From an uncultured Anaerolineae bacterium (lineage in GTDB: Bacteria; Chloroflexota; Anaerolineae; Anaerolineales; Villigracilaceae), in the NCBI GenBank assembly GCA_903822545.1, contig CAIJPN010000047.1, positions 1 to 41,819 of the forward strand: 41,819 nucleotides of DNA. Reading direction: 5' to 3'. Positions 1-41,819 of this stretch are shown here, one piece after another. The translations under genes and the position numbers were made by a program. The number at the start of each line of letters is the position of its first letter. Within the stretch, counting starts at the first letter, position 1. The notes beneath the pieces were generated by a model. That model was not told the DNA's origin and searched no databases. It was given only the letters and a program-made list of their open reading frames with translations.

Positions 1-1
1 A

Positions 2-466
2 CCCATCAGCCTGCCGAGCGAAGCCGAATGGGAGAAAGCCGCCAAAGGCCCAATCGGAGCTAACCCCTCTCCCAGTGGGAGAGGGGCAGGGGTGAGGGCC
101 TACCCCTGGGGCAACGAGTGGAAGGATTTGCATTGCAACTCTTCTGAACTTGGCCTGGACGACACCACCCCAGTCGGCCTGTTCCTGAACGGTGCGTCAC
201 CGTATGGTCTGCTGGATTTGAGCGGCAATACTTGGGAGTGGACGCGCTCTTTCGGGTATGATGTGTCAAAATATCCATACAACCCTGCCGATGGGCGCGA
301 AGATATTAGCCGGAAAGATGCTGGTCGAGGGCTGCGCGGCGGTTCCTTCTACGGTGTCACTGGCCTCGTCCGCTGTGCCTACCGCTTCAGGAGCCTCCCC
401 CCCGTCGGCCGCGGCGACAACTACGGTTTCCGTGTGGTAGTTTGCTCCCCATTCTTCTCTCATTAG
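2..466 (+). CDS. DGR target protein 1, FGE-sulfatase (C-type lectin fold) domain, 5' truncated
   Basis: The reading frame is open from the window edge, so only the last 154 codons of a longer gene are seen. The fragment shows the C-terminal half of a formylglycine-generating-enzyme/sulfatase-modifying domain: LPSEAEWEKAA, YPWGNEW, LSGNTWEWTRS, GLRGGSF and GFRVVV, ending CSPFFSH before TAG. In DGR targets this fold is used as a ligand-binding scaffold whose last segment is rewritten by the retroelement; VR1 occupies codons from 330 to 448. Relative to target 2 (2444-5224) an extra 12 residues (NPSPSGRGAGVR) sit just before YPWGNEW and are encoded by a palindromic repeat inserted in frame. The N-terminal part, and hence any effector or NTPase domain, lies outside the window. 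A start at 92 would cut the domain in half and is not credible. Confidence 0.85.
   Translation, partial: PISLPSEAEWEKAAKGPIGANPSPSGRGAGVRAYPWGNEWKDLHCNSSELGLDDTTPVGLFLNGASPYGLLDLSGNTWEWTRSFGYDVSKYPYNPADGREDISRKDAGRGLRGGSFYGVTGLVRCAYRFRSLPPVGRGDNYGFRVVVCSPFFSH
64..98 (+). repeat. Palindromic repeat inserted in frame in target 1
   Basis: A perfect 10-bp stem (CCCCTCTCCC at 64-73, GGGAGAGGGG at 77-86, loop AGT) is followed by CAGGGGTGAGGG. A sister copy with the same layout lies at 1225-1259. The element adds 36 nt, a multiple of three, to the FGE coding sequence, so the frame survives. It resembles REP-like palindromes scattered through many bacterial genomes. Confidence 0.7.
330..448 (+). repeat. 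DGR variable repeat VR1
   Basis: Aligned codon by codon to the template repeat at 991-1106, VR1 differs at 18 template adenines, at one non-adenine position (C to T in the second variable codon) and by one extra CCC codon. It starts at GGCTGCGCGG and ends at GTAGTTTGCTCC, identical to the template at both edges. It encodes the last part of the FGE/lectin fold of target 1. The adenine bias is the signature of DGR mutagenic retrohoming. Confidence 0.93.
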
Positions 467-582
467 ACTCTGGCCTCTGGTATCTCTGGACTCTGGGGCT
501 CTGAACCACTGAACTCTGATTGTGCAAGTCAAGCTGGGTAATCAAAGTCAAACCAAACCCGCGTAGCGGGTCGCGTCAAAAA
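449..582 (+). repeat. VR-downstream flank, duplicated copy A
   Basis: The tail of target 1 plus about 115 nt of downstream DNA closely matches 5207-5338 behind VR2, including the shared hairpin ACCCGC-GTA-GCGGGT (557-571 here, 5314-5328 there). The first half consists of degenerate CTCTG words. The VR 3' edge differs from the TR 3' edge right after TGCTCC (CCATTCTTC against ACGCTCTTC), as expected for the initiation-of-mutagenic-homology boundary that makes transfer one-way. No gene is seen before the avd start at 603. Confidence 0.75.
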
Positions 583-602
583 ATTTGGATAAGGAGGCCG
601 CA

Positions 603-947
603 TTGGGCGAAGAAACACCCATTTTCACCCGCACTTTCGACATGCTGAGTTGGCTGCTGCCAGTCACAAACAACTTTCCGCGCGCCCACCGGCACACCGC
701 CACCAAACGCCTGCTCGATGCCGCCTTCGACCTGCGCGAACATCTCGAAGCCGCCAACCATCGCCTGGGCAAAGCCCGCCTGGAATACCTGGACGCCGCC
801 GACCAAGACCTGGATAACCTGCGGCTCTACATCCGCCTGGCCGCGCAATGGGATTGGCTGACCGAAGGCCAGTACCTGCACGTTGCCGCCATGATTGCTG
901 AAATTGGGCGATTGCTGAGTGGCTGGAAAAAAGTTACGCATCCGTAG
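603..947 (+). CDS. avd: DGR accessory variability determinant (Avd), four-helix-bundle protein
   Basis: The product is 114 residues. It matches the bacterial Avd family in length and layout: an N-terminal PIFTRTFDMLSWLLP segment, then FPRAHRH, LREHLEAAN, LDNLRLYIRLAAQW and a C-terminal AEIGRLLSGWKK. Avd is a small basic barrel-like pentamer in studied DGRs; it binds the RT and template RNA and is needed for mutagenic cDNA synthesis. I chose the TTG at 603 because AAGGAGG (591-597) lies 5 nt upstream; the in-frame TTG at 585 has no such site. The gene lies between target 1 and TR, the usual position, and appears intact. Its stop codon is at the foot of the hairpin at 947-967. Confidence 0.88.
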   Translation: MGEETPIFTRTFDMLSWLLPVTNNFPRAHRHTATKRLLDAAFDLREHLEAANHRLGKARLEYLDAADQDLDNLRLYIRLAAQWDWLTEGQYLHVAAMIAEIGRLLSGWKKVTHP

Positions 948-967
948 CGCGAGATAACATCTCGCGC
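947..967 (+). other. Perfect hairpin between avd and TR
   Basis: GCGCGAGAT (947-955), loop AAC, ATCTCGCGC (959-967): a 9-bp stem with a 3-nt loop, beginning at the last base of the avd stop codon and 23 nt before TR. No U-tract follows, so it is not a classical terminator. It could be a structural element of the TR-containing RNA or another mobile palindrome. Confidence 0.6.
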
Positions 968-990
968 CACTGCGAGGGAGATGCCCACAA

Positions 991-1106
991 GGCTGCGCGG
1001 CGGTTCCTTCAACAACGACACTGACAACGTCCGCTGTGCCTACCGCAACAGGAACAACCCCGACAACCGCAACGACAACAACGGTTTCCGTGTGGTAGTT
1101 TGCTCC
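991..1106 (+). repeat. DGR template repeat (TR)
   Basis: This 116-nt stretch is near-identical to VR1 and VR2 but carries 17 adenine-containing codons in the core (1011-1082), ten of them AAC, with 27 adenines in all. AAC-rich templates are typical of DGRs because randomising the adenines cannot create stop codons. The TR translates in the VR frame but has no start codon and runs out into non-coding DNA. TR lies between avd and the RT. The unchanged segments (GGCTGCGCGGCGGTT, GTCCGCTGTGCC, GGTTTCCGTGTGGTAG) are shared with both VRs. Confidence 0.95.
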
Positions 1107-1224
1107 ACGCTCTTCCATCAAGTTTTGTGGCCGGAATAATGCTGCGGCTTGAGCATGTCTAAATCTTCAGCATCGAGGCAATGAGAGAAGAATGGCGGGG
1201 CATCTTCCTGTGCTTCCTTTCTTT

Positions 1225-1259
1225 CCCCATCTCCCTCGGGGAGATGGCCGGGGTGAGGG
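1225..1259 (+). repeat. REP-like palindromic repeat, second copy
   Basis: CCATCTCCC (1227-1235), loop TCG, GGGAGATGG (1239-1247), then CCGGGGTGAGGG. Same design as the repeat at 64-98: C-rich stem, 3-nt loop, then a GGGGTGAGGG tail. Confidence 0.65.
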
Positions 1260-1275
1260 AAGACAAATACCAACC

Positions 1276-1323
1276 GGCCCCGCGCCCTCGCCCTGGCGTT
1301 ATCAGTGGGCACGGCGCGGGGCC
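1276..1323 (+). repeat. Long GC-rich hairpin between TR and RT
   Basis: GGCCCCGCGCC (1276-1286) pairs perfectly with GGCGCGGGGCC (1313-1323). Inside it GCCC (1290-1293) can pair with GGGC (1307-1310). This is the most stable structure in the spacer. It may be a functional fold of the DGR RNA or another palindromic insertion. Confidence 0.6.
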
Positions 1324-1331
1324 AATCCATT

Positions 1332-1358
1332 GTAGGGGCGCGGTAACCGCGCCCCTAC
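1332..1358 (+). repeat. Perfect 13-bp palindrome upstream of RT
   Basis: GTAGGGGCGCGGT and ACCGCGCCCCTAC flank a single A. It ends 7 nt before the RT start codon, where a ribosome-binding site would be expected, and none is visible. Likely a mobile palindrome. Confidence 0.65.
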
Positions 1359-1365
1359 CGGCAAA

Positions 1366-2441
1366 ATGTATACCACCCTCACCTCCTGGCCCAACCTGCT
1401 GCTGGCCTACCGCAAAGCATCCACACTTGCCCCGAACGCAAGTGCGGGGAAGGCAAACGCGGACATGCCAACGTCGCTGAGTTTGAATATCATCTCGAAG
1501 ATAATCTGCTCCAACTCCAGCGCGAACTGTCTGATTTCAGTTACCAGCCGGGGAAATACACCAGCTTCCACATCCACGAACCCAAAAAACGGCTGATCTC
1601 TGCCGCCCCGTTCCGTGACCGGGTCGTGCATCACGCCCTGTGCAACTGCATAGAGCCGCTTTTCGAGCGCAGCTTCATCCACGATAGCTACGCCAATCGT
1701 ATCGGGAAAGGCACACACCGCGCCATCGACCGCGCCCAGGGGTTTTCGCGCCATTACCGCTACTTCCTACAATGCGATGTGAAGCAATTCTTCCCATCGA
1801 TTGACCTTATCATCCTGGAAAGCATCCTGTCCAAAAAAATCCATGACCCGCGCGTGCTGTGGTTGTGCCGCCAGGTCATCCACAGCGGCGTCGGCGTACT
1901 TTCAGGTGAATACGAAATGACCTGGTTCCCCGGCGATACCCTGTTTGCTGCCAACCGTTTGCGCGGGTTGCCCATCGGGAATTTGACATCCCAGTTTTGG
2001 GCCAATTGCTATCTCAGTGAATTCGACCACTTTGTTACCCGCCACCTGCGCCCCGGCGGATACCTGCGTTTTGTGGATGATGTCCTGCTTTTTGATGATA
2101 ACAAATCTGCCCTGTGGGATGACCTGGCTGCCTTGCAGGAATATCTTTCCAGCCTGCGCCTGACCATCCACCCCGGCGCGCATCCCATCCCGGTCACAGA
2201 TGGCATCCCCTTCCTGGGCTTCGTCATTTTCCCGCAAAAACGGCGACTCAAACGCCGAAAAAGGCTATACTATCAGAAGAAATTACGCAAATTACTGTCC
2301 CAATACGCCGCCGGTGAACTATCCTTCGATCAAGTCACCGCCAGCGTACAGGGCTGGGTCAATCACACCCGCTACGCCAACACCGTTGGGCTGAGAAAGT
2401 CGATGTTGGGCAGGCTCAAAATACCACGCAAGAGGCCATAA
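1366..2441 (+). pseudogene. DGR reverse transcriptase, frameshifted near the N-terminus
   Basis: Two frames together give a complete DGR RT. Codons from ATG 1366 read LTSWPNLLLAYRKAS, then the RT continues one frame back as GKRGHANVAEFEYHLEDN from 1452 to TAA at 2439-2441. Deleting 1424-1449 (26 nt) joins them as KASKGKRGHANV and yields about 349 residues, a normal length. The 3' part has every hallmark: FRDRVVHHAL, DSYANRIGKGTHRA, motif A CDVKQFFPSID (Asp codon at 1776), the DGR-specific IGNLTSQ (1974-1994; QG..SP in other RTs), catalytic FVDD (2070-2081), a GFVIF segment and the C-terminal GWVNHTRYANT. The second frame has no usable start before the GTG at 1626, which would remove the first RT motifs. 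Hence likely inactive unless the frame is rescued. Confidence 0.88.
1424..1449 (+). repeat. 26-bp palindromic insertion in the RT gene
   Basis: CACTTGC (1424-1430), loop, GCAAGTG (1438-1444), then CGGGG. The flanking bases A (1423) and AA (1450-1451) would form one AAA Lys codon if the 26 nt were removed, restoring S-K-G-K-R-G, the conserved start of RT domain 1. Insertion length is not a multiple of three, so it shifts the frame. Confidence 0.75.
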
Positions 2442-2443
2442 AG

Positions 2444-5224
2444 ATGCGACTATTCCAATTGACCACTTACCTGTTACAACCAGCGCCACCGCCCCCCAGC
2501 TTTTGGGAAACCAATGGCACAACCATCCTGGTGGCCCTGGTTACAGCCGTCCTGACCTTATTGCTGAGTGAGCCGCTCACGAAAATGCTCCATGCCGTGA
2601 TGAATTGGGTCAGCGAGAGCTTTGTCGCGCTTGGGATTGGCTTCAAAAAACGTTACACCGAGGCCCTGGCGCGTGACCATCGCTGGCTCAAACTGATCGG
2701 GATTTCGCGCAACCGCACCACCTCCCCGCCGCGTTTGAAGCACGTTTTTATCTCCCTGCGTTTTAGCAGTGGCGAAACAGAAGATTCTGCCTCAGTGCGC
2801 TGGGAAAAACTCTTCATCCCGAATGCCCCAGCCGAACAAAAGCGCGTCGTCATCCTGGGCGAACCGGGGGCGGGCAAAACCACCCTGCTCGATTACCTGA
2901 ATCTCGTTTTTTGCGGTGAAATTCCCAGCGCGATACCATCCGCTTTGGGAAATCCGCTGCCTGTATATGTGCGCCTGCGCGAAGTTTCAAAAGAAACATC
3001 GCTCCTGAACCTGATCACAGCCCCGCGCCTGATGCAGCGTTCTCCCACTGGCTTCTTCGATCGGTTCCTGGGGACGGGCAAATGCGTGGTCATGCTCGAT
3101 GGCCTGGATGAAGTGCTGGACGATGAAATGCACGAAAGCGTTAGCCGGCAGATTGACCAGGTCATCAACTCTTACCCCGATAACTGGTACATCATCACCT
3201 GCCGCGTGGCGGGCTGGCGCGGGCAGATCAAAGGTTTCCGCATTTACGAAGCGCGTCCCTTCGATGAAAACGATATTCGCGGGTTTATCACCGCCTGGTA
3301 TCGCGAAGTCCTGCGCTCCGATGAACTGGACAAAATCGTGGGATCTGCCGATGAGCGCACCCGCCGCGAGATAGAAACCCGCGCTCTGCAAGCCGCTAAC
3401 CAGCAGGCCGATGCCTTGTGGGATTCCCTGCGGCGTAACAGCGGCCTGATGCGCGTGGCCCGCACCCCGCTGATCCTGTCTCTCATCACGCTGGTGCATT
3501 ATGCCCGCCAGGCTGAACTTCCCAAAGGCCGCGCCATGCTCTACCAACGCTGCCTTGAAATCTTGCTGGAAGAATGGGACATGGCCGAAAAACGCCTGCG
3601 CCTGCCAGATGCGCCCTCGCTGCAAGACAAATTGCTCACGATGAAAACCATCGCCTTCCACTTCCAGGAAAACGACATCCTGGAGATGAATGCCCAGGGG
3701 CTGCACACGCTGGTGGAGCCTTTGCTGGGTTCCCTGAGCGTTAAAACCAGTGCCAAATCCCTGATCGAACACATTTACCAGCGTTCAGGTATCCTGGTCG
3801 AAACTGCCATCGGGCGCTACGGCTTTGCCCATCGTGCCCTGCAAGATTACCTGGTCGCCAGCCACATCTCCGAGAGCTTTAACGATGCGCTGCTGGTCAA
3901 ACACGCCGGGGAAGAACCCTGGGATGAGATCATCCGCATCGCCATTGGCCTGGTCAAGCCAGCCAAACGCGCCGAAACCTTGCTGCGCGCCCTGCTGGAA
4001 AAGAACGAAGATCGCAGCCTGACCCTGGCCGGGTGGAGCCTGAACGAGGACATCCAAATCCAGCCGGGGTTGCGCCAGCAGATTGTCACCGGCCTGCAAA
4101 CGCGCATGAATACGCTGCTGGCGGGGAACCTTTCGGGCGAGGCTTTTTCGCGCCTGACCAGCGCCCTGATCAGCACCGACCAGCCAGCTTTTGAACGATT
4201 TCTCACCTCGGCCCTGGATGGGCAGGATACAGCCTTGCAAGAGCGTGTGCTCAACCTGCTGCCTGAACTCAACCCGCAAGACAGCCCGCGTTTTGTGCCC
4301 CTGCTCTACCGCCTGATCTCCAGCCAGCACATGGCCGCTGCGCCTGCCGCCCTGGCCCTTTCGCGCCTGCCGATTGTGCCAGACGCCGAAACCTGGCAGG
4401 TTTTGGCGCAGGCCCGCGCGGGCAAGCAGGAGCAACTGCGCCAGGCCGCCACCTGGGCCTGGTGCGAGTTTGGGCGCTTTCAAGAACTGAGGCTGGTAAA
4501 AGTACCCGCCGGTGAATTTATCATGGGCAGCAACCCACAAACAGACCGTTTTGCACAAGATGATGAACAACCGCAGCACACCCTGTATTTACCGACCTAC
4601 TATATTGGCAAAACCCCGGTGACAGTGGCCCAATACCGTACATTTTTGCAGGAAAGCGGCTACAACTTGAAAGATAAAAACGGTTTATCGGCACCTGCCA
4701 ACCAGCCGATAACATCGGTCACCTGGTATGACGCGCTGGCCTATGCTGTTCATTATGGCATGAGCCTGCCCAGCGAAGCCGAATGGGAAAAAGGTGCGCG
4801 CGGCGTGGATGGGCGCATTTACCCCTGGGGAAATCAGTGGATGAACGGATTGGCAAATACAAAGGAGTCTTGGAGCGGCGGCAGGGGCCTGCTGGCGCGC
4901 GCGCGCAACTTGAAAACCAGTGCAGGCCCCACCCCGGTGGGCCAGTTTTCCCCAGGCGGCGATTCGCCTTATGGCTGTGTTGATATGATCGGCAATGTCT
5001 GGGAGTGGACGCGCAGCGAAAGGTATAAACCATACCCTTACGACCCTACTGACGGGCGCGAAGATATTAGTCGGAAAGATGCTGGCCGAGGGCTGCGCGG
5101 CGGTTCTTTCTACAATGACTCTGTCGGCGTCCGCTGTGCCTTCCGCGTCGGGAACGGCCCCGGCTACCGCGGCGTCTACCACGGTTTCCGTGTGGTAGTT
5201 TGCTCCCCGTTCTTCTCTCACTGA
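2444..5224 (+). CDS. Membrane-anchored NACHT NTPase fused to an FGE/C-type-lectin DGR target domain
   Basis: 926 residues in four parts. Residues 26-42 form a single hydrophobic helix. The NACHT ATPase follows, with Walker A GEPGAGKTT (139-147) and Walker B VVMLDGLDE (215-223), the LDGLDE form typical of NACHT, plus a sensor-like YIITCR. Residues of roughly 480-680 are helical and repeat-like. The FGE-sulfatase domain runs 683-926 (VPAGEFIMGS, LPSEAEWEKGA, YPWGNQW, MIGNVWEWTRS, GLRGGSF, GFRVVV). VR2 encodes about residues 883-921. NACHT proteins are STAND switches that oligomerise on ligand binding, so the diversified lectin fold is probably the sensor. The N-terminal effector is unclear; it may act at the membrane. 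ATG 2444 lies 2 nt after the RT stop, so the two are probably co-transcribed. The gene is intact. Confidence 0.9.
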   Translation: MRLFQLTTYLLQPAPPPPSFWETNGTTILVALVTAVLTLLLSEPLTKMLHAVMNWVSESFVALGIGFKKRYTEALARDHRWLKLIGISRNRTTSPPRLKHVFISLRFSSGETEDSASVRWEKLFIPNAPAEQKRVVILGEPGAGKTTLLDYLNLVFCGEIPSAIPSALGNPLPVYVRLREVSKETSLLNLITAPRLMQRSPTGFFDRFLGTGKCVVMLDGLDEVLDDEMHESVSRQIDQVINSYPDNWYIITCRVAGWRGQIKGFRIYEARPFDENDIRGFITAWYREVLRSDELDKIVGSADERTRREIETRALQAANQQADALWDSLRRNSGLMRVARTPLILSLITLVHYARQAELPKGRAMLYQRCLEILLEEWDMAEKRLRLPDAPSLQDKLLTMKTIAFHFQENDILEMNAQGLHTLVEPLLGSLSVKTSAKSLIEHIYQRSGILVETAIGRYGFAHRALQDYLVASHISESFNDALLVKHAGEEPWDEIIRIAIGLVKPAKRAETLLRALLEKNEDRSLTLAGWSLNEDIQIQPGLRQQIVTGLQTRMNTLLAGNLSGEAFSRLTSALISTDQPAFERFLTSALDGQDTALQERVLNLLPELNPQDSPRFVPLLYRLISSQHMAAAPAALALSRLPIVPDAETWQVLAQARAGKQEQLRQAATWAWCEFGRFQELRLVKVPAGEFIMGSNPQTDRFAQDDEQPQHTLYLPTYYIGKTPVTVAQYRTFLQESGYNLKDKNGLSAPANQPITSVTWYDALAYAVHYGMSLPSEAEWEKGARGVDGRIYPWGNQWMNGLANTKESWSGGRGLLARARNLKTSAGPTPVGQFSPGGDSPYGCVDMIGNVWEWTRSERYKPYPYDPTDGREDISRKDAGRGLRGGSFYNDSVGVRCAFRVGNGPGYRGVYHGFRVVVCSPFFSH
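5091..5206 (+). repeat. DGR variable repeat VR2
   Basis: Same 116-nt length as TR with no gaps. Of 20 substitutions, 18 are at template adenines, giving Tyr, Gly, Val, Ser, Phe and His where the template has Asn, Asp, Thr or Tyr; two are C to T. Both edges match TR exactly. Lies at the 3' end of the NACHT-FGE gene. Confidence 0.95.
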
Positions 5225-5338
5225 CTCTGGTCTCTGTCGCTCTGAATCTCTGGGGCTCTGAACCACTGTACTCTGATTGTGCAAGTCAAGATGGTTAGCC
5301 AAAGTCAAACCAAACCCGCGTAGCGGGTCGCGGTAAAA
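5207..5338 (+). repeat. VR-downstream flank, duplicated copy B
   Basis: Matches 449-582 behind VR1 through the stop codon, the CTCTG-word stretch and the ACCCGC-GTA-GCGGGT hairpin (5314-5328), then diverges into a terminator. The duplication therefore covers more than the VR. Confidence 0.75.
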
Positions 5339-5344
5339 AAATAG

Positions 5345-5383
5345 CCGCCCGGCCTTGTATCGTCACAGTACAAGGCTGGGCGG
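5345..5383. terminator. Bidirectional terminator between convergent STAND genes
   Basis: 15-bp stem (5345-5359 with 5369-5383, one G-U pair), 9-nt loop, followed by TAAATTTTA on the plus strand and preceded by an A-run that reads as U on the minus strand. Separates the NACHT-FGE gene from the minus-strand ATPase gene. Confidence 0.8.
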
Positions 5384-5410
5384 TAAATTTTATGGGGAAA
5401 GCCGTCATGG

Positions 5411-7378
5411 TCAGCCAGTTTCCCCGGCTTCCTGCCCGGAAGTAGAGATACGGTCATCAATCTCAGTCCACAACAGCCGCCAGCGCGCTGTGGTTTGAAG
5501 CAATTGCCATAGTGTAGGGATAGTGGTCAGGTAAAAGCCAGCGGCGGCCAGGCTAAAAACCAGGATCAGTATTGCAACCAGAGGGGACGAGAATGTTTTG
5601 GGAAGCATCGCCAGGATTGGCAGGCCGATCAGGTACAACCTGAATTTCCGAAGCGTGTCCATGTTGCTGTTGTTCAATTCGTTTGCGATGAAGTATTCGC
5701 GTGTGGTGAGTATGGGAAGGTATTCAGTTGTGAGTTGCCAATCGAAGGTGCGAGAGAAGATCAGCATTTCGATGAAAATGATGCCCCAGTTCTTATGTTT
5801 CTTGCCGGGGCGTCGTCGTTTAGAAAGAGCCAGGAAATTCGAGAGTTTTGGGGCTTCAACTGGCAATTTTGGCAAAGCATAGAATTGCTTTACTCGTTGG
5901 TGCCAACTTTGGGCCTCTACCTGGTCAGTGTGGGCTAGGATGGTGAACTTGCTTAGCGCGAAAAGATGGGTTTGCTGGTGCAATTTCCAGGCCCCTGCAA
6001 TTTGGGGGTGGCTGATAAACGGGGTCAGCGCCGCCTGGAGTTGCCGGATCATCTCCTGGGCCAGGGTTAAATCCGCCTTGCCCGCTGTTGGCGACCATAA
6101 GGCGCACAGCGCCATAGCATCGATGGCGTAAAAGCGTTCCAATGCTCCGAGCCGGGCAAAAGCCGCCTGGAGGGGTTCTTGCATCCTTTCAAATGCCACC
6201 TGCAATGCCAGGAAAACTTCGGGCTGCATTGTTTCCGGGATGACGGTGTGGGTGCTGGTGATAAGCTGGTTCAGTTCGCCCAGCCCAATCGCTTGTGCCT
6301 GCTGGAAAGCAAAAAACAGCGCCAGTGGGTTGAATTTGAGCGTTTCGCAGAGCTGGTTGAAATCTCTTGTGTCATTGGCATCCAGCTTCCCGTTGCGCAT
6401 CTCAAACATTTGCCGGGCCTCCTCATCGGTAAAGCCGGGCATTTTGATCAACATCCGTTCATCCGCGCTGGTCTGACGTGCAAGATGATCAGATGTCGTG
6501 GTAATGAGCAGCCTGGCCTGTTGTGCCTTTCCCAAAATATCGCACAACCGACTGAACGCTGAGAAATCAGATAGATCATCCACCAACAAGGTCAGGCTTT
6601 TGTTCCGAAAACGATTCATCAACCCAACCTGTATTTCAACTTCCTGCATCCCGCTTTCTGGGGGAATACCGAAAACTTCCTGATACCAGGCGCGCAGGTG
6701 TGGCAACAGCCCGCCGCCGTTCAGGTAAATCACTTTATACAGGCCATCAGGATACCTGCCCCATTGCTTTTGCTCCAGCGATTCCACCATCTTGGATTTT
6801 CCCGTGCCGGGTTGCCCTACTACTACAATGGGTCTTTGGGCTTTTTCGGCCAGCAGCAGAACGTTTTCCAGTTTTTGGATGACATCTGTCCTGGGGATAT
6901 TTACCCCTGTGCGCGGATAACGCATATCGCGGATCGACAACCCGCTATCGGGGGTTTGATGGTAGCCCAGGCTTTCCAGCCACTTCCTATCAAGCATATC
7001 TGCCAGCTTGCGCTCGGTTCTGGTGCCCACCTTCACATTCCCAATACAACGCGCCAGCGCCAGCACTTCGTCCACACTTTGAATACCGCCGGGCTTGTGC
7101 CAGAATACATTCACTAGCTTTTGAAAATCGTCTGGTGTCATGGGGCGTTTGGCATCTGTGAACTCGCCCCGGCACCAACCCGCCACTTTGCTGTATTCAC
7201 TCTCGTTTTGATCGTACAGGCATTTCGTCAGGCTTTTTCGCGCCTGGCTGTGCTGTTCCGGTGTCAATACATTGATTGCCAATGACAAAATAGCCTGTCC
7301 TGCCTGGGCAGGGTTGTCCGATTCCAGGCGGGATAGGTCATTTTGGGTTGTTTTGTCAGGTTGGGAAAATCGCGCCAA
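5411..7378 (-). CDS. STAND (NB-ARC-like) ATPase with C-terminal membrane helices
   Basis: 655 residues. The central AAA+/STAND module has Walker A GQPGTGKS (188-195), Walker B LTLLVDDLSD (262-271), a sensor segment LLITTTSD (290-297) and FNPLALF (349-355) in the place of the NB-ARC GLPLAL motif. The N-terminal 160 residues match nothing I recognise and may be an effector-associated or adaptor domain. The C-terminal quarter has a hydrophobic stretch from about residue 580 to 622 that could form two membrane helices, so the protein is probably membrane-tethered. The start is TTG at 7378: an in-frame stop lies three codons upstream and no ATG follows before residue 80. It converges on the DGR target operon, and with the serine recombinase it gives this stretch a defence-island look. 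Ligand and effector action are unknown. Confidence 0.7.
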   Translation of the reverse strand: MARFSQPDKTTQNDLSRLESDNPAQAGQAILSLAINVLTPEQHSQARKSLTKCLYDQNESEYSKVAGWCRGEFTDAKRPMTPDDFQKLVNVFWHKPGGIQSVDEVLALARCIGNVKVGTRTERKLADMLDRKWLESLGYHQTPDSGLSIRDMRYPRTGVNIPRTDVIQKLENVLLLAEKAQRPIVVVGQPGTGKSKMVESLEQKQWGRYPDGLYKVIYLNGGGLLPHLRAWYQEVFGIPPESGMQEVEIQVGLMNRFRNKSLTLLVDDLSDFSAFSRLCDILGKAQQARLLITTTSDHLARQTSADERMLIKMPGFTDEEARQMFEMRNGKLDANDTRDFNQLCETLKFNPLALFFAFQQAQAIGLGELNQLITSTHTVIPETMQPEVFLALQVAFERMQEPLQAAFARLGALERFYAIDAMALCALWSPTAGKADLTLAQEMIRQLQAALTPFISHPQIAGAWKLHQQTHLFALSKFTILAHTDQVEAQSWHQRVKQFYALPKLPVEAPKLSNFLALSKRRRPGKKHKNWGIIFIEMLIFSRTFDWQLTTEYLPILTTREYFIANELNNSNMDTLRKFRLYLIGLPILAMLPKTFSSPLVAILILVFSLAAAGFYLTTIPTLWQLLQTTARWRLLWTEIDDRISTSGQEAGETG

Positions 7379-7646
7379 AATTTTTTACCCTAAAACGGCA
7401 AAATTCATAACGTAAAACAGGATTGCGTAATCCAAATTTTACCAACACACCGGCCAGTGTGAGCCATACAAAAAGGAGAACTTTTCCCGCCCCTAAATTT
7501 GTGCCGCTATACCCACTTCCAACAACTTTCAGTTCTTCCTGAACTGATACCCGCGAGGCTTACGCGACAACCCTGCCCTTTCTTTAGCCTGGGAAAGGAT
7601 GCAGGCCCCCAATTGGGATTTCTCAGCTTTTCTTGGAGAGAAATCC
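7379..7646. other. Intergenic region between divergent ATPase and small acidic gene
   Basis: 268 nt with no convincing gene. It holds GGATT-GCGT-AATCC (7420-7433), a short inverted repeat upstream of the minus-strand ATPase that could be an operator, and an isolated AAAGGAG (about 7471-7477) not followed by a sensible start. No clear promoter is seen for either gene. Confidence 0.4.
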
Positions 7647-7775
7647 ATGAACAACGAACCTACCCCATCCATTATTTCCGTGTTGCTCGATTGGCTTGCC
7701 GATATTGCCGCTGCGCCAGAACCAGAAGCGCCAGAGCCAGACTACGAACCTGGTGATGATGACGACGAAGCGTAA
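7647..7775 (+). CDS. Small acidic protein, 42 residues
   Basis: ATG at 7647 has GGAGAG (7635-7640) 6 nt upstream. The product begins MNNEPTPSIISVLLDWLADI, continues with a Pro-Glu run (APEPEAPEPDYEPG) and ends DDDDEA. The first half could form one amphipathic helix; the tail is strongly acidic and probably disordered. It is followed within 25 nt by a terminator hairpin, so it looks like a complete transcription unit. I do not recognise a family. Acidic miniproteins next to recombinases and defence genes are sometimes DNA mimics or regulators, but nothing here proves that. Confidence 0.5.
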   Translation: MNNEPTPSIISVLLDWLADIAAAPEPEAPEPDYEPGDDDDEA

Positions 7776-7795
7776 TTGAACAACTGAATAAAATC

Positions 7796-7832
7796 AAAAA
7801 CGGCATGAGATGGGGGTCTCCATGTCGTTTTT
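7796..7832 (+). terminator. Terminator after the small acidic gene
   Basis: Stem AAAAACGGCATG (7796-7807) with CATGTCGTTTTT (7821-7832), one G-U pair, 13-nt loop, ending in a T-run. Confidence 0.75.
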
Positions 7833-7836
7833 GTTG

Positions 7837-7861
7837 TACAATGCTCAAAATTTTCTGGGAG
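7837..7861 (+). promoter_or_regulatory. Possible -10 box and RBS of the serine recombinase
   Basis: TACAAT at 7837-7842 directly follows the terminator; GGGAG (7857-7861) lies 7 nt before the ATG at 7869. No good -35 hexamer is visible. Confidence 0.4.
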
Positions 7862-7868
7862 CGTCAAC

Positions 7869-9473
7869 ATGACCGAATCTGAGAAGGAAAATACCACCGT
7901 TGAGAAGAGTTATCATCGCCGGAGTGCCGCCAATCGCCCCAGGTTGATGGATGGCGGTGTAAAAATCGATGAGTTTGAGAATGTTAAAGTGGCGATTTAC
8001 GCACGTGTTTCCAAAGAAGAACAATTAAACGGCTATTCCATTGAAGCGCAAAAGAATATTTGCCAGGGATTTTGCAAAGAACACAATTGGAATGTCGTGG
8101 AAATATTTGTTGAACCGGGGCTTTCTGCCAAAGACGACAAGCGCCCTGAGTTTTTGCGCATGATCGAAGATGCCAAAGCCCAAAAGTTCAACACGGTTTT
8201 AATTCATAAGCTGGATCGATTTAGCCGCAGCATCGACAATACCCTGCAATACTTCAAAGTATTATCTGACAACGAAGTTGCCTTGACTTCGGTGGCCGAG
8301 AAATTCGACTTTTCCAGCGCCCAGGGCCGTCTGTTTTTTCGCATGATGGCTATATTTGCTCAATGGTATCTGGAAAATCTTTCTTCCGAGGCTGTAAAAG
8401 GCAAGGATGAGATGTTCAATCAAGGAAGGCACAATGCCAGGCCCCCATTTGGATATACCCGCGTTTACCCCAGCAAAGAAATCATAACTATCCCGGAACA
8501 AGCTGAAGCCGTAAAAATGTCCTTTGAACTTGCTGCCAGCGGCTCGTACACCCACCGGCGCATCTCTGAAATCCTGAATATGAAGTTCAAAACCATAAAT
8601 GGCAACCTGTGGAGCAAAGATACTGTCAAAAACATGCTCCAGAACGAATTTTATTTCGGCATGGTTGCGCATCGTGACGAAATTCGCCCTGGGCAACACG
8701 AGGCCATCATTTCGCGTGAGTTATATGATAAAGTACAGGAAGTGAGCAGGCAGCGCGCAAAACTGCCAAAGAGTTTGCTTGTGGCGAAGCATAGTGCTCC
8801 TGAAAAGCCAACCGTTATCACGGATGAACAGCCTGAATTTTATTTGCTCCAGCGCATTGTCAGTTGTGATAGTTGTGGTCGGCATCTGCGCATACAGGGT
8901 GCCAAAGGTTATCACTACTACCGCGAGTCATCCGCAGAAAACGGACTTTCCTGTGATTTGCAGCGAAAAGGTGTTCGTATGGATGTGATGGATAATGAGG
9001 TGCTTGCCTTGCTTGGGAAGATAAAACTCCCGCAAAATTGGCAAGATGAAATCAAGCGTCGGGCCACAGATAAGGACATCATTGCCATGACGAAAGCCCG
9101 CAAAGCAAAGTTGGAAGACACAATCCGGCGCTTGGATACAGTCTACCTCCAGGGTTCATACGAACATAAAAATTACCTGGAAGAACGGGAAAAACTGACA
9201 TCGGAGTTAAACCGCCTTGTAATCCCTGACCAAAGCAGTGCGCTTGAAAAAGGGATGCTATTGGACAACCTGGGTGCTTTTTTAGAAAAAGCAACCCCGG
9301 CTCAACGGAATAATATATGCAGAACAATTATGGAAGCGGTGTATACTAATTTCAACAAAGAAAACTACATTACTCGTTTCAGGCCAGCGCCTGTGTTTAC
9401 TGAACTTTTTCGCATGGTTGCGGAAGAATCTGGCTGGCAGGAAACAACCACTGGTGAGTTTGCAATTGTGTAG
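7869..9473 (+). CDS. Large serine recombinase (site-specific integrase family)
   Basis: 534 residues. The N-terminal resolvase domain has IYARVSKEEQ with the catalytic Ser at residue 48, followed by YSIEAQ, GLSAKD and HKLDRFSRS. Next come the recombinase domain (PPFGYTRV, SKDTVKNMLQNEFYFGM), a zinc ribbon (CDSCG with a later Cys in LSCDLQ) and a C-terminal coiled coil of Glu/Lys-rich helices. This is the layout of phage and mobile-element integrases that join attP to attB without a tRNA rule. Base composition is lower in GC than the atp genes downstream. It lies 140 nt from tRNA-Ser, at the boundary between the defence-like genes and core genes. It may have brought in part of the left-hand region; no att core could be identified by eye. 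Confidence 0.9.
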   Translation: MTESEKENTTVEKSYHRRSAANRPRLMDGGVKIDEFENVKVAIYARVSKEEQLNGYSIEAQKNICQGFCKEHNWNVVEIFVEPGLSAKDDKRPEFLRMIEDAKAQKFNTVLIHKLDRFSRSIDNTLQYFKVLSDNEVALTSVAEKFDFSSAQGRLFFRMMAIFAQWYLENLSSEAVKGKDEMFNQGRHNARPPFGYTRVYPSKEIITIPEQAEAVKMSFELAASGSYTHRRISEILNMKFKTINGNLWSKDTVKNMLQNEFYFGMVAHRDEIRPGQHEAIISRELYDKVQEVSRQRAKLPKSLLVAKHSAPEKPTVITDEQPEFYLLQRIVSCDSCGRHLRIQGAKGYHYYRESSAENGLSCDLQRKGVRMDVMDNEVLALLGKIKLPQNWQDEIKRRATDKDIIAMTKARKAKLEDTIRRLDTVYLQGSYEHKNYLEEREKLTSELNRLVIPDQSSALEKGMLLDNLGAFLEKATPAQRNNICRTIMEAVYTNFNKENYITRFRPAPVFTELFRMVAEESGWQETTTGEFAIV

Positions 9474-9487
9474 TTTCGCGTAATATC

Positions 9488-9515
9488 TTGACTTTGTCGA
9501 CAAACTCACTATAAT
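9488..9515 (+). promoter_or_regulatory. Strong sigma-70-type promoter with palindromic spacer, no obvious gene
   Basis: TTGACT (9488-9493), 16-nt spacer, TATAAT (9510-9515). The spacer includes most of a perfect 12-bp palindrome TTTGTCGACAAA (9493-9504), which could be an operator. The transcript would run towards tRNA-Ser on the opposite strand; no coding sequence follows. Confidence 0.6.
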
Positions 9516-9540
9516 TGAACGTGTAAGGTTAATAACAAAA

Positions 9541-9570
9541 AAAGCACTCGTTCTGGCAAACGAGTGCTTT
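9541..9570 (-). terminator. Terminator of tRNA-Ser
   Basis: 12-bp perfect stem AAAGCACTCGTT / AACGAGTGCTTT with a 6-nt loop. On the minus strand it is followed by a T-run, so it ends transcription from the tRNA gene. Confidence 0.8.
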
Positions 9571-9612
9571 CAAAGCGACAAAATCCTCAACGGTCAAAGG
9601 AATTTGTCTGCG

Positions 9613-9702
9613 TGGCGGAGAGGGAGGGATTTGAACCCTCGTTCCCTTTCGGGAAACACGCTCTCCAGGCGTGCGCGCTAAACCAGGCTACGCGACCTCT
9701 CC
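9613..9702 (-). tRNA. tRNA-Ser (anticodon GGA)
   Basis: On the minus strand: acceptor GGAGAGG pairs with CCTCTCC; D-arm GCG...CGC; anticodon stem CACGC/GCGTG with loop CTGGAGA (anticodon GGA); long variable arm TTCCC-GAAA-GGGAA, diagnostic of class II tRNA; T-arm GAGGG-TTCAAAT-CCCTC; discriminator G and an encoded CCA (9613-9615). A TATAAT (9748-9753, minus) lies about 45 nt upstream. Confidence 0.96.
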
Positions 9703-9768
9703 GAGTGGATGCGCGGAATTGCTCCCGACGCCATCCGAGCGCGCAACATTATATCACTAAAAAATGAT

Positions 9769-9794
9769 ACAGGGCGGGGATTTTCCCGCCCTGT
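9769..9794. terminator. Bidirectional terminator after the ATP-grasp gene
   Basis: Stem ACAGGGCGGG / CCCGCCCTGT, 6-nt loop, T-runs on both sides (TTTT after, AAAAAA before). It sits 19 nt past the stop codon of the minus-strand gene. Confidence 0.75.
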
Positions 9795-9812
9795 TTTGCT
9801 GTTTTTGGAAGA

Positions 9813-10979
9813 TTAATTGCTATTCCCGCGCTTTTTTGCCGGTTCCTGGGGCAGTTCGCGGGCGGGTACCATGCCCCAGCGGCTGGCTCCCAGGTACAGG
9901 ATGTCGAGGATCAGGTCTTCGTAGGCGATGCCCTCGGCGGCGGCTTCCAGGCACAAGTCGCTGTAGCCGGGGGTCAGGCCGGGGAGGGTGTTGATTTCAA
10001 TCAAAACCGGCTCGCCTTTGGCGTTCAGGCGGATATCGGTGCGCGAGACATCGATAGCTTTGATGGCCATGTGTGATTTAACCACAAGCTGCTGGATTTT
10101 GCGGGTCAGATCGGCCGGAATTGGGGCCGGGCAGATGTAACCGGGCGCGCCCTCCTCGCCAACTTCTTTGGACTTGCTGGCCTGGCTGTAGATGCCTGGC
10201 GTGACCGAACGAGAACTATCCAACTCCAGCACGGGGAAAACGTGGTAGCCGAGCTTGTTTTCATCGTACCACTCGGGGTGGCGGGAGTATTTGCGCGAGT
10301 CCCAGCGCCCAATCAGGCCGCAGGTGAATTCACGCCCTGAGAGGAAGGTTTCTACCAGGGCGGGTTGGCGGTAAAACTTGATGATATATTCTACCCGTTC
10401 GCGCAGCTCAGACTCTTTGTTGACGATGGCTTTGGTATCCACGCCCATGCCGGTACCTTCACGGGCCGGTTTGACAAACAACGGGAATTCCAGTTCGGAG
10501 CGCAGCGACTCGTTGCCAATGATGAATTCCTGGAAAGGGGCTACCGGCAGGCGGCGGTCGCGCCAGATGCGTTTGGTGAGGGTTTTGTCGAGTGAGATTG
10601 CGTTTGCCATCACCCGTGAGTGTGTATAAGGAATCCTGAGCATTTCCAGCAGCGCTGGAACCTGCGCCTCGCGTGCGTCACCACCCAGGCCTTCGGCGAT
10701 GTTAAAGCAAATATCCGGTTTGATATCTTGTATTTTGTAAGGAAGAGAGCGGTCAGCCTGGAGGAAGACCGTTTTGTGTCCACCTGATTCGATGGCGTGG
10801 CGGATATGATCGATGGTTTCGATATGGTCAAAATCTGCCAGGGCATCTGCCGGGACATCCGGGGGAAGTTCCATATCATCAGCTTTTATGTTTGCCAGAA
10901 CGGCAACCAGCCACGATTTTTCGGGGCGAACAAGACTGGGAGGCTTTTCACCTTCCTGAGGGTTCTGAGCAGCGGGCAT
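9813..10979 (-). CDS. D-alanine--D-alanine ligase-like ATP-grasp protein
   Basis: 388 residues. ATP-grasp features in order: ICFNIAEGLGGDAREAQVPALLEML (the N-lobe substrate region of Ddl enzymes), SLDKTLTKRIW, PLFVKPAREGTGMGV (the phosphate-binding Lys-Pro and Gly loop), LVETFLSGREFTCGLIG, and the metal-binding C-terminal IEINTLPGLTPGYSD. These match D-Ala-D-Ala ligase relatives. The gene stands alone rather than in a mur/dcw cluster, and the N-terminal part departs from canonical Ddl, so it may be a paralogue acting on another amino acid or dipeptide. AAAGGAG lies upstream of the ATG and a good promoter is at 11009-11036. Confidence 0.8.
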   Translation of the reverse strand: MPAAQNPQEGEKPPSLVRPEKSWLVAVLANIKADDMELPPDVPADALADFDHIETIDHIRHAIESGGHKTVFLQADRSLPYKIQDIKPDICFNIAEGLGGDAREAQVPALLEMLRIPYTHSRVMANAISLDKTLTKRIWRDRRLPVAPFQEFIIGNESLRSELEFPLFVKPAREGTGMGVDTKAIVNKESELRERVEYIIKFYRQPALVETFLSGREFTCGLIGRWDSRKYSRHPEWYDENKLGYHVFPVLELDSSRSVTPGIYSQASKSKEVGEEGAPGYICPAPIPADLTRKIQQLVVKSHMAIKAIDVSRTDIRLNAKGEPVLIEINTLPGLTPGYSDLCLEAAAEGIAYEDLILDILYLGASRWGMVPARELPQEPAKKRGNSN

Positions 10980-11008
10980 TTTATTCTCCTTTAATTAAAA
11001 TCGAGCGT

Positions 11009-11036
11009 AGTATAGTATATTACGGGGAAGTGACAA
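11009..11036 (-). promoter_or_regulatory. Promoter of the ATP-grasp gene
   Basis: On the minus strand TTGTCA (11036-11031), 16-nt spacer, TATACT (11014-11009), about 30 nt before the ATG at 10979. Confidence 0.65.
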
Positions 11037-11177
11037 GGGGAGTTTCACCTAATTGAGGTTGGATGTGCAAAATCTTTGGGTTTTGTTGTATGTGGTACGA
11101 ATCACATCATGAGCAGTCTGCCAGTAGTGATAAAAGTAACTAGACAATCACCCTCGTTTCAGGTAATATTGGGGGCG

Positions 11178-11203
11178 TCTGGCTCAGGCCAGAGACATTT
11201 TTA
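11178..11203 (+). terminator. Terminator-like hairpin upstream of atpA
   Basis: TCTGGC / GCCAGA 6-bp stem, 4-nt loop, followed after GAC by ATTTTTATTTT. Confidence 0.45.
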
Positions 11204-11253
11204 TTTTAAGTGATGTCCCCTAAGATGATTTTTCATCCCCTAGTAACACAAAC

Positions 11254-11296
11254 CAGGCTGCAAATGCTCCCGCTCAGCGGGTGCTGGCCTGTTTTT
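11254..11296 (+). terminator. Terminator or attenuator in the atpA leader
   Basis: Nested stems CAGGC/GCCTG, GC/GC and CCCGC/GCGGG (loop TCA), followed directly by GTTTTT, ending 38 nt before the atpA ATG. Position suggests leader attenuation or the end of an upstream transcript. Confidence 0.5.
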
Positions 11297-11333
11297 ACAA
11301 AAAAACAAACCTTAATTCTGGTGTGGAGGCGAA

Positions 11334-12992
11334 ATGTCTGACCTGATCAAGCAAATTACGAGTGATTTACAGAAGCAGATCGACGCGTTCAACCCCGAAG
11401 TCAGTATCAGTGACGTCGGGACGGTCGTCGAGGCTGGTGACGGGATCGCCCGTGTCGAAGGCCTGACTAATGTCAAATCCCAGGAACTTGTCCAGTTCGC
11501 CAATGGCGTGATGGGCATTGCGTTTAACCTGGAAAAAGACAAAGTTGGTGTCATCGTGATGGGCGAGTATTCCGAAATCGCCGAAGGCATGAGTGTGCGT
11601 TCCACCGGGCGCATTGCTTCTGTGCCGGTGGGTGATGGGCTGGTTGGGCGCGTGGTGAACGTGCTCGGCGAGCCGATCGACGGCAAAGGCCCGATCAATT
11701 TTAGTGGCTATCGTCCCATTGAGCGTATTGCTCCGGGTGTGGTATACCGCCAGGATGTGGATAGCCCCGTCCAGACTGGTATCAAAGCCATTGATGCCAT
11801 GATCCCTGTTGGCCGCGGCCAGCGCGAACTCATCATTGGCGATCGCCAGACCGGCAAGACTGCTATTGCGATTGATACGATTATCAATCAAAAAGGCAAG
11901 GATTTGGTCTGCATCTACGTTGCTATCGGTCAGAAGAAAGCTGCTGTTGCTCGCACGGTGGCCCTGCTTGAGCGCCACGGCGCAATGGATCACACCATCG
12001 TGGTGATGGCCTCGGCTGATGAATCTGCTGCTTTGCAGTATATCGCTCCTTATGCTGGCTGCTCCATGGGTGAAGAATTCATGGAAACTGGCCGCGATGC
12101 ACTGGTTGTGTACGATGACCTTTCCAAACACGCCTGGGCTTATCGCCAGGTTTCCCTGCTCCTGCGCCGCCCGCCTGGACGTGAAGCCTACCCGGGCGAC
12201 CTGTTCTACCTCCACTCTCGCCTGTTGGAACGCGCTTCGCGCCTGGCGATTGAATACGCTGTGGTTAAAGCTGATTTTTCTGGCGATGCATGCCAGAAGA
12301 GCGATGCCGTGGATGGCAAGGTTTTCGGTGGCCCGCTTTCCAAGCACGATGCCGGTGAATATCTCAAGACCAAGGGCGAGGGCTTCAAGGTTGTCAAAGT
12401 TGCCGGAACCGGTGGTTCGCTGACGGCCCTGCCGATCATCGAAACCCTGCTGGGCGACGTTTCGGCCTACGTTCCGACGAATGTTATCTCCATCACTGAT
12501 GGCCAGATTTACCTTGAGTCGAACCTGTTCAATGCTGGTATCCGCCCGGCGGTGAACGTGGGTATCTCTGTTTCCCGCGTGGGTGGTGCGGCCCAGACCA
12601 AAGCCATGCGCCAGGTGGCTGGCCGCCTGAAACTGGATATGGCCTCCTACCGCGAACTGGCTGCTTTCGCCCAATTCGGCTCTGATCTTGATAAGGCTAC
12701 CCAGAACCAGCTCAATCGTGGTCGCCGGATGCAGGAAATTTTGAAGCAGCCGCAGTATGAACCGGTTGCGCTTGAACACCAGGTCATGGTCATTTTTGCC
12801 GGCACCCAAGGCTTCGCCGATGAAGTTCCGGTGGAGAAGATGCGCAAATGGGAAACGGACCTGACCAGGTTCCTCGACCAATCTTATCCAGAAGTCGGCA
12901 GAGATATTGTCGAAAAGAAACAGATTACATCCGATAACGAAAAACGCCTGCGCGAAGCGCTTTCCGCATTCAAAGCCGCCTGGCAAGCCTAA
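11334..12992 (+). CDS. atpA: ATP synthase F1 subunit alpha, with internal insertion
   Basis: 552 residues. It is the regulatory/non-catalytic F1 alpha subunit, forming the alpha3-beta3 hexamer on the cytoplasmic face of the membrane. Seen: [16 protein letters not shown], Walker [10 protein letters not shown], the [27 protein letters not shown] region and [20 protein letters not shown] lies 4 nt before the ATG. Usual alpha subunits are 500-515 residues. Here about 50 extra residues separate LLERA (297-301) from [12 protein letters not shown] (about 360), where roughly 13 are normal. The insert is in frame, has the same base use as the rest, and includes [17 protein letters not shown]. The gene starts an F1-only cluster; atpB, atpE, atpF and atpH are not upstream. 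Confidence 0.97.
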
Positions 12993-12993
12993 T

Positions 12994-13023
12994 GACTAGC
13001 CGACTAGCGCACTAGGAGACTAT
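12994..13023 (+). repeat. Tandem 8-bp word repeat between atpA and atpG
   Basis: ACTAG recurs at 12995, 13003 and 13011, and ACTAT at 13019, giving an exact 8-bp period that fills the 34-nt gap and contains the atpG ribosome-binding site (AGGAG, 13014-13018). Confidence 0.6.
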
Positions 13024-13026
13024 TCT

Positions 13027-15337
<2,311 letters not shown>

Positions 15338-15353
15338 TCGTGTCAAGTACCAC

Positions 15354-15396
15354 GTGTCAGGTGTCAGGAATTTCCCTGACACCTGATACCTGACAC
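15354..15396 (+). repeat. Inverted array of 7-bp words between atpD and atpC
   Basis: TGTCAGG occurs twice in tandem (15355-15368), followed after a 6-nt loop by CCTGACA, CCTGATA, CCTGACA (15375-15395), all in exact 7-bp steps. CAGGTGTCAGG pairs perfectly with CCTGACACCTG, giving an 11-bp hairpin in the 72-nt gap. Confidence 0.7.
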
Positions 15397-15409
15397 TGGA
15401 GAACTTGTT

Positions 15410-15847
15410 ATGTCAATCCGTTGCGAAATTGTTTCTCAAGACCGCATGGTTTACCAGGGTGATGTTGATATCGTCGTCCTGCCTGGCACCGATGGCGAAA
15501 TGGGTATCCTGCCGCACCACGCTCCACTGTTGACCACGCTCAAGTTTGGCCTGATCAAAGTCCGGGCCAAAAGTGAAGAGCAAGTCTTTACAGTGGCGGG
15601 CGGCGTTGCCGAAGTCCAGCCAGATATTGTCACTGTACTGGCAGATGCTGCTGAAAACGTTGAAGAAATTGACATCGCCCGTGCTGAGGCAGCCCGCCAG
15701 AATGCTGAAGCCGCCCTCTCGAAACTCGATCGGGCTGGGGATGTGGATGCTTATCTCTCCGTTGAAGCTGCCCTGCGCCGTTCTGCCCTGCGGCTTGACG
15801 CTGCCAAGCGCTTCCGCACCGGCAAGCGCCACGTCAACGAGGAATAA
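15410..15847 (+). CDS. atpC: ATP synthase F1 subunit epsilon
   Basis: 145 residues. Regulatory subunit linking gamma to the c-ring and able to inhibit ATP hydrolysis. N-terminal beta-sandwich: CEIVSQDRMVY, VVLPGTDGEMGILPHHAPLLTTLKFG, FTVAGGVAEVQPDIVTVLAD. The C-terminal helical pair (ARAEAARQNAEAALSKL and LRRSALRLDAAKRF) is present, so the inhibitory arm is intact. GGAG lies 8 nt before the ATG. Separated from atpD by a palindromic word repeat, which may lower its expression relative to beta. Confidence 0.94.
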   Translation: MSIRCEIVSQDRMVYQGDVDIVVLPGTDGEMGILPHHAPLLTTLKFGLIKVRAKSEEQVFTVAGGVAEVQPDIVTVLADAAENVEEIDIARAEAARQNAEAALSKLDRAGDVDAYLSVEAALRRSALRLDAAKRFRTGKRHVNEE

Positions 15848-15856
15848 AACATCCTT

Positions 15857-16864
15857 ATGGCAGGCTTTTCGAAAGACCTGGGTATTGACCTGGGAACAAT
15901 GTTCACGCGTATCGCCGATGGCACTCAAATCATTGTTGATGAGCCCACCATCGTTGCGATTGAAGTTGCTGACCAGAAGATGGTCGCGGTTGGCAAGGAG
16001 GCGCGCGATATGTATGGGCGCGTGCCTGATACCATCGAAGTCGCCCGCCCGCTTCAAAACGGCGTGATAGCTGATTATGAAATCACCGAAACGCTTTTGC
16101 ATGTATTTCTTAAGCGTACCAGCGGGCTGATCCGCATCTTCAAGCCCAATGTGATGATCTCAGTTCCCTATGGCGTTACCAGCGTTGAAAGCCGTGCCGT
16201 CCATGAAGCTGTACTCCAGGCAGGCGCACGTGAAGCCTACCTCATTCAACAACCCTTGGCGGCCGCACTCGGCGTAGATTTGCCCATCAACTCACCCTCG
16301 GGTAACATGGTAATCTGCCTGGGCGGTGGTTCGACGCAGGCGGCAGTGCTCGCCATGTATGGCATCGTTACTGCTGAAACCTTGCGCGCCGGTGGAATGC
16401 AACTTGACGAGGCCATCGTCACCTATGTGCGCCGCAAGTATGGCGTTATCATTTCTGAAGTCACTGCCGAGCAGCTAAAGATTAAAATCGGCGCGGCAGT
16501 ACCCCAGGATACTGAGCAAAGCATGGAAGTCCAGGGGCAGGATCAGGTGACGGGGCTACCTCGCCCTGTGACGTTGACCACCAGCGAGATGGTGGAGGCC
16601 CTGCAAGAGCCGCTCAAGCAGATTGCCGAAACCTGTCGCCGCGTTCTCGAAAAAACGCCCCCGGAACTGGTTTCAGACATCATCGATCGGGGCATGGCCC
16701 TCACCGGCGGCGGCGCGCTCCTGCGCGGCATAGACAAGCTGCTCACCAAAACCCTGGGCATCCCTGCCTACCTGGTGGATAACCCCCTGACCTGTGTGGC
16801 TGAGGGGGCCGCCAAAGCCCTGCCCATGTATCCACACCTGCGCCGCAGCCTGCCACCCGTTTAA
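15857..16864 (+). CDS. mreB: MreB-like actin homologue
   Basis: 335 residues, the usual MreB length. Actin-fold phosphate loops: KDLGIDLGTMFTRIA at the N-terminus, CLGGGSTQAAV in the middle, GMALTGGGALLRGI near the C-terminus, plus ARPLQNGVIADYE and VSVESRAV-type motifs. MreB assembles membrane-bound filaments that direct cell-wall synthesis. Here the first loop has TMFTRIA where MreB usually has TANTLVY, so this is a divergent paralogue. The gene starts 9 nt after atpC and is probably co-transcribed with the F1 genes; no mreC or mreD follows, only a terminator. Confidence 0.85.
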   Translation: MAGFSKDLGIDLGTMFTRIADGTQIIVDEPTIVAIEVADQKMVAVGKEARDMYGRVPDTIEVARPLQNGVIADYEITETLLHVFLKRTSGLIRIFKPNVMISVPYGVTSVESRAVHEAVLQAGAREAYLIQQPLAAALGVDLPINSPSGNMVICLGGGSTQAAVLAMYGIVTAETLRAGGMQLDEAIVTYVRRKYGVIISEVTAEQLKIKIGAAVPQDTEQSMEVQGQDQVTGLPRPVTLTTSEMVEALQEPLKQIAETCRRVLEKTPPELVSDIIDRGMALTGGGALLRGIDKLLTKTLGIPAYLVDNPLTCVAEGAAKALPMYPHLRRSLPPV

Positions 16865-16885
16865 AGTTTCCCCCATGTCTTTTGG

Positions 16886-16948
16886 CCGCCGACAACTTTT
16901 GCTGACCCATCACACCTGGCTTGGCGAAGTGTTCGGCGGTCTTTTTTT
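16886..16948 (+). terminator. Terminator of the atp-mreB operon
   Basis: CCGCCGA (16886-16892) pairs with TCGGCGG (16933-16939), followed by TCTTTTTTTT. The loop is long, about 40 nt, and contains TGGCTTGGCGAAG. Confidence 0.65.
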
Positions 16949-16966
16949 TCACCGGAGGATGATCCT

Positions 16967-17773
16967 ATGAATAACAAACCCCTGAATCTCCCTGACCGCT
17001 TCAGTGAAGTTTATGGCCTGGGGCAACCTGTGGCTTACCATCCGGCTACAGCGGCCAATGGTTGGGTGAGCCTGTTTTTTGGCGTGCTATTCCTGGGTGG
17101 TGGAGGCTTGCTGGCGATTTATGCCTTTTTCTTCGCAGCTGAAAAAGCTGCAACATATGGTCCGGCAGTTTACCAGGATAACCTGTGGCCATTCCTCATC
17201 CTGGGGGGGATTGGATTGCTGGTTGGGGTTGGATTGTTGCTCAACGGCATCTTCAATTGGGGCAAAGCAGCCGTGGCCTACGAAAAGGGGTTGGCCTACT
17301 ATGCCCTCAAGGGCGGATTAAAAATCTGGCAGTGGGCGGAGGTCGATAAGTTTTTTTCCTCCATCACCAAACATTACACCAACGGCATTTACACTGGCAC
17401 TACCTATATCTACACCCTGCAAAAGAGCGATGGCGAAAAGCTGGTGCTGAATAACGCCCTGAAACAGGTGGAGCAGTTGGGCAACTTTATCATCCAGAAT
17501 GCGGCTCCCATTCAATACGATAAAATCGTCGCCGCCATTCGCTCCGGGCAGACGGTGACCCTCGGGCCGGTCTCCATCAGCTCGCAAATGCTTGGGATCG
17601 GCAAAAAAACATATCCCTGGGATGAAATCGAACAGTTCAACATCCAAAACGGGTTTATCAACATCAAAAAGAAGGGTGGCGGATGGTTTAGCGGCGCCAG
17701 CGCCCCGGCTTCGGCCATCCCCAACCTGAACGCATTACTGGCAGTTATCAATCAGGTGATTGGCATCAAATAA
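16967..17773 (+). CDS. Membrane protein of unknown function, possibly DUF6585-like
   Basis: 268 residues. After a short N-terminal segment (FSEVYGLGQPVAYHP) come two hydrophobic helices, about residues 33-55 and 70-95. The soluble C-terminal half is rich in beta-strand: GLAYYALKGGLKIWQWAEVDKFF, TTYIYTLQKSDGEKLVLNNALK, then KTYPWDEIEQFNIQNGFINIKKKGG. Two PH-like repeats are plausible. GGAGG lies 8 nt before the ATG. It stands alone between two terminators. I cannot name a function. Confidence 0.6.
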   Translation: MNNKPLNLPDRFSEVYGLGQPVAYHPATAANGWVSLFFGVLFLGGGGLLAIYAFFFAAEKAATYGPAVYQDNLWPFLILGGIGLLVGVGLLLNGIFNWGKAAVAYEKGLAYYALKGGLKIWQWAEVDKFFSSITKHYTNGIYTGTTYIYTLQKSDGEKLVLNNALKQVEQLGNFIIQNAAPIQYDKIVAAIRSGQTVTLGPVSISSQMLGIGKKTYPWDEIEQFNIQNGFINIKKKGGGWFSGASAPASAIPNLNALLAVINQVIGIK

Positions 17774-17784
17774 CCGCTGCAATC

Positions 17785-17820
17785 AAAGCCTCCGTTTTCC
17801 AGCGAAAACGGAGGCTTTTT
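17785..17820 (+). terminator. Rho-independent terminator
   Basis: 14-bp perfect stem AAAGCCTCCGTTTT / AAAACGGAGGCTTT, 6-nt loop, then TT. Confidence 0.9.
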
Positions 17821-17881
17821 GTTTTTCCGGGCAGATTTCTACTGCACGAACTCCAACGCGAGAAAAACCGTCAGAGTTGAG

Positions 17882-17887
17882 TATAAT
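17882..17887 (+). promoter_or_regulatory. -10 box of the two-component operon
   Basis: TATAAT about 60 nt before the response-regulator ATG, in an AT-rich stretch; no convincing -35 hexamer. Confidence 0.4.
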
Positions 17888-17946
17888 TTATTATAGATAA
17901 GAATAAATTTTGGGACATCATCTAGCTGACAATATTGGAGAATCTT

Positions 17947-18624
17947 ATGAATGAGCGAATTTTGATTATCGAAGATGACCAGGCTATTTTGCGCCTTATC
18001 CAACGCGGCCTGTCATACGAAGGCTACCATGTCGATACTGCTGTTGACGGGCGCGCTGGCCTAAACCTGGCCCGCGACCGTAGCCCTGATCTCGTTATTC
18101 TCGATTGGATGCTGCCCGGCATGGATGGGCTGGAAGTCTGCCACCGCATTCGCATGGGCGGCAATACACCGGTGCTGATGCTGACCGCCAAAGATACCAT
18201 TCAGGATCGTGTACAGGGCCTGGATGCTGGCGCAGACGACTACATGGTCAAACCATTCAATTTGGATGAACTGCTGGCGCGCATCCGCGCCCTGCTGCGC
18301 CGCACCCAGCCCGAACGCATCCAGGTGCTTAAATTTGCCGACCTGACCCTCGATACCGGCTCCCGCCAGGCCATCCGCGCCGGGAAACTTGTTCAATTGA
18401 CCGCCAAAGAATACGAATTGCTCGAACTCTTCATGCGCCACCCGCGCCAGGTGCTCAAACGTGATACCATTTTTGAGCGCGTCTGGGAGTACGATTTCGG
18501 CGGCGAAAGCAACGTCCTCGAAGTCTACATTCGCTACCTGCGCCAGAAACTCGAATTCGACGATCTGCCGCGCCTGATCCACACCGTGCGCGGCGTGGGC
18601 TACGTCATGCGCGAAGAACCATAA
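17947..18624 (+). CDS. Two-component response regulator, OmpR/PhoB family
   Basis: 225 residues. The receiver domain has acidic pair EDD (9-11), phospho-acceptor Asp53 in [18 protein letters not shown] and the Lys of DDYMVKPF. The C-terminal winged helix has [30 protein letters not shown] and ends [10 protein letters not shown]. It binds DNA once phosphorylated by the kinase encoded 29 nt downstream. The ATG at 17947 with GGAG 6 nt upstream is preferred over a TTG at 17935. Confidence 0.94.
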
Positions 18625-18642
18625 ACATCCACTCACCTTTCG

Positions 18643-18676
18643 GAATACGCAATATGGCCAGCCGTATTGCGTATTC
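18643..18676 (+). repeat. Hairpin of 7-bp words over the kinase start codon
   Basis: GAATACGCAATA (18643-18654) pairs perfectly with TATTGCGTATTC (18665-18676), loop 10 nt. It reads as AATACGC and AATATGG followed by CCGTATT and GCGTATT, 7-bp words in inverted orientation. The ATG at 18654 lies at the stem-loop boundary. Confidence 0.7.
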
Positions 18677-20063
18677 TCTTTTCAAACCCATGTCCCTACG
18701 AGCCCGACTCACCCTCCTTTACGCCACCCTGTTGGGTGGCATCATCCTGTTGTTTGGCGTGTTGACCTACCTGCTGATCAGCGCCCAACTGCTCGGGCAG
18801 ATTGACAGCACGCTCGAACAAACCATCCAGGGGGTCGTTCAAAATGCCCGTATCGACCCGGTTGGCGAAGTCAACGTCATCACCCTGCCCACACTCGAAT
18901 TCACCACCAACGTCTATCTCCAATTGTGGGATCGGGAAGGGAATCTCACCCAATCTTCCCCCGCCATTCGGAATTTTAGCCAACCCCTCGACCCGCTCCG
19001 CCTGAAAGCATCCGCCCCGACATTTGCTTCCGTTTCGATAGAAACGGCCCACCTGAGAGTGCTCACCACCCCCCTAATGGTTGGCAACCGCCAGATCGGC
19101 ACATTGCAGGCCGCCTTCAACCTGTCGCTGGCCGATAGCATCATCAACAACCTGCTGACCATCGTCATCGCCCTGACGGTCACCTCCATGCTATTGGCGG
19201 CGGGCGCATCCTGGCTGAGCATTGGGCAGGCCCTGGCCCCGCTCGAAACCGTTACCGAAACTGCTGCCCAGATCACCCGCGCCGATGACCTGTCGCGCCG
19301 CATCCAATACAGCGGTCCGCCCGGTGACGAGATTGGCACACTCATCCGTGCCTTCAATCGCACCCTGGCGCGGTTGGAAACCCTGTTCACCTCCCAGCAG
19401 CGCTTCCTTGCTGATGTCAGTCACGAACTGCGCACCCCCCTGACAGTCATCAAAGGCAATGCCGACCTGATCCGCCGTTTTGGCGCAGACGATGAGTCGC
19501 TCGACTCAATCAAAGATGAAGCTGACCGGTTAACGCGCATGGTCGGTGACCTCTTGCTGCTGGCACAGGCCGAATCGGGCAAGCTGCCGCTCAACCTGAA
19601 AGCGGTTGAATTCGATGCCTTGCTGACGGATGTTTTTCAGGATATGCGCGTGCTGGCCGGAGAAAAAGTCCGGCTCAAGCTGACAGAGATCGACGAAGCC
19701 CAGGTGAACGGCGATAAAGACCGGCTGCGGCAGGTGCTCATCAACCTGATCTCCAATGCCATCCACTACACCCCCCAGGGTGGGGAGGTGGCTGTCAGCC
19801 TGTCCAAAGCTGGCGATATGGCCCGTTTCATCGTCCGCGACACTGGCCCAGGCATCCCGGCCAAAGATCTGCCGCACATCTTCGACCGGTTCTACCGCAC
19901 TGAAAAAGCCCGCACCCGTTCCAAAACCAGCGGATTTGGCCTGGGATTGTCCATTGTCAACGCCATTGTGGATCATCACGGTGGGCAAATTGATGTGGAT
20001 TCGGTTGAAGGTAAAGGAACCACCTTCACGGTTTTGCTGCCGCTGTACGAGGAAGAATCGTAA
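18654..20063 (+). CDS. Two-component sensor histidine kinase
   Basis: 469 residues. Two membrane helices (LTLLYATLLGGIILLFGVLTYLLI and LLTIVIALTVTSMLLAAGASWL) flank an extracytoplasmic sensor region of about 120 residues. HAMP linker, H-box FLADVSHELRTPLTVI, N-box LINLISNAIHYTP, G-boxes RDTGPGIP and GFGLGLSIV. It pairs with the upstream regulator. The true start may be ATG 18690 (MSLRARLTLLYATLLGG, a usual kinase beginning), since ATG 18654 lies in a repeat hairpin and lacks a clear ribosome-binding site; both are in frame, 12 codons apart. Confidence 0.92.
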   Translation: MASRIAYSLFKPMSLRARLTLLYATLLGGIILLFGVLTYLLISAQLLGQIDSTLEQTIQGVVQNARIDPVGEVNVITLPTLEFTTNVYLQLWDREGNLTQSSPAIRNFSQPLDPLRLKASAPTFASVSIETAHLRVLTTPLMVGNRQIGTLQAAFNLSLADSIINNLLTIVIALTVTSMLLAAGASWLSIGQALAPLETVTETAAQITRADDLSRRIQYSGPPGDEIGTLIRAFNRTLARLETLFTSQQRFLADVSHELRTPLTVIKGNADLIRRFGADDESLDSIKDEADRLTRMVGDLLLLAQAESGKLPLNLKAVEFDALLTDVFQDMRVLAGEKVRLKLTEIDEAQVNGDKDRLRQVLINLISNAIHYTPQGGEVAVSLSKAGDMARFIVRDTGPGIPAKDLPHIFDRFYRTEKARTRSKTSGFGLGLSIVNAIVDHHGGQIDVDSVEGKGTTFTVLLPLYEEES

Positions 20064-20078
20064 AGGTCAGGGCAATAT

Positions 20079-20125
20079 CCTGCCAATAAAAAACTCGCCG
20101 GTTGAGCGAGTTTTTTATTGGCAGG
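20079..20125. terminator. Bidirectional terminator between convergent genes
   Basis: 19-bp perfect stem (20079-20097 with 20107-20125), 9-nt loop; the A6/T6 tracts lie within the stem, so it can terminate both the kinase operon and the minus-strand regulator. Confidence 0.85.
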
Positions 20126-20136
20126 TGAGTTTTTTG

Positions 20137-20835
20137 TTAATTCCAGGGTTGTGCCCATTGTTGCAGCACTTCAGGGTCGACGATGGCAATACGCCGGTTT
20201 TCCATCTGGATGGCGCCACTGCGTTCCAATTCGCGCAGGGAGCGCGCTACCACCTCGCGGACGGTTCCCAACCGCGCTGCCAGCTGATCCTGTGTCCAGC
20301 GTGAGCCGCCCTCGCCGCTCAATTCATCTGCCGGGATTTCGCCGATCAGCCGGGCCAGGCGGTTCGTGACCTGGAAGAAGGCCATTTCGCTGGCAATGCG
20401 CACCAGGTGACGCATCATGCGCGCCAGGTTTTCGATCGTTTTCTCCATAAAGTCTGGGTCGCGGGTGATCAGACTGCGCACTGCCCCGGCTTCGATGATC
20501 CAGACTGTGCTGAACTCCAGCGCCTCCACGTTGACCGGGTTGGCGCCGCCATCGAAGACCGGCACTTCGTTGCAGGTTTCACCCTCCTGTAAAACGCGGA
20601 TGATGTGCTGGCGTCCGCTGGGCGAAACGCGGAAGAGTTTGACGCTGCCAGTCTGGATGATGTGCAGCCCGGCGCAGGCATCGCCTTCCCAGAAGAGCAC
20701 CTCGCCACGCTGGAAGCGCCGCAGGCTCATGGAAGGCATTAGTTCGCGCAGGGAAATCTCAGATAAGCCCTGGAAGTAAGGGTTGTTTTGCAACGTTTTG
20801 AGTTTTTCTTCCGGGGCGATTTTTACACTTTGCAT
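20137..20835 (-). CDS. Crp/Fnr-family transcription regulator
   Basis: 232 residues. The cyclic-nucleotide-binding-like beta roll covers about residues 18-130 (FQGLSEISLRELMPSM, RFQRGEVLFWEGDACAGLHIIQTGSVKLFR, VLQEGETCNEVPVFDGG). A dimerisation helix and C-terminal winged helix follow (LSGEGGSRWTQDQLAARLGTVREVVARSLRELERSG), with recognition-helix TVREVVARSL. The Fnr-type N-terminal cysteine cluster is absent. The phosphate-cassette Arg-Ser is not clear, so the ligand is unknown. It is last in a minus-strand run, 8 nt after the phosphoribosyltransferase gene, and is probably co-transcribed with it. Confidence 0.9.
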   Translation of the reverse strand: MQSVKIAPEEKLKTLQNNPYFQGLSEISLRELMPSMSLRRFQRGEVLFWEGDACAGLHIIQTGSVKLFRVSPSGRQHIIRVLQEGETCNEVPVFDGGANPVNVEALEFSTVWIIEAGAVRSLITRDPDFMEKTIENLARMMRHLVRIASEMAFFQVTNRLARLIGEIPADELSGEGGSRWTQDQLAARLGTVREVVARSLRELERSGAIQMENRRIAIVDPEVLQQWAQPWN

Positions 20836-20843
20836 GCTAATCC

Positions 20844-21362
20844 TTACAGCCGGTCACCTGCGCCAAGCAGGATGCGGTCGGAGCCGCGATCCACTTCCCA
20901 GGGGTAGATGATGCGCGCATCGGTGACATCGGCATAATAATCGGGGCGGGCGCTGCCAAACAGGCTGCGGTGGGGGTTGTAGTGCAGTACGCAGGTTTGG
21001 GGGAAGCCTCCTGCCGCTGAAACGCGATTTTTGACGGCGGTGATGGTGCGCCCGGAGCCCCAGACATCATCCACGATGAGTACGGAGCGGCTAATCAGTT
21101 TGTCATCTGCCGGGAATTGTATGAATTGGGGCCAGACCATCAGTTTTTGATCTCGGCTTTGTTCGAAGGGGAAGTCTACGGCGGCGGTGAGGATGTGGGT
21201 GATGCCCATCGCTTCGGCTAACATGCCGCCGGGTATGATGCCGCCGCGGGTGATGAGTACCATGGCGTTGAATTCGTGCGCGAATTGGGGGATGAGTTTG
21301 TCGATGAGTTGGTCGACTTCATCCCAGGAAAGGAAGGAGCGGCGGGGAACTGGTGGTTGCAT
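20844..21362 (-). CDS. Purine-type phosphoribosyltransferase
   Basis: 172 residues. The PRPP-binding motif VLIVDDVWGSGRTI and an early LITRGGIIPGGMLAEAMG loop identify a type I phosphoribosyltransferase. The overall layout fits the hypoxanthine/xanthine-guanine PRTase group, which salvages free purine bases into nucleotides. The C-terminal IIYPWEVDRG is the hood-like substrate segment. Base specificity cannot be read from sequence. It starts 3 nt after the membrane-protein gene and is followed after 8 nt by the Crp-family regulator. Confidence 0.8.
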   Translation of the reverse strand: MQPPVPRRSFLSWDEVDQLIDKLIPQFAHEFNAMVLITRGGIIPGGMLAEAMGITHILTAAVDFPFEQSRDQKLMVWPQFIQFPADDKLISRSVLIVDDVWGSGRTITAVKNRVSAAGGFPQTCVLHYNPHRSLFGSARPDYYADVTDARIIYPWEVDRGSDRILLGAGDRL

Positions 21363-21365
21363 GGG

Positions 21366-22253
21366 TTAGTTCCCTAGGACTGCGGCGAGTGGGGCCGGGG
21401 CCGGGATGTTGGCGTTTGTTCCGGCGCGTTCGACATCGCGTGCCCAGAGATACAGGCAGGTGTGGTAGGCGATGGATGTGTATGAGCTGATGATGTTGGC
21501 GATCATGATGAAAATTGAGGCGATGAATACACCCAGTATAACGGCGAACACGATGAGGGGCAGGTTTTCTCCGGCCAGGGAAATGATCGGGTAGGCGATG
21601 CCCAGGCCGAGCAGGATTCCGCCCAGGCCGAGCACAAATCCAATCAAACCGGTGATCCAGTTGACGCCTACCATGCTGACGCCAATCAGCAGCAGGTTGT
21701 TTTTGACCAGGTAGGTGGCGCGCTTGAGGCCGTCTTTCAGGTTGACATCTTCGATGACCATGATGGGCAGGACAAGGAAGGTGGCTTCGGTCCAGAGTGA
21801 GTCGATCAGCCCGGCGATGGCCTCGCGGATGGGGTTGCGCTGGCGGCTGTTGCCTTTGATGATGTTTTTGATAACGTTGACCAGGGTGGATGCGGCTGCC
21901 AGGGAGAGGATGTCGAGCCAATCTCGTTGGACGATTTGCCAGGCTTTTTCCATTTTCCCGTCACCTTCGGAGATGTAGCCGTAGATGAGGTAGATGGTCA
22001 TTGCTGAGAAGATGTAGGTGACGGCGTATTGGACGAAGAGTAATATTGCGCCCATGATGCCGAGGATGAGTTGGGCGAAGCTGCCATCGGTGCCGAGGAT
22101 GAAGGCTGCCAGCCCGATGGGAATGGTGCCAATAATTGAGACGACCAGCCCAACCAGTAAGGCGTAGATGGATGGTTTGATCAGGTCTCGGTCGGCCATT
22201 GCCATTTTCCAGGATTGGGTGAGAAAGGCCCACCCGCGTGAAACCGATTGCAT
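21366..22253 (-). CDS. Polytopic membrane protein, possibly DUF6159-like
   Basis: 295 residues with about five to six hydrophobic helices (IYALLVGLVVSIIGTIPIGLAAFIL, LILGIMGAILLFVQYAVTYIFSA, LIGVSMVGVNWITGLIGFVLGLGGILLGLGI, LIVFAVILGVFIASIFIMIANII). The N-terminus reads RGWAFLTQSWKMAMADRDLIK and a cytoplasmic loop EEATFLVLPIMVIEDVN-like segment lies centrally. The motif ending YLWARDVERAG is cytoplasmic. The family guess is uncertain and no activity can be assigned. Overlapping context: tightly followed by the phosphoribosyltransferase gene. Confidence 0.6.
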   Translation of the reverse strand: MQSVSRGWAFLTQSWKMAMADRDLIKPSIYALLVGLVVSIIGTIPIGLAAFILGTDGSFAQLILGIMGAILLFVQYAVTYIFSAMTIYLIYGYISEGDGKMEKAWQIVQRDWLDILSLAAASTLVNVIKNIIKGNSRQRNPIREAIAGLIDSLWTEATFLVLPIMVIEDVNLKDGLKRATYLVKNNLLLIGVSMVGVNWITGLIGFVLGLGGILLGLGIAYPIISLAGENLPLIVFAVILGVFIASIFIMIANIISSYTSIAYHTCLYLWARDVERAGTNANIPAPAPLAAVLGN

Positions 22254-22342
22254 TGTTCCTCCAGGTTGAATAATGTATGAACTGGCGCTTTCCCTGAACT
22301 GGTTTTCTCTCTTGGCTGATTCCCAGGCTGGGTGTTGGTCAG

Positions 22343-23428
22343 TTAGTAATTGTCTGGCACATCGATTGGTTCGATGGATAGCAGGGTCTTTGTACGGGGA
22401 AGATAATAAGCGCGATAGGTCAATCCGTCAATCAGGGCGTTGTAGGCTGTATGTTTCACCTGGAATTTTAGCTCGTTGATGATGTAATAGTAATAGGTGT
22501 GGCTGGAACGGCCAGATGAGCGCACTTCGCTGTGTTTGCGCGCCGGGGCGGTGACTTGCTCGATCTTTGCGCTGAAAATATCCATTAAGTAGCGCGCCAT
22601 AAAAATGATGCCGAAGATGGCGATACCGCCAAAAACGAGCAGGATGATCAGGAATGGCGCCAGATCGGCCAGTGAGAAGCTCAGGTTTTTTGTTGTGTTT
22701 AAGAAAAGCATTGGCCCAAGCATCACGAGTGTGATCGGGAGCAAAACCAGGCCGGGGGCGGTTTTGGTGATCAGCAGGTGGTTGCGTTGTTCTGATGGGA
22801 TTTCGCCGCGCTGGTTCGCTTGCAGGGTTTCTTCGGTGAAGTTGTTGGCCTGTGCCAGGATGTGCCGCAATGAAGTTTTAACGGCCTGTTCGTTGATTGC
22901 GCCGAATTGTTCGGCCGAGAGCACCACCTCGCTTTCATCCAGGTAATAGATGGCGTAGTGCTGCCCCGGCAGCAGCCCGCCGGTGTTGCGCGAGGGTGGC
23001 AGGAGCAATTGGCGCTCGCCAGCCTGAATGTAGTAGCCTTTTTTGCGCTCAAAGGCCAGTTCACCAGATGTCTGGCGTACTGCCTGGTTGCGCAGATCGC
23101 GGTTGATGGCTGGTGCGCGCCGCAGCAACCCGCTTGCGCTGGCGAGGAAGCCGAATACGATGAGCATGATCAGGATGATGGGGATCAGCAGGAAGGGCAG
23201 GCTGCTGCCCGGTGCGCGGTTGGTGTTGAAGAACAGGCTGGCATTGAGCAAGAGGAGCGGGATGAAGACCAGTAAGATGATCAGGGAGGTTAACATCAAT
23301 GGCTGCCACATGGATTGTGCCAGGCGCTTTTTTTGGGTCTCGGTGATCTGCCCCTGGCGATTGGCGGCCAAGTCTGCCGGGTCGAGCAGGTTGATGGTGT
23401 TTTGGCGGTTGAAAATTTGATTGAACAT
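22343..23428 (-). CDS. Membrane protein of unknown function
   Basis: 361 residues with four predicted hydrophobic helices in two pairs: LMLTSLIILLVFIPLLLLNA and LPFLLIPIILIMLIVFGFLAS near the N-terminus, then LVLLPITLVMLGPMLFL and LIILLVFGGIAIFGIIFMARYL in the second half. Between the pairs lies a soluble part with GYYIQAGERQLLLPP and HYAIYYLDESEVVLSAEQ. The C-terminal tail has SHTYYYYIINELKFQV and TYRAYYLPRTKTLLSIEP, a beta-rich signature. The C-terminal wording is reminiscent of the protein at 16967-17773, but no homology can be claimed by eye. It lies 55 nt downstream of priA. Confidence 0.6.
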   Translation of the reverse strand: MFNQIFNRQNTINLLDPADLAANRQGQITETQKKRLAQSMWQPLMLTSLIILLVFIPLLLLNASLFFNTNRAPGSSLPFLLIPIILIMLIVFGFLASASGLLRRAPAINRDLRNQAVRQTSGELAFERKKGYYIQAGERQLLLPPSRNTGGLLPGQHYAIYYLDESEVVLSAEQFGAINEQAVKTSLRHILAQANNFTEETLQANQRGEIPSEQRNHLLITKTAPGLVLLPITLVMLGPMLFLNTTKNLSFSLADLAPFLIILLVFGGIAIFGIIFMARYLMDIFSAKIEQVTAPARKHSEVRSSGRSSHTYYYYIINELKFQVKHTAYNALIDGLTYRAYYLPRTKTLLSIEPIDVPDNY

Positions 23429-23483
23429 TGGGCAACATCCAGGCGTTGGGATGGTTTTTATAACCCAGCGGCATTATTAAGCA

Positions 23484-25958
23484 TTATAGCAAACTGACCG
23501 GGTCGATTTCAACACGCCAGCCTTCGGGGATGCGCTGTTCGCGCAGGAAGGCGGGTGGGTTGGGGGCGCGTACCACAATTTGCCAGCGGTGCAGCTCGCC
23601 CAGTTTGCTGAAAAAGCATGGGACGGGGCCGATCAATTCGATATCGGAACCACCCGGCAGTGCGGTTTGCAGTGTTTTTGCCAGGGTGGAGGCTTGTTTT
23701 TCGGCTTCGGTGGCGTTGGGGTGACGAAATTCCAGCCGCGCCAGGCGCGCATAGGGCGGGTAGCCTAACCGGCGGCGATTTGCCATTTCCATTTCTAAAA
23801 AGGCTGAATAATCGTGCCCGGCGGCGGCCTGGATGATCGGTGATTCGGGCATAAAGGTTTGTAAAATCACCTTGCCTCCGCGCGCTGATCGCCCGGCGCG
23901 CCCGGCTACTTGTGTGAGCAGTTGAAAACCCCGCTCTCCGGCAAATGGGTCGGGCAGCGTCAGCCCCACATCGGCCAGCACCACGCCCACCAGCGTCACC
24001 AGGGGCAGGTCTAGCCCCTTGGCGAGCATTTGCGTGCCCACCAGTACATCGGCCTGGTGATTAGAGAAGTGCGTCAGGATCAGCTCGTGCGCATCCTTCT
24101 CGCGGGTTGTATCCCAGTCCCAGCGCAGGGTGCGCGCATTGGGCAGCAGCGCCTGCACTTCAGATTCCACCTTTTCGCTGCCCAGGCCAAAGGCGCGGAT
24201 CTGCGCGCTGTGGCAGTTGGGGCAGGTTTTTGGCATTTGGCGTGTGTAGCCGCAGCGATGGCAAACCAGCAGGTTTTGCCCGTCGGTGTGCAGCGTCAGT
24301 GGGATTTCACATTTGGGGCATTTGACGACGTGCCCGCAGTCGCGGCAGAAGACATAGGTGGCGGTTCCGCGCCGGTTCAGGTACAAAATGGCTTGTTCGC
24401 CGCGCGCCAGCGTCTCAGCCAAGGATTCGGCCAGGGCGCGGCTGAAAATGCCCCGGTTCCCGGCTTTCAACTCTTCGCGCATATCCACAATGGAAATAGG
24501 GGGCAGCCCGCTCAAGAGTGGATGTGTCCCGAACTGGGGATTGACCCGTCTTTTCATTTCCAGCAAACGGATCAGCCCGCCCCGGCCCTTTCTCACCAAT
24601 TCGATGGGTGGGGTGGCGCTGCCCATCAGCACCACTGCCCCACAAATTTTGCCGTAGCTGATGGCGGCATCCACCGCCTGGTAAAACGGCGGCTCAGATT
24701 GGTAATAAGATGGATCGTGGCACTCATCCAGCACGATCAGCCCCACATTGGGCAGCGGTGCGAACAGCGCCGAGCGCGCCCCGATGATGACTTTTAACGC
24801 CCCCGAGCGCGCCCGCCGCCAGGTATCATAGCGCTCCCCATCTGACAACCGGCTGTGGAGGATGCCCACCTGCCCAGGGAAGCGCGCCACAAAGCGCCGC
24901 ACCATTTGCGGCGTCAGCGCCACTTCGGGCACAAGGATGATGGCCTGGCGTCCACGTCGCAGTGTTTCGGCGGTGGCGCGCAGGTAGATTTCAGTCTTGC
25001 CTGACCCGGTGACGCCGTGCAGCAAAATTGGCAGCAGTGTGCGACCTTCGGCGCGGTGTTCAAACATGCTGTGGATGCTGTCCCACACAATTTGTTGTTC
25101 TTCCGTCAGGCTGGGGGCTTTACCGGGCGCGGTGGGTGTGCGGCGCTGCATGTTCTCCACCGGGTCGCGGAAAATTTCACTTTCGCGCAAGAAAATCAGC
25201 CCGCGTTCTGAGAGTTCTTCCAGGTCTTCCAGGTTGCAGCTGCTTTCGGCATAAACCCACGAAACGTTGACGGCGTCTGGTTCGCGCATCAGGAATTCCA
25301 TGGCTTTTTTGCGGCGCTCGCGGGTGGCGTCGGTTTTGCCCAGGTCTGCGACCAGGTATTTGGCAAGTTCTGGTGAAACTGCCAGTTGCGCCGTGCGCAC
25401 GAATTTGGGGCGCACGGAGGGCGGCATCAGCACCGATTCTTTGCTTAAAATCCCCTGTTTTACCAGCCGTTCGGCGGTTTTGCGCCAGTCCACCGGCCCA
25501 AAATGCCGGTCGATCTGCCGCCCGCGCAGCGAGCCGCGCTGGTTGAGCAAATCGATCAACCGCGATTGGATATTGGAGACGGTCAGCGTATCCGGCTCCA
25601 GCTTGCGCGTCTCGCGGATGCTGTATTGTGTATCGACATGCTGGCTCAAGCCGGGCGGGATCAATAATTCCACAATCGCTGCCAGGGGGTTGAGCGTATC
25701 GTGCGCCAGCTGCCGCGCAAACTGGATCTGCGCCACACTCACGACCGGGGTGGCATCCAGCACCGAAAGAATCGACCTGGTTTCGGCTACCATTGGCGCG
25801 TCTGGCAGGTCGAGCACCACACCCTGCACCGTCTGCCCGCCAAACGGAACCGTTACCAGCGTGCCATTGCCCACCATCCCGGCCAGCTCTGGCGGGATGG
25901 TGTAATCGAATTCGCCAGTCACGGCTGGCAGGTTGACAACGACACGGGCAAAGGGCAT
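23484..25958 (-). CDS. priA: Primosomal replication-restart helicase PriA
   Basis: 824 residues. PriA recognises stalled forks and reloads the replicative helicase. The N-terminal DNA-binding domain has FDYTIPPELAGMVGNGTLVTVPFG. The helicase core has Walker A GVTGSGKTEIY (about residue 320), DEXH motif LDECHD, GSATPPIE and a late VAGRAGRS. The zinc-binding insert carries paired cysteines: FCRDCGHVVKCPKC and VCHRCGY...CPNCHS. ATG at 25958 is preferred over an in-frame TTG at 25964, with AAAGGA upstream. It is the first core gene after the restriction-modification operon, 12 nt past its last stop, so may be read through from it. Confidence 0.96.
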   Translation of the reverse strand: MPFARVVVNLPAVTGEFDYTIPPELAGMVGNGTLVTVPFGGQTVQGVVLDLPDAPMVAETRSILSVLDATPVVSVAQIQFARQLAHDTLNPLAAIVELLIPPGLSQHVDTQYSIRETRKLEPDTLTVSNIQSRLIDLLNQRGSLRGRQIDRHFGPVDWRKTAERLVKQGILSKESVLMPPSVRPKFVRTAQLAVSPELAKYLVADLGKTDATRERRKKAMEFLMREPDAVNVSWVYAESSCNLEDLEELSERGLIFLRESEIFRDPVENMQRRTPTAPGKAPSLTEEQQIVWDSIHSMFEHRAEGRTLLPILLHGVTGSGKTEIYLRATAETLRRGRQAIILVPEVALTPQMVRRFVARFPGQVGILHSRLSDGERYDTWRRARSGALKVIIGARSALFAPLPNVGLIVLDECHDPSYYQSEPPFYQAVDAAISYGKICGAVVLMGSATPPIELVRKGRGGLIRLLEMKRRVNPQFGTHPLLSGLPPISIVDMREELKAGNRGIFSRALAESLAETLARGEQAILYLNRRGTATYVFCRDCGHVVKCPKCEIPLTLHTDGQNLLVCHRCGYTRQMPKTCPNCHSAQIRAFGLGSEKVESEVQALLPNARTLRWDWDTTREKDAHELILTHFSNHQADVLVGTQMLAKGLDLPLVTLVGVVLADVGLTLPDPFAGERGFQLLTQVAGRAGRSARGGKVILQTFMPESPIIQAAAGHDYSAFLEMEMANRRRLGYPPYARLARLEFRHPNATEAEKQASTLAKTLQTALPGGSDIELIGPVPCFFSKLGELHRWQIVVRAPNPPAFLREQRIPEGWRVEIDPVSLL

Positions 25959-25970
25959 TCTCAAAATCCT

Positions 25971-26327
25971 TTATACGGCTAATGAAGCCCAGTCAATTCG
26001 CCCATTGATACAAAACCGTTGGGTAAATTCTGCCAACAGAGAATTGAGCTTTTGCTTACGTTCTTCCTGAAATTCGAGTTCTTCAAATGTAGAAAATAGG
26101 TTTGGCGCTGGCAGCGTTTGCTTTTTCATCAAAGCGTTAAGTAGAATTCCCTGCTTTTCCGAAAAATACTCATCAAAAACATGAAAGATAATTTCTGCCG
26201 CATGTGTTAGCTCGCCAGAACGCCAAAAATAAGAGCGAGACGCAATTAAATCATCCAGTGTTATCTGTTCTAAAAGAATCAAACGTGTTTTCTTGTAGTT
26301 CTCAATAGCATTGTTTGGATTTTCCAT
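25971..26327 (-). CDS. Small protein of the restriction-modification operon
   Basis: 118 residues, not recognised as a family. Mainly helical: AIENYKKTRLILLEQI, LTHAAEIIFHVFDEYFSEKQGILLNALMKKQ, FEELEFQEERKQKLNSLLAEF. Its end, RFCINGRIDWASL, echoes the end of the endonuclease encoded just upstream (EFCVDDKINWEQL), with shared Phe-Cys, Ile and Trp positions. It starts inside the endonuclease stop codon (TAATG), so the two are translationally coupled. It could be an accessory subunit, a controller, or a duplicated tail of the endonuclease. Base composition is AT-rich like the rest of the operon. Confidence 0.65.
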   Translation of the reverse strand: MENPNNAIENYKKTRLILLEQITLDDLIASRSYFWRSGELTHAAEIIFHVFDEYFSEKQGILLNALMKKQTLPAPNLFSTFEELEFQEERKQKLNSLLAEFTQRFCINGRIDWASLAV

Positions 26328-27085
26328 TACTTCCCCCGCGATTTTTTAATCTTTGGGTCTTTTTTGCCAGAATTAAATTCTACCAATTGTTCCCAATTAA
26401 TTTTATCATCAACGCAAAACTCGGCCAAAAACTCCCTTGTAAAGCGATTCAATATTTGATTGTATTGCTCAGCGAATTCATGGTTTCGTTCTTTGGCCTG
26501 ATGGCCTAATGGCTCAATAATATCAACAAATAAATGATTATCGCCAGAAATAAAATCCCAAAACGCTTGACCGCATAATTTTTGATAATCGCCCTTGTCT
26601 GGTTGGCTATCATATCCATAGCAACAACCGTTGATTGCCATAACGTTGGTTTTTGAGTTACTCGTACGCAAAATTCGTTGTGCTTTTTTGAAATTATCGA
26701 TCATGCGTTTGATCTGGCTACTATTTCCCCAGTTGGGGCCAGACTTGACCGAGACAATATAAATTATTCCATCATGGCTAAATTCTAAATCAATCCCCTC
26801 GGCCGATGATTTTTTGCCATCAAAGGCTTTTCCGCACACAAAAATTGCCAAACCTTCCAAGAATTCGCCAAAAATTGCTTCTTCTTGTGATGAGAGATGA
26901 GCATCTACAATCGATTTAACCAAATCCTGTGCTGTCCCAATATTTTTTGCTTTGAAAAGATAAGGATTTTTGCGTTCCAAAACATTAAACAGTTTCAGTT
27001 TGCTAAGGTTGTCTGCCCTGCGGCGATGAAAATCACCGATATTGTTTTCTACATACCCAACCACATCACTCAGGTTTAGCGGCAT
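26327..27085 (-). CDS. Type II restriction endonuclease, PmeII-like
   Basis: 252 residues. N-terminal FHRRRADNLSKLKLFNVLERKNPYLFKAKNI and the LSSQEEAIFGEFLEGLAIFV segment fit the PmeII/MjaII-type endonuclease group as I remember it. The probable PD-(D/E)xK core is GIDLEFSHDGIIYIVSVKSGPN (Asp, then Ser-Val-Lys). The ATG at 27085 overlaps the 3' end of the methyltransferase gene by 20 nt; a longer frame reaching 27427 is only an overlap with the methyltransferase. The gene is markedly AT-richer than priA. It should cut the same site that the methyltransferase protects; the site cannot be inferred here. Confidence 0.72.
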   Translation of the reverse strand: MPLNLSDVVGYVENNIGDFHRRRADNLSKLKLFNVLERKNPYLFKAKNIGTAQDLVKSIVDAHLSSQEEAIFGEFLEGLAIFVCGKAFDGKKSSAEGIDLEFSHDGIIYIVSVKSGPNWGNSSQIKRMIDNFKKAQRILRTSNSKTNVMAINGCCYGYDSQPDKGDYQKLCGQAFWDFISGDNHLFVDIIEPLGHQAKERNHEFAEQYNQILNRFTREFLAEFCVDDKINWEQLVEFNSGKKDPKIKKSRGK

Positions 27086-27947
27086 CGTAAGGCTCCTTCT
27101 TTTCAAGCAAGGCCAGTTGTTGGACAGGCAAAGATATTTTGGCCGGCAAGCTGTCGTGCGCCACCTGGAAATATTCAGCCAAAATCTCAATCCCGATGGC
27201 GCTTCTAGCCATTTTCTGGGCAACGCGAACCGTTGTGCCAGAACCCATAAATGGATCAAGCACCCAATCCCCCGGTTTTGTGAATAACTTGATAAACCAC
27301 TCCGGCAAATCTTCGGGGAAAACCGCGCTGTGGCTTTTATTCCTGGTCTCGGTTGCCATGTGCAGCACATTGCTTGGATAAGCCTTCTCTCGCCCGATCC
27401 AGTTGGCGATCCGCTTGCCAAAACCACTGCCCACCTTCGATGGGTCGCGGACTTTGTCAGTTTCGCTCAGGTTTTTTAGGCGGCGTTCCGCCCAATCTCC
27501 CATTGGAACCATGACTTCTTCCTGGTACATATTAAATTTCCGAGATTTGTTGAATTGCAACAATCTTTCCCAAGAATCGCGGAAACGATTTGGCCATTTC
27601 CCCGGATATGAATTTTTCTTGTGCCAGATAAATTCCTCTGTCCACAGCCAGCCCTGTTTGCGCATTTCAAGGATTAGCTCAATTACATAAGTATGCCGTT
27701 CACCATCGACTACTTTTTCCTTGATATTCAAGACAAACGTGCCATCCGGCTTCAAAACGCGCAGCAACTCAGCAGAAATCGGCAAAAACCAGGCCACATA
27801 GCCATCTGGCGAAACGCCGCCGTAGGTATGGGTGCGGCTGTCAGCATACGGTGGCGAAGTAAAAATCAAATCAACAGAATGGTCAGCGAGTTTTTTAAGT
27901 TCTTCTCGACAATCACCTAACAATAAACGCACTTCGGGGGAATTCAT
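27066..27947 (-). CDS. DNA methyltransferase, beta class (N4-cytosine or N6-adenine)
   Basis: 293 residues. Catalytic motif IV TSPPYADSR comes first (about residue 30) and the AdoMet-binding motif I DPFMGSGTTVRVA comes near the C-terminus, the circular order of beta-class enzymes. SPPY favours N4-cytosine but N6-adenine is possible. Between them LRVLKPDGTFVLNIKEK (motif V-like), WHKKNSYPGKWPNRFRDSWE and a target-recognition region. It is first in the minus-strand operon and precedes the endonuclease, so protection would be made before cleavage. A TATAAT sits only 7 nt upstream of the ATG, suggesting a leaderless message. Confidence 0.88.
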   Translation of the reverse strand: MNSPEVRLLLGDCREELKKLADHSVDLIFTSPPYADSRTHTYGGVSPDGYVAWFLPISAELLRVLKPDGTFVLNIKEKVVDGERHTYVIELILEMRKQGWLWTEEFIWHKKNSYPGKWPNRFRDSWERLLQFNKSRKFNMYQEEVMVPMGDWAERRLKNLSETDKVRDPSKVGSGFGKRIANWIGREKAYPSNVLHMATETRNKSHSAVFPEDLPEWFIKLFTKPGDWVLDPFMGSGTTVRVAQKMARSAIGIEILAEYFQVAHDSLPAKISLPVQQLALLEKKEPYDAAKPE

Positions 27948-27954
27948 AATCTAA

Positions 27955-27960
27955 ATTATA
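27955..27960 (-). promoter_or_regulatory. -10 box of the methyltransferase operon
   Basis: TATAAT on the minus strand, 7 nt from the ATG at 27947. Transcription would begin at or next to the start codon. No well-spaced -35 seen. Confidence 0.5.
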
Positions 27961-27983
27961 CACTTTGTTCTATCTCAATCCTG

Positions 27984-27989
27984 TATAAT
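27984..27989 (+). promoter_or_regulatory. -10 box of the radical SAM gene
   Basis: TATAAT 7 nt from the ATG at 27997, mirror-symmetric to the methyltransferase promoter. A leaderless message is likely; no ribosome-binding site fits in the 7-nt gap. Confidence 0.5.
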
Positions 27990-27996
27990 CTCCCTC

Positions 27997-29082
27997 ATGT
28001 TTAGCCCCGCCCTCAACCTGCTCAAACTGACCCTCAACCGCCGCGACCTGGCCCCGCGCATGGCGATCTACTACGTCACCACCCACTGCAACCTGAACTG
28101 CGCCTACTGCGAAGACTTTGGCGCGCGCCGCAACCCCCAGCAGGCCGCCCCGCCCAGCACCGAAAAAGCCCTGCACATCCTGCGCATCCTCCGCAGCGGC
28201 GTCTCGCGCCTGTGGCTGACCGGCGGCGAGCCTTTCACCCATCCTGGCATCGACGAGATTATTTTAAAAGCCAAAAATGAGCTGGAATTCAAGCAAATCA
28301 GCCTGATCACAAACGGATTCCTGCTCCCGCAGCACGAATCCGCCCTCCCGGCGCTTGACCGTTTAACCGTCAGCCTCGACTCAACCGCCCCCGAGCAGTG
28401 GTCGCAAACCATCGGCGTTCCCCCGGCCATGGCCAAAACCATCCTCGAGAACATCCGCCACTACGCCGCCTTACAAGATAAATTCGGCTACAAAATGAGC
28501 CTCAACGCCGTGATCAGCCCCGAACTGTTGGAAGCATCCTCGCAGCCAGACAACCAGAGCGAAGCAGGTTCCACACTTCAAGATCTGCTCATGTTCTGCG
28601 TGGCGAACAAACTCCAAATCTCCTTCTCCCCGCAGTCTTACAACAACTGGCCGCGCTACGAGCTGATGGTTTCTCCCGCCTACCGGGCCTTCATCGCAAA
28701 ACTGATCGACCTCAAACGCCGGGGAGCACCCATCCTGGCATCCGAACAATATCTCAAATCCATGCTGGATTTCCGCGCCTACGATTGCTACCCGACCCTG
28801 ATCCCGCGCATCTACCCCAACGGCGACCTTTCATATCCCTGCCGCCCGCTCGAAAAAGCCGAAAACGGCCAGGGCGGGCGTCCAGTCAACTTGCTGGGTG
28901 TAGAAACCTGGGCCGAAGCCTGGAAAATCGCACTGGCTGAATACGGCCAGCCTCCCGCAGCCTGCAACTCCTGCTTCCAGCAGTGCTACGCCGAACCCTC
29001 GCTCATGGCCGCCAACCCGCTGGCCTGGGTTGCCGAATCCTTCCGCACTCGCGCCGACCTGAGCACTTACGCGCCCGGATAA
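27997..29082 (+). CDS. Radical SAM protein with SPASM-like C-terminal cysteines
   Basis: 361 residues. The [4Fe-4S]-binding motif CNLNCAYC uses Cys31, Cys35 and Cys38; LTGGEPFTHP is the SAM-binding GGE motif and LITNGFLL the beta-4 strand. The C-terminal part has Cys residues in YDCYPT, YPCRPLE and ACNSCFQQCYAE, suggesting an auxiliary cluster as in SPASM or HpnH-like proteins. Such enzymes modify peptides or lipids by radical chemistry, but the substrate is not evident and no precursor peptide is next to it. It diverges from the methyltransferase gene across 49 nt. Confidence 0.85.
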   Translation: MFSPALNLLKLTLNRRDLAPRMAIYYVTTHCNLNCAYCEDFGARRNPQQAAPPSTEKALHILRILRSGVSRLWLTGGEPFTHPGIDEIILKAKNELEFKQISLITNGFLLPQHESALPALDRLTVSLDSTAPEQWSQTIGVPPAMAKTILENIRHYAALQDKFGYKMSLNAVISPELLEASSQPDNQSEAGSTLQDLLMFCVANKLQISFSPQSYNNWPRYELMVSPAYRAFIAKLIDLKRRGAPILASEQYLKSMLDFRAYDCYPTLIPRIYPNGDLSYPCRPLEKAENGQGGRPVNLLGVETWAEAWKIALAEYGQPPAACNSCFQQCYAEPSLMAANPLAWVAESFRTRADLSTYAPG

Positions 29083-29103
29083 CTCACCGGAAAATATAAG
29101 CCT

Positions 29104-29109
29104 TATAAT
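29104..29109 (+). promoter_or_regulatory. -10 box upstream of thrC
   Basis: TATAAT about 55 nt before the thrC ATG, 22 nt after the preceding stop codon; -35 not evident. Confidence 0.35.
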
Positions 29110-29163
29110 CCCCCATTGCCATCATGCTACAATACCCTCACAACCTTCAAAAGGCAGCCTGAC

Positions 29164-30399
29164 ATGAACAAATTCCTCGGCTACACCTGCTCACTCTGTG
29201 GCAAAGAATACCTGCCTGGCCAGGTCACCTACACCTGCGCCTGTGGCGGCAACCTGGATGTTGTCCTCGACTACAACAACATCCGAAAAAACACAAAGCC
29301 AGATGCCCTGCTCGACAAACCGTGTGCCTCGCTCTGGCACTTCCAGCCCCTTTTGCCAGTGGCCCTGCCCCCGGCTGGATTTTCCTCGCCCCTCAGCCTG
29401 CCCGGCGGAACCCCAACACTTTCCCTGCCCCGGCTGGCTGACAAACTCAGCCTGAAGCAGCTCTGGCTCAAAGATGAATCGCGCAACCCCACCGCCTCCT
29501 TCAAAGACCGCGCATCCGCTGTCGTCGTGGCCCGCGCACAAGAAATCGGCGCAGAAGTGGTTGTCACCGCATCCACTGGCAATGCGGGCGCAGCCCTGGC
29601 CGGCATGTCTGCTGCCATCGGCCAAAAAGCGATTATTTTTGCGCCCAAAAACGCCCCGCAGGCTAAAATTGCCCAACTGCTGGTTTTTGGTGCCAAAGTC
29701 CTGCTCGTCGATGGCACTTATGATGATGCCTTCGATCTCTCTGTCAAAGCTGCCGATGAATTTGGCTGGTATTGCCGCAACACTGGCTACAACCCGTTCA
29801 CCGTAGAAGGCAAAAAGACAGCCGCCTTCGAAATCTGGCAGCAAATAGGCCAACTTGCCAACCTGGCCCAGACCACCATCTTTGTTTCTGTTGGTGATGG
29901 CAATATCATCTCTGGCATTCACAAAGGCTTTAAGGATTTGCTGGCCCTGGGCTGGATCGAGCAACTGCCGCGCATCATTGGCGTGCAGGCCGAAGGCTCG
30001 GCGGCTGTGACGAATGCTTTTCATGCCGGAACAGAAATTATCGAGCCGGTAAAAGCCCAAACGCTGGCAGACAGCATCAGCGTAGACCTGCCCCGCGATG
30101 GGGTGCGCGCGGTGCGGGCAGCGCGTGATACTGGCGGGTTGTATATCACGGTCCCAGATGCAGAAATTCTCAAGGCAATTGCCGAACTCGGCAGCGTGGG
30201 TATTTTTGCCGAACCCGCCGGGGCTACCGCTTATGCCGGTTTAACGGCGGCCAGGGCGGCAGGGCAGATCGATCCTGAATCCCCCGTTTTGGTGCTGAAT
30301 ACTGGCAGCGGCCTGAAAGATGTTCGCGCGGCGATGCAGTCAGTCTCATCCGCCCCGATTATTGAACCAACCCTGGAGGCTGTAAAACGCGCCTTATGA
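29164..30399 (+). CDS. thrC: Threonine synthase
   Basis: 411 residues. Converts O-phosphohomoserine to threonine using PLP. The N-terminal zinc ribbon (CSLCGKEY...CACGG) precedes the fold type II core: LKDESRNPTASFKDRASAVV, whose Lys should bind PLP, then STGNAGAALAGMSA and VLNTGSGLKD near the C-terminus. Zinc-ribbon threonine synthases of this length are common in Chloroflexota and archaea. I start at the ATG 29164; a GTG-type start at 29116 would add 16 residues with no homology. Its last 4 nt overlap the permease gene. Confidence 0.9.
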   Translation: MNKFLGYTCSLCGKEYLPGQVTYTCACGGNLDVVLDYNNIRKNTKPDALLDKPCASLWHFQPLLPVALPPAGFSSPLSLPGGTPTLSLPRLADKLSLKQLWLKDESRNPTASFKDRASAVVVARAQEIGAEVVVTASTGNAGAALAGMSAAIGQKAIIFAPKNAPQAKIAQLLVFGAKVLLVDGTYDDAFDLSVKAADEFGWYCRNTGYNPFTVEGKKTAAFEIWQQIGQLANLAQTTIFVSVGDGNIISGIHKGFKDLLALGWIEQLPRIIGVQAEGSAAVTNAFHAGTEIIEPVKAQTLADSISVDLPRDGVRAVRAARDTGGLYITVPDAEILKAIAELGSVGIFAEPAGATAYAGLTAARAAGQIDPESPVLVLNTGSGLKDVRAAMQSVSSAPIIEPTLEAVKRAL

Positions 30400-31502
30400 A
30401 AGATTGGGATATTCCTTTTCGTTACCTGGTGACTGTTGTTTTGATGGCGCTGCTCGCGGCGTTTTTCTGGTCGATGCGCGATGCATTTACCCCGTTGCTG
30501 GTTTCGGCCCTGACTGCTTATATGCTCAGCCCCCTGACCAACTTCCTGGTGACGCGTGTTCGCTTGAAGCGCAAGCTGGCCGCTAATCTTGTTTATTTCT
30601 CAGCGCTGGCGTTTTTTGTGGTGATGCTGGTGGTGGTGGCTCCGGCCATTTTTCGTGAAGCCCAAAACCTGCTGGGTGATTTGAACCAGGCGTTGGATGA
30701 TTTGCAAGCGCTGGTGAGAGAGCCTTATACTTTTGGCGGCACGAAAATTTACCTGGGCGCCCTCTTGCCAGGCCTGCGCGAGTCGTTTGGCAGTGTGATT
30801 GTGCCTGACCCTGAAGAAGCCCTGCAGTGGCTCCAGACTGGCTCACGCGGCTTTTTGTGGCTGTTGGTGATTCTGGTGACGAGTTATCACCTGATGACCG
30901 ACTGGGAGAGCCTGCGCGAGTGGCTGATTGGTGGCTGGCCTGAAAGCGGGCAGGATGAACTGCGCAAGTTGTATGCTGAGCTGCGCGCGGTTTGGATGGG
31001 TTACCTGGGCGGCCAGTTGCGCCTGATGGTGACCTTGATGTTGATTTATACAACAGCCTGGTCGGCGATTGGGCTGCCGGGTGCGCTGGTGCTGGGCCCG
31101 CTGGCCGGGATGTTGAACCTGCTCCCTGAAGTGGGGCCGTTCCTGGCGGCGTTGTTTGCCACGGTTTTTGCGTTTATTGAAGGCTCCAATTTCCTGCCCA
31201 TCTCAAACCTGGCGTTTGCGTTGTTAACACTGGGGGTGTATTTTGTGCTGAACAACATTAAAACCATCTGGCTCCAGCCGCGCATTCTTGGGCAGAGTGT
31301 TTTATTGCACGAGGCCCTGGTATTTGTCGCCATTATCACATCAGTCATGTTGTGGGGCATGTTGGGGGTGTTGATTGTTGTGCCTGCGCTGGCCTCGGCC
31401 ATGGTAATTGGGCGCTATATCCGCGCAAAATTGCTTGGTTTGCCGCCGTTTCCTGATGTAAAATCGGATACAACCCTGAAAAATGAGAAAGTGCATCAAT
31501 GA
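30396..31502 (+). CDS. AI-2E family (PerM-type) transporter
   Basis: 368 residues with about seven to eight membrane helices in the order typical of the AI-2E/PerM family: two at the N-terminus (VTVVLMALLAAFFWSM, LLVSALTAYMLSPL, VYFSALAFFVVMLVVV), a soluble mid-section, then a C-terminal cluster including LMVTLMLIYTTAWSAIGLPGALVLGPLAGMLNLLPEVGPFLAAL and ETSVMLWGMLGVLIVVPALAS-like segments. The GxxNLIPEVGPFLG-like sequence is diagnostic. Transported substrate is unknown for most members. It overlaps thrC by 4 nt and the glycosyltransferase by 4 nt, so all three are coupled. Confidence 0.88.
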   Translation: MKDWDIPFRYLVTVVLMALLAAFFWSMRDAFTPLLVSALTAYMLSPLTNFLVTRVRLKRKLAANLVYFSALAFFVVMLVVVAPAIFREAQNLLGDLNQALDDLQALVREPYTFGGTKIYLGALLPGLRESFGSVIVPDPEEALQWLQTGSRGFLWLLVILVTSYHLMTDWESLREWLIGGWPESGQDELRKLYAELRAVWMGYLGGQLRLMVTLMLIYTTAWSAIGLPGALVLGPLAGMLNLLPEVGPFLAALFATVFAFIEGSNFLPISNLAFALLTLGVYFVLNNIKTIWLQPRILGQSVLLHEALVFVAIITSVMLWGMLGVLIVVPALASAMVIGRYIRAKLLGLPPFPDVKSDTTLKNEKVHQ

Positions 31503-32434
31503 AAATCACCTATTCGATAATTGCGCCGATCTTCAACGAGTTTGAGAACATCCCCGAACTCTACAGCCGCGTCAGCGAAGTGATGAACTCTACCGGCGAA
31601 CCCTGGGAATTGGTACTGGTTGATGATGGCTCCAGCGATGGCTCCACCGATCGTATCCGTGAACTGGCAAAAAAAGATGAAAAAGTGCGCCCGGTTATTT
31701 TTGCGCGCAATTTCGGTCACCAGATTGCCGTCACTGCCGGTTTGGATTATTCACGCGGCGATGCGATCGTCATCATTGATGCTGACCTGCAAGACCCACC
31801 TGAAGTTATCCTGGAACTGGCTAAAAAGTGGCGCGAAGGCTATGAGGTTGTCTACGCCATCCGCGCCGAACGTGAAGGCGAAACCTGGTTCAAACTGCTC
31901 ACCGCCTCGTTGTTTTACCGGTTGATCTATCGCATCACCGATGTGAAAATCCCGCTCGATACCGGTGATTTCCGCCTGCTCGACCGCAAAATCGTTGGTG
32001 TGATGAACCAGATGCGCGAAAAACACCGCTTCCTGCGCGGCATGTCGGCCTGGATCGGCTTTAAACAGGTTGGCGTGGAATACAAACGCTCCGCGCGCAA
32101 GGCGGGTGTCACCAAATACCCGCTTAAAAAAATGGTCAAGTTTGCCAGCGATGGCATTACCGGCTTTTCTTACTTTCCGCTGCAAATCGCCACTTACCTG
32201 GGATTCATCGCGGCGGGTGTGGCCGTACTCGCTATCCCGCTCGTAGCGTATACCCGCATTGTAACGGGCCTGCATGCCTTTGAAGGACAGGCCACTACCC
32301 TCATCGCGGTGTTGTTCTTTGGCGGGGTGCAGCTCATCTCATTGGGCATCCTGGGCGAATATATTGGCCGTATCTATGATGAAGTCAAGGGCCGCCCGCT
32401 TTACGTTGTCCGCGAAGCGCCAGCCAAAGAGTAA
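31499..32434 (+). CDS. Polyprenyl-phosphate-type glycosyltransferase, family 2
   Basis: 311 residues. The GT-A domain has SIIAPIFNEFENIPELY, LVLVDDGSSDGSTD and the metal-binding region IIDADLQDPPEV (DxD-like). The acceptor segment DTGDFRLLDRKIV and RFLRGMSAWIGFKQ follow, then two C-terminal membrane helices (IATYLGFIAAGVAVLAIPLVAY and TTLIAVLFFGGVQLISLGILGEYIGRIYDEVKGRPLYVV). This is the layout of DPM1/ArnC/GtrB enzymes that move a sugar onto undecaprenyl phosphate at the membrane. Sugar donor unknown. It ends 18 nt before a strong terminator. Confidence 0.9.
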   Translation: MKITYSIIAPIFNEFENIPELYSRVSEVMNSTGEPWELVLVDDGSSDGSTDRIRELAKKDEKVRPVIFARNFGHQIAVTAGLDYSRGDAIVIIDADLQDPPEVILELAKKWREGYEVVYAIRAEREGETWFKLLTASLFYRLIYRITDVKIPLDTGDFRLLDRKIVGVMNQMREKHRFLRGMSAWIGFKQVGVEYKRSARKAGVTKYPLKKMVKFASDGITGFSYFPLQIATYLGFIAAGVAVLAIPLVAYTRIVTGLHAFEGQATTLIAVLFFGGVQLISLGILGEYIGRIYDEVKGRPLYVVREAPAKE

Positions 32435-32451
32435 AAATCACAGGCACACAC

Positions 32452-32486
32452 AAAAACACGGGATTGCGCAATCCCGTGTTTTTTTT
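32452..32486 (+). terminator. Terminator after the glycosyltransferase
   Basis: Stem AAAAACACGGGAT (32452-32464) / ATCCCGTGTTTTT (32471-32483), 6-nt loop TGCGCA, T8 tract. Confidence 0.9.
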
Positions 32487-32491
32487 GGAAC

Positions 32492-32872
32492 CTACCGCCC
32501 GGCCAGCTCCACCCGTATCGATGTATATTTACTCTTCCTCAACTTTCCCATCAAAGCGAACATTGAAAACATCAACCCATACTTCTGCTGCATCAACACC
32601 CTGACGTGTTCCACCGCTGCCGCAGAGCCATCCACCTGGGCGGTTGCCGCCACCCAATCTCCTACCGGCGTTCCATCTGCCCTGGATGGCGCAACCTGCA
32701 CCTGTGGAAAGTTGCGAATGCGCCGGGCTTTCCCCGAACCGCTTTCCGTCCAAATAAAGAGCGATTCACCCTTTTGCGCAAACCACACAGGCGTTTTCAC
32801 ACCCTGACCGTTCTTGCGCATGGTCTCAATATTAAGATATTGCTGCTTCTCAAATGCCTGCAACCCTGACAT
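32492..32872 (-). CDS. PPOX-class F420-dependent-like oxidoreductase
   Basis: 126 residues. Split beta-barrel of the pyridoxamine-phosphate-oxidase superfamily: QYLNIETMRKNGQGVKTPVWFAQKGESLFIWTES, then GKARRIRNFPQVQVAPSRADG. The RKNG and SGKARRIRN motifs match the small F420- or flavin-binding reductases of Actinobacteria and Chloroflexota. The cofactor cannot be decided by eye. It lies alone on the minus strand between two plus-strand operons and shares the terminator at 32452-32486. Confidence 0.82.
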   Translation of the reverse strand: MSGLQAFEKQQYLNIETMRKNGQGVKTPVWFAQKGESLFIWTESGSGKARRIRNFPQVQVAPSRADGTPVGDWVAATAQVDGSAAAVEHVRVLMQQKYGLMFSMFALMGKLRKSKYTSIRVELAGR

Positions 32873-33041
32873 AGTATCCTCCGAAAAAAGGTGAAATATT
32901 AAACTTATCGACAGAATCTTACCACTTCTGAGTTGATCGCAAATGGAATTTGATGGCGACTCCGGCTAAAAATTGCCCCCACTTGATTCGAGGTTTATAA
33001 TGGGCATAATTTATCTGTAAAATAATCCCTCATACAATCAC

Positions 33042-33557
33042 ATGCCACGAAATATTGAAATCAAAGCCCATGCCCCGAATTTTGTCGACATAAAAACCCG
33101 CGCCGAAGCCCTCAGCGACACCCCCTGCGAAATCATCACCCAGGAAGATACTTTCTTCCCAACCCCGCAGGGCCGGCTCAAACTGCGCATCCACGGATCA
33201 GGCAGTGCCGAACTCATCTACTACTCTCGCACCGACACTACCGGCCCCAAACGCTCAGATTACTTCTTCTACCCAACCGGCGACCCTGATTCACTCAGGA
33301 AAGTCCTGGCCCTGGCCTACGGCGTGCGCGGCACCGTCCGCAAACGACGCTTTGTTTACCACATTGGCCAATCTCGAATCCACCTCGACGAAGTTGAAAA
33401 CCTGGGCAACTTCGTCGAAATCGAAGTTATCATGCACCCCGGACAGACCGATGCCCAGGGCCAGGCCACCTCACAAGAACTCATGCAAAAACTCGGCATC
33501 CAACCCGCCGACCTGCTTGATCGAGCCTACATGGACTTGATCGAACTCGCCACATAA
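33042..33557 (+). CDS. CYTH-domain protein (class IV adenylate cyclase-like)
   Basis: 171 residues. The N-terminal NIEIKAH corresponds to the ExExK-type strand of CYTH domains; LKLRIHGSGSAELIYYSR, TVRKRRFVYHIGQSRIHLDEVENLGNFVEIEV and the final LLDRAYMDLI complete the tunnel. CYTH proteins act on triphosphates (adenylate cyclase class IV, thiamine triphosphatase, tripolyphosphatase); this layout is nearest the class IV cyclase/phosphatase group. Activity is not proven. TACAAT is only 3 nt before the ATG. Downstream after 23 nt is the epimerase gene. Confidence 0.85.
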   Translation: MPRNIEIKAHAPNFVDIKTRAEALSDTPCEIITQEDTFFPTPQGRLKLRIHGSGSAELIYYSRTDTTGPKRSDYFFYPTGDPDSLRKVLALAYGVRGTVRKRRFVYHIGQSRIHLDEVENLGNFVEIEVIMHPGQTDAQGQATSQELMQKLGIQPADLLDRAYMDLIELAT

Positions 33558-33580
33558 TCCCCCCGAAAAAGAGAAAAAAC

Positions 33581-33985
33581 ATGCCCCAAATCAACAGCAT
33601 CAACCACATCGCCATCGTCGTTGACGACATGGAAAAATCCCTCAGCTTCTGGCGCGACGCCCTTGGCCTCGAACTCCACGAACTGCGTGATGTACCCGCC
33701 GAAGCCAGCCAGGTTGCCTTCCTGCCCGTTGCCGGCAGTGAAATCGAACTCGTCACCCCCACCACCGCAGATTCCGGCATCGCCAAATACCTCGCCAAAC
33801 GCGGCCCCGGCATGCACCACGTCTGCCTCGAAGTTGATGACATCGAAGCCATGCTGGCCCAACTCAAACAAAAAGGCATCCGCCTCATCAACGAACAGCC
33901 CCGCACCGCTGCCGATGGCAAACGTTACGCCTTCATCCACCCCGAAAGCACCAGCGGCGTCCTCGTCGAACTTTACCAACTCTAA
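33581..33985 (+). CDS. mce: Methylmalonyl-CoA epimerase (VOC fold)
   Basis: 134 residues, the usual length. Interconverts (2R)- and (2S)-methylmalonyl-CoA in propionate metabolism. Two beta-alpha-beta-beta-beta modules: INHIAIVVDDMEKSLSFWRDALGLEL with the first metal His, then GPGMHHVCLEVDDIEAML with the second, and a final FIHPESTSGVLVELYQL with the catalytic/metal Glu. All ligand positions of the family appear present. It sits between the CYTH gene and tilS with short gaps, and has no mutase next to it. Confidence 0.88.
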   Translation: MPQINSINHIAIVVDDMEKSLSFWRDALGLELHELRDVPAEASQVAFLPVAGSEIELVTPTTADSGIAKYLAKRGPGMHHVCLEVDDIEAMLAQLKQKGIRLINEQPRTAADGKRYAFIHPESTSGVLVELYQL

Positions 33986-34012
33986 TCCATCACTAGCAAC
34001 AGTTTTCAACAC

Positions 34013-35410
34013 ATGACCGCCCCCTCAACATTACAACTTTTTGGGTTAAAACCGGATTTACCCATCCTGGCAGGAGTCTCTGGCGGCCCGGACTCACTCG
34101 CCCTTTTGCATTTCCTGCGCAGCTCAGACCGCCCTGTCATCTGCGCCTCGTTTAACCATCATCTCCGCCCCGAATCAGATGATGACATTGCCCACGTCCG
34201 CCAAATCGCCGCTGCCATGGGCGTGACCTTCGTCACTGATTCAGCCGATGTAGCGGCCTATGCCGCCGCCGAGAGCATGTCCACCGAAGAAGCCGCCCGC
34301 ACCCTGCGCTACCGCTTCCTGTTCAGCGAAGCCCGCAAAGCCGGGGCGCAGGCCGTTGCCGTAGGCCACACCGCCGATGACCAGGCCGAAACCGTCCTCA
34401 TGCACTTCTTGCGTGGAGCGGGGCTATCTGGCCTGAAAGGGATGCCGCCTCGTGTTATCCTGCCTACCTTCGATGCCGAAATCCCCCTGATCCGCCCGCT
34501 GCTCAGATGGGCTCGCGCCGATACCGAAGCATACTGCCAAGAAAACAACCTCACCCCGCGCTACGACTCATCCAACACCGACACCACTTACCTGAGAAAC
34601 CGTCTGCGTCACGAACTGCTGCCCCTGCTTGAAAGTTACAACCCGCAGATCCGCCAGGCCCTGGCACATAGCGCCCTGGCCCTGCAAGGTGACCATGAAC
34701 TGCTGCTCGAAGCCGTTGAAGGCGCCTGGGAAAATACCCTGGTAGAGCGCGGCAGCGGCTACATAGCTTTCGACCGCATCATGCTCGAATACTATTCTGA
34801 ACCCATGCTGCGTAATATCTTCCGAAAAGCTATCTCGACCATTTCGCCCAATTTGCGCGATGTCGACTTTGATGCGCTCACCCGCGCTGCCAGCCTGGGG
34901 ACGGGCACCATTGACCTGGTGGGCGGCCTGCAAATGTTTACCGAGGGGCAGATCATCTATGTAGCCAGCCCCAACGCCTGGTTCCCGCCGGTTTACTGGC
35001 CGCAGCTCAGCAAGGAATACACCATTGAGACCGGGCTGGCCCCGATGGGCAACGACTGGGTTCTTCACGTAGAAGAAATTTCCGGCAGCGAGGCGCTCTC
35101 ACAGGTTAATGAGAACCAGGATCCATTTACAGCCTGGTTAGATGTTGATTTGGCGAGAGACCTGGTTTGGGTGCGAAACTATCATCCCGGTGACAAATTT
35201 GAGCCGTTAGGCATGCCCGGGATGCAGGTTAAACTCTCCGACCTGTTTGTTAATCAAAAAATCCCCAAGCGCGCCCGCCCGAAGTGGCCGCTGGTGTGCG
35301 TGGGCGATGAGATTGCCTGGGTGGTGGGCTTGCGCGTGGCCCACGCCTGGCGGGTAACTGAGAAGACGCAAAAAGCGTTGCGTATGCAGTTGAATAAGCT
35401 CCAAATGTAA
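34013..35410 (+). CDS. tilS: tRNA(Ile)-lysidine synthase
   Basis: 465 residues. Attaches lysine to C34 of tRNA-Ile(CAU) so that it reads AUA. PP-loop SGGPDS at residues 23-28; FNHHLRPESDDD, EEAARTLRYRFL, VGHTADDQAETVLMHFLRGAGLSGLKGM and YDSSNTD...RNRLRHELLP are all typical of TilS. The C-terminal domain has NYHPGDKFEPLGMPG and KLSDLFVNQKIPKRARPKWPLV. An intact, full-length TilS. Its stop codon lies within the terminator hairpin. Confidence 0.95.
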   Translation: MTAPSTLQLFGLKPDLPILAGVSGGPDSLALLHFLRSSDRPVICASFNHHLRPESDDDIAHVRQIAAAMGVTFVTDSADVAAYAAAESMSTEEAARTLRYRFLFSEARKAGAQAVAVGHTADDQAETVLMHFLRGAGLSGLKGMPPRVILPTFDAEIPLIRPLLRWARADTEAYCQENNLTPRYDSSNTDTTYLRNRLRHELLPLLESYNPQIRQALAHSALALQGDHELLLEAVEGAWENTLVERGSGYIAFDRIMLEYYSEPMLRNIFRKAISTISPNLRDVDFDALTRAASLGTGTIDLVGGLQMFTEGQIIYVASPNAWFPPVYWPQLSKEYTIETGLAPMGNDWVLHVEEISGSEALSQVNENQDPFTAWLDVDLARDLVWVRNYHPGDKFEPLGMPGMQVKLSDLFVNQKIPKRARPKWPLVCVGDEIAWVVGLRVAHAWRVTEKTQKALRMQLNKLQM

Positions 35411-35447
35411 AAGAGAAGGGTGAGTTAGGCTCGCCCTTCTCTTTTTG
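35409..35447 (+). terminator. Terminator of tilS
   Basis: 16-bp stem AAAAGAGAAGGGTGAG / CTCGCCCTTCTCTTTT with one G-U pair, 5-nt loop, T-tract. Confidence 0.85.
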
Positions 35448-35485
35448 ATCCCTGGGTCATTGCTCCAGGTAATTGGGTGCGGCAG

Positions 35486-36388
35486 TTAATCGCCCCGCGA
35501 AACCAGCTGCTTGAGTTTAATGCTCAGTTCGCGCCACTGGATTTTGGAAACGCCCAAGTTCTGACGGATTTTATCATTTTCAACGCCGCGTTTGTGTTCG
35601 CCGATGGCGTAGGTCCAGCGGCACATGTCGAAAGACAGGTGCTTGTCGAGCGCAGCGTCATTGCCGATGTCTTCTAGCAAGTATTCCAGGCGGCGCGGTG
35701 ACCAGGGGAACAGGCGATCTGCCGGGTTGTACTGGTTGACATATTCTTTATAAGCAGGCAGCCAGTCATCCATGAGTGCCAGTTTACGCTCTTTGTAGCG
35801 GTTGACCGGGCTGGCGTAGCGGATGAAAACGGTGGGGCCTTCGGGGGCGCTCAGGTCTATGTGGTTGATGTGGATGCCCAGGCATTCGCTCTTTTTGATG
35901 CCGGTGGTGAGCAGCAGGTAGACCAGGGCATAGGGGCGCGCATCTGGTTTGGGGCGGCGGCGATAGCGGTCGGCGGCCAGCAGTACTGCTTGAATTTCAT
36001 CATCGCTCAGGACGACAGGCAGCGGACTGATGGCAGAGCGCTGGAGCACTTTTTCCGCCGGGTCGATCATCAGCACCCCGTTTTTGTGCAGCCAGCGAAA
36101 GAAGGATTTTGCTGTGGTGATGCGCCGTGCCAGGGTTTTGGGGCTGCATGGCACGCCGCGTTCATTTTGCATCCATTCAAAGAATTTATTCAAGTCTTCG
36201 GTGCGAACCGCTCCGACAGTTTGTTCGGGTGGAAAATAAGAAGCCAGCAGGCGCAAATCTGACAAGAACGCTTTTACGGTGTAAGGGGAACGTCCCTGGT
36301 CGTGCAGGTAAATTTCGTATGCGCTGATTGCCGGTGGAATTGTAACAGTCGAAGTGATATGAGCAGTAGCATTTGGGGTTGCAGCCAT
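35486..36388 (-). CDS. Tyrosine-recombinase-like protein lacking catalytic residues
   Basis: 300 residues. Architecture is XerC/XerD-like: N-terminal SAM-like core-binding domain (ISAYEIYLHDQGRSPYTVKAFLSDLRLLASYF, SPKTLARRITTAKSFFRWLHKNGVLMIDPAEKV) and a C-terminal catalytic-fold domain (LSDDEIQAVLLAADR, LVYLLLTTGIKKSECLGI). The first catalytic Arg of TGLRxSE is Lys (TGIKKSE); the HxLR box is DMCR, so His is lost though Arg remains; LGH becomes LGV; and QWRELS has no nucleophilic Tyr. It is thus unlikely to cut DNA and may be a DNA-binding relative. The gene is otherwise intact, not decayed, which argues for a kept non-catalytic role. Confidence 0.75.
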   Translation of the reverse strand: MAATPNATAHITSTVTIPPAISAYEIYLHDQGRSPYTVKAFLSDLRLLASYFPPEQTVGAVRTEDLNKFFEWMQNERGVPCSPKTLARRITTAKSFFRWLHKNGVLMIDPAEKVLQRSAISPLPVVLSDDEIQAVLLAADRYRRRPKPDARPYALVYLLLTTGIKKSECLGIHINHIDLSAPEGPTVFIRYASPVNRYKERKLALMDDWLPAYKEYVNQYNPADRLFPWSPRRLEYLLEDIGNDAALDKHLSFDMCRWTYAIGEHKRGVENDKIRQNLGVSKIQWRELSIKLKQLVSRGD

Positions 36389-36488
36389 TATTTATATCTC
36401 CTTTAATAACATTACTGCGCATAGTTTAGCACATTTGGCGTGTAATTCAATACCCTGGAGGGAATTAATACGCGTTTGTCATATATTG

Positions 36489-36504
36489 GCAATGCGCAAT
36501 GCGT
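36489..36504 (+). repeat. Tandem CAATGCG words
   Basis: GCAATGCGCAATGCG contains the 7-bp word CAATGCG twice in direct succession, in the gap downstream of der, similar in period to the words at 15354-15396 and 18643-18676. Confidence 0.4.
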
Positions 36505-36512
36505 GAAAGCAA

Positions 36513-36549
36513 AAAGCTACAAAGAAACTATACACTTCTTCGTAGCTTT
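36513..36549 (-). terminator. Terminator of der
   Basis: 14-nt arms AAAGCTACAAAGAA / TTCTTCGTAGCTTT with one mismatch, 9-nt loop; on the minus strand followed by TTTTTGC. Confidence 0.6.
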
Positions 36550-36598
36550 GTACCATTACAGAAAAATTGTTTTTAGATTGTGGTTGCGTTAAAGCAGT

Positions 36599-37966
36599 TC
36601 ATTTTTCGTTGCGAGCCTTGGGGATCAGGCGGATGGGGGTGCCCACAAAGCCATACTCCTCGCGGATGCGGTTTTCGAGGAAGCGGATGTAGGTGAAGTG
36701 CATCAGGGTTGGGTCGTTGACAAAGAGCAGGAAGGTGGGCGGGTCGGAGCGTACCTGGGTGGCGTAGTAGATTTTGAGCTGCCGCCCAGCGTGGGATGGG
36801 GCAGGGTGGGTATCCTGGGCGTTTTGCAGCAGGATGTTCAGCTTGGAAGTGGTTAAGCGTGCCAGTCTTTCCTCCTGCACCCGCAGGGCGGTGGGTAGAA
36901 CCTGGTCAACGCGCTGGCCTGTTTTGGCGGAAATGAACATCAGCGGCACGTAATCCATAAAGTTCAACTGCTCGCGCACTTTTTTTGTGTATGCATCCAT
37001 GGTGTAGGTGTCTTTAACCACCGCATCCCATTTGTTGACCAGCACTACACACGATTTCCACTCTTCCAGGATGTACCCGGCGATGTGCGTATCCTGGGCG
37101 GTGATGCCTTCTTCGGCGTCGATCATTAGCAGTACAACATCGGCGCGTTCGATGGCTTTGAAGGAGCGCACGACTGAGAATTTTTCCACGCCCGGGTCGA
37201 TCCGCCCACGCCGGCGGATGCCGGCTGTATCGATAAGTGTGACCGGGATGCCATCAAATTCGATTTTGGTGTCCACTGCATCGCGGGTGGTGCCGGCGAT
37301 GGGGCTGACGATGGCGCGCTCCTTACCGGCCAGCCGGTTAAGCAGGCTGGATTTGCCAGCGTTGGGTTTGCCCACGATGGCGATTTTGACCGATTCATCG
37401 TTTTCTTCTTCTTCCTGGTTGGGGAAGGTTGCCAGTAGTGCATCCAGCAGATCGCCGGTGTCTGTTCCGTGTACGGCTGAGATGGCGTACGGGTCGCCCA
37501 GGCCGAGTTCGTAGAACTGTCCCACGTTGTCGCGCTCGGTCAGGCTTTCGCATTTGTTGACCACCAGGAAAATCGGCGGGAAGGGTTTGCCATCCACCAT
37601 TTTTTGGCTGCGACGCAAAATTTGGGCTACCTCGCGGTCGGCGGGGGTGACGCCGCTCTGACCATCGCACAGCAGGAAAACCACATCTGCTTCACCGATG
37701 GCGATGCGCGCCTGGGCCTTGATCTCGTTGATGAAATCGGCTGAACCGATGGAGAGCGGGGTTTTGCCGCCGTGTGAAGGGTCGATGCCGCCGGTGTCAA
37801 CCACGTCAAACCTGATGCCGCTCCATTCGGCTTCGGCAAAGATGCGGTCTCGGGTGGTGCCGGGGGTGTCGTCTACAATAGCCAGTCGTTCACCGACCAG
37901 GCGATTAAATAGGGTGCTTTTGCCCACGTTGGGGCGTCCTACAAGTGCTACTACAGGTTTGGTCAT
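36599..37966 (-). CDS. der: Ribosome-assembly GTPase Der (EngA)
   Basis: 455 residues. Two tandem G domains are diagnostic. G domain 1: GRPNVGKSTLFN, DTPGTTRD, DTGG, NKCE. G domain 2: GKPNAGKSSLLN, PIAGTTRDAVDT, DTAG, NKWD. A C-terminal KH-like domain has KIYYATQVRSDPPTFLLFVNDP. Der acts in maturation of the 50S subunit. The gene is monocistronic or follows ybbR at a distance of 150 nt. Confidence 0.97.
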   Translation of the reverse strand: MTKPVVALVGRPNVGKSTLFNRLVGERLAIVDDTPGTTRDRIFAEAEWSGIRFDVVDTGGIDPSHGGKTPLSIGSADFINEIKAQARIAIGEADVVFLLCDGQSGVTPADREVAQILRRSQKMVDGKPFPPIFLVVNKCESLTERDNVGQFYELGLGDPYAISAVHGTDTGDLLDALLATFPNQEEEENDESVKIAIVGKPNAGKSSLLNRLAGKERAIVSPIAGTTRDAVDTKIEFDGIPVTLIDTAGIRRRGRIDPGVEKFSVVRSFKAIERADVVLLMIDAEEGITAQDTHIAGYILEEWKSCVVLVNKWDAVVKDTYTMDAYTKKVREQLNFMDYVPLMFISAKTGQRVDQVLPTALRVQEERLARLTTSKLNILLQNAQDTHPAPSHAGRQLKIYYATQVRSDPPTFLLFVNDPTLMHFTYIRFLENRIREEYGFVGTPIRLIPKARNEK

Positions 37967-38051
37967 GGGGTTTCCGGTTGAAAGGGATCGTTTAACGTGT
38001 CACGATAAACAGATTTGAGATGTTTCATGTCGCTGGGCGGGGTCGAGAGCT

Positions 38052-38092
38052 GCCATCGAAATGTTTTTGGGCGGTAAAAATCTTTCGATGGC
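38052..38092 (-). repeat. Nested palindrome between ybbR and der
   Basis: GCCATCGAAA (38052-38061) pairs with TTTCGATGGC (38083-38092), and inside them TTTTT pairs with AAAAA around GGGCGGT. A GCGATCGC octamer adjoins it. On the minus strand it lies after ybbR and may act as its terminator. Confidence 0.55.
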
Positions 38093-38116
38093 GCGATCGC
38101 TGCGCTCAAGGCGGGT

Positions 38117-39358
38117 TTACGGGCTGGGCGCGGTGGGCGTGGCCGGGCTGATGATGACTTCGATGGTGCCGGGGTTGAGCGATTCCACCTGGATTTCGTT
38201 GATTAAAATTTGGACGTTTGGCGTTACCTGGTGAGTCCCGGCGGCCAGGCCGGTCAAGTCTACCAGAATTTTAACATCGCCGGCGGTCAATTTATCGAGC
38301 AATGGCAGCGGGCCCGATAGGATGATGTCCACATTCTCGGGCGAGATGCTGGCCTGGGTGGCCGGGTCTATACCTACCAGTTCCACCGGCATATTCGAGA
38401 GCGAGAGACTGCCTTGGATGGCGGCAACCATTACTTGCACGCGCACTGTCTGCTCGCCGACTACCGAAACGCCCTCCGGCAGCAGCAGCGCCAGCCCGGT
38501 CTCCACATTTTGCGAAACATTGCTCAGGCTGAGGGTTTCGGTATCCACAAAACCGGGCATGGCGTTTACCAGCGATGGATCGCTGGAAAAGACCGTCACG
38601 ATCGGCGGATAAACAGAAACATTGGTCAGGCGGTAGCCATCGGATACCTGCCCGCGTACTGCCACCTTCACCGCCAGGTCGCGATACCCGCCCTGTTGGG
38701 CAATTGGCAGCAACACTTGCAACTCTTTGGGGGCAAAATGCAGCCCGTTGATGCTGTTGCCGTCATTATCCACCGTTTTCAGGTCGATGGTCGAATCGAT
38801 GGTTTCGCGCGCGCCATTAATGTTGAGCACCGCTTCTACTCGCGCTACCTGTGCCACCAAAGACTCTGGGCCAGAAATGACAACTTCGTGTGGCGAAAGG
38901 GAGGCTTCACTGGTTTTATAACCGATGGCAGGCTCACCTACCAATGCCAGGTCCACCGGCAAGGTGCGGCTGGCGAGGGGTTCCAGTGTCACATTCACAG
39001 TTTCGGGGCTAAGGGAGATGATCTTGACCGGCCGCTCTGGGATTTGCACCTGCACTGCCACTATATGCTCACCCGCGCTGAGCCCCGATAAATCCATCAC
39101 TGCCCTGATGCTTTCATCCACAGAAGTGAGCTTGTTCCAGACCGAACGGGGCGCGCGCAGGGTCACCGTCAACTGGCGCGGCACACTGCCCAGGATGACC
39201 ATGCCCGGGTTTTGTCCAATGATCTCGATGTTGACGCTGCGCGGGTATAAGCGGATTTCATCAGGGTCGGCAGCCGTGACGGCTGAAACCCAAACGGCCA
39301 GCGCCAGCCCAAAGGCCAGGATAAATGTGCGTAGGTTGGGGAAAAACCATTTGAACAT
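38117..39358 (-). CDS. ybbR: YbbR-domain protein, partner of CdaA
   Basis: 413 residues. An N-terminal membrane helix (NLRTFILAFGLALAVWVSAVTA) is followed by about four YbbR repeats, each with a pattern like LPVDLALVGEPAIGYK and SPHEVVISGPESLV. YbbR (CdaR) proteins sit outside the membrane and tune the diadenylate cyclase CdaA, whose gene starts 8 nt upstream in the same operon. ATG at 39358 is preferred over TTG at 39364 because AGGA lies 6 nt before it. The C-terminus ends in a Pro-rich tail. Confidence 0.9.
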   Translation of the reverse strand: MFKWFFPNLRTFILAFGLALAVWVSAVTAADPDEIRLYPRSVNIEIIGQNPGMVILGSVPRQLTVTLRAPRSVWNKLTSVDESIRAVMDLSGLSAGEHIVAVQVQIPERPVKIISLSPETVNVTLEPLASRTLPVDLALVGEPAIGYKTSEASLSPHEVVISGPESLVAQVARVEAVLNINGARETIDSTIDLKTVDNDGNSINGLHFAPKELQVLLPIAQQGGYRDLAVKVAVRGQVSDGYRLTNVSVYPPIVTVFSSDPSLVNAMPGFVDTETLSLSNVSQNVETGLALLLPEGVSVVGEQTVRVQVMVAAIQGSLSLSNMPVELVGIDPATQASISPENVDIILSGPLPLLDKLTAGDVKILVDLTGLAAGTHQVTPNVQILINEIQVESLNPGTIEVIISPATPTAPSP

Positions 39359-39366
39359 AGGCAATC

Positions 39367-40227
39367 CTATTCTTCGGGACGGAAGAAATAGGGAAAATAG
39401 CGCTTGAGAATACCGGCAGGGCGCTTGTCTGGGCGGAAAAAGGCCAGCAGGATGTTTTCCAGCCGGTCAGGGTCGAGGCGGCGGATCATCCGCCCGGCAT
39501 GGGCAATTGAAATCGACCCGGTCTCTTCCGAAACAACCACAGCGATGGCATCTGATACTTCCGAGATGCCCAGCGCGGCGCGATGACGCAGACCCATTTG
39601 CCGCTCGGGCGAGCGCGCCAGGATGCCGCTGGCCGAAAGGGGCATGACGCAGGCCCCGGCTACCAGCCGGTTGCTGGCTACGATGACTGCGCCATCGTGC
39701 AGCGGGGTGTTGGGGTAAAACACTTGCAGCAGCAGCTCCGGCGAGAGCCGCGCATTCATTAACACCCCGGTGCTGATGTATTCTTCCAGGCTGTCAATGC
39801 GCTGCAAGATGATGAGTGCGCCGTGGTTGCGGGCCGAAAGCCGCGCCGAAGCGCTGACCACGGCCTGGATGGCCTGTTGGATTTCCTGGCCTTCTTGCTG
39901 GCTGCTGCCGGGGGTGATGGTTCCGGCCCGGCCAATCCGTTCCAACGCGCGACGGATTTCTGGCGCAAAGATGACCGGGATGGCCAGCAGCAGCGCCGGC
40001 AGGGTGGTGCGAATCAGCCAGGAGAAGGCGGGCAGCTCTACCAGGGCGGTCAGCAGGGCCAGGAGGACAACCAGCGAGAGCGCCCCGCGCAGCAGGACCA
40101 TGGCCTGGGTATCTCGCACCAGGTAGAGTAGTGTAAAAAAGATCAGCGTCACGAGTAAAATATCAATGACGCTGAGCCAGTTGAGGCGCTGGAAGATGAA
40201 AAACAGGTCGTTAATAAATTCGGTCAT
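39367..40227 (-). CDS. cdaA: Diadenylate cyclase CdaA
   Basis: 286 residues. Makes the second messenger c-di-AMP from two ATP. Three N-terminal membrane helices (DILLVTLIFFTLLYLV, GALSLVVLLALLTALVEL, IRTTLPALLLAIPVIF) precede the DAC domain with its two catalytic signatures, LHDGAVIV (DGA) and GLRHRAALG (RHR), plus VVSEETGSISIA. The pairing with ybbR is the standard CdaA-CdaR module. No glmM follows, unlike Firmicutes operons. Confidence 0.96.
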   Translation of the reverse strand: MTEFINDLFFIFQRLNWLSVIDILLVTLIFFTLLYLVRDTQAMVLLRGALSLVVLLALLTALVELPAFSWLIRTTLPALLLAIPVIFAPEIRRALERIGRAGTITPGSSQQEGQEIQQAIQAVVSASARLSARNHGALIILQRIDSLEEYISTGVLMNARLSPELLLQVFYPNTPLHDGAVIVASNRLVAGACVMPLSASGILARSPERQMGLRHRAALGISEVSDAIAVVVSEETGSISIAHAGRMIRRLDPDRLENILLAFFRPDKRPAGILKRYFPYFFRPEE

Positions 40228-40300
40228 CGAGAAATGGCCCAGGCAGGTGGTAGTAATGAAGTATAACGGATATTCTTGTGAAGTTGTGCCAAAATTGAAA

Positions 40301-40335
40301 GGAGTCCAAAGTCTTGGGACTTTGGACTCCTTTTT
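40301..40335. terminator. Terminator between coaE and cdaA
   Basis: 13-bp perfect stem GGAGTCCAAAGTC / GACTTTGGACTCC, 4-nt loop TTGG, then TTTTT on the plus strand and TTTCAATTTT on the minus strand. A second, weaker hairpin (CCAACGTC-ATAA-GACGCTGG, 40342-40361) adjoins it. Confidence 0.75.
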
Positions 40336-40374
40336 ACACTTCCAACGTCATAAGACGCTGGAGTCCGCGGGGGA

Positions 40375-41502
40375 TTAAATCGGGCGCAAAACGCGATCCA
40401 CACGCAGTTGTTTAAAGAACAGGGTGGTGTTTGGCTGGGTTGATTCGATGGCGGCATCTTTCCAGGCGGGCACGCCCAGGCTTTGGGGTTCGCGCGCTTC
40501 GTAGCCCAGCGTTTTCCAAATGGCCTGGTGGGAGGTCAGTTCGGGTGGCAGGAAATAGAGCGAGGCCTCGCACTGCAAATCCATCGAGGCGCGTTCCACT
40601 TCGGCAACCAGGGTGTTGAGGGCTTTGTCCATTTGCACTGCCGGGTCGATGAAAAATTCGGTAGTGCGGGCCACCAGGTTTTCCACCTGCCAACCGGCTA
40701 CACCCACTGGCTGCCCATTTAGCTGCAGCAGCATAAAGGCTTTTTCGCCAAAGGCGGCCATCACATCATCGGTTTCGAGTTTTTTGATACCTTTACTCAG
40801 GCGGGTGATCAGCTCGGCGATGGATTTTGAGTCGCGCGGGCGTCCACGGGTGATGGTAAATTCGCCGCTGACGGGTTTTACCATTTGAACGGTATCTGCC
40901 TGGGGGGTGAGTTCTTTCCATTTGGCAACCACCTGCTTCCAGGTGTCTTCAAATGAACCTGCATTTTGGATGACAACGGCGGCGGCCGCCACCTTCTGCT
41001 GCTGTGAACTCTGGAAGTGGATGCGCTGCTGGGCATCTTCTTTACGCATCCCGCGCTTTTCCACCAGCCTCTGCACCTGGCTCTCTGCCGGGACGTTGAC
41101 CACCCATATGCTGTCGCAGAAGGAGCGCAATTCACTTTCGAGCAGTTTGATGGCTTCGATGACGATCACGCGCTGCGAGGCGCGCTTGATCATTACATCG
41201 ATGGCCTGCCCAACCAATGGGTGAACGATATCTTCCAGGGTGGACATGGCTTCGGGATCGTTGAAAGCAAGTTTGCTCAGTTTGTTGCGGTCAATTTCAC
41301 CATCGGGGGCCAAAATCCATTTGCCGAAGGCATTCAGTGTGGGCTGGTAGCCGGGGGCGCCTTTGGCAATGGCGCGATGGGAGAGCGCATCTGCATCGAT
41401 GCCGTAAGCGCCCAGATGTTCGAGCATTTTACGCACCACGCTTTTGCCAGTGGCGATATTTCCAGTCAGACCGATGACGTATTTTTCAGGCCATTTGCTC
41501 AC
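40375..41502 (-). CDS. coaE: Dephospho-CoA kinase fused to a GNAT-like acetyltransferase domain
   Basis: 375 residues, almost twice the usual CoaE (about 200). The N-terminal half is CoaE: P-loop GLTGNIATGKSVVRK, DADALSHRA, EDIVHPLV, VIEAIKLLES and VVNVPAESQVQRLVEKRGM. It phosphorylates dephospho-CoA in the last step of CoA synthesis. The C-terminal half (from about residue 210) reads FTITRGRPRDSKSIAELI, AFMLLQLNGQPVGVAGWQVENLVART, LVAEVERASMDLQCEASLYFLPPE, IWKTLGYEAREPQS: the order of strands and helices of a GNAT domain, without a clear acetyl-CoA-binding Q/RxxGxG/A loop. Start GTG 41502 with AGGAG 6 nt upstream. The end of the window behind it holds a transposase remnant. Confidence 0.85.
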   Translation of the reverse strand: MSKWPEKYVIGLTGNIATGKSVVRKMLEHLGAYGIDADALSHRAIAKGAPGYQPTLNAFGKWILAPDGEIDRNKLSKLAFNDPEAMSTLEDIVHPLVGQAIDVMIKRASQRVIVIEAIKLLESELRSFCDSIWVVNVPAESQVQRLVEKRGMRKEDAQQRIHFQSSQQQKVAAAAVVIQNAGSFEDTWKQVVAKWKELTPQADTVQMVKPVSGEFTITRGRPRDSKSIAELITRLSKGIKKLETDDVMAAFGEKAFMLLQLNGQPVGVAGWQVENLVARTTEFFIDPAVQMDKALNTLVAEVERASMDLQCEASLYFLPPELTSHQAIWKTLGYEAREPQSLGVPAWKDAAIESTQPNTTLFFKQLRVDRVLRPI

Positions 41503-41681
41503 AGCAGGCTCCTGGGGGAAGTGTTCAATTGAGCGTATAGTTGCATTGCTTCTATGATTTTAGCCTTACGATGGCAGAATGTCAAACTTTGGGCAGGTAT
41601 TGCCAGGGCTTTCTAAAGTTGAAAACATTGAAGTCGTCTATCTGCCAGGTACGATGGGTAGGTTAGCAATCCGCCCCGCAG
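41503..41681. other. Gap between coaE and transposase fragment
   Basis: 179 nt with no gene; it should contain one end of the insertion sequence. I see ACCCACAAGTTGGGT (palindrome-like) at the transposase side only. Confidence 0.4.
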
Positions 41682-41819
41682 CTATCTATTACCCACAAGT
41701 TGGGTTTTGCCGTTGACGACAATATACCAAGTATCGGCCAAATCCTGAAGTCTTTGCCAACCGCGCCAGATCGCGGTAATACCGGGTTCGCCATCGGATT
41801 TACGGTCTAAAAAACCGCC
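41682..41819 (-). CDS. IS4-type transposase, C-terminal fragment (5' end beyond window)
   Basis: The last 45 codons read GGFLDRKSDGEPGITAIWRGWQRLQDLADTW and end at TAG (41682-41684). GGFLxRKxDGEPGxxxxWRGxxRL is the C-terminal signature of IS4-family DDE transposases. The rest of the element lies to the right. No terminal inverted repeat could be assigned in the 180 nt between the stop and coaE. Confidence 0.7.
   Translation of the reverse strand, partial: GGFLDRKSDGEPGITAIWRGWQRLQDLADTWYIVVNGKTQLVGNR

Follow-up and report, generated by a model that had tools for sequence, protein, structure and literature searches.

Naming by homology would call the product of the gene at 35486-36388 a recombinase, and the question raised by this locus is what such a protein does, and on which DNA it acts, when nearly the whole catalytic set has been replaced. 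The gene lies in the window, i.e. the whole stretch of 41,819 nucleotides that was analysed, from an uncultured Anaerolineae bacterium. The PHROGs label of the protein is integrase, and all 73 members of the family set A1 match the XerD, XerC and XerA models at E ≤ 0.001. With the NCBIfam XerA, XerC and XerD models, the window protein reaches 87.4, 76.4 and 75.8 bits against cut-offs of 220, 335.15 and 329.6, respectively. The gene, the parts of its product and its two neighbours are as follows.

34013-35410, plus strand: tilS, convergent, downstream neighbour of the Xer-like gene (profile matches).
35486-36388, minus strand: Xer-like gene, 300 amino acids, apparently catalytically dead tyrosine-recombinase fold (open reading frame, Pfam, model of mean pLDDT 94.3).
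35540-36010, minus strand: degenerate catalytic domain, residues 127-283 (Pfam PF00589, Phage_integrase, 28.6 bits, cut-off 27.1).
35549-35557, minus strand: LGV, residues 278-280, Val280 standing for the lost His III, with no Tyr after it (alignment).
35618-35629, minus strand: DMCR, residues 254-257, Asp254 standing for the lost His II and Arg257 being the kept Arg II (alignment).
35801-35803, minus strand: Asn196, in the column of the beta-hairpin catalytic Lys (alignment).
35894-35905, minus strand: TGIK, residues 162-165, Lys165 in place of Arg I (alignment).
36083-36142, minus strand: helix with K84, R88, R89 and K94 (invariance in 66 of 66 class-level sequences; helix from the model).
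36083-36325, minus strand: core-binding (SAM-like) domain, residues 22-102 (Pfam PF02899, 39.2 bits, cut-off 22.3).
36599-37966, minus strand: der (engA), same-strand upstream neighbour (profile matches).

The 300-residue frame is open throughout, as an earlier note on this DNA had stated, and is preceded by an in-frame stop two codons before its ATG. The codon usage was said to resemble that of the neighbours, and this holds: the RSCU correlation is 0.88 with the six neighbours pooled, within the range of 0.81-0.93 obtained when each neighbour is compared with the other five. The gene stands beside the housekeeping stretch coaE-cdaA-ybbR-der. In many order-level relatives tilS is convergent downstream as well, der was not adjacent to it at the loci examined in relatives, and several order-level relatives have LCP-like, LysM and kinase genes (named by eye) upstream. 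A constant operon partner was rejected, tilS and three other families being near the gene in many relatives of the order and none of them throughout. A defence system was also discarded, no PADLOC match being obtained for the Xer-like protein.

The two-domain Xer fold is retained, in agreement with the earlier note, both Pfam domains scoring above their cut-offs and the AlphaFold model (mean pLDDT 94.3, pTM 0.77) resembling known Xer structures. The first two structural matches by Z are XerA (5hxy) and XerH (5jjv), and the comparison with DNA-bound XerH gives a Z of 19.7 and an rmsd of 3.7 Å over 277 residues. Alignment with Xer-type proteins from this genome and from related ones set the catalytic columns. 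Of the six catalytic positions the window protein retains only Arg II (Arg257), the other five being changed, and the column of the hairpin Lys (Asn196) sits in a longer, rebuilt loop. The motif losses announced by the note were recovered for TGIK, LGV, His II and the Tyr; DMCR, which it had counted among the replaced motifs, is not wholly lost, its Arg being precisely the retained Arg II.

The same columns were read in 66 class-level sequences, window included, and the replacements are largely fixed there. The Arg I position is K in 64 and R in two (L076 and L077), the hairpin Lys is K in only one (L084), the His II position is D in 42, E in 19 and another residue in five, never H, and the His III position is V, L or I in all 66, never H, while Arg II is R in 66/66. 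No Tyr is present 26-60 residues past Arg II in 58 of them. A shifted or alternative Tyr was considered for the class and rejected, the other eight sequences carrying one at +29 (two), +32 (one), +42/+48, +42, +43 or +52 (two), with no common place. The normal-place Tyr is lost in 65 of the 66; the only one with a Tyr at the normal spacing, L028 (+32), is without Arg I and without both His. No orthologue with a full catalytic set was found among the aligned relatives. The intact Xer-type set (n = 23), drawn from weaker matches of the same query and hence not a random sample, keeps Arg I, His II, Arg II and a Tyr at +32 in all 23 rows, His III in 21 (two without it) and the hairpin Lys in 18 (five without it); L123, fetched as a family match, proved canonical and is counted there. 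As the replacement pattern is common to the class, it is not the decay of one copy, and the earlier reading as a non-cutting protein is strengthened by these largely shared replacements: judged from its sequence, the window protein is non-cutting.

Among more distant relatives of the phylum, gathered as groups B, C and D (14, 6 and 7 loci), Arg I, His II and His III are lost in 27/27. The hairpin Lys is kept in 11 of the 14 group B loci, and a Tyr is found at +35 after Arg II in all 14 and at +36 in all six loci of group C. Groups B and C are therefore less clearly inactive than the class members. The Tyr of group B (L100-L111, L129, L130) and of group C (L112, L114, L115, L117, L120, L125) lies 3 or 4 residues past the catalytic place.

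The family is widespread. A match at E ≤ 1e-50 is present in 58 of 61 genomes at the order level, and a homologue at E ≤ 1e-18 in 250 of 298 at the class level, weaker or fragmentary copies being scored as absent in this tally. At the phylum level, 93 of 301 genomes give a match at E ≤ 1e-12, 37 of these 93 being within the class and the weakest of those outside it being partly ordinary Xers. The 80 named matches that were kept come chiefly from Anaerolineae, Anaerolineales and Chloroflexi MAGs. A tree was built from 75 rows (52 family and 23 intact rows; L053-L064, duplicates of L024-L052, were kept out of the alignments). It splits the dead groups A-D from all 23 intact rows with an SH-aLRT of 99, and the split persists (SH-aLRT 97) once catalytic blocks and C-terminus have been removed. 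With an assumed root, this clade fits one early loss of catalysis. In six pairs of relatives dN/dS is 0.028-0.09 (dS 0.6-2.1), highlighting purifying selection, as the check proposed with the earlier note required. The presence in 250 of 298 class genomes, this constraint and a clade apart from the intact Xer-type rows agree with its description of the gene as domesticated. A phage origin of the dead form was rejected: among six viral-contig homologues (two of them identical), five read by eye as intact and one is a fragment ending just past Arg I.

The conserved residues point to what has been kept. All 66 class-level sequences share K84, R88, R89 and K94, which the core-binding domain carries on its fourth helix, as well as R201 and R257. 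From the Xer and Cre structures, we take this fourth helix to be one that faces DNA. Several of the invariant basic positions are basic in the intact rows too, so that the DNA face would have been kept and is not new. The model also matches the DNA-bound SroF repressor (9rd5) with a Z of 15.2. The invariant basic residues and the clamp-shaped model thus speak for the DNA binding proposed by the note as a probable property, and the window protein is an ancient, selected, non-cutting protein which probably still binds DNA.

A candidate target was found upstream of the gene: its own promoter is overlapped by a conserved element, TAAACTAT(A/G)CGNA, which occurs elsewhere at chance level in the genomes tested. 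In the window, this region contains the following features.

36398-36404, minus strand: Shine-Dalgarno-like AAAGGAG of the Xer-like gene (read from the sequence).
36416-36428, minus strand: conserved promoter element TAAACTATGCGCA, candidate operator (comparison of upstream regions).
36423-36450, minus strand: promoter-like TTGAAT-N16-TAAACT overlapping the conserved element (read by eye).
36513-36549, minus strand: terminator-like stem-loop after der (scan: 2 in the region against 1.6 expected in shuffles, weak).

Because of the terminator-like stem after der, the Xer-like gene may be its own transcription unit, the scan behind this being weak. A scan for strict consensus promoters found none at the Xer-like gene, where 1.2 were expected. 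From the 81 upstream regions 75 were usable, window included, and in this set, which is also the one in which the element was noticed, 62 contain TAAACTATRCGNA exactly and 6 more contain it with one mismatch, i.e. 68/75 against 5/1500 mononucleotide shuffles. Of these 68, 38 have another CTAYRCGC within 25 bp downstream, mostly at 13 bp (2/3400 in shuffles); the window promoter has a single copy of the element. In 40 fresh genomes, the core CTAYRCGMA was present 18 times in sense and twice in antisense orientation, compared with 24/2000 shuffles. At 35 class-level loci outside the window's family, it was found 17 times in sense and once in antisense, the control genes of those loci giving 4/291 and 12/291, respectively. 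Upstream of groups B, C and D, where the start codons are uncertain, the element was found in 0/27.

Elsewhere the element is rare. Exact TAAACTATRCGMA has 12 matches in ten genomes, nine of them at the Xer-like promoter, and the reversed control has 10; two of the three extra matches lie in apparent coding sequence (by eye). In the assembly of the window's genome, 36416-36428 is the only exact match. With one mismatch allowed, nine matches were found elsewhere in eight genomes against 39 for the reversed control, and the double form occurs only at the Xer-like promoter, in 2 of ten genomes. A general promoter motif or a regulon was rejected, since matches elsewhere are at or below the control. 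Being at or below control elsewhere, the element is specific to the Xer-like gene, and its position at the gene's own promoter suggests autoregulation by the Xer-like protein, which is the simplest reading of these upstream sequences.

The element could instead be bound by another regulator, or act as RNA in the 5' leader. Its orientation is almost without exception sense and, beyond the window's family, its core lies mostly downstream of the -10 box, both of which would suit such a reading. The leader element is often close to the ribosome-binding site outside the window's family, and in view of this closeness and of the sense bias a role in the mRNA leader is kept in mind.

The early suggestion of a part in chromosome organisation is not supported, since no repeated binding element was found and, in five single-contig genomes, gene and dnaA are 6-33% of the chromosome apart. 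With dnaA standing in for the origin, the distances are about 6% (G008), 10% (G265), 18% (G303), 16% (G301) and 33% (G070); dnaA was sought in seven single-contig genomes, of which G286 and G279 gave no distance because the place of the gene was not listed, and G125 was also left out, its dnaA being on another contig. This location away from the terminus argues against a dif-like role of a linked site. A dif site beside the gene, in the manner of XerS and XerH, was rejected on the same distances and because no inverted repeat of at least 8 bases surrounds the element in the four genomes inspected. In PMC3025954, dif is predicted in 3/3 of the Chloroflexi covered there.

A second feature was found at the N-terminus of relatives. 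In many of them the tail carries QLPLF, QLSLF, QPPLF or a similar peptide, at the N-terminus or close to it, with a variable linker behind. Such peptides correspond to the published clamp-binding consensus QL[S/D]LF or QxxLF, with QLSLPL in Hda (PMC12309361 and PMC4549789). Tails were read over at most 75 residues before the core in the fresh set of 40 genomes and at most 110 in the other sets, regardless of the start codon, so that a few may be untranslated. In the fresh set the clamp peptide is present in 24 genomes, against 20/2000 shuffled tails and 0/20 intact Xers. In an exploratory survey of the sequences where the motif was noticed, QxxL[FW] or QxxLLP was counted in 13/14 of group B, 6/6 of group C, 15/35 of other families of the class and 2/30 of the window's family, the latter two cases being probably not real (QHALW probably before the start codon, QTPLLP at the edge of the core). 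Group D reaches 4/7 when the Hda-like hexapeptide QLxLP[LFIV] is allowed, and in L113 of this group a clamp-type motif was read by eye further upstream. In the model of L264 the N-terminal tail is poorly ordered (pLDDT about 49). The main DnaE proteins have the form Qxx[LM]F in 5/7 and second copies in 0/3, and DnaE of the window's genome carries QMSLF.

In a tree of 98 family rows, the clamp motif is found in all four groups and 18 changes are needed, which indicates repeated loss or gain; our own reading is that the motif is ancestral and was lost several times. It is missing from the window protein and from its whole 13-row clade. The in-frame stop before the ATG leaves no hidden N-terminal tail in the window protein. 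The peptide, being absent from this clade, says nothing direct about the present role of the window gene. In three of the seven group D loci (L121, L122, L124, at about 7900-10100), the Xer-like gene faces an ScpA gene in convergent orientation, the two overlapping by 90-117 bp, which is suggestive of a link to segregation and no more; in L122, the Xer-like gene has genes for a DUF512 radical-SAM protein, a cytidylate kinase and a pseudouridine synthase upstream. Together, the clamp peptide and the ScpA neighbour of relatives leave room for a role in replication or segregation.

From these data we favour, with somewhat more confidence than doubt, a domesticated non-cutting DNA binder of the Xer superfamily, whose best-supported target is its own promoter and whose ancestral form probably worked at the sliding clamp. 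The two domains of the protein would close round a short DNA site, gripping it through the core-binding domain's invariant basic residues and the retained Arg II. This site would be the conserved element of 12-13 bp overlapping its own -10 box, followed in many relatives by a second copy 12-19 bp downstream, and binding there would repress the gene itself. The occurrence of the clamp peptide in many other lineages suggests that the ancestral form, with an N-terminal beta-clamp peptide, probably acted at the sliding clamp in replication or repair; the window's lineage would lack the peptide and have kept the DNA-binding body. Several points weigh against this explanation. A DNA binder having its own promoter as the only recognisable site lacks an obvious purpose, although looser targets may have been missed; the strict promoter scan is negative, the window has one copy of the element and groups B, C and D have none in 27; and inactivity is less complete outside the window (the Tyr of B and C, the Lys of B, and L084, L076, L077 and L028).

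The emphasis may lie on the replisome. A rival reading makes the protein an accessory of it, a dead recombinase clamp tethered to the beta clamp at forks, junctions or a specific site, the window's lineage using other contacts. It draws on the QLPLF-type peptides of groups A, B, C and D with the Hda-like hexapeptide of D, on their identity with the clamp consensus published in PMC12309361 and PMC4549789, on the QMSLF of DnaE in the same genome and on the ScpA gene adjoining in 3/7 group D loci. The window protein has no peptide, an upstream start is blocked by the in-frame stop and, among the fetched loci, no replication gene adjoins throughout, so that we regard this reading as rather unlikely. 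A broader version, in which the dead Xer of the whole phylum is a clamp-tethered replisome accessory gripping DNA or branched forks and dosing itself through a single operator in the class, the window's lineage having later become a free regulator without tether, is advanced tentatively as possible. A nucleoid or chromosome-organising protein with many sites would agree with the core-gene distribution, the clamp peptide of relatives and the ScpA neighbour in 3/7 group D loci; the only conserved element found is single-copy (9 near matches elsewhere against 39 in the control, eight genomes), which makes such a protein improbable.

Two further readings keep the protein nearer to recombination. 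XerC/XerD heterotetramers are normal, and intact Xer-type proteins exist in the same genome, so that the protein was considered as a non-catalytic subunit joining an intact Xer in mixed synaptic complexes at dif. The intact protein on C136 is matched (E ≤ 1e-30) in only 12/61 genomes compared with 58/61 for the dead one (E ≤ 1e-50), although other intact Xers could serve; moreover, the Tyr-bearing segment is gone or rebuilt, four genomes show no inverted repeat of at least 8 bases around the element, and in five the gene stands away from the terminus. We regard this partnership as quite improbable. If the protein were a recombinase working by an unusual chemistry, or a remnant in slow decay, this would account for the conservation of Arg II and of an intact frame, for the near-C-terminal Tyr of groups B and C and for the hairpin Lys in 11/14 of group B. 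The change of 5/6 catalytic positions and the absence of Tyr from 58/66 class-level tails speak against both forms, and dN/dS of 0.03-0.09 against neutral decay. MrpR, which has similar losses, gave no recombination in vitro (PMC10516654). This last reading is very improbable.

The preferred explanation, a non-cutting binder of its own promoter, can be compared with known systems. The intact Xers (XerA, XerC/D, XerH, XerS) share fold, two-domain layout and overall sequence with the window protein; they keep the catalytic set, whereas the window protein has lost R-K-H-R-H and Tyr except Arg II. The XerS and XerH genes can adjoin their single dif site, according to PMC2731167, and the single element beside the Xer-like gene resembles this arrangement; in contrast to Xer/dif, the four genomes gave no inverted repeat at the element and in the five the gene lies away from the terminus. 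The phage repressors MrpR/YopR (SPbeta) and SroF (phi3T) use a recombinase fold as a DNA-binding repressor, and the window protein shares with them the fold and catalytic losses. In MrpR, Arg I is represented by V137/S138, His II by N254, Arg II by V257/R258 and His III by V291 (PMC10516654). MrpR keeps Lys and Tyr, whereas the window protein has lost both, and the structural match of the model to the MrpR-type 8a0a (Z 13.2, rmsd 17.3) shows domains arranged differently. MrpR and SroF are prophage genes, in contrast to the Xer-like gene, which is a class-wide core gene with housekeeping neighbours. As to an operator of the MrpR/SroF type, the Xer-like gene offers only its conserved promoter element as a candidate.

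NF002685 describes what we take to be a streptococcal XerD-like protein, non-cutting and located by scpA. It is matched by 10/73 family members, and ScpA is the neighbour in 3/7 group D loci; the window protein has no match to it at E ≤ 0.1, and the streptococcal protein comes from a different phylum. Clamp binders with QxxLF or QLxLPL (PolC, Hda) have a peptide like that at the N-terminus of many relatives, not of the window protein. PMC4549789 and PMC12309361 count polymerases, transposases and Hda among the known clamp-binding proteins. In the open-licence literature of PMC, neither a dead recombinase with a clamp-binding tail nor a paper describing this Xer-like family was found.

Dead recombinases otherwise met in the literature are phage repressors, and here the form is a class-wide core gene under strong selection, and further classes of the phylum have related proteins. 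Beyond the earlier note, the single conserved promoter element and the clamp peptide, absent from the window's lineage, are new leads, the peptide tying the family to the replication machinery. If the favoured explanation is true, the 'XerC/XerD' names given by homology are wrong for this family, and a conserved DNA-transaction protein of the phylum has so far been overlooked.

Two observations were made in passing. The window's genome has 22 integrase matches overall, and its contig C219 (9.8 kb) carries four integrase-family matches with open frames (L007, L009, L010, L012). Chain 14 of PDB 9i5v, 401 residues long and named ribosome-associated inhibitor RaiA, contains a Xer-like segment at residues 7-201 with Arg I.
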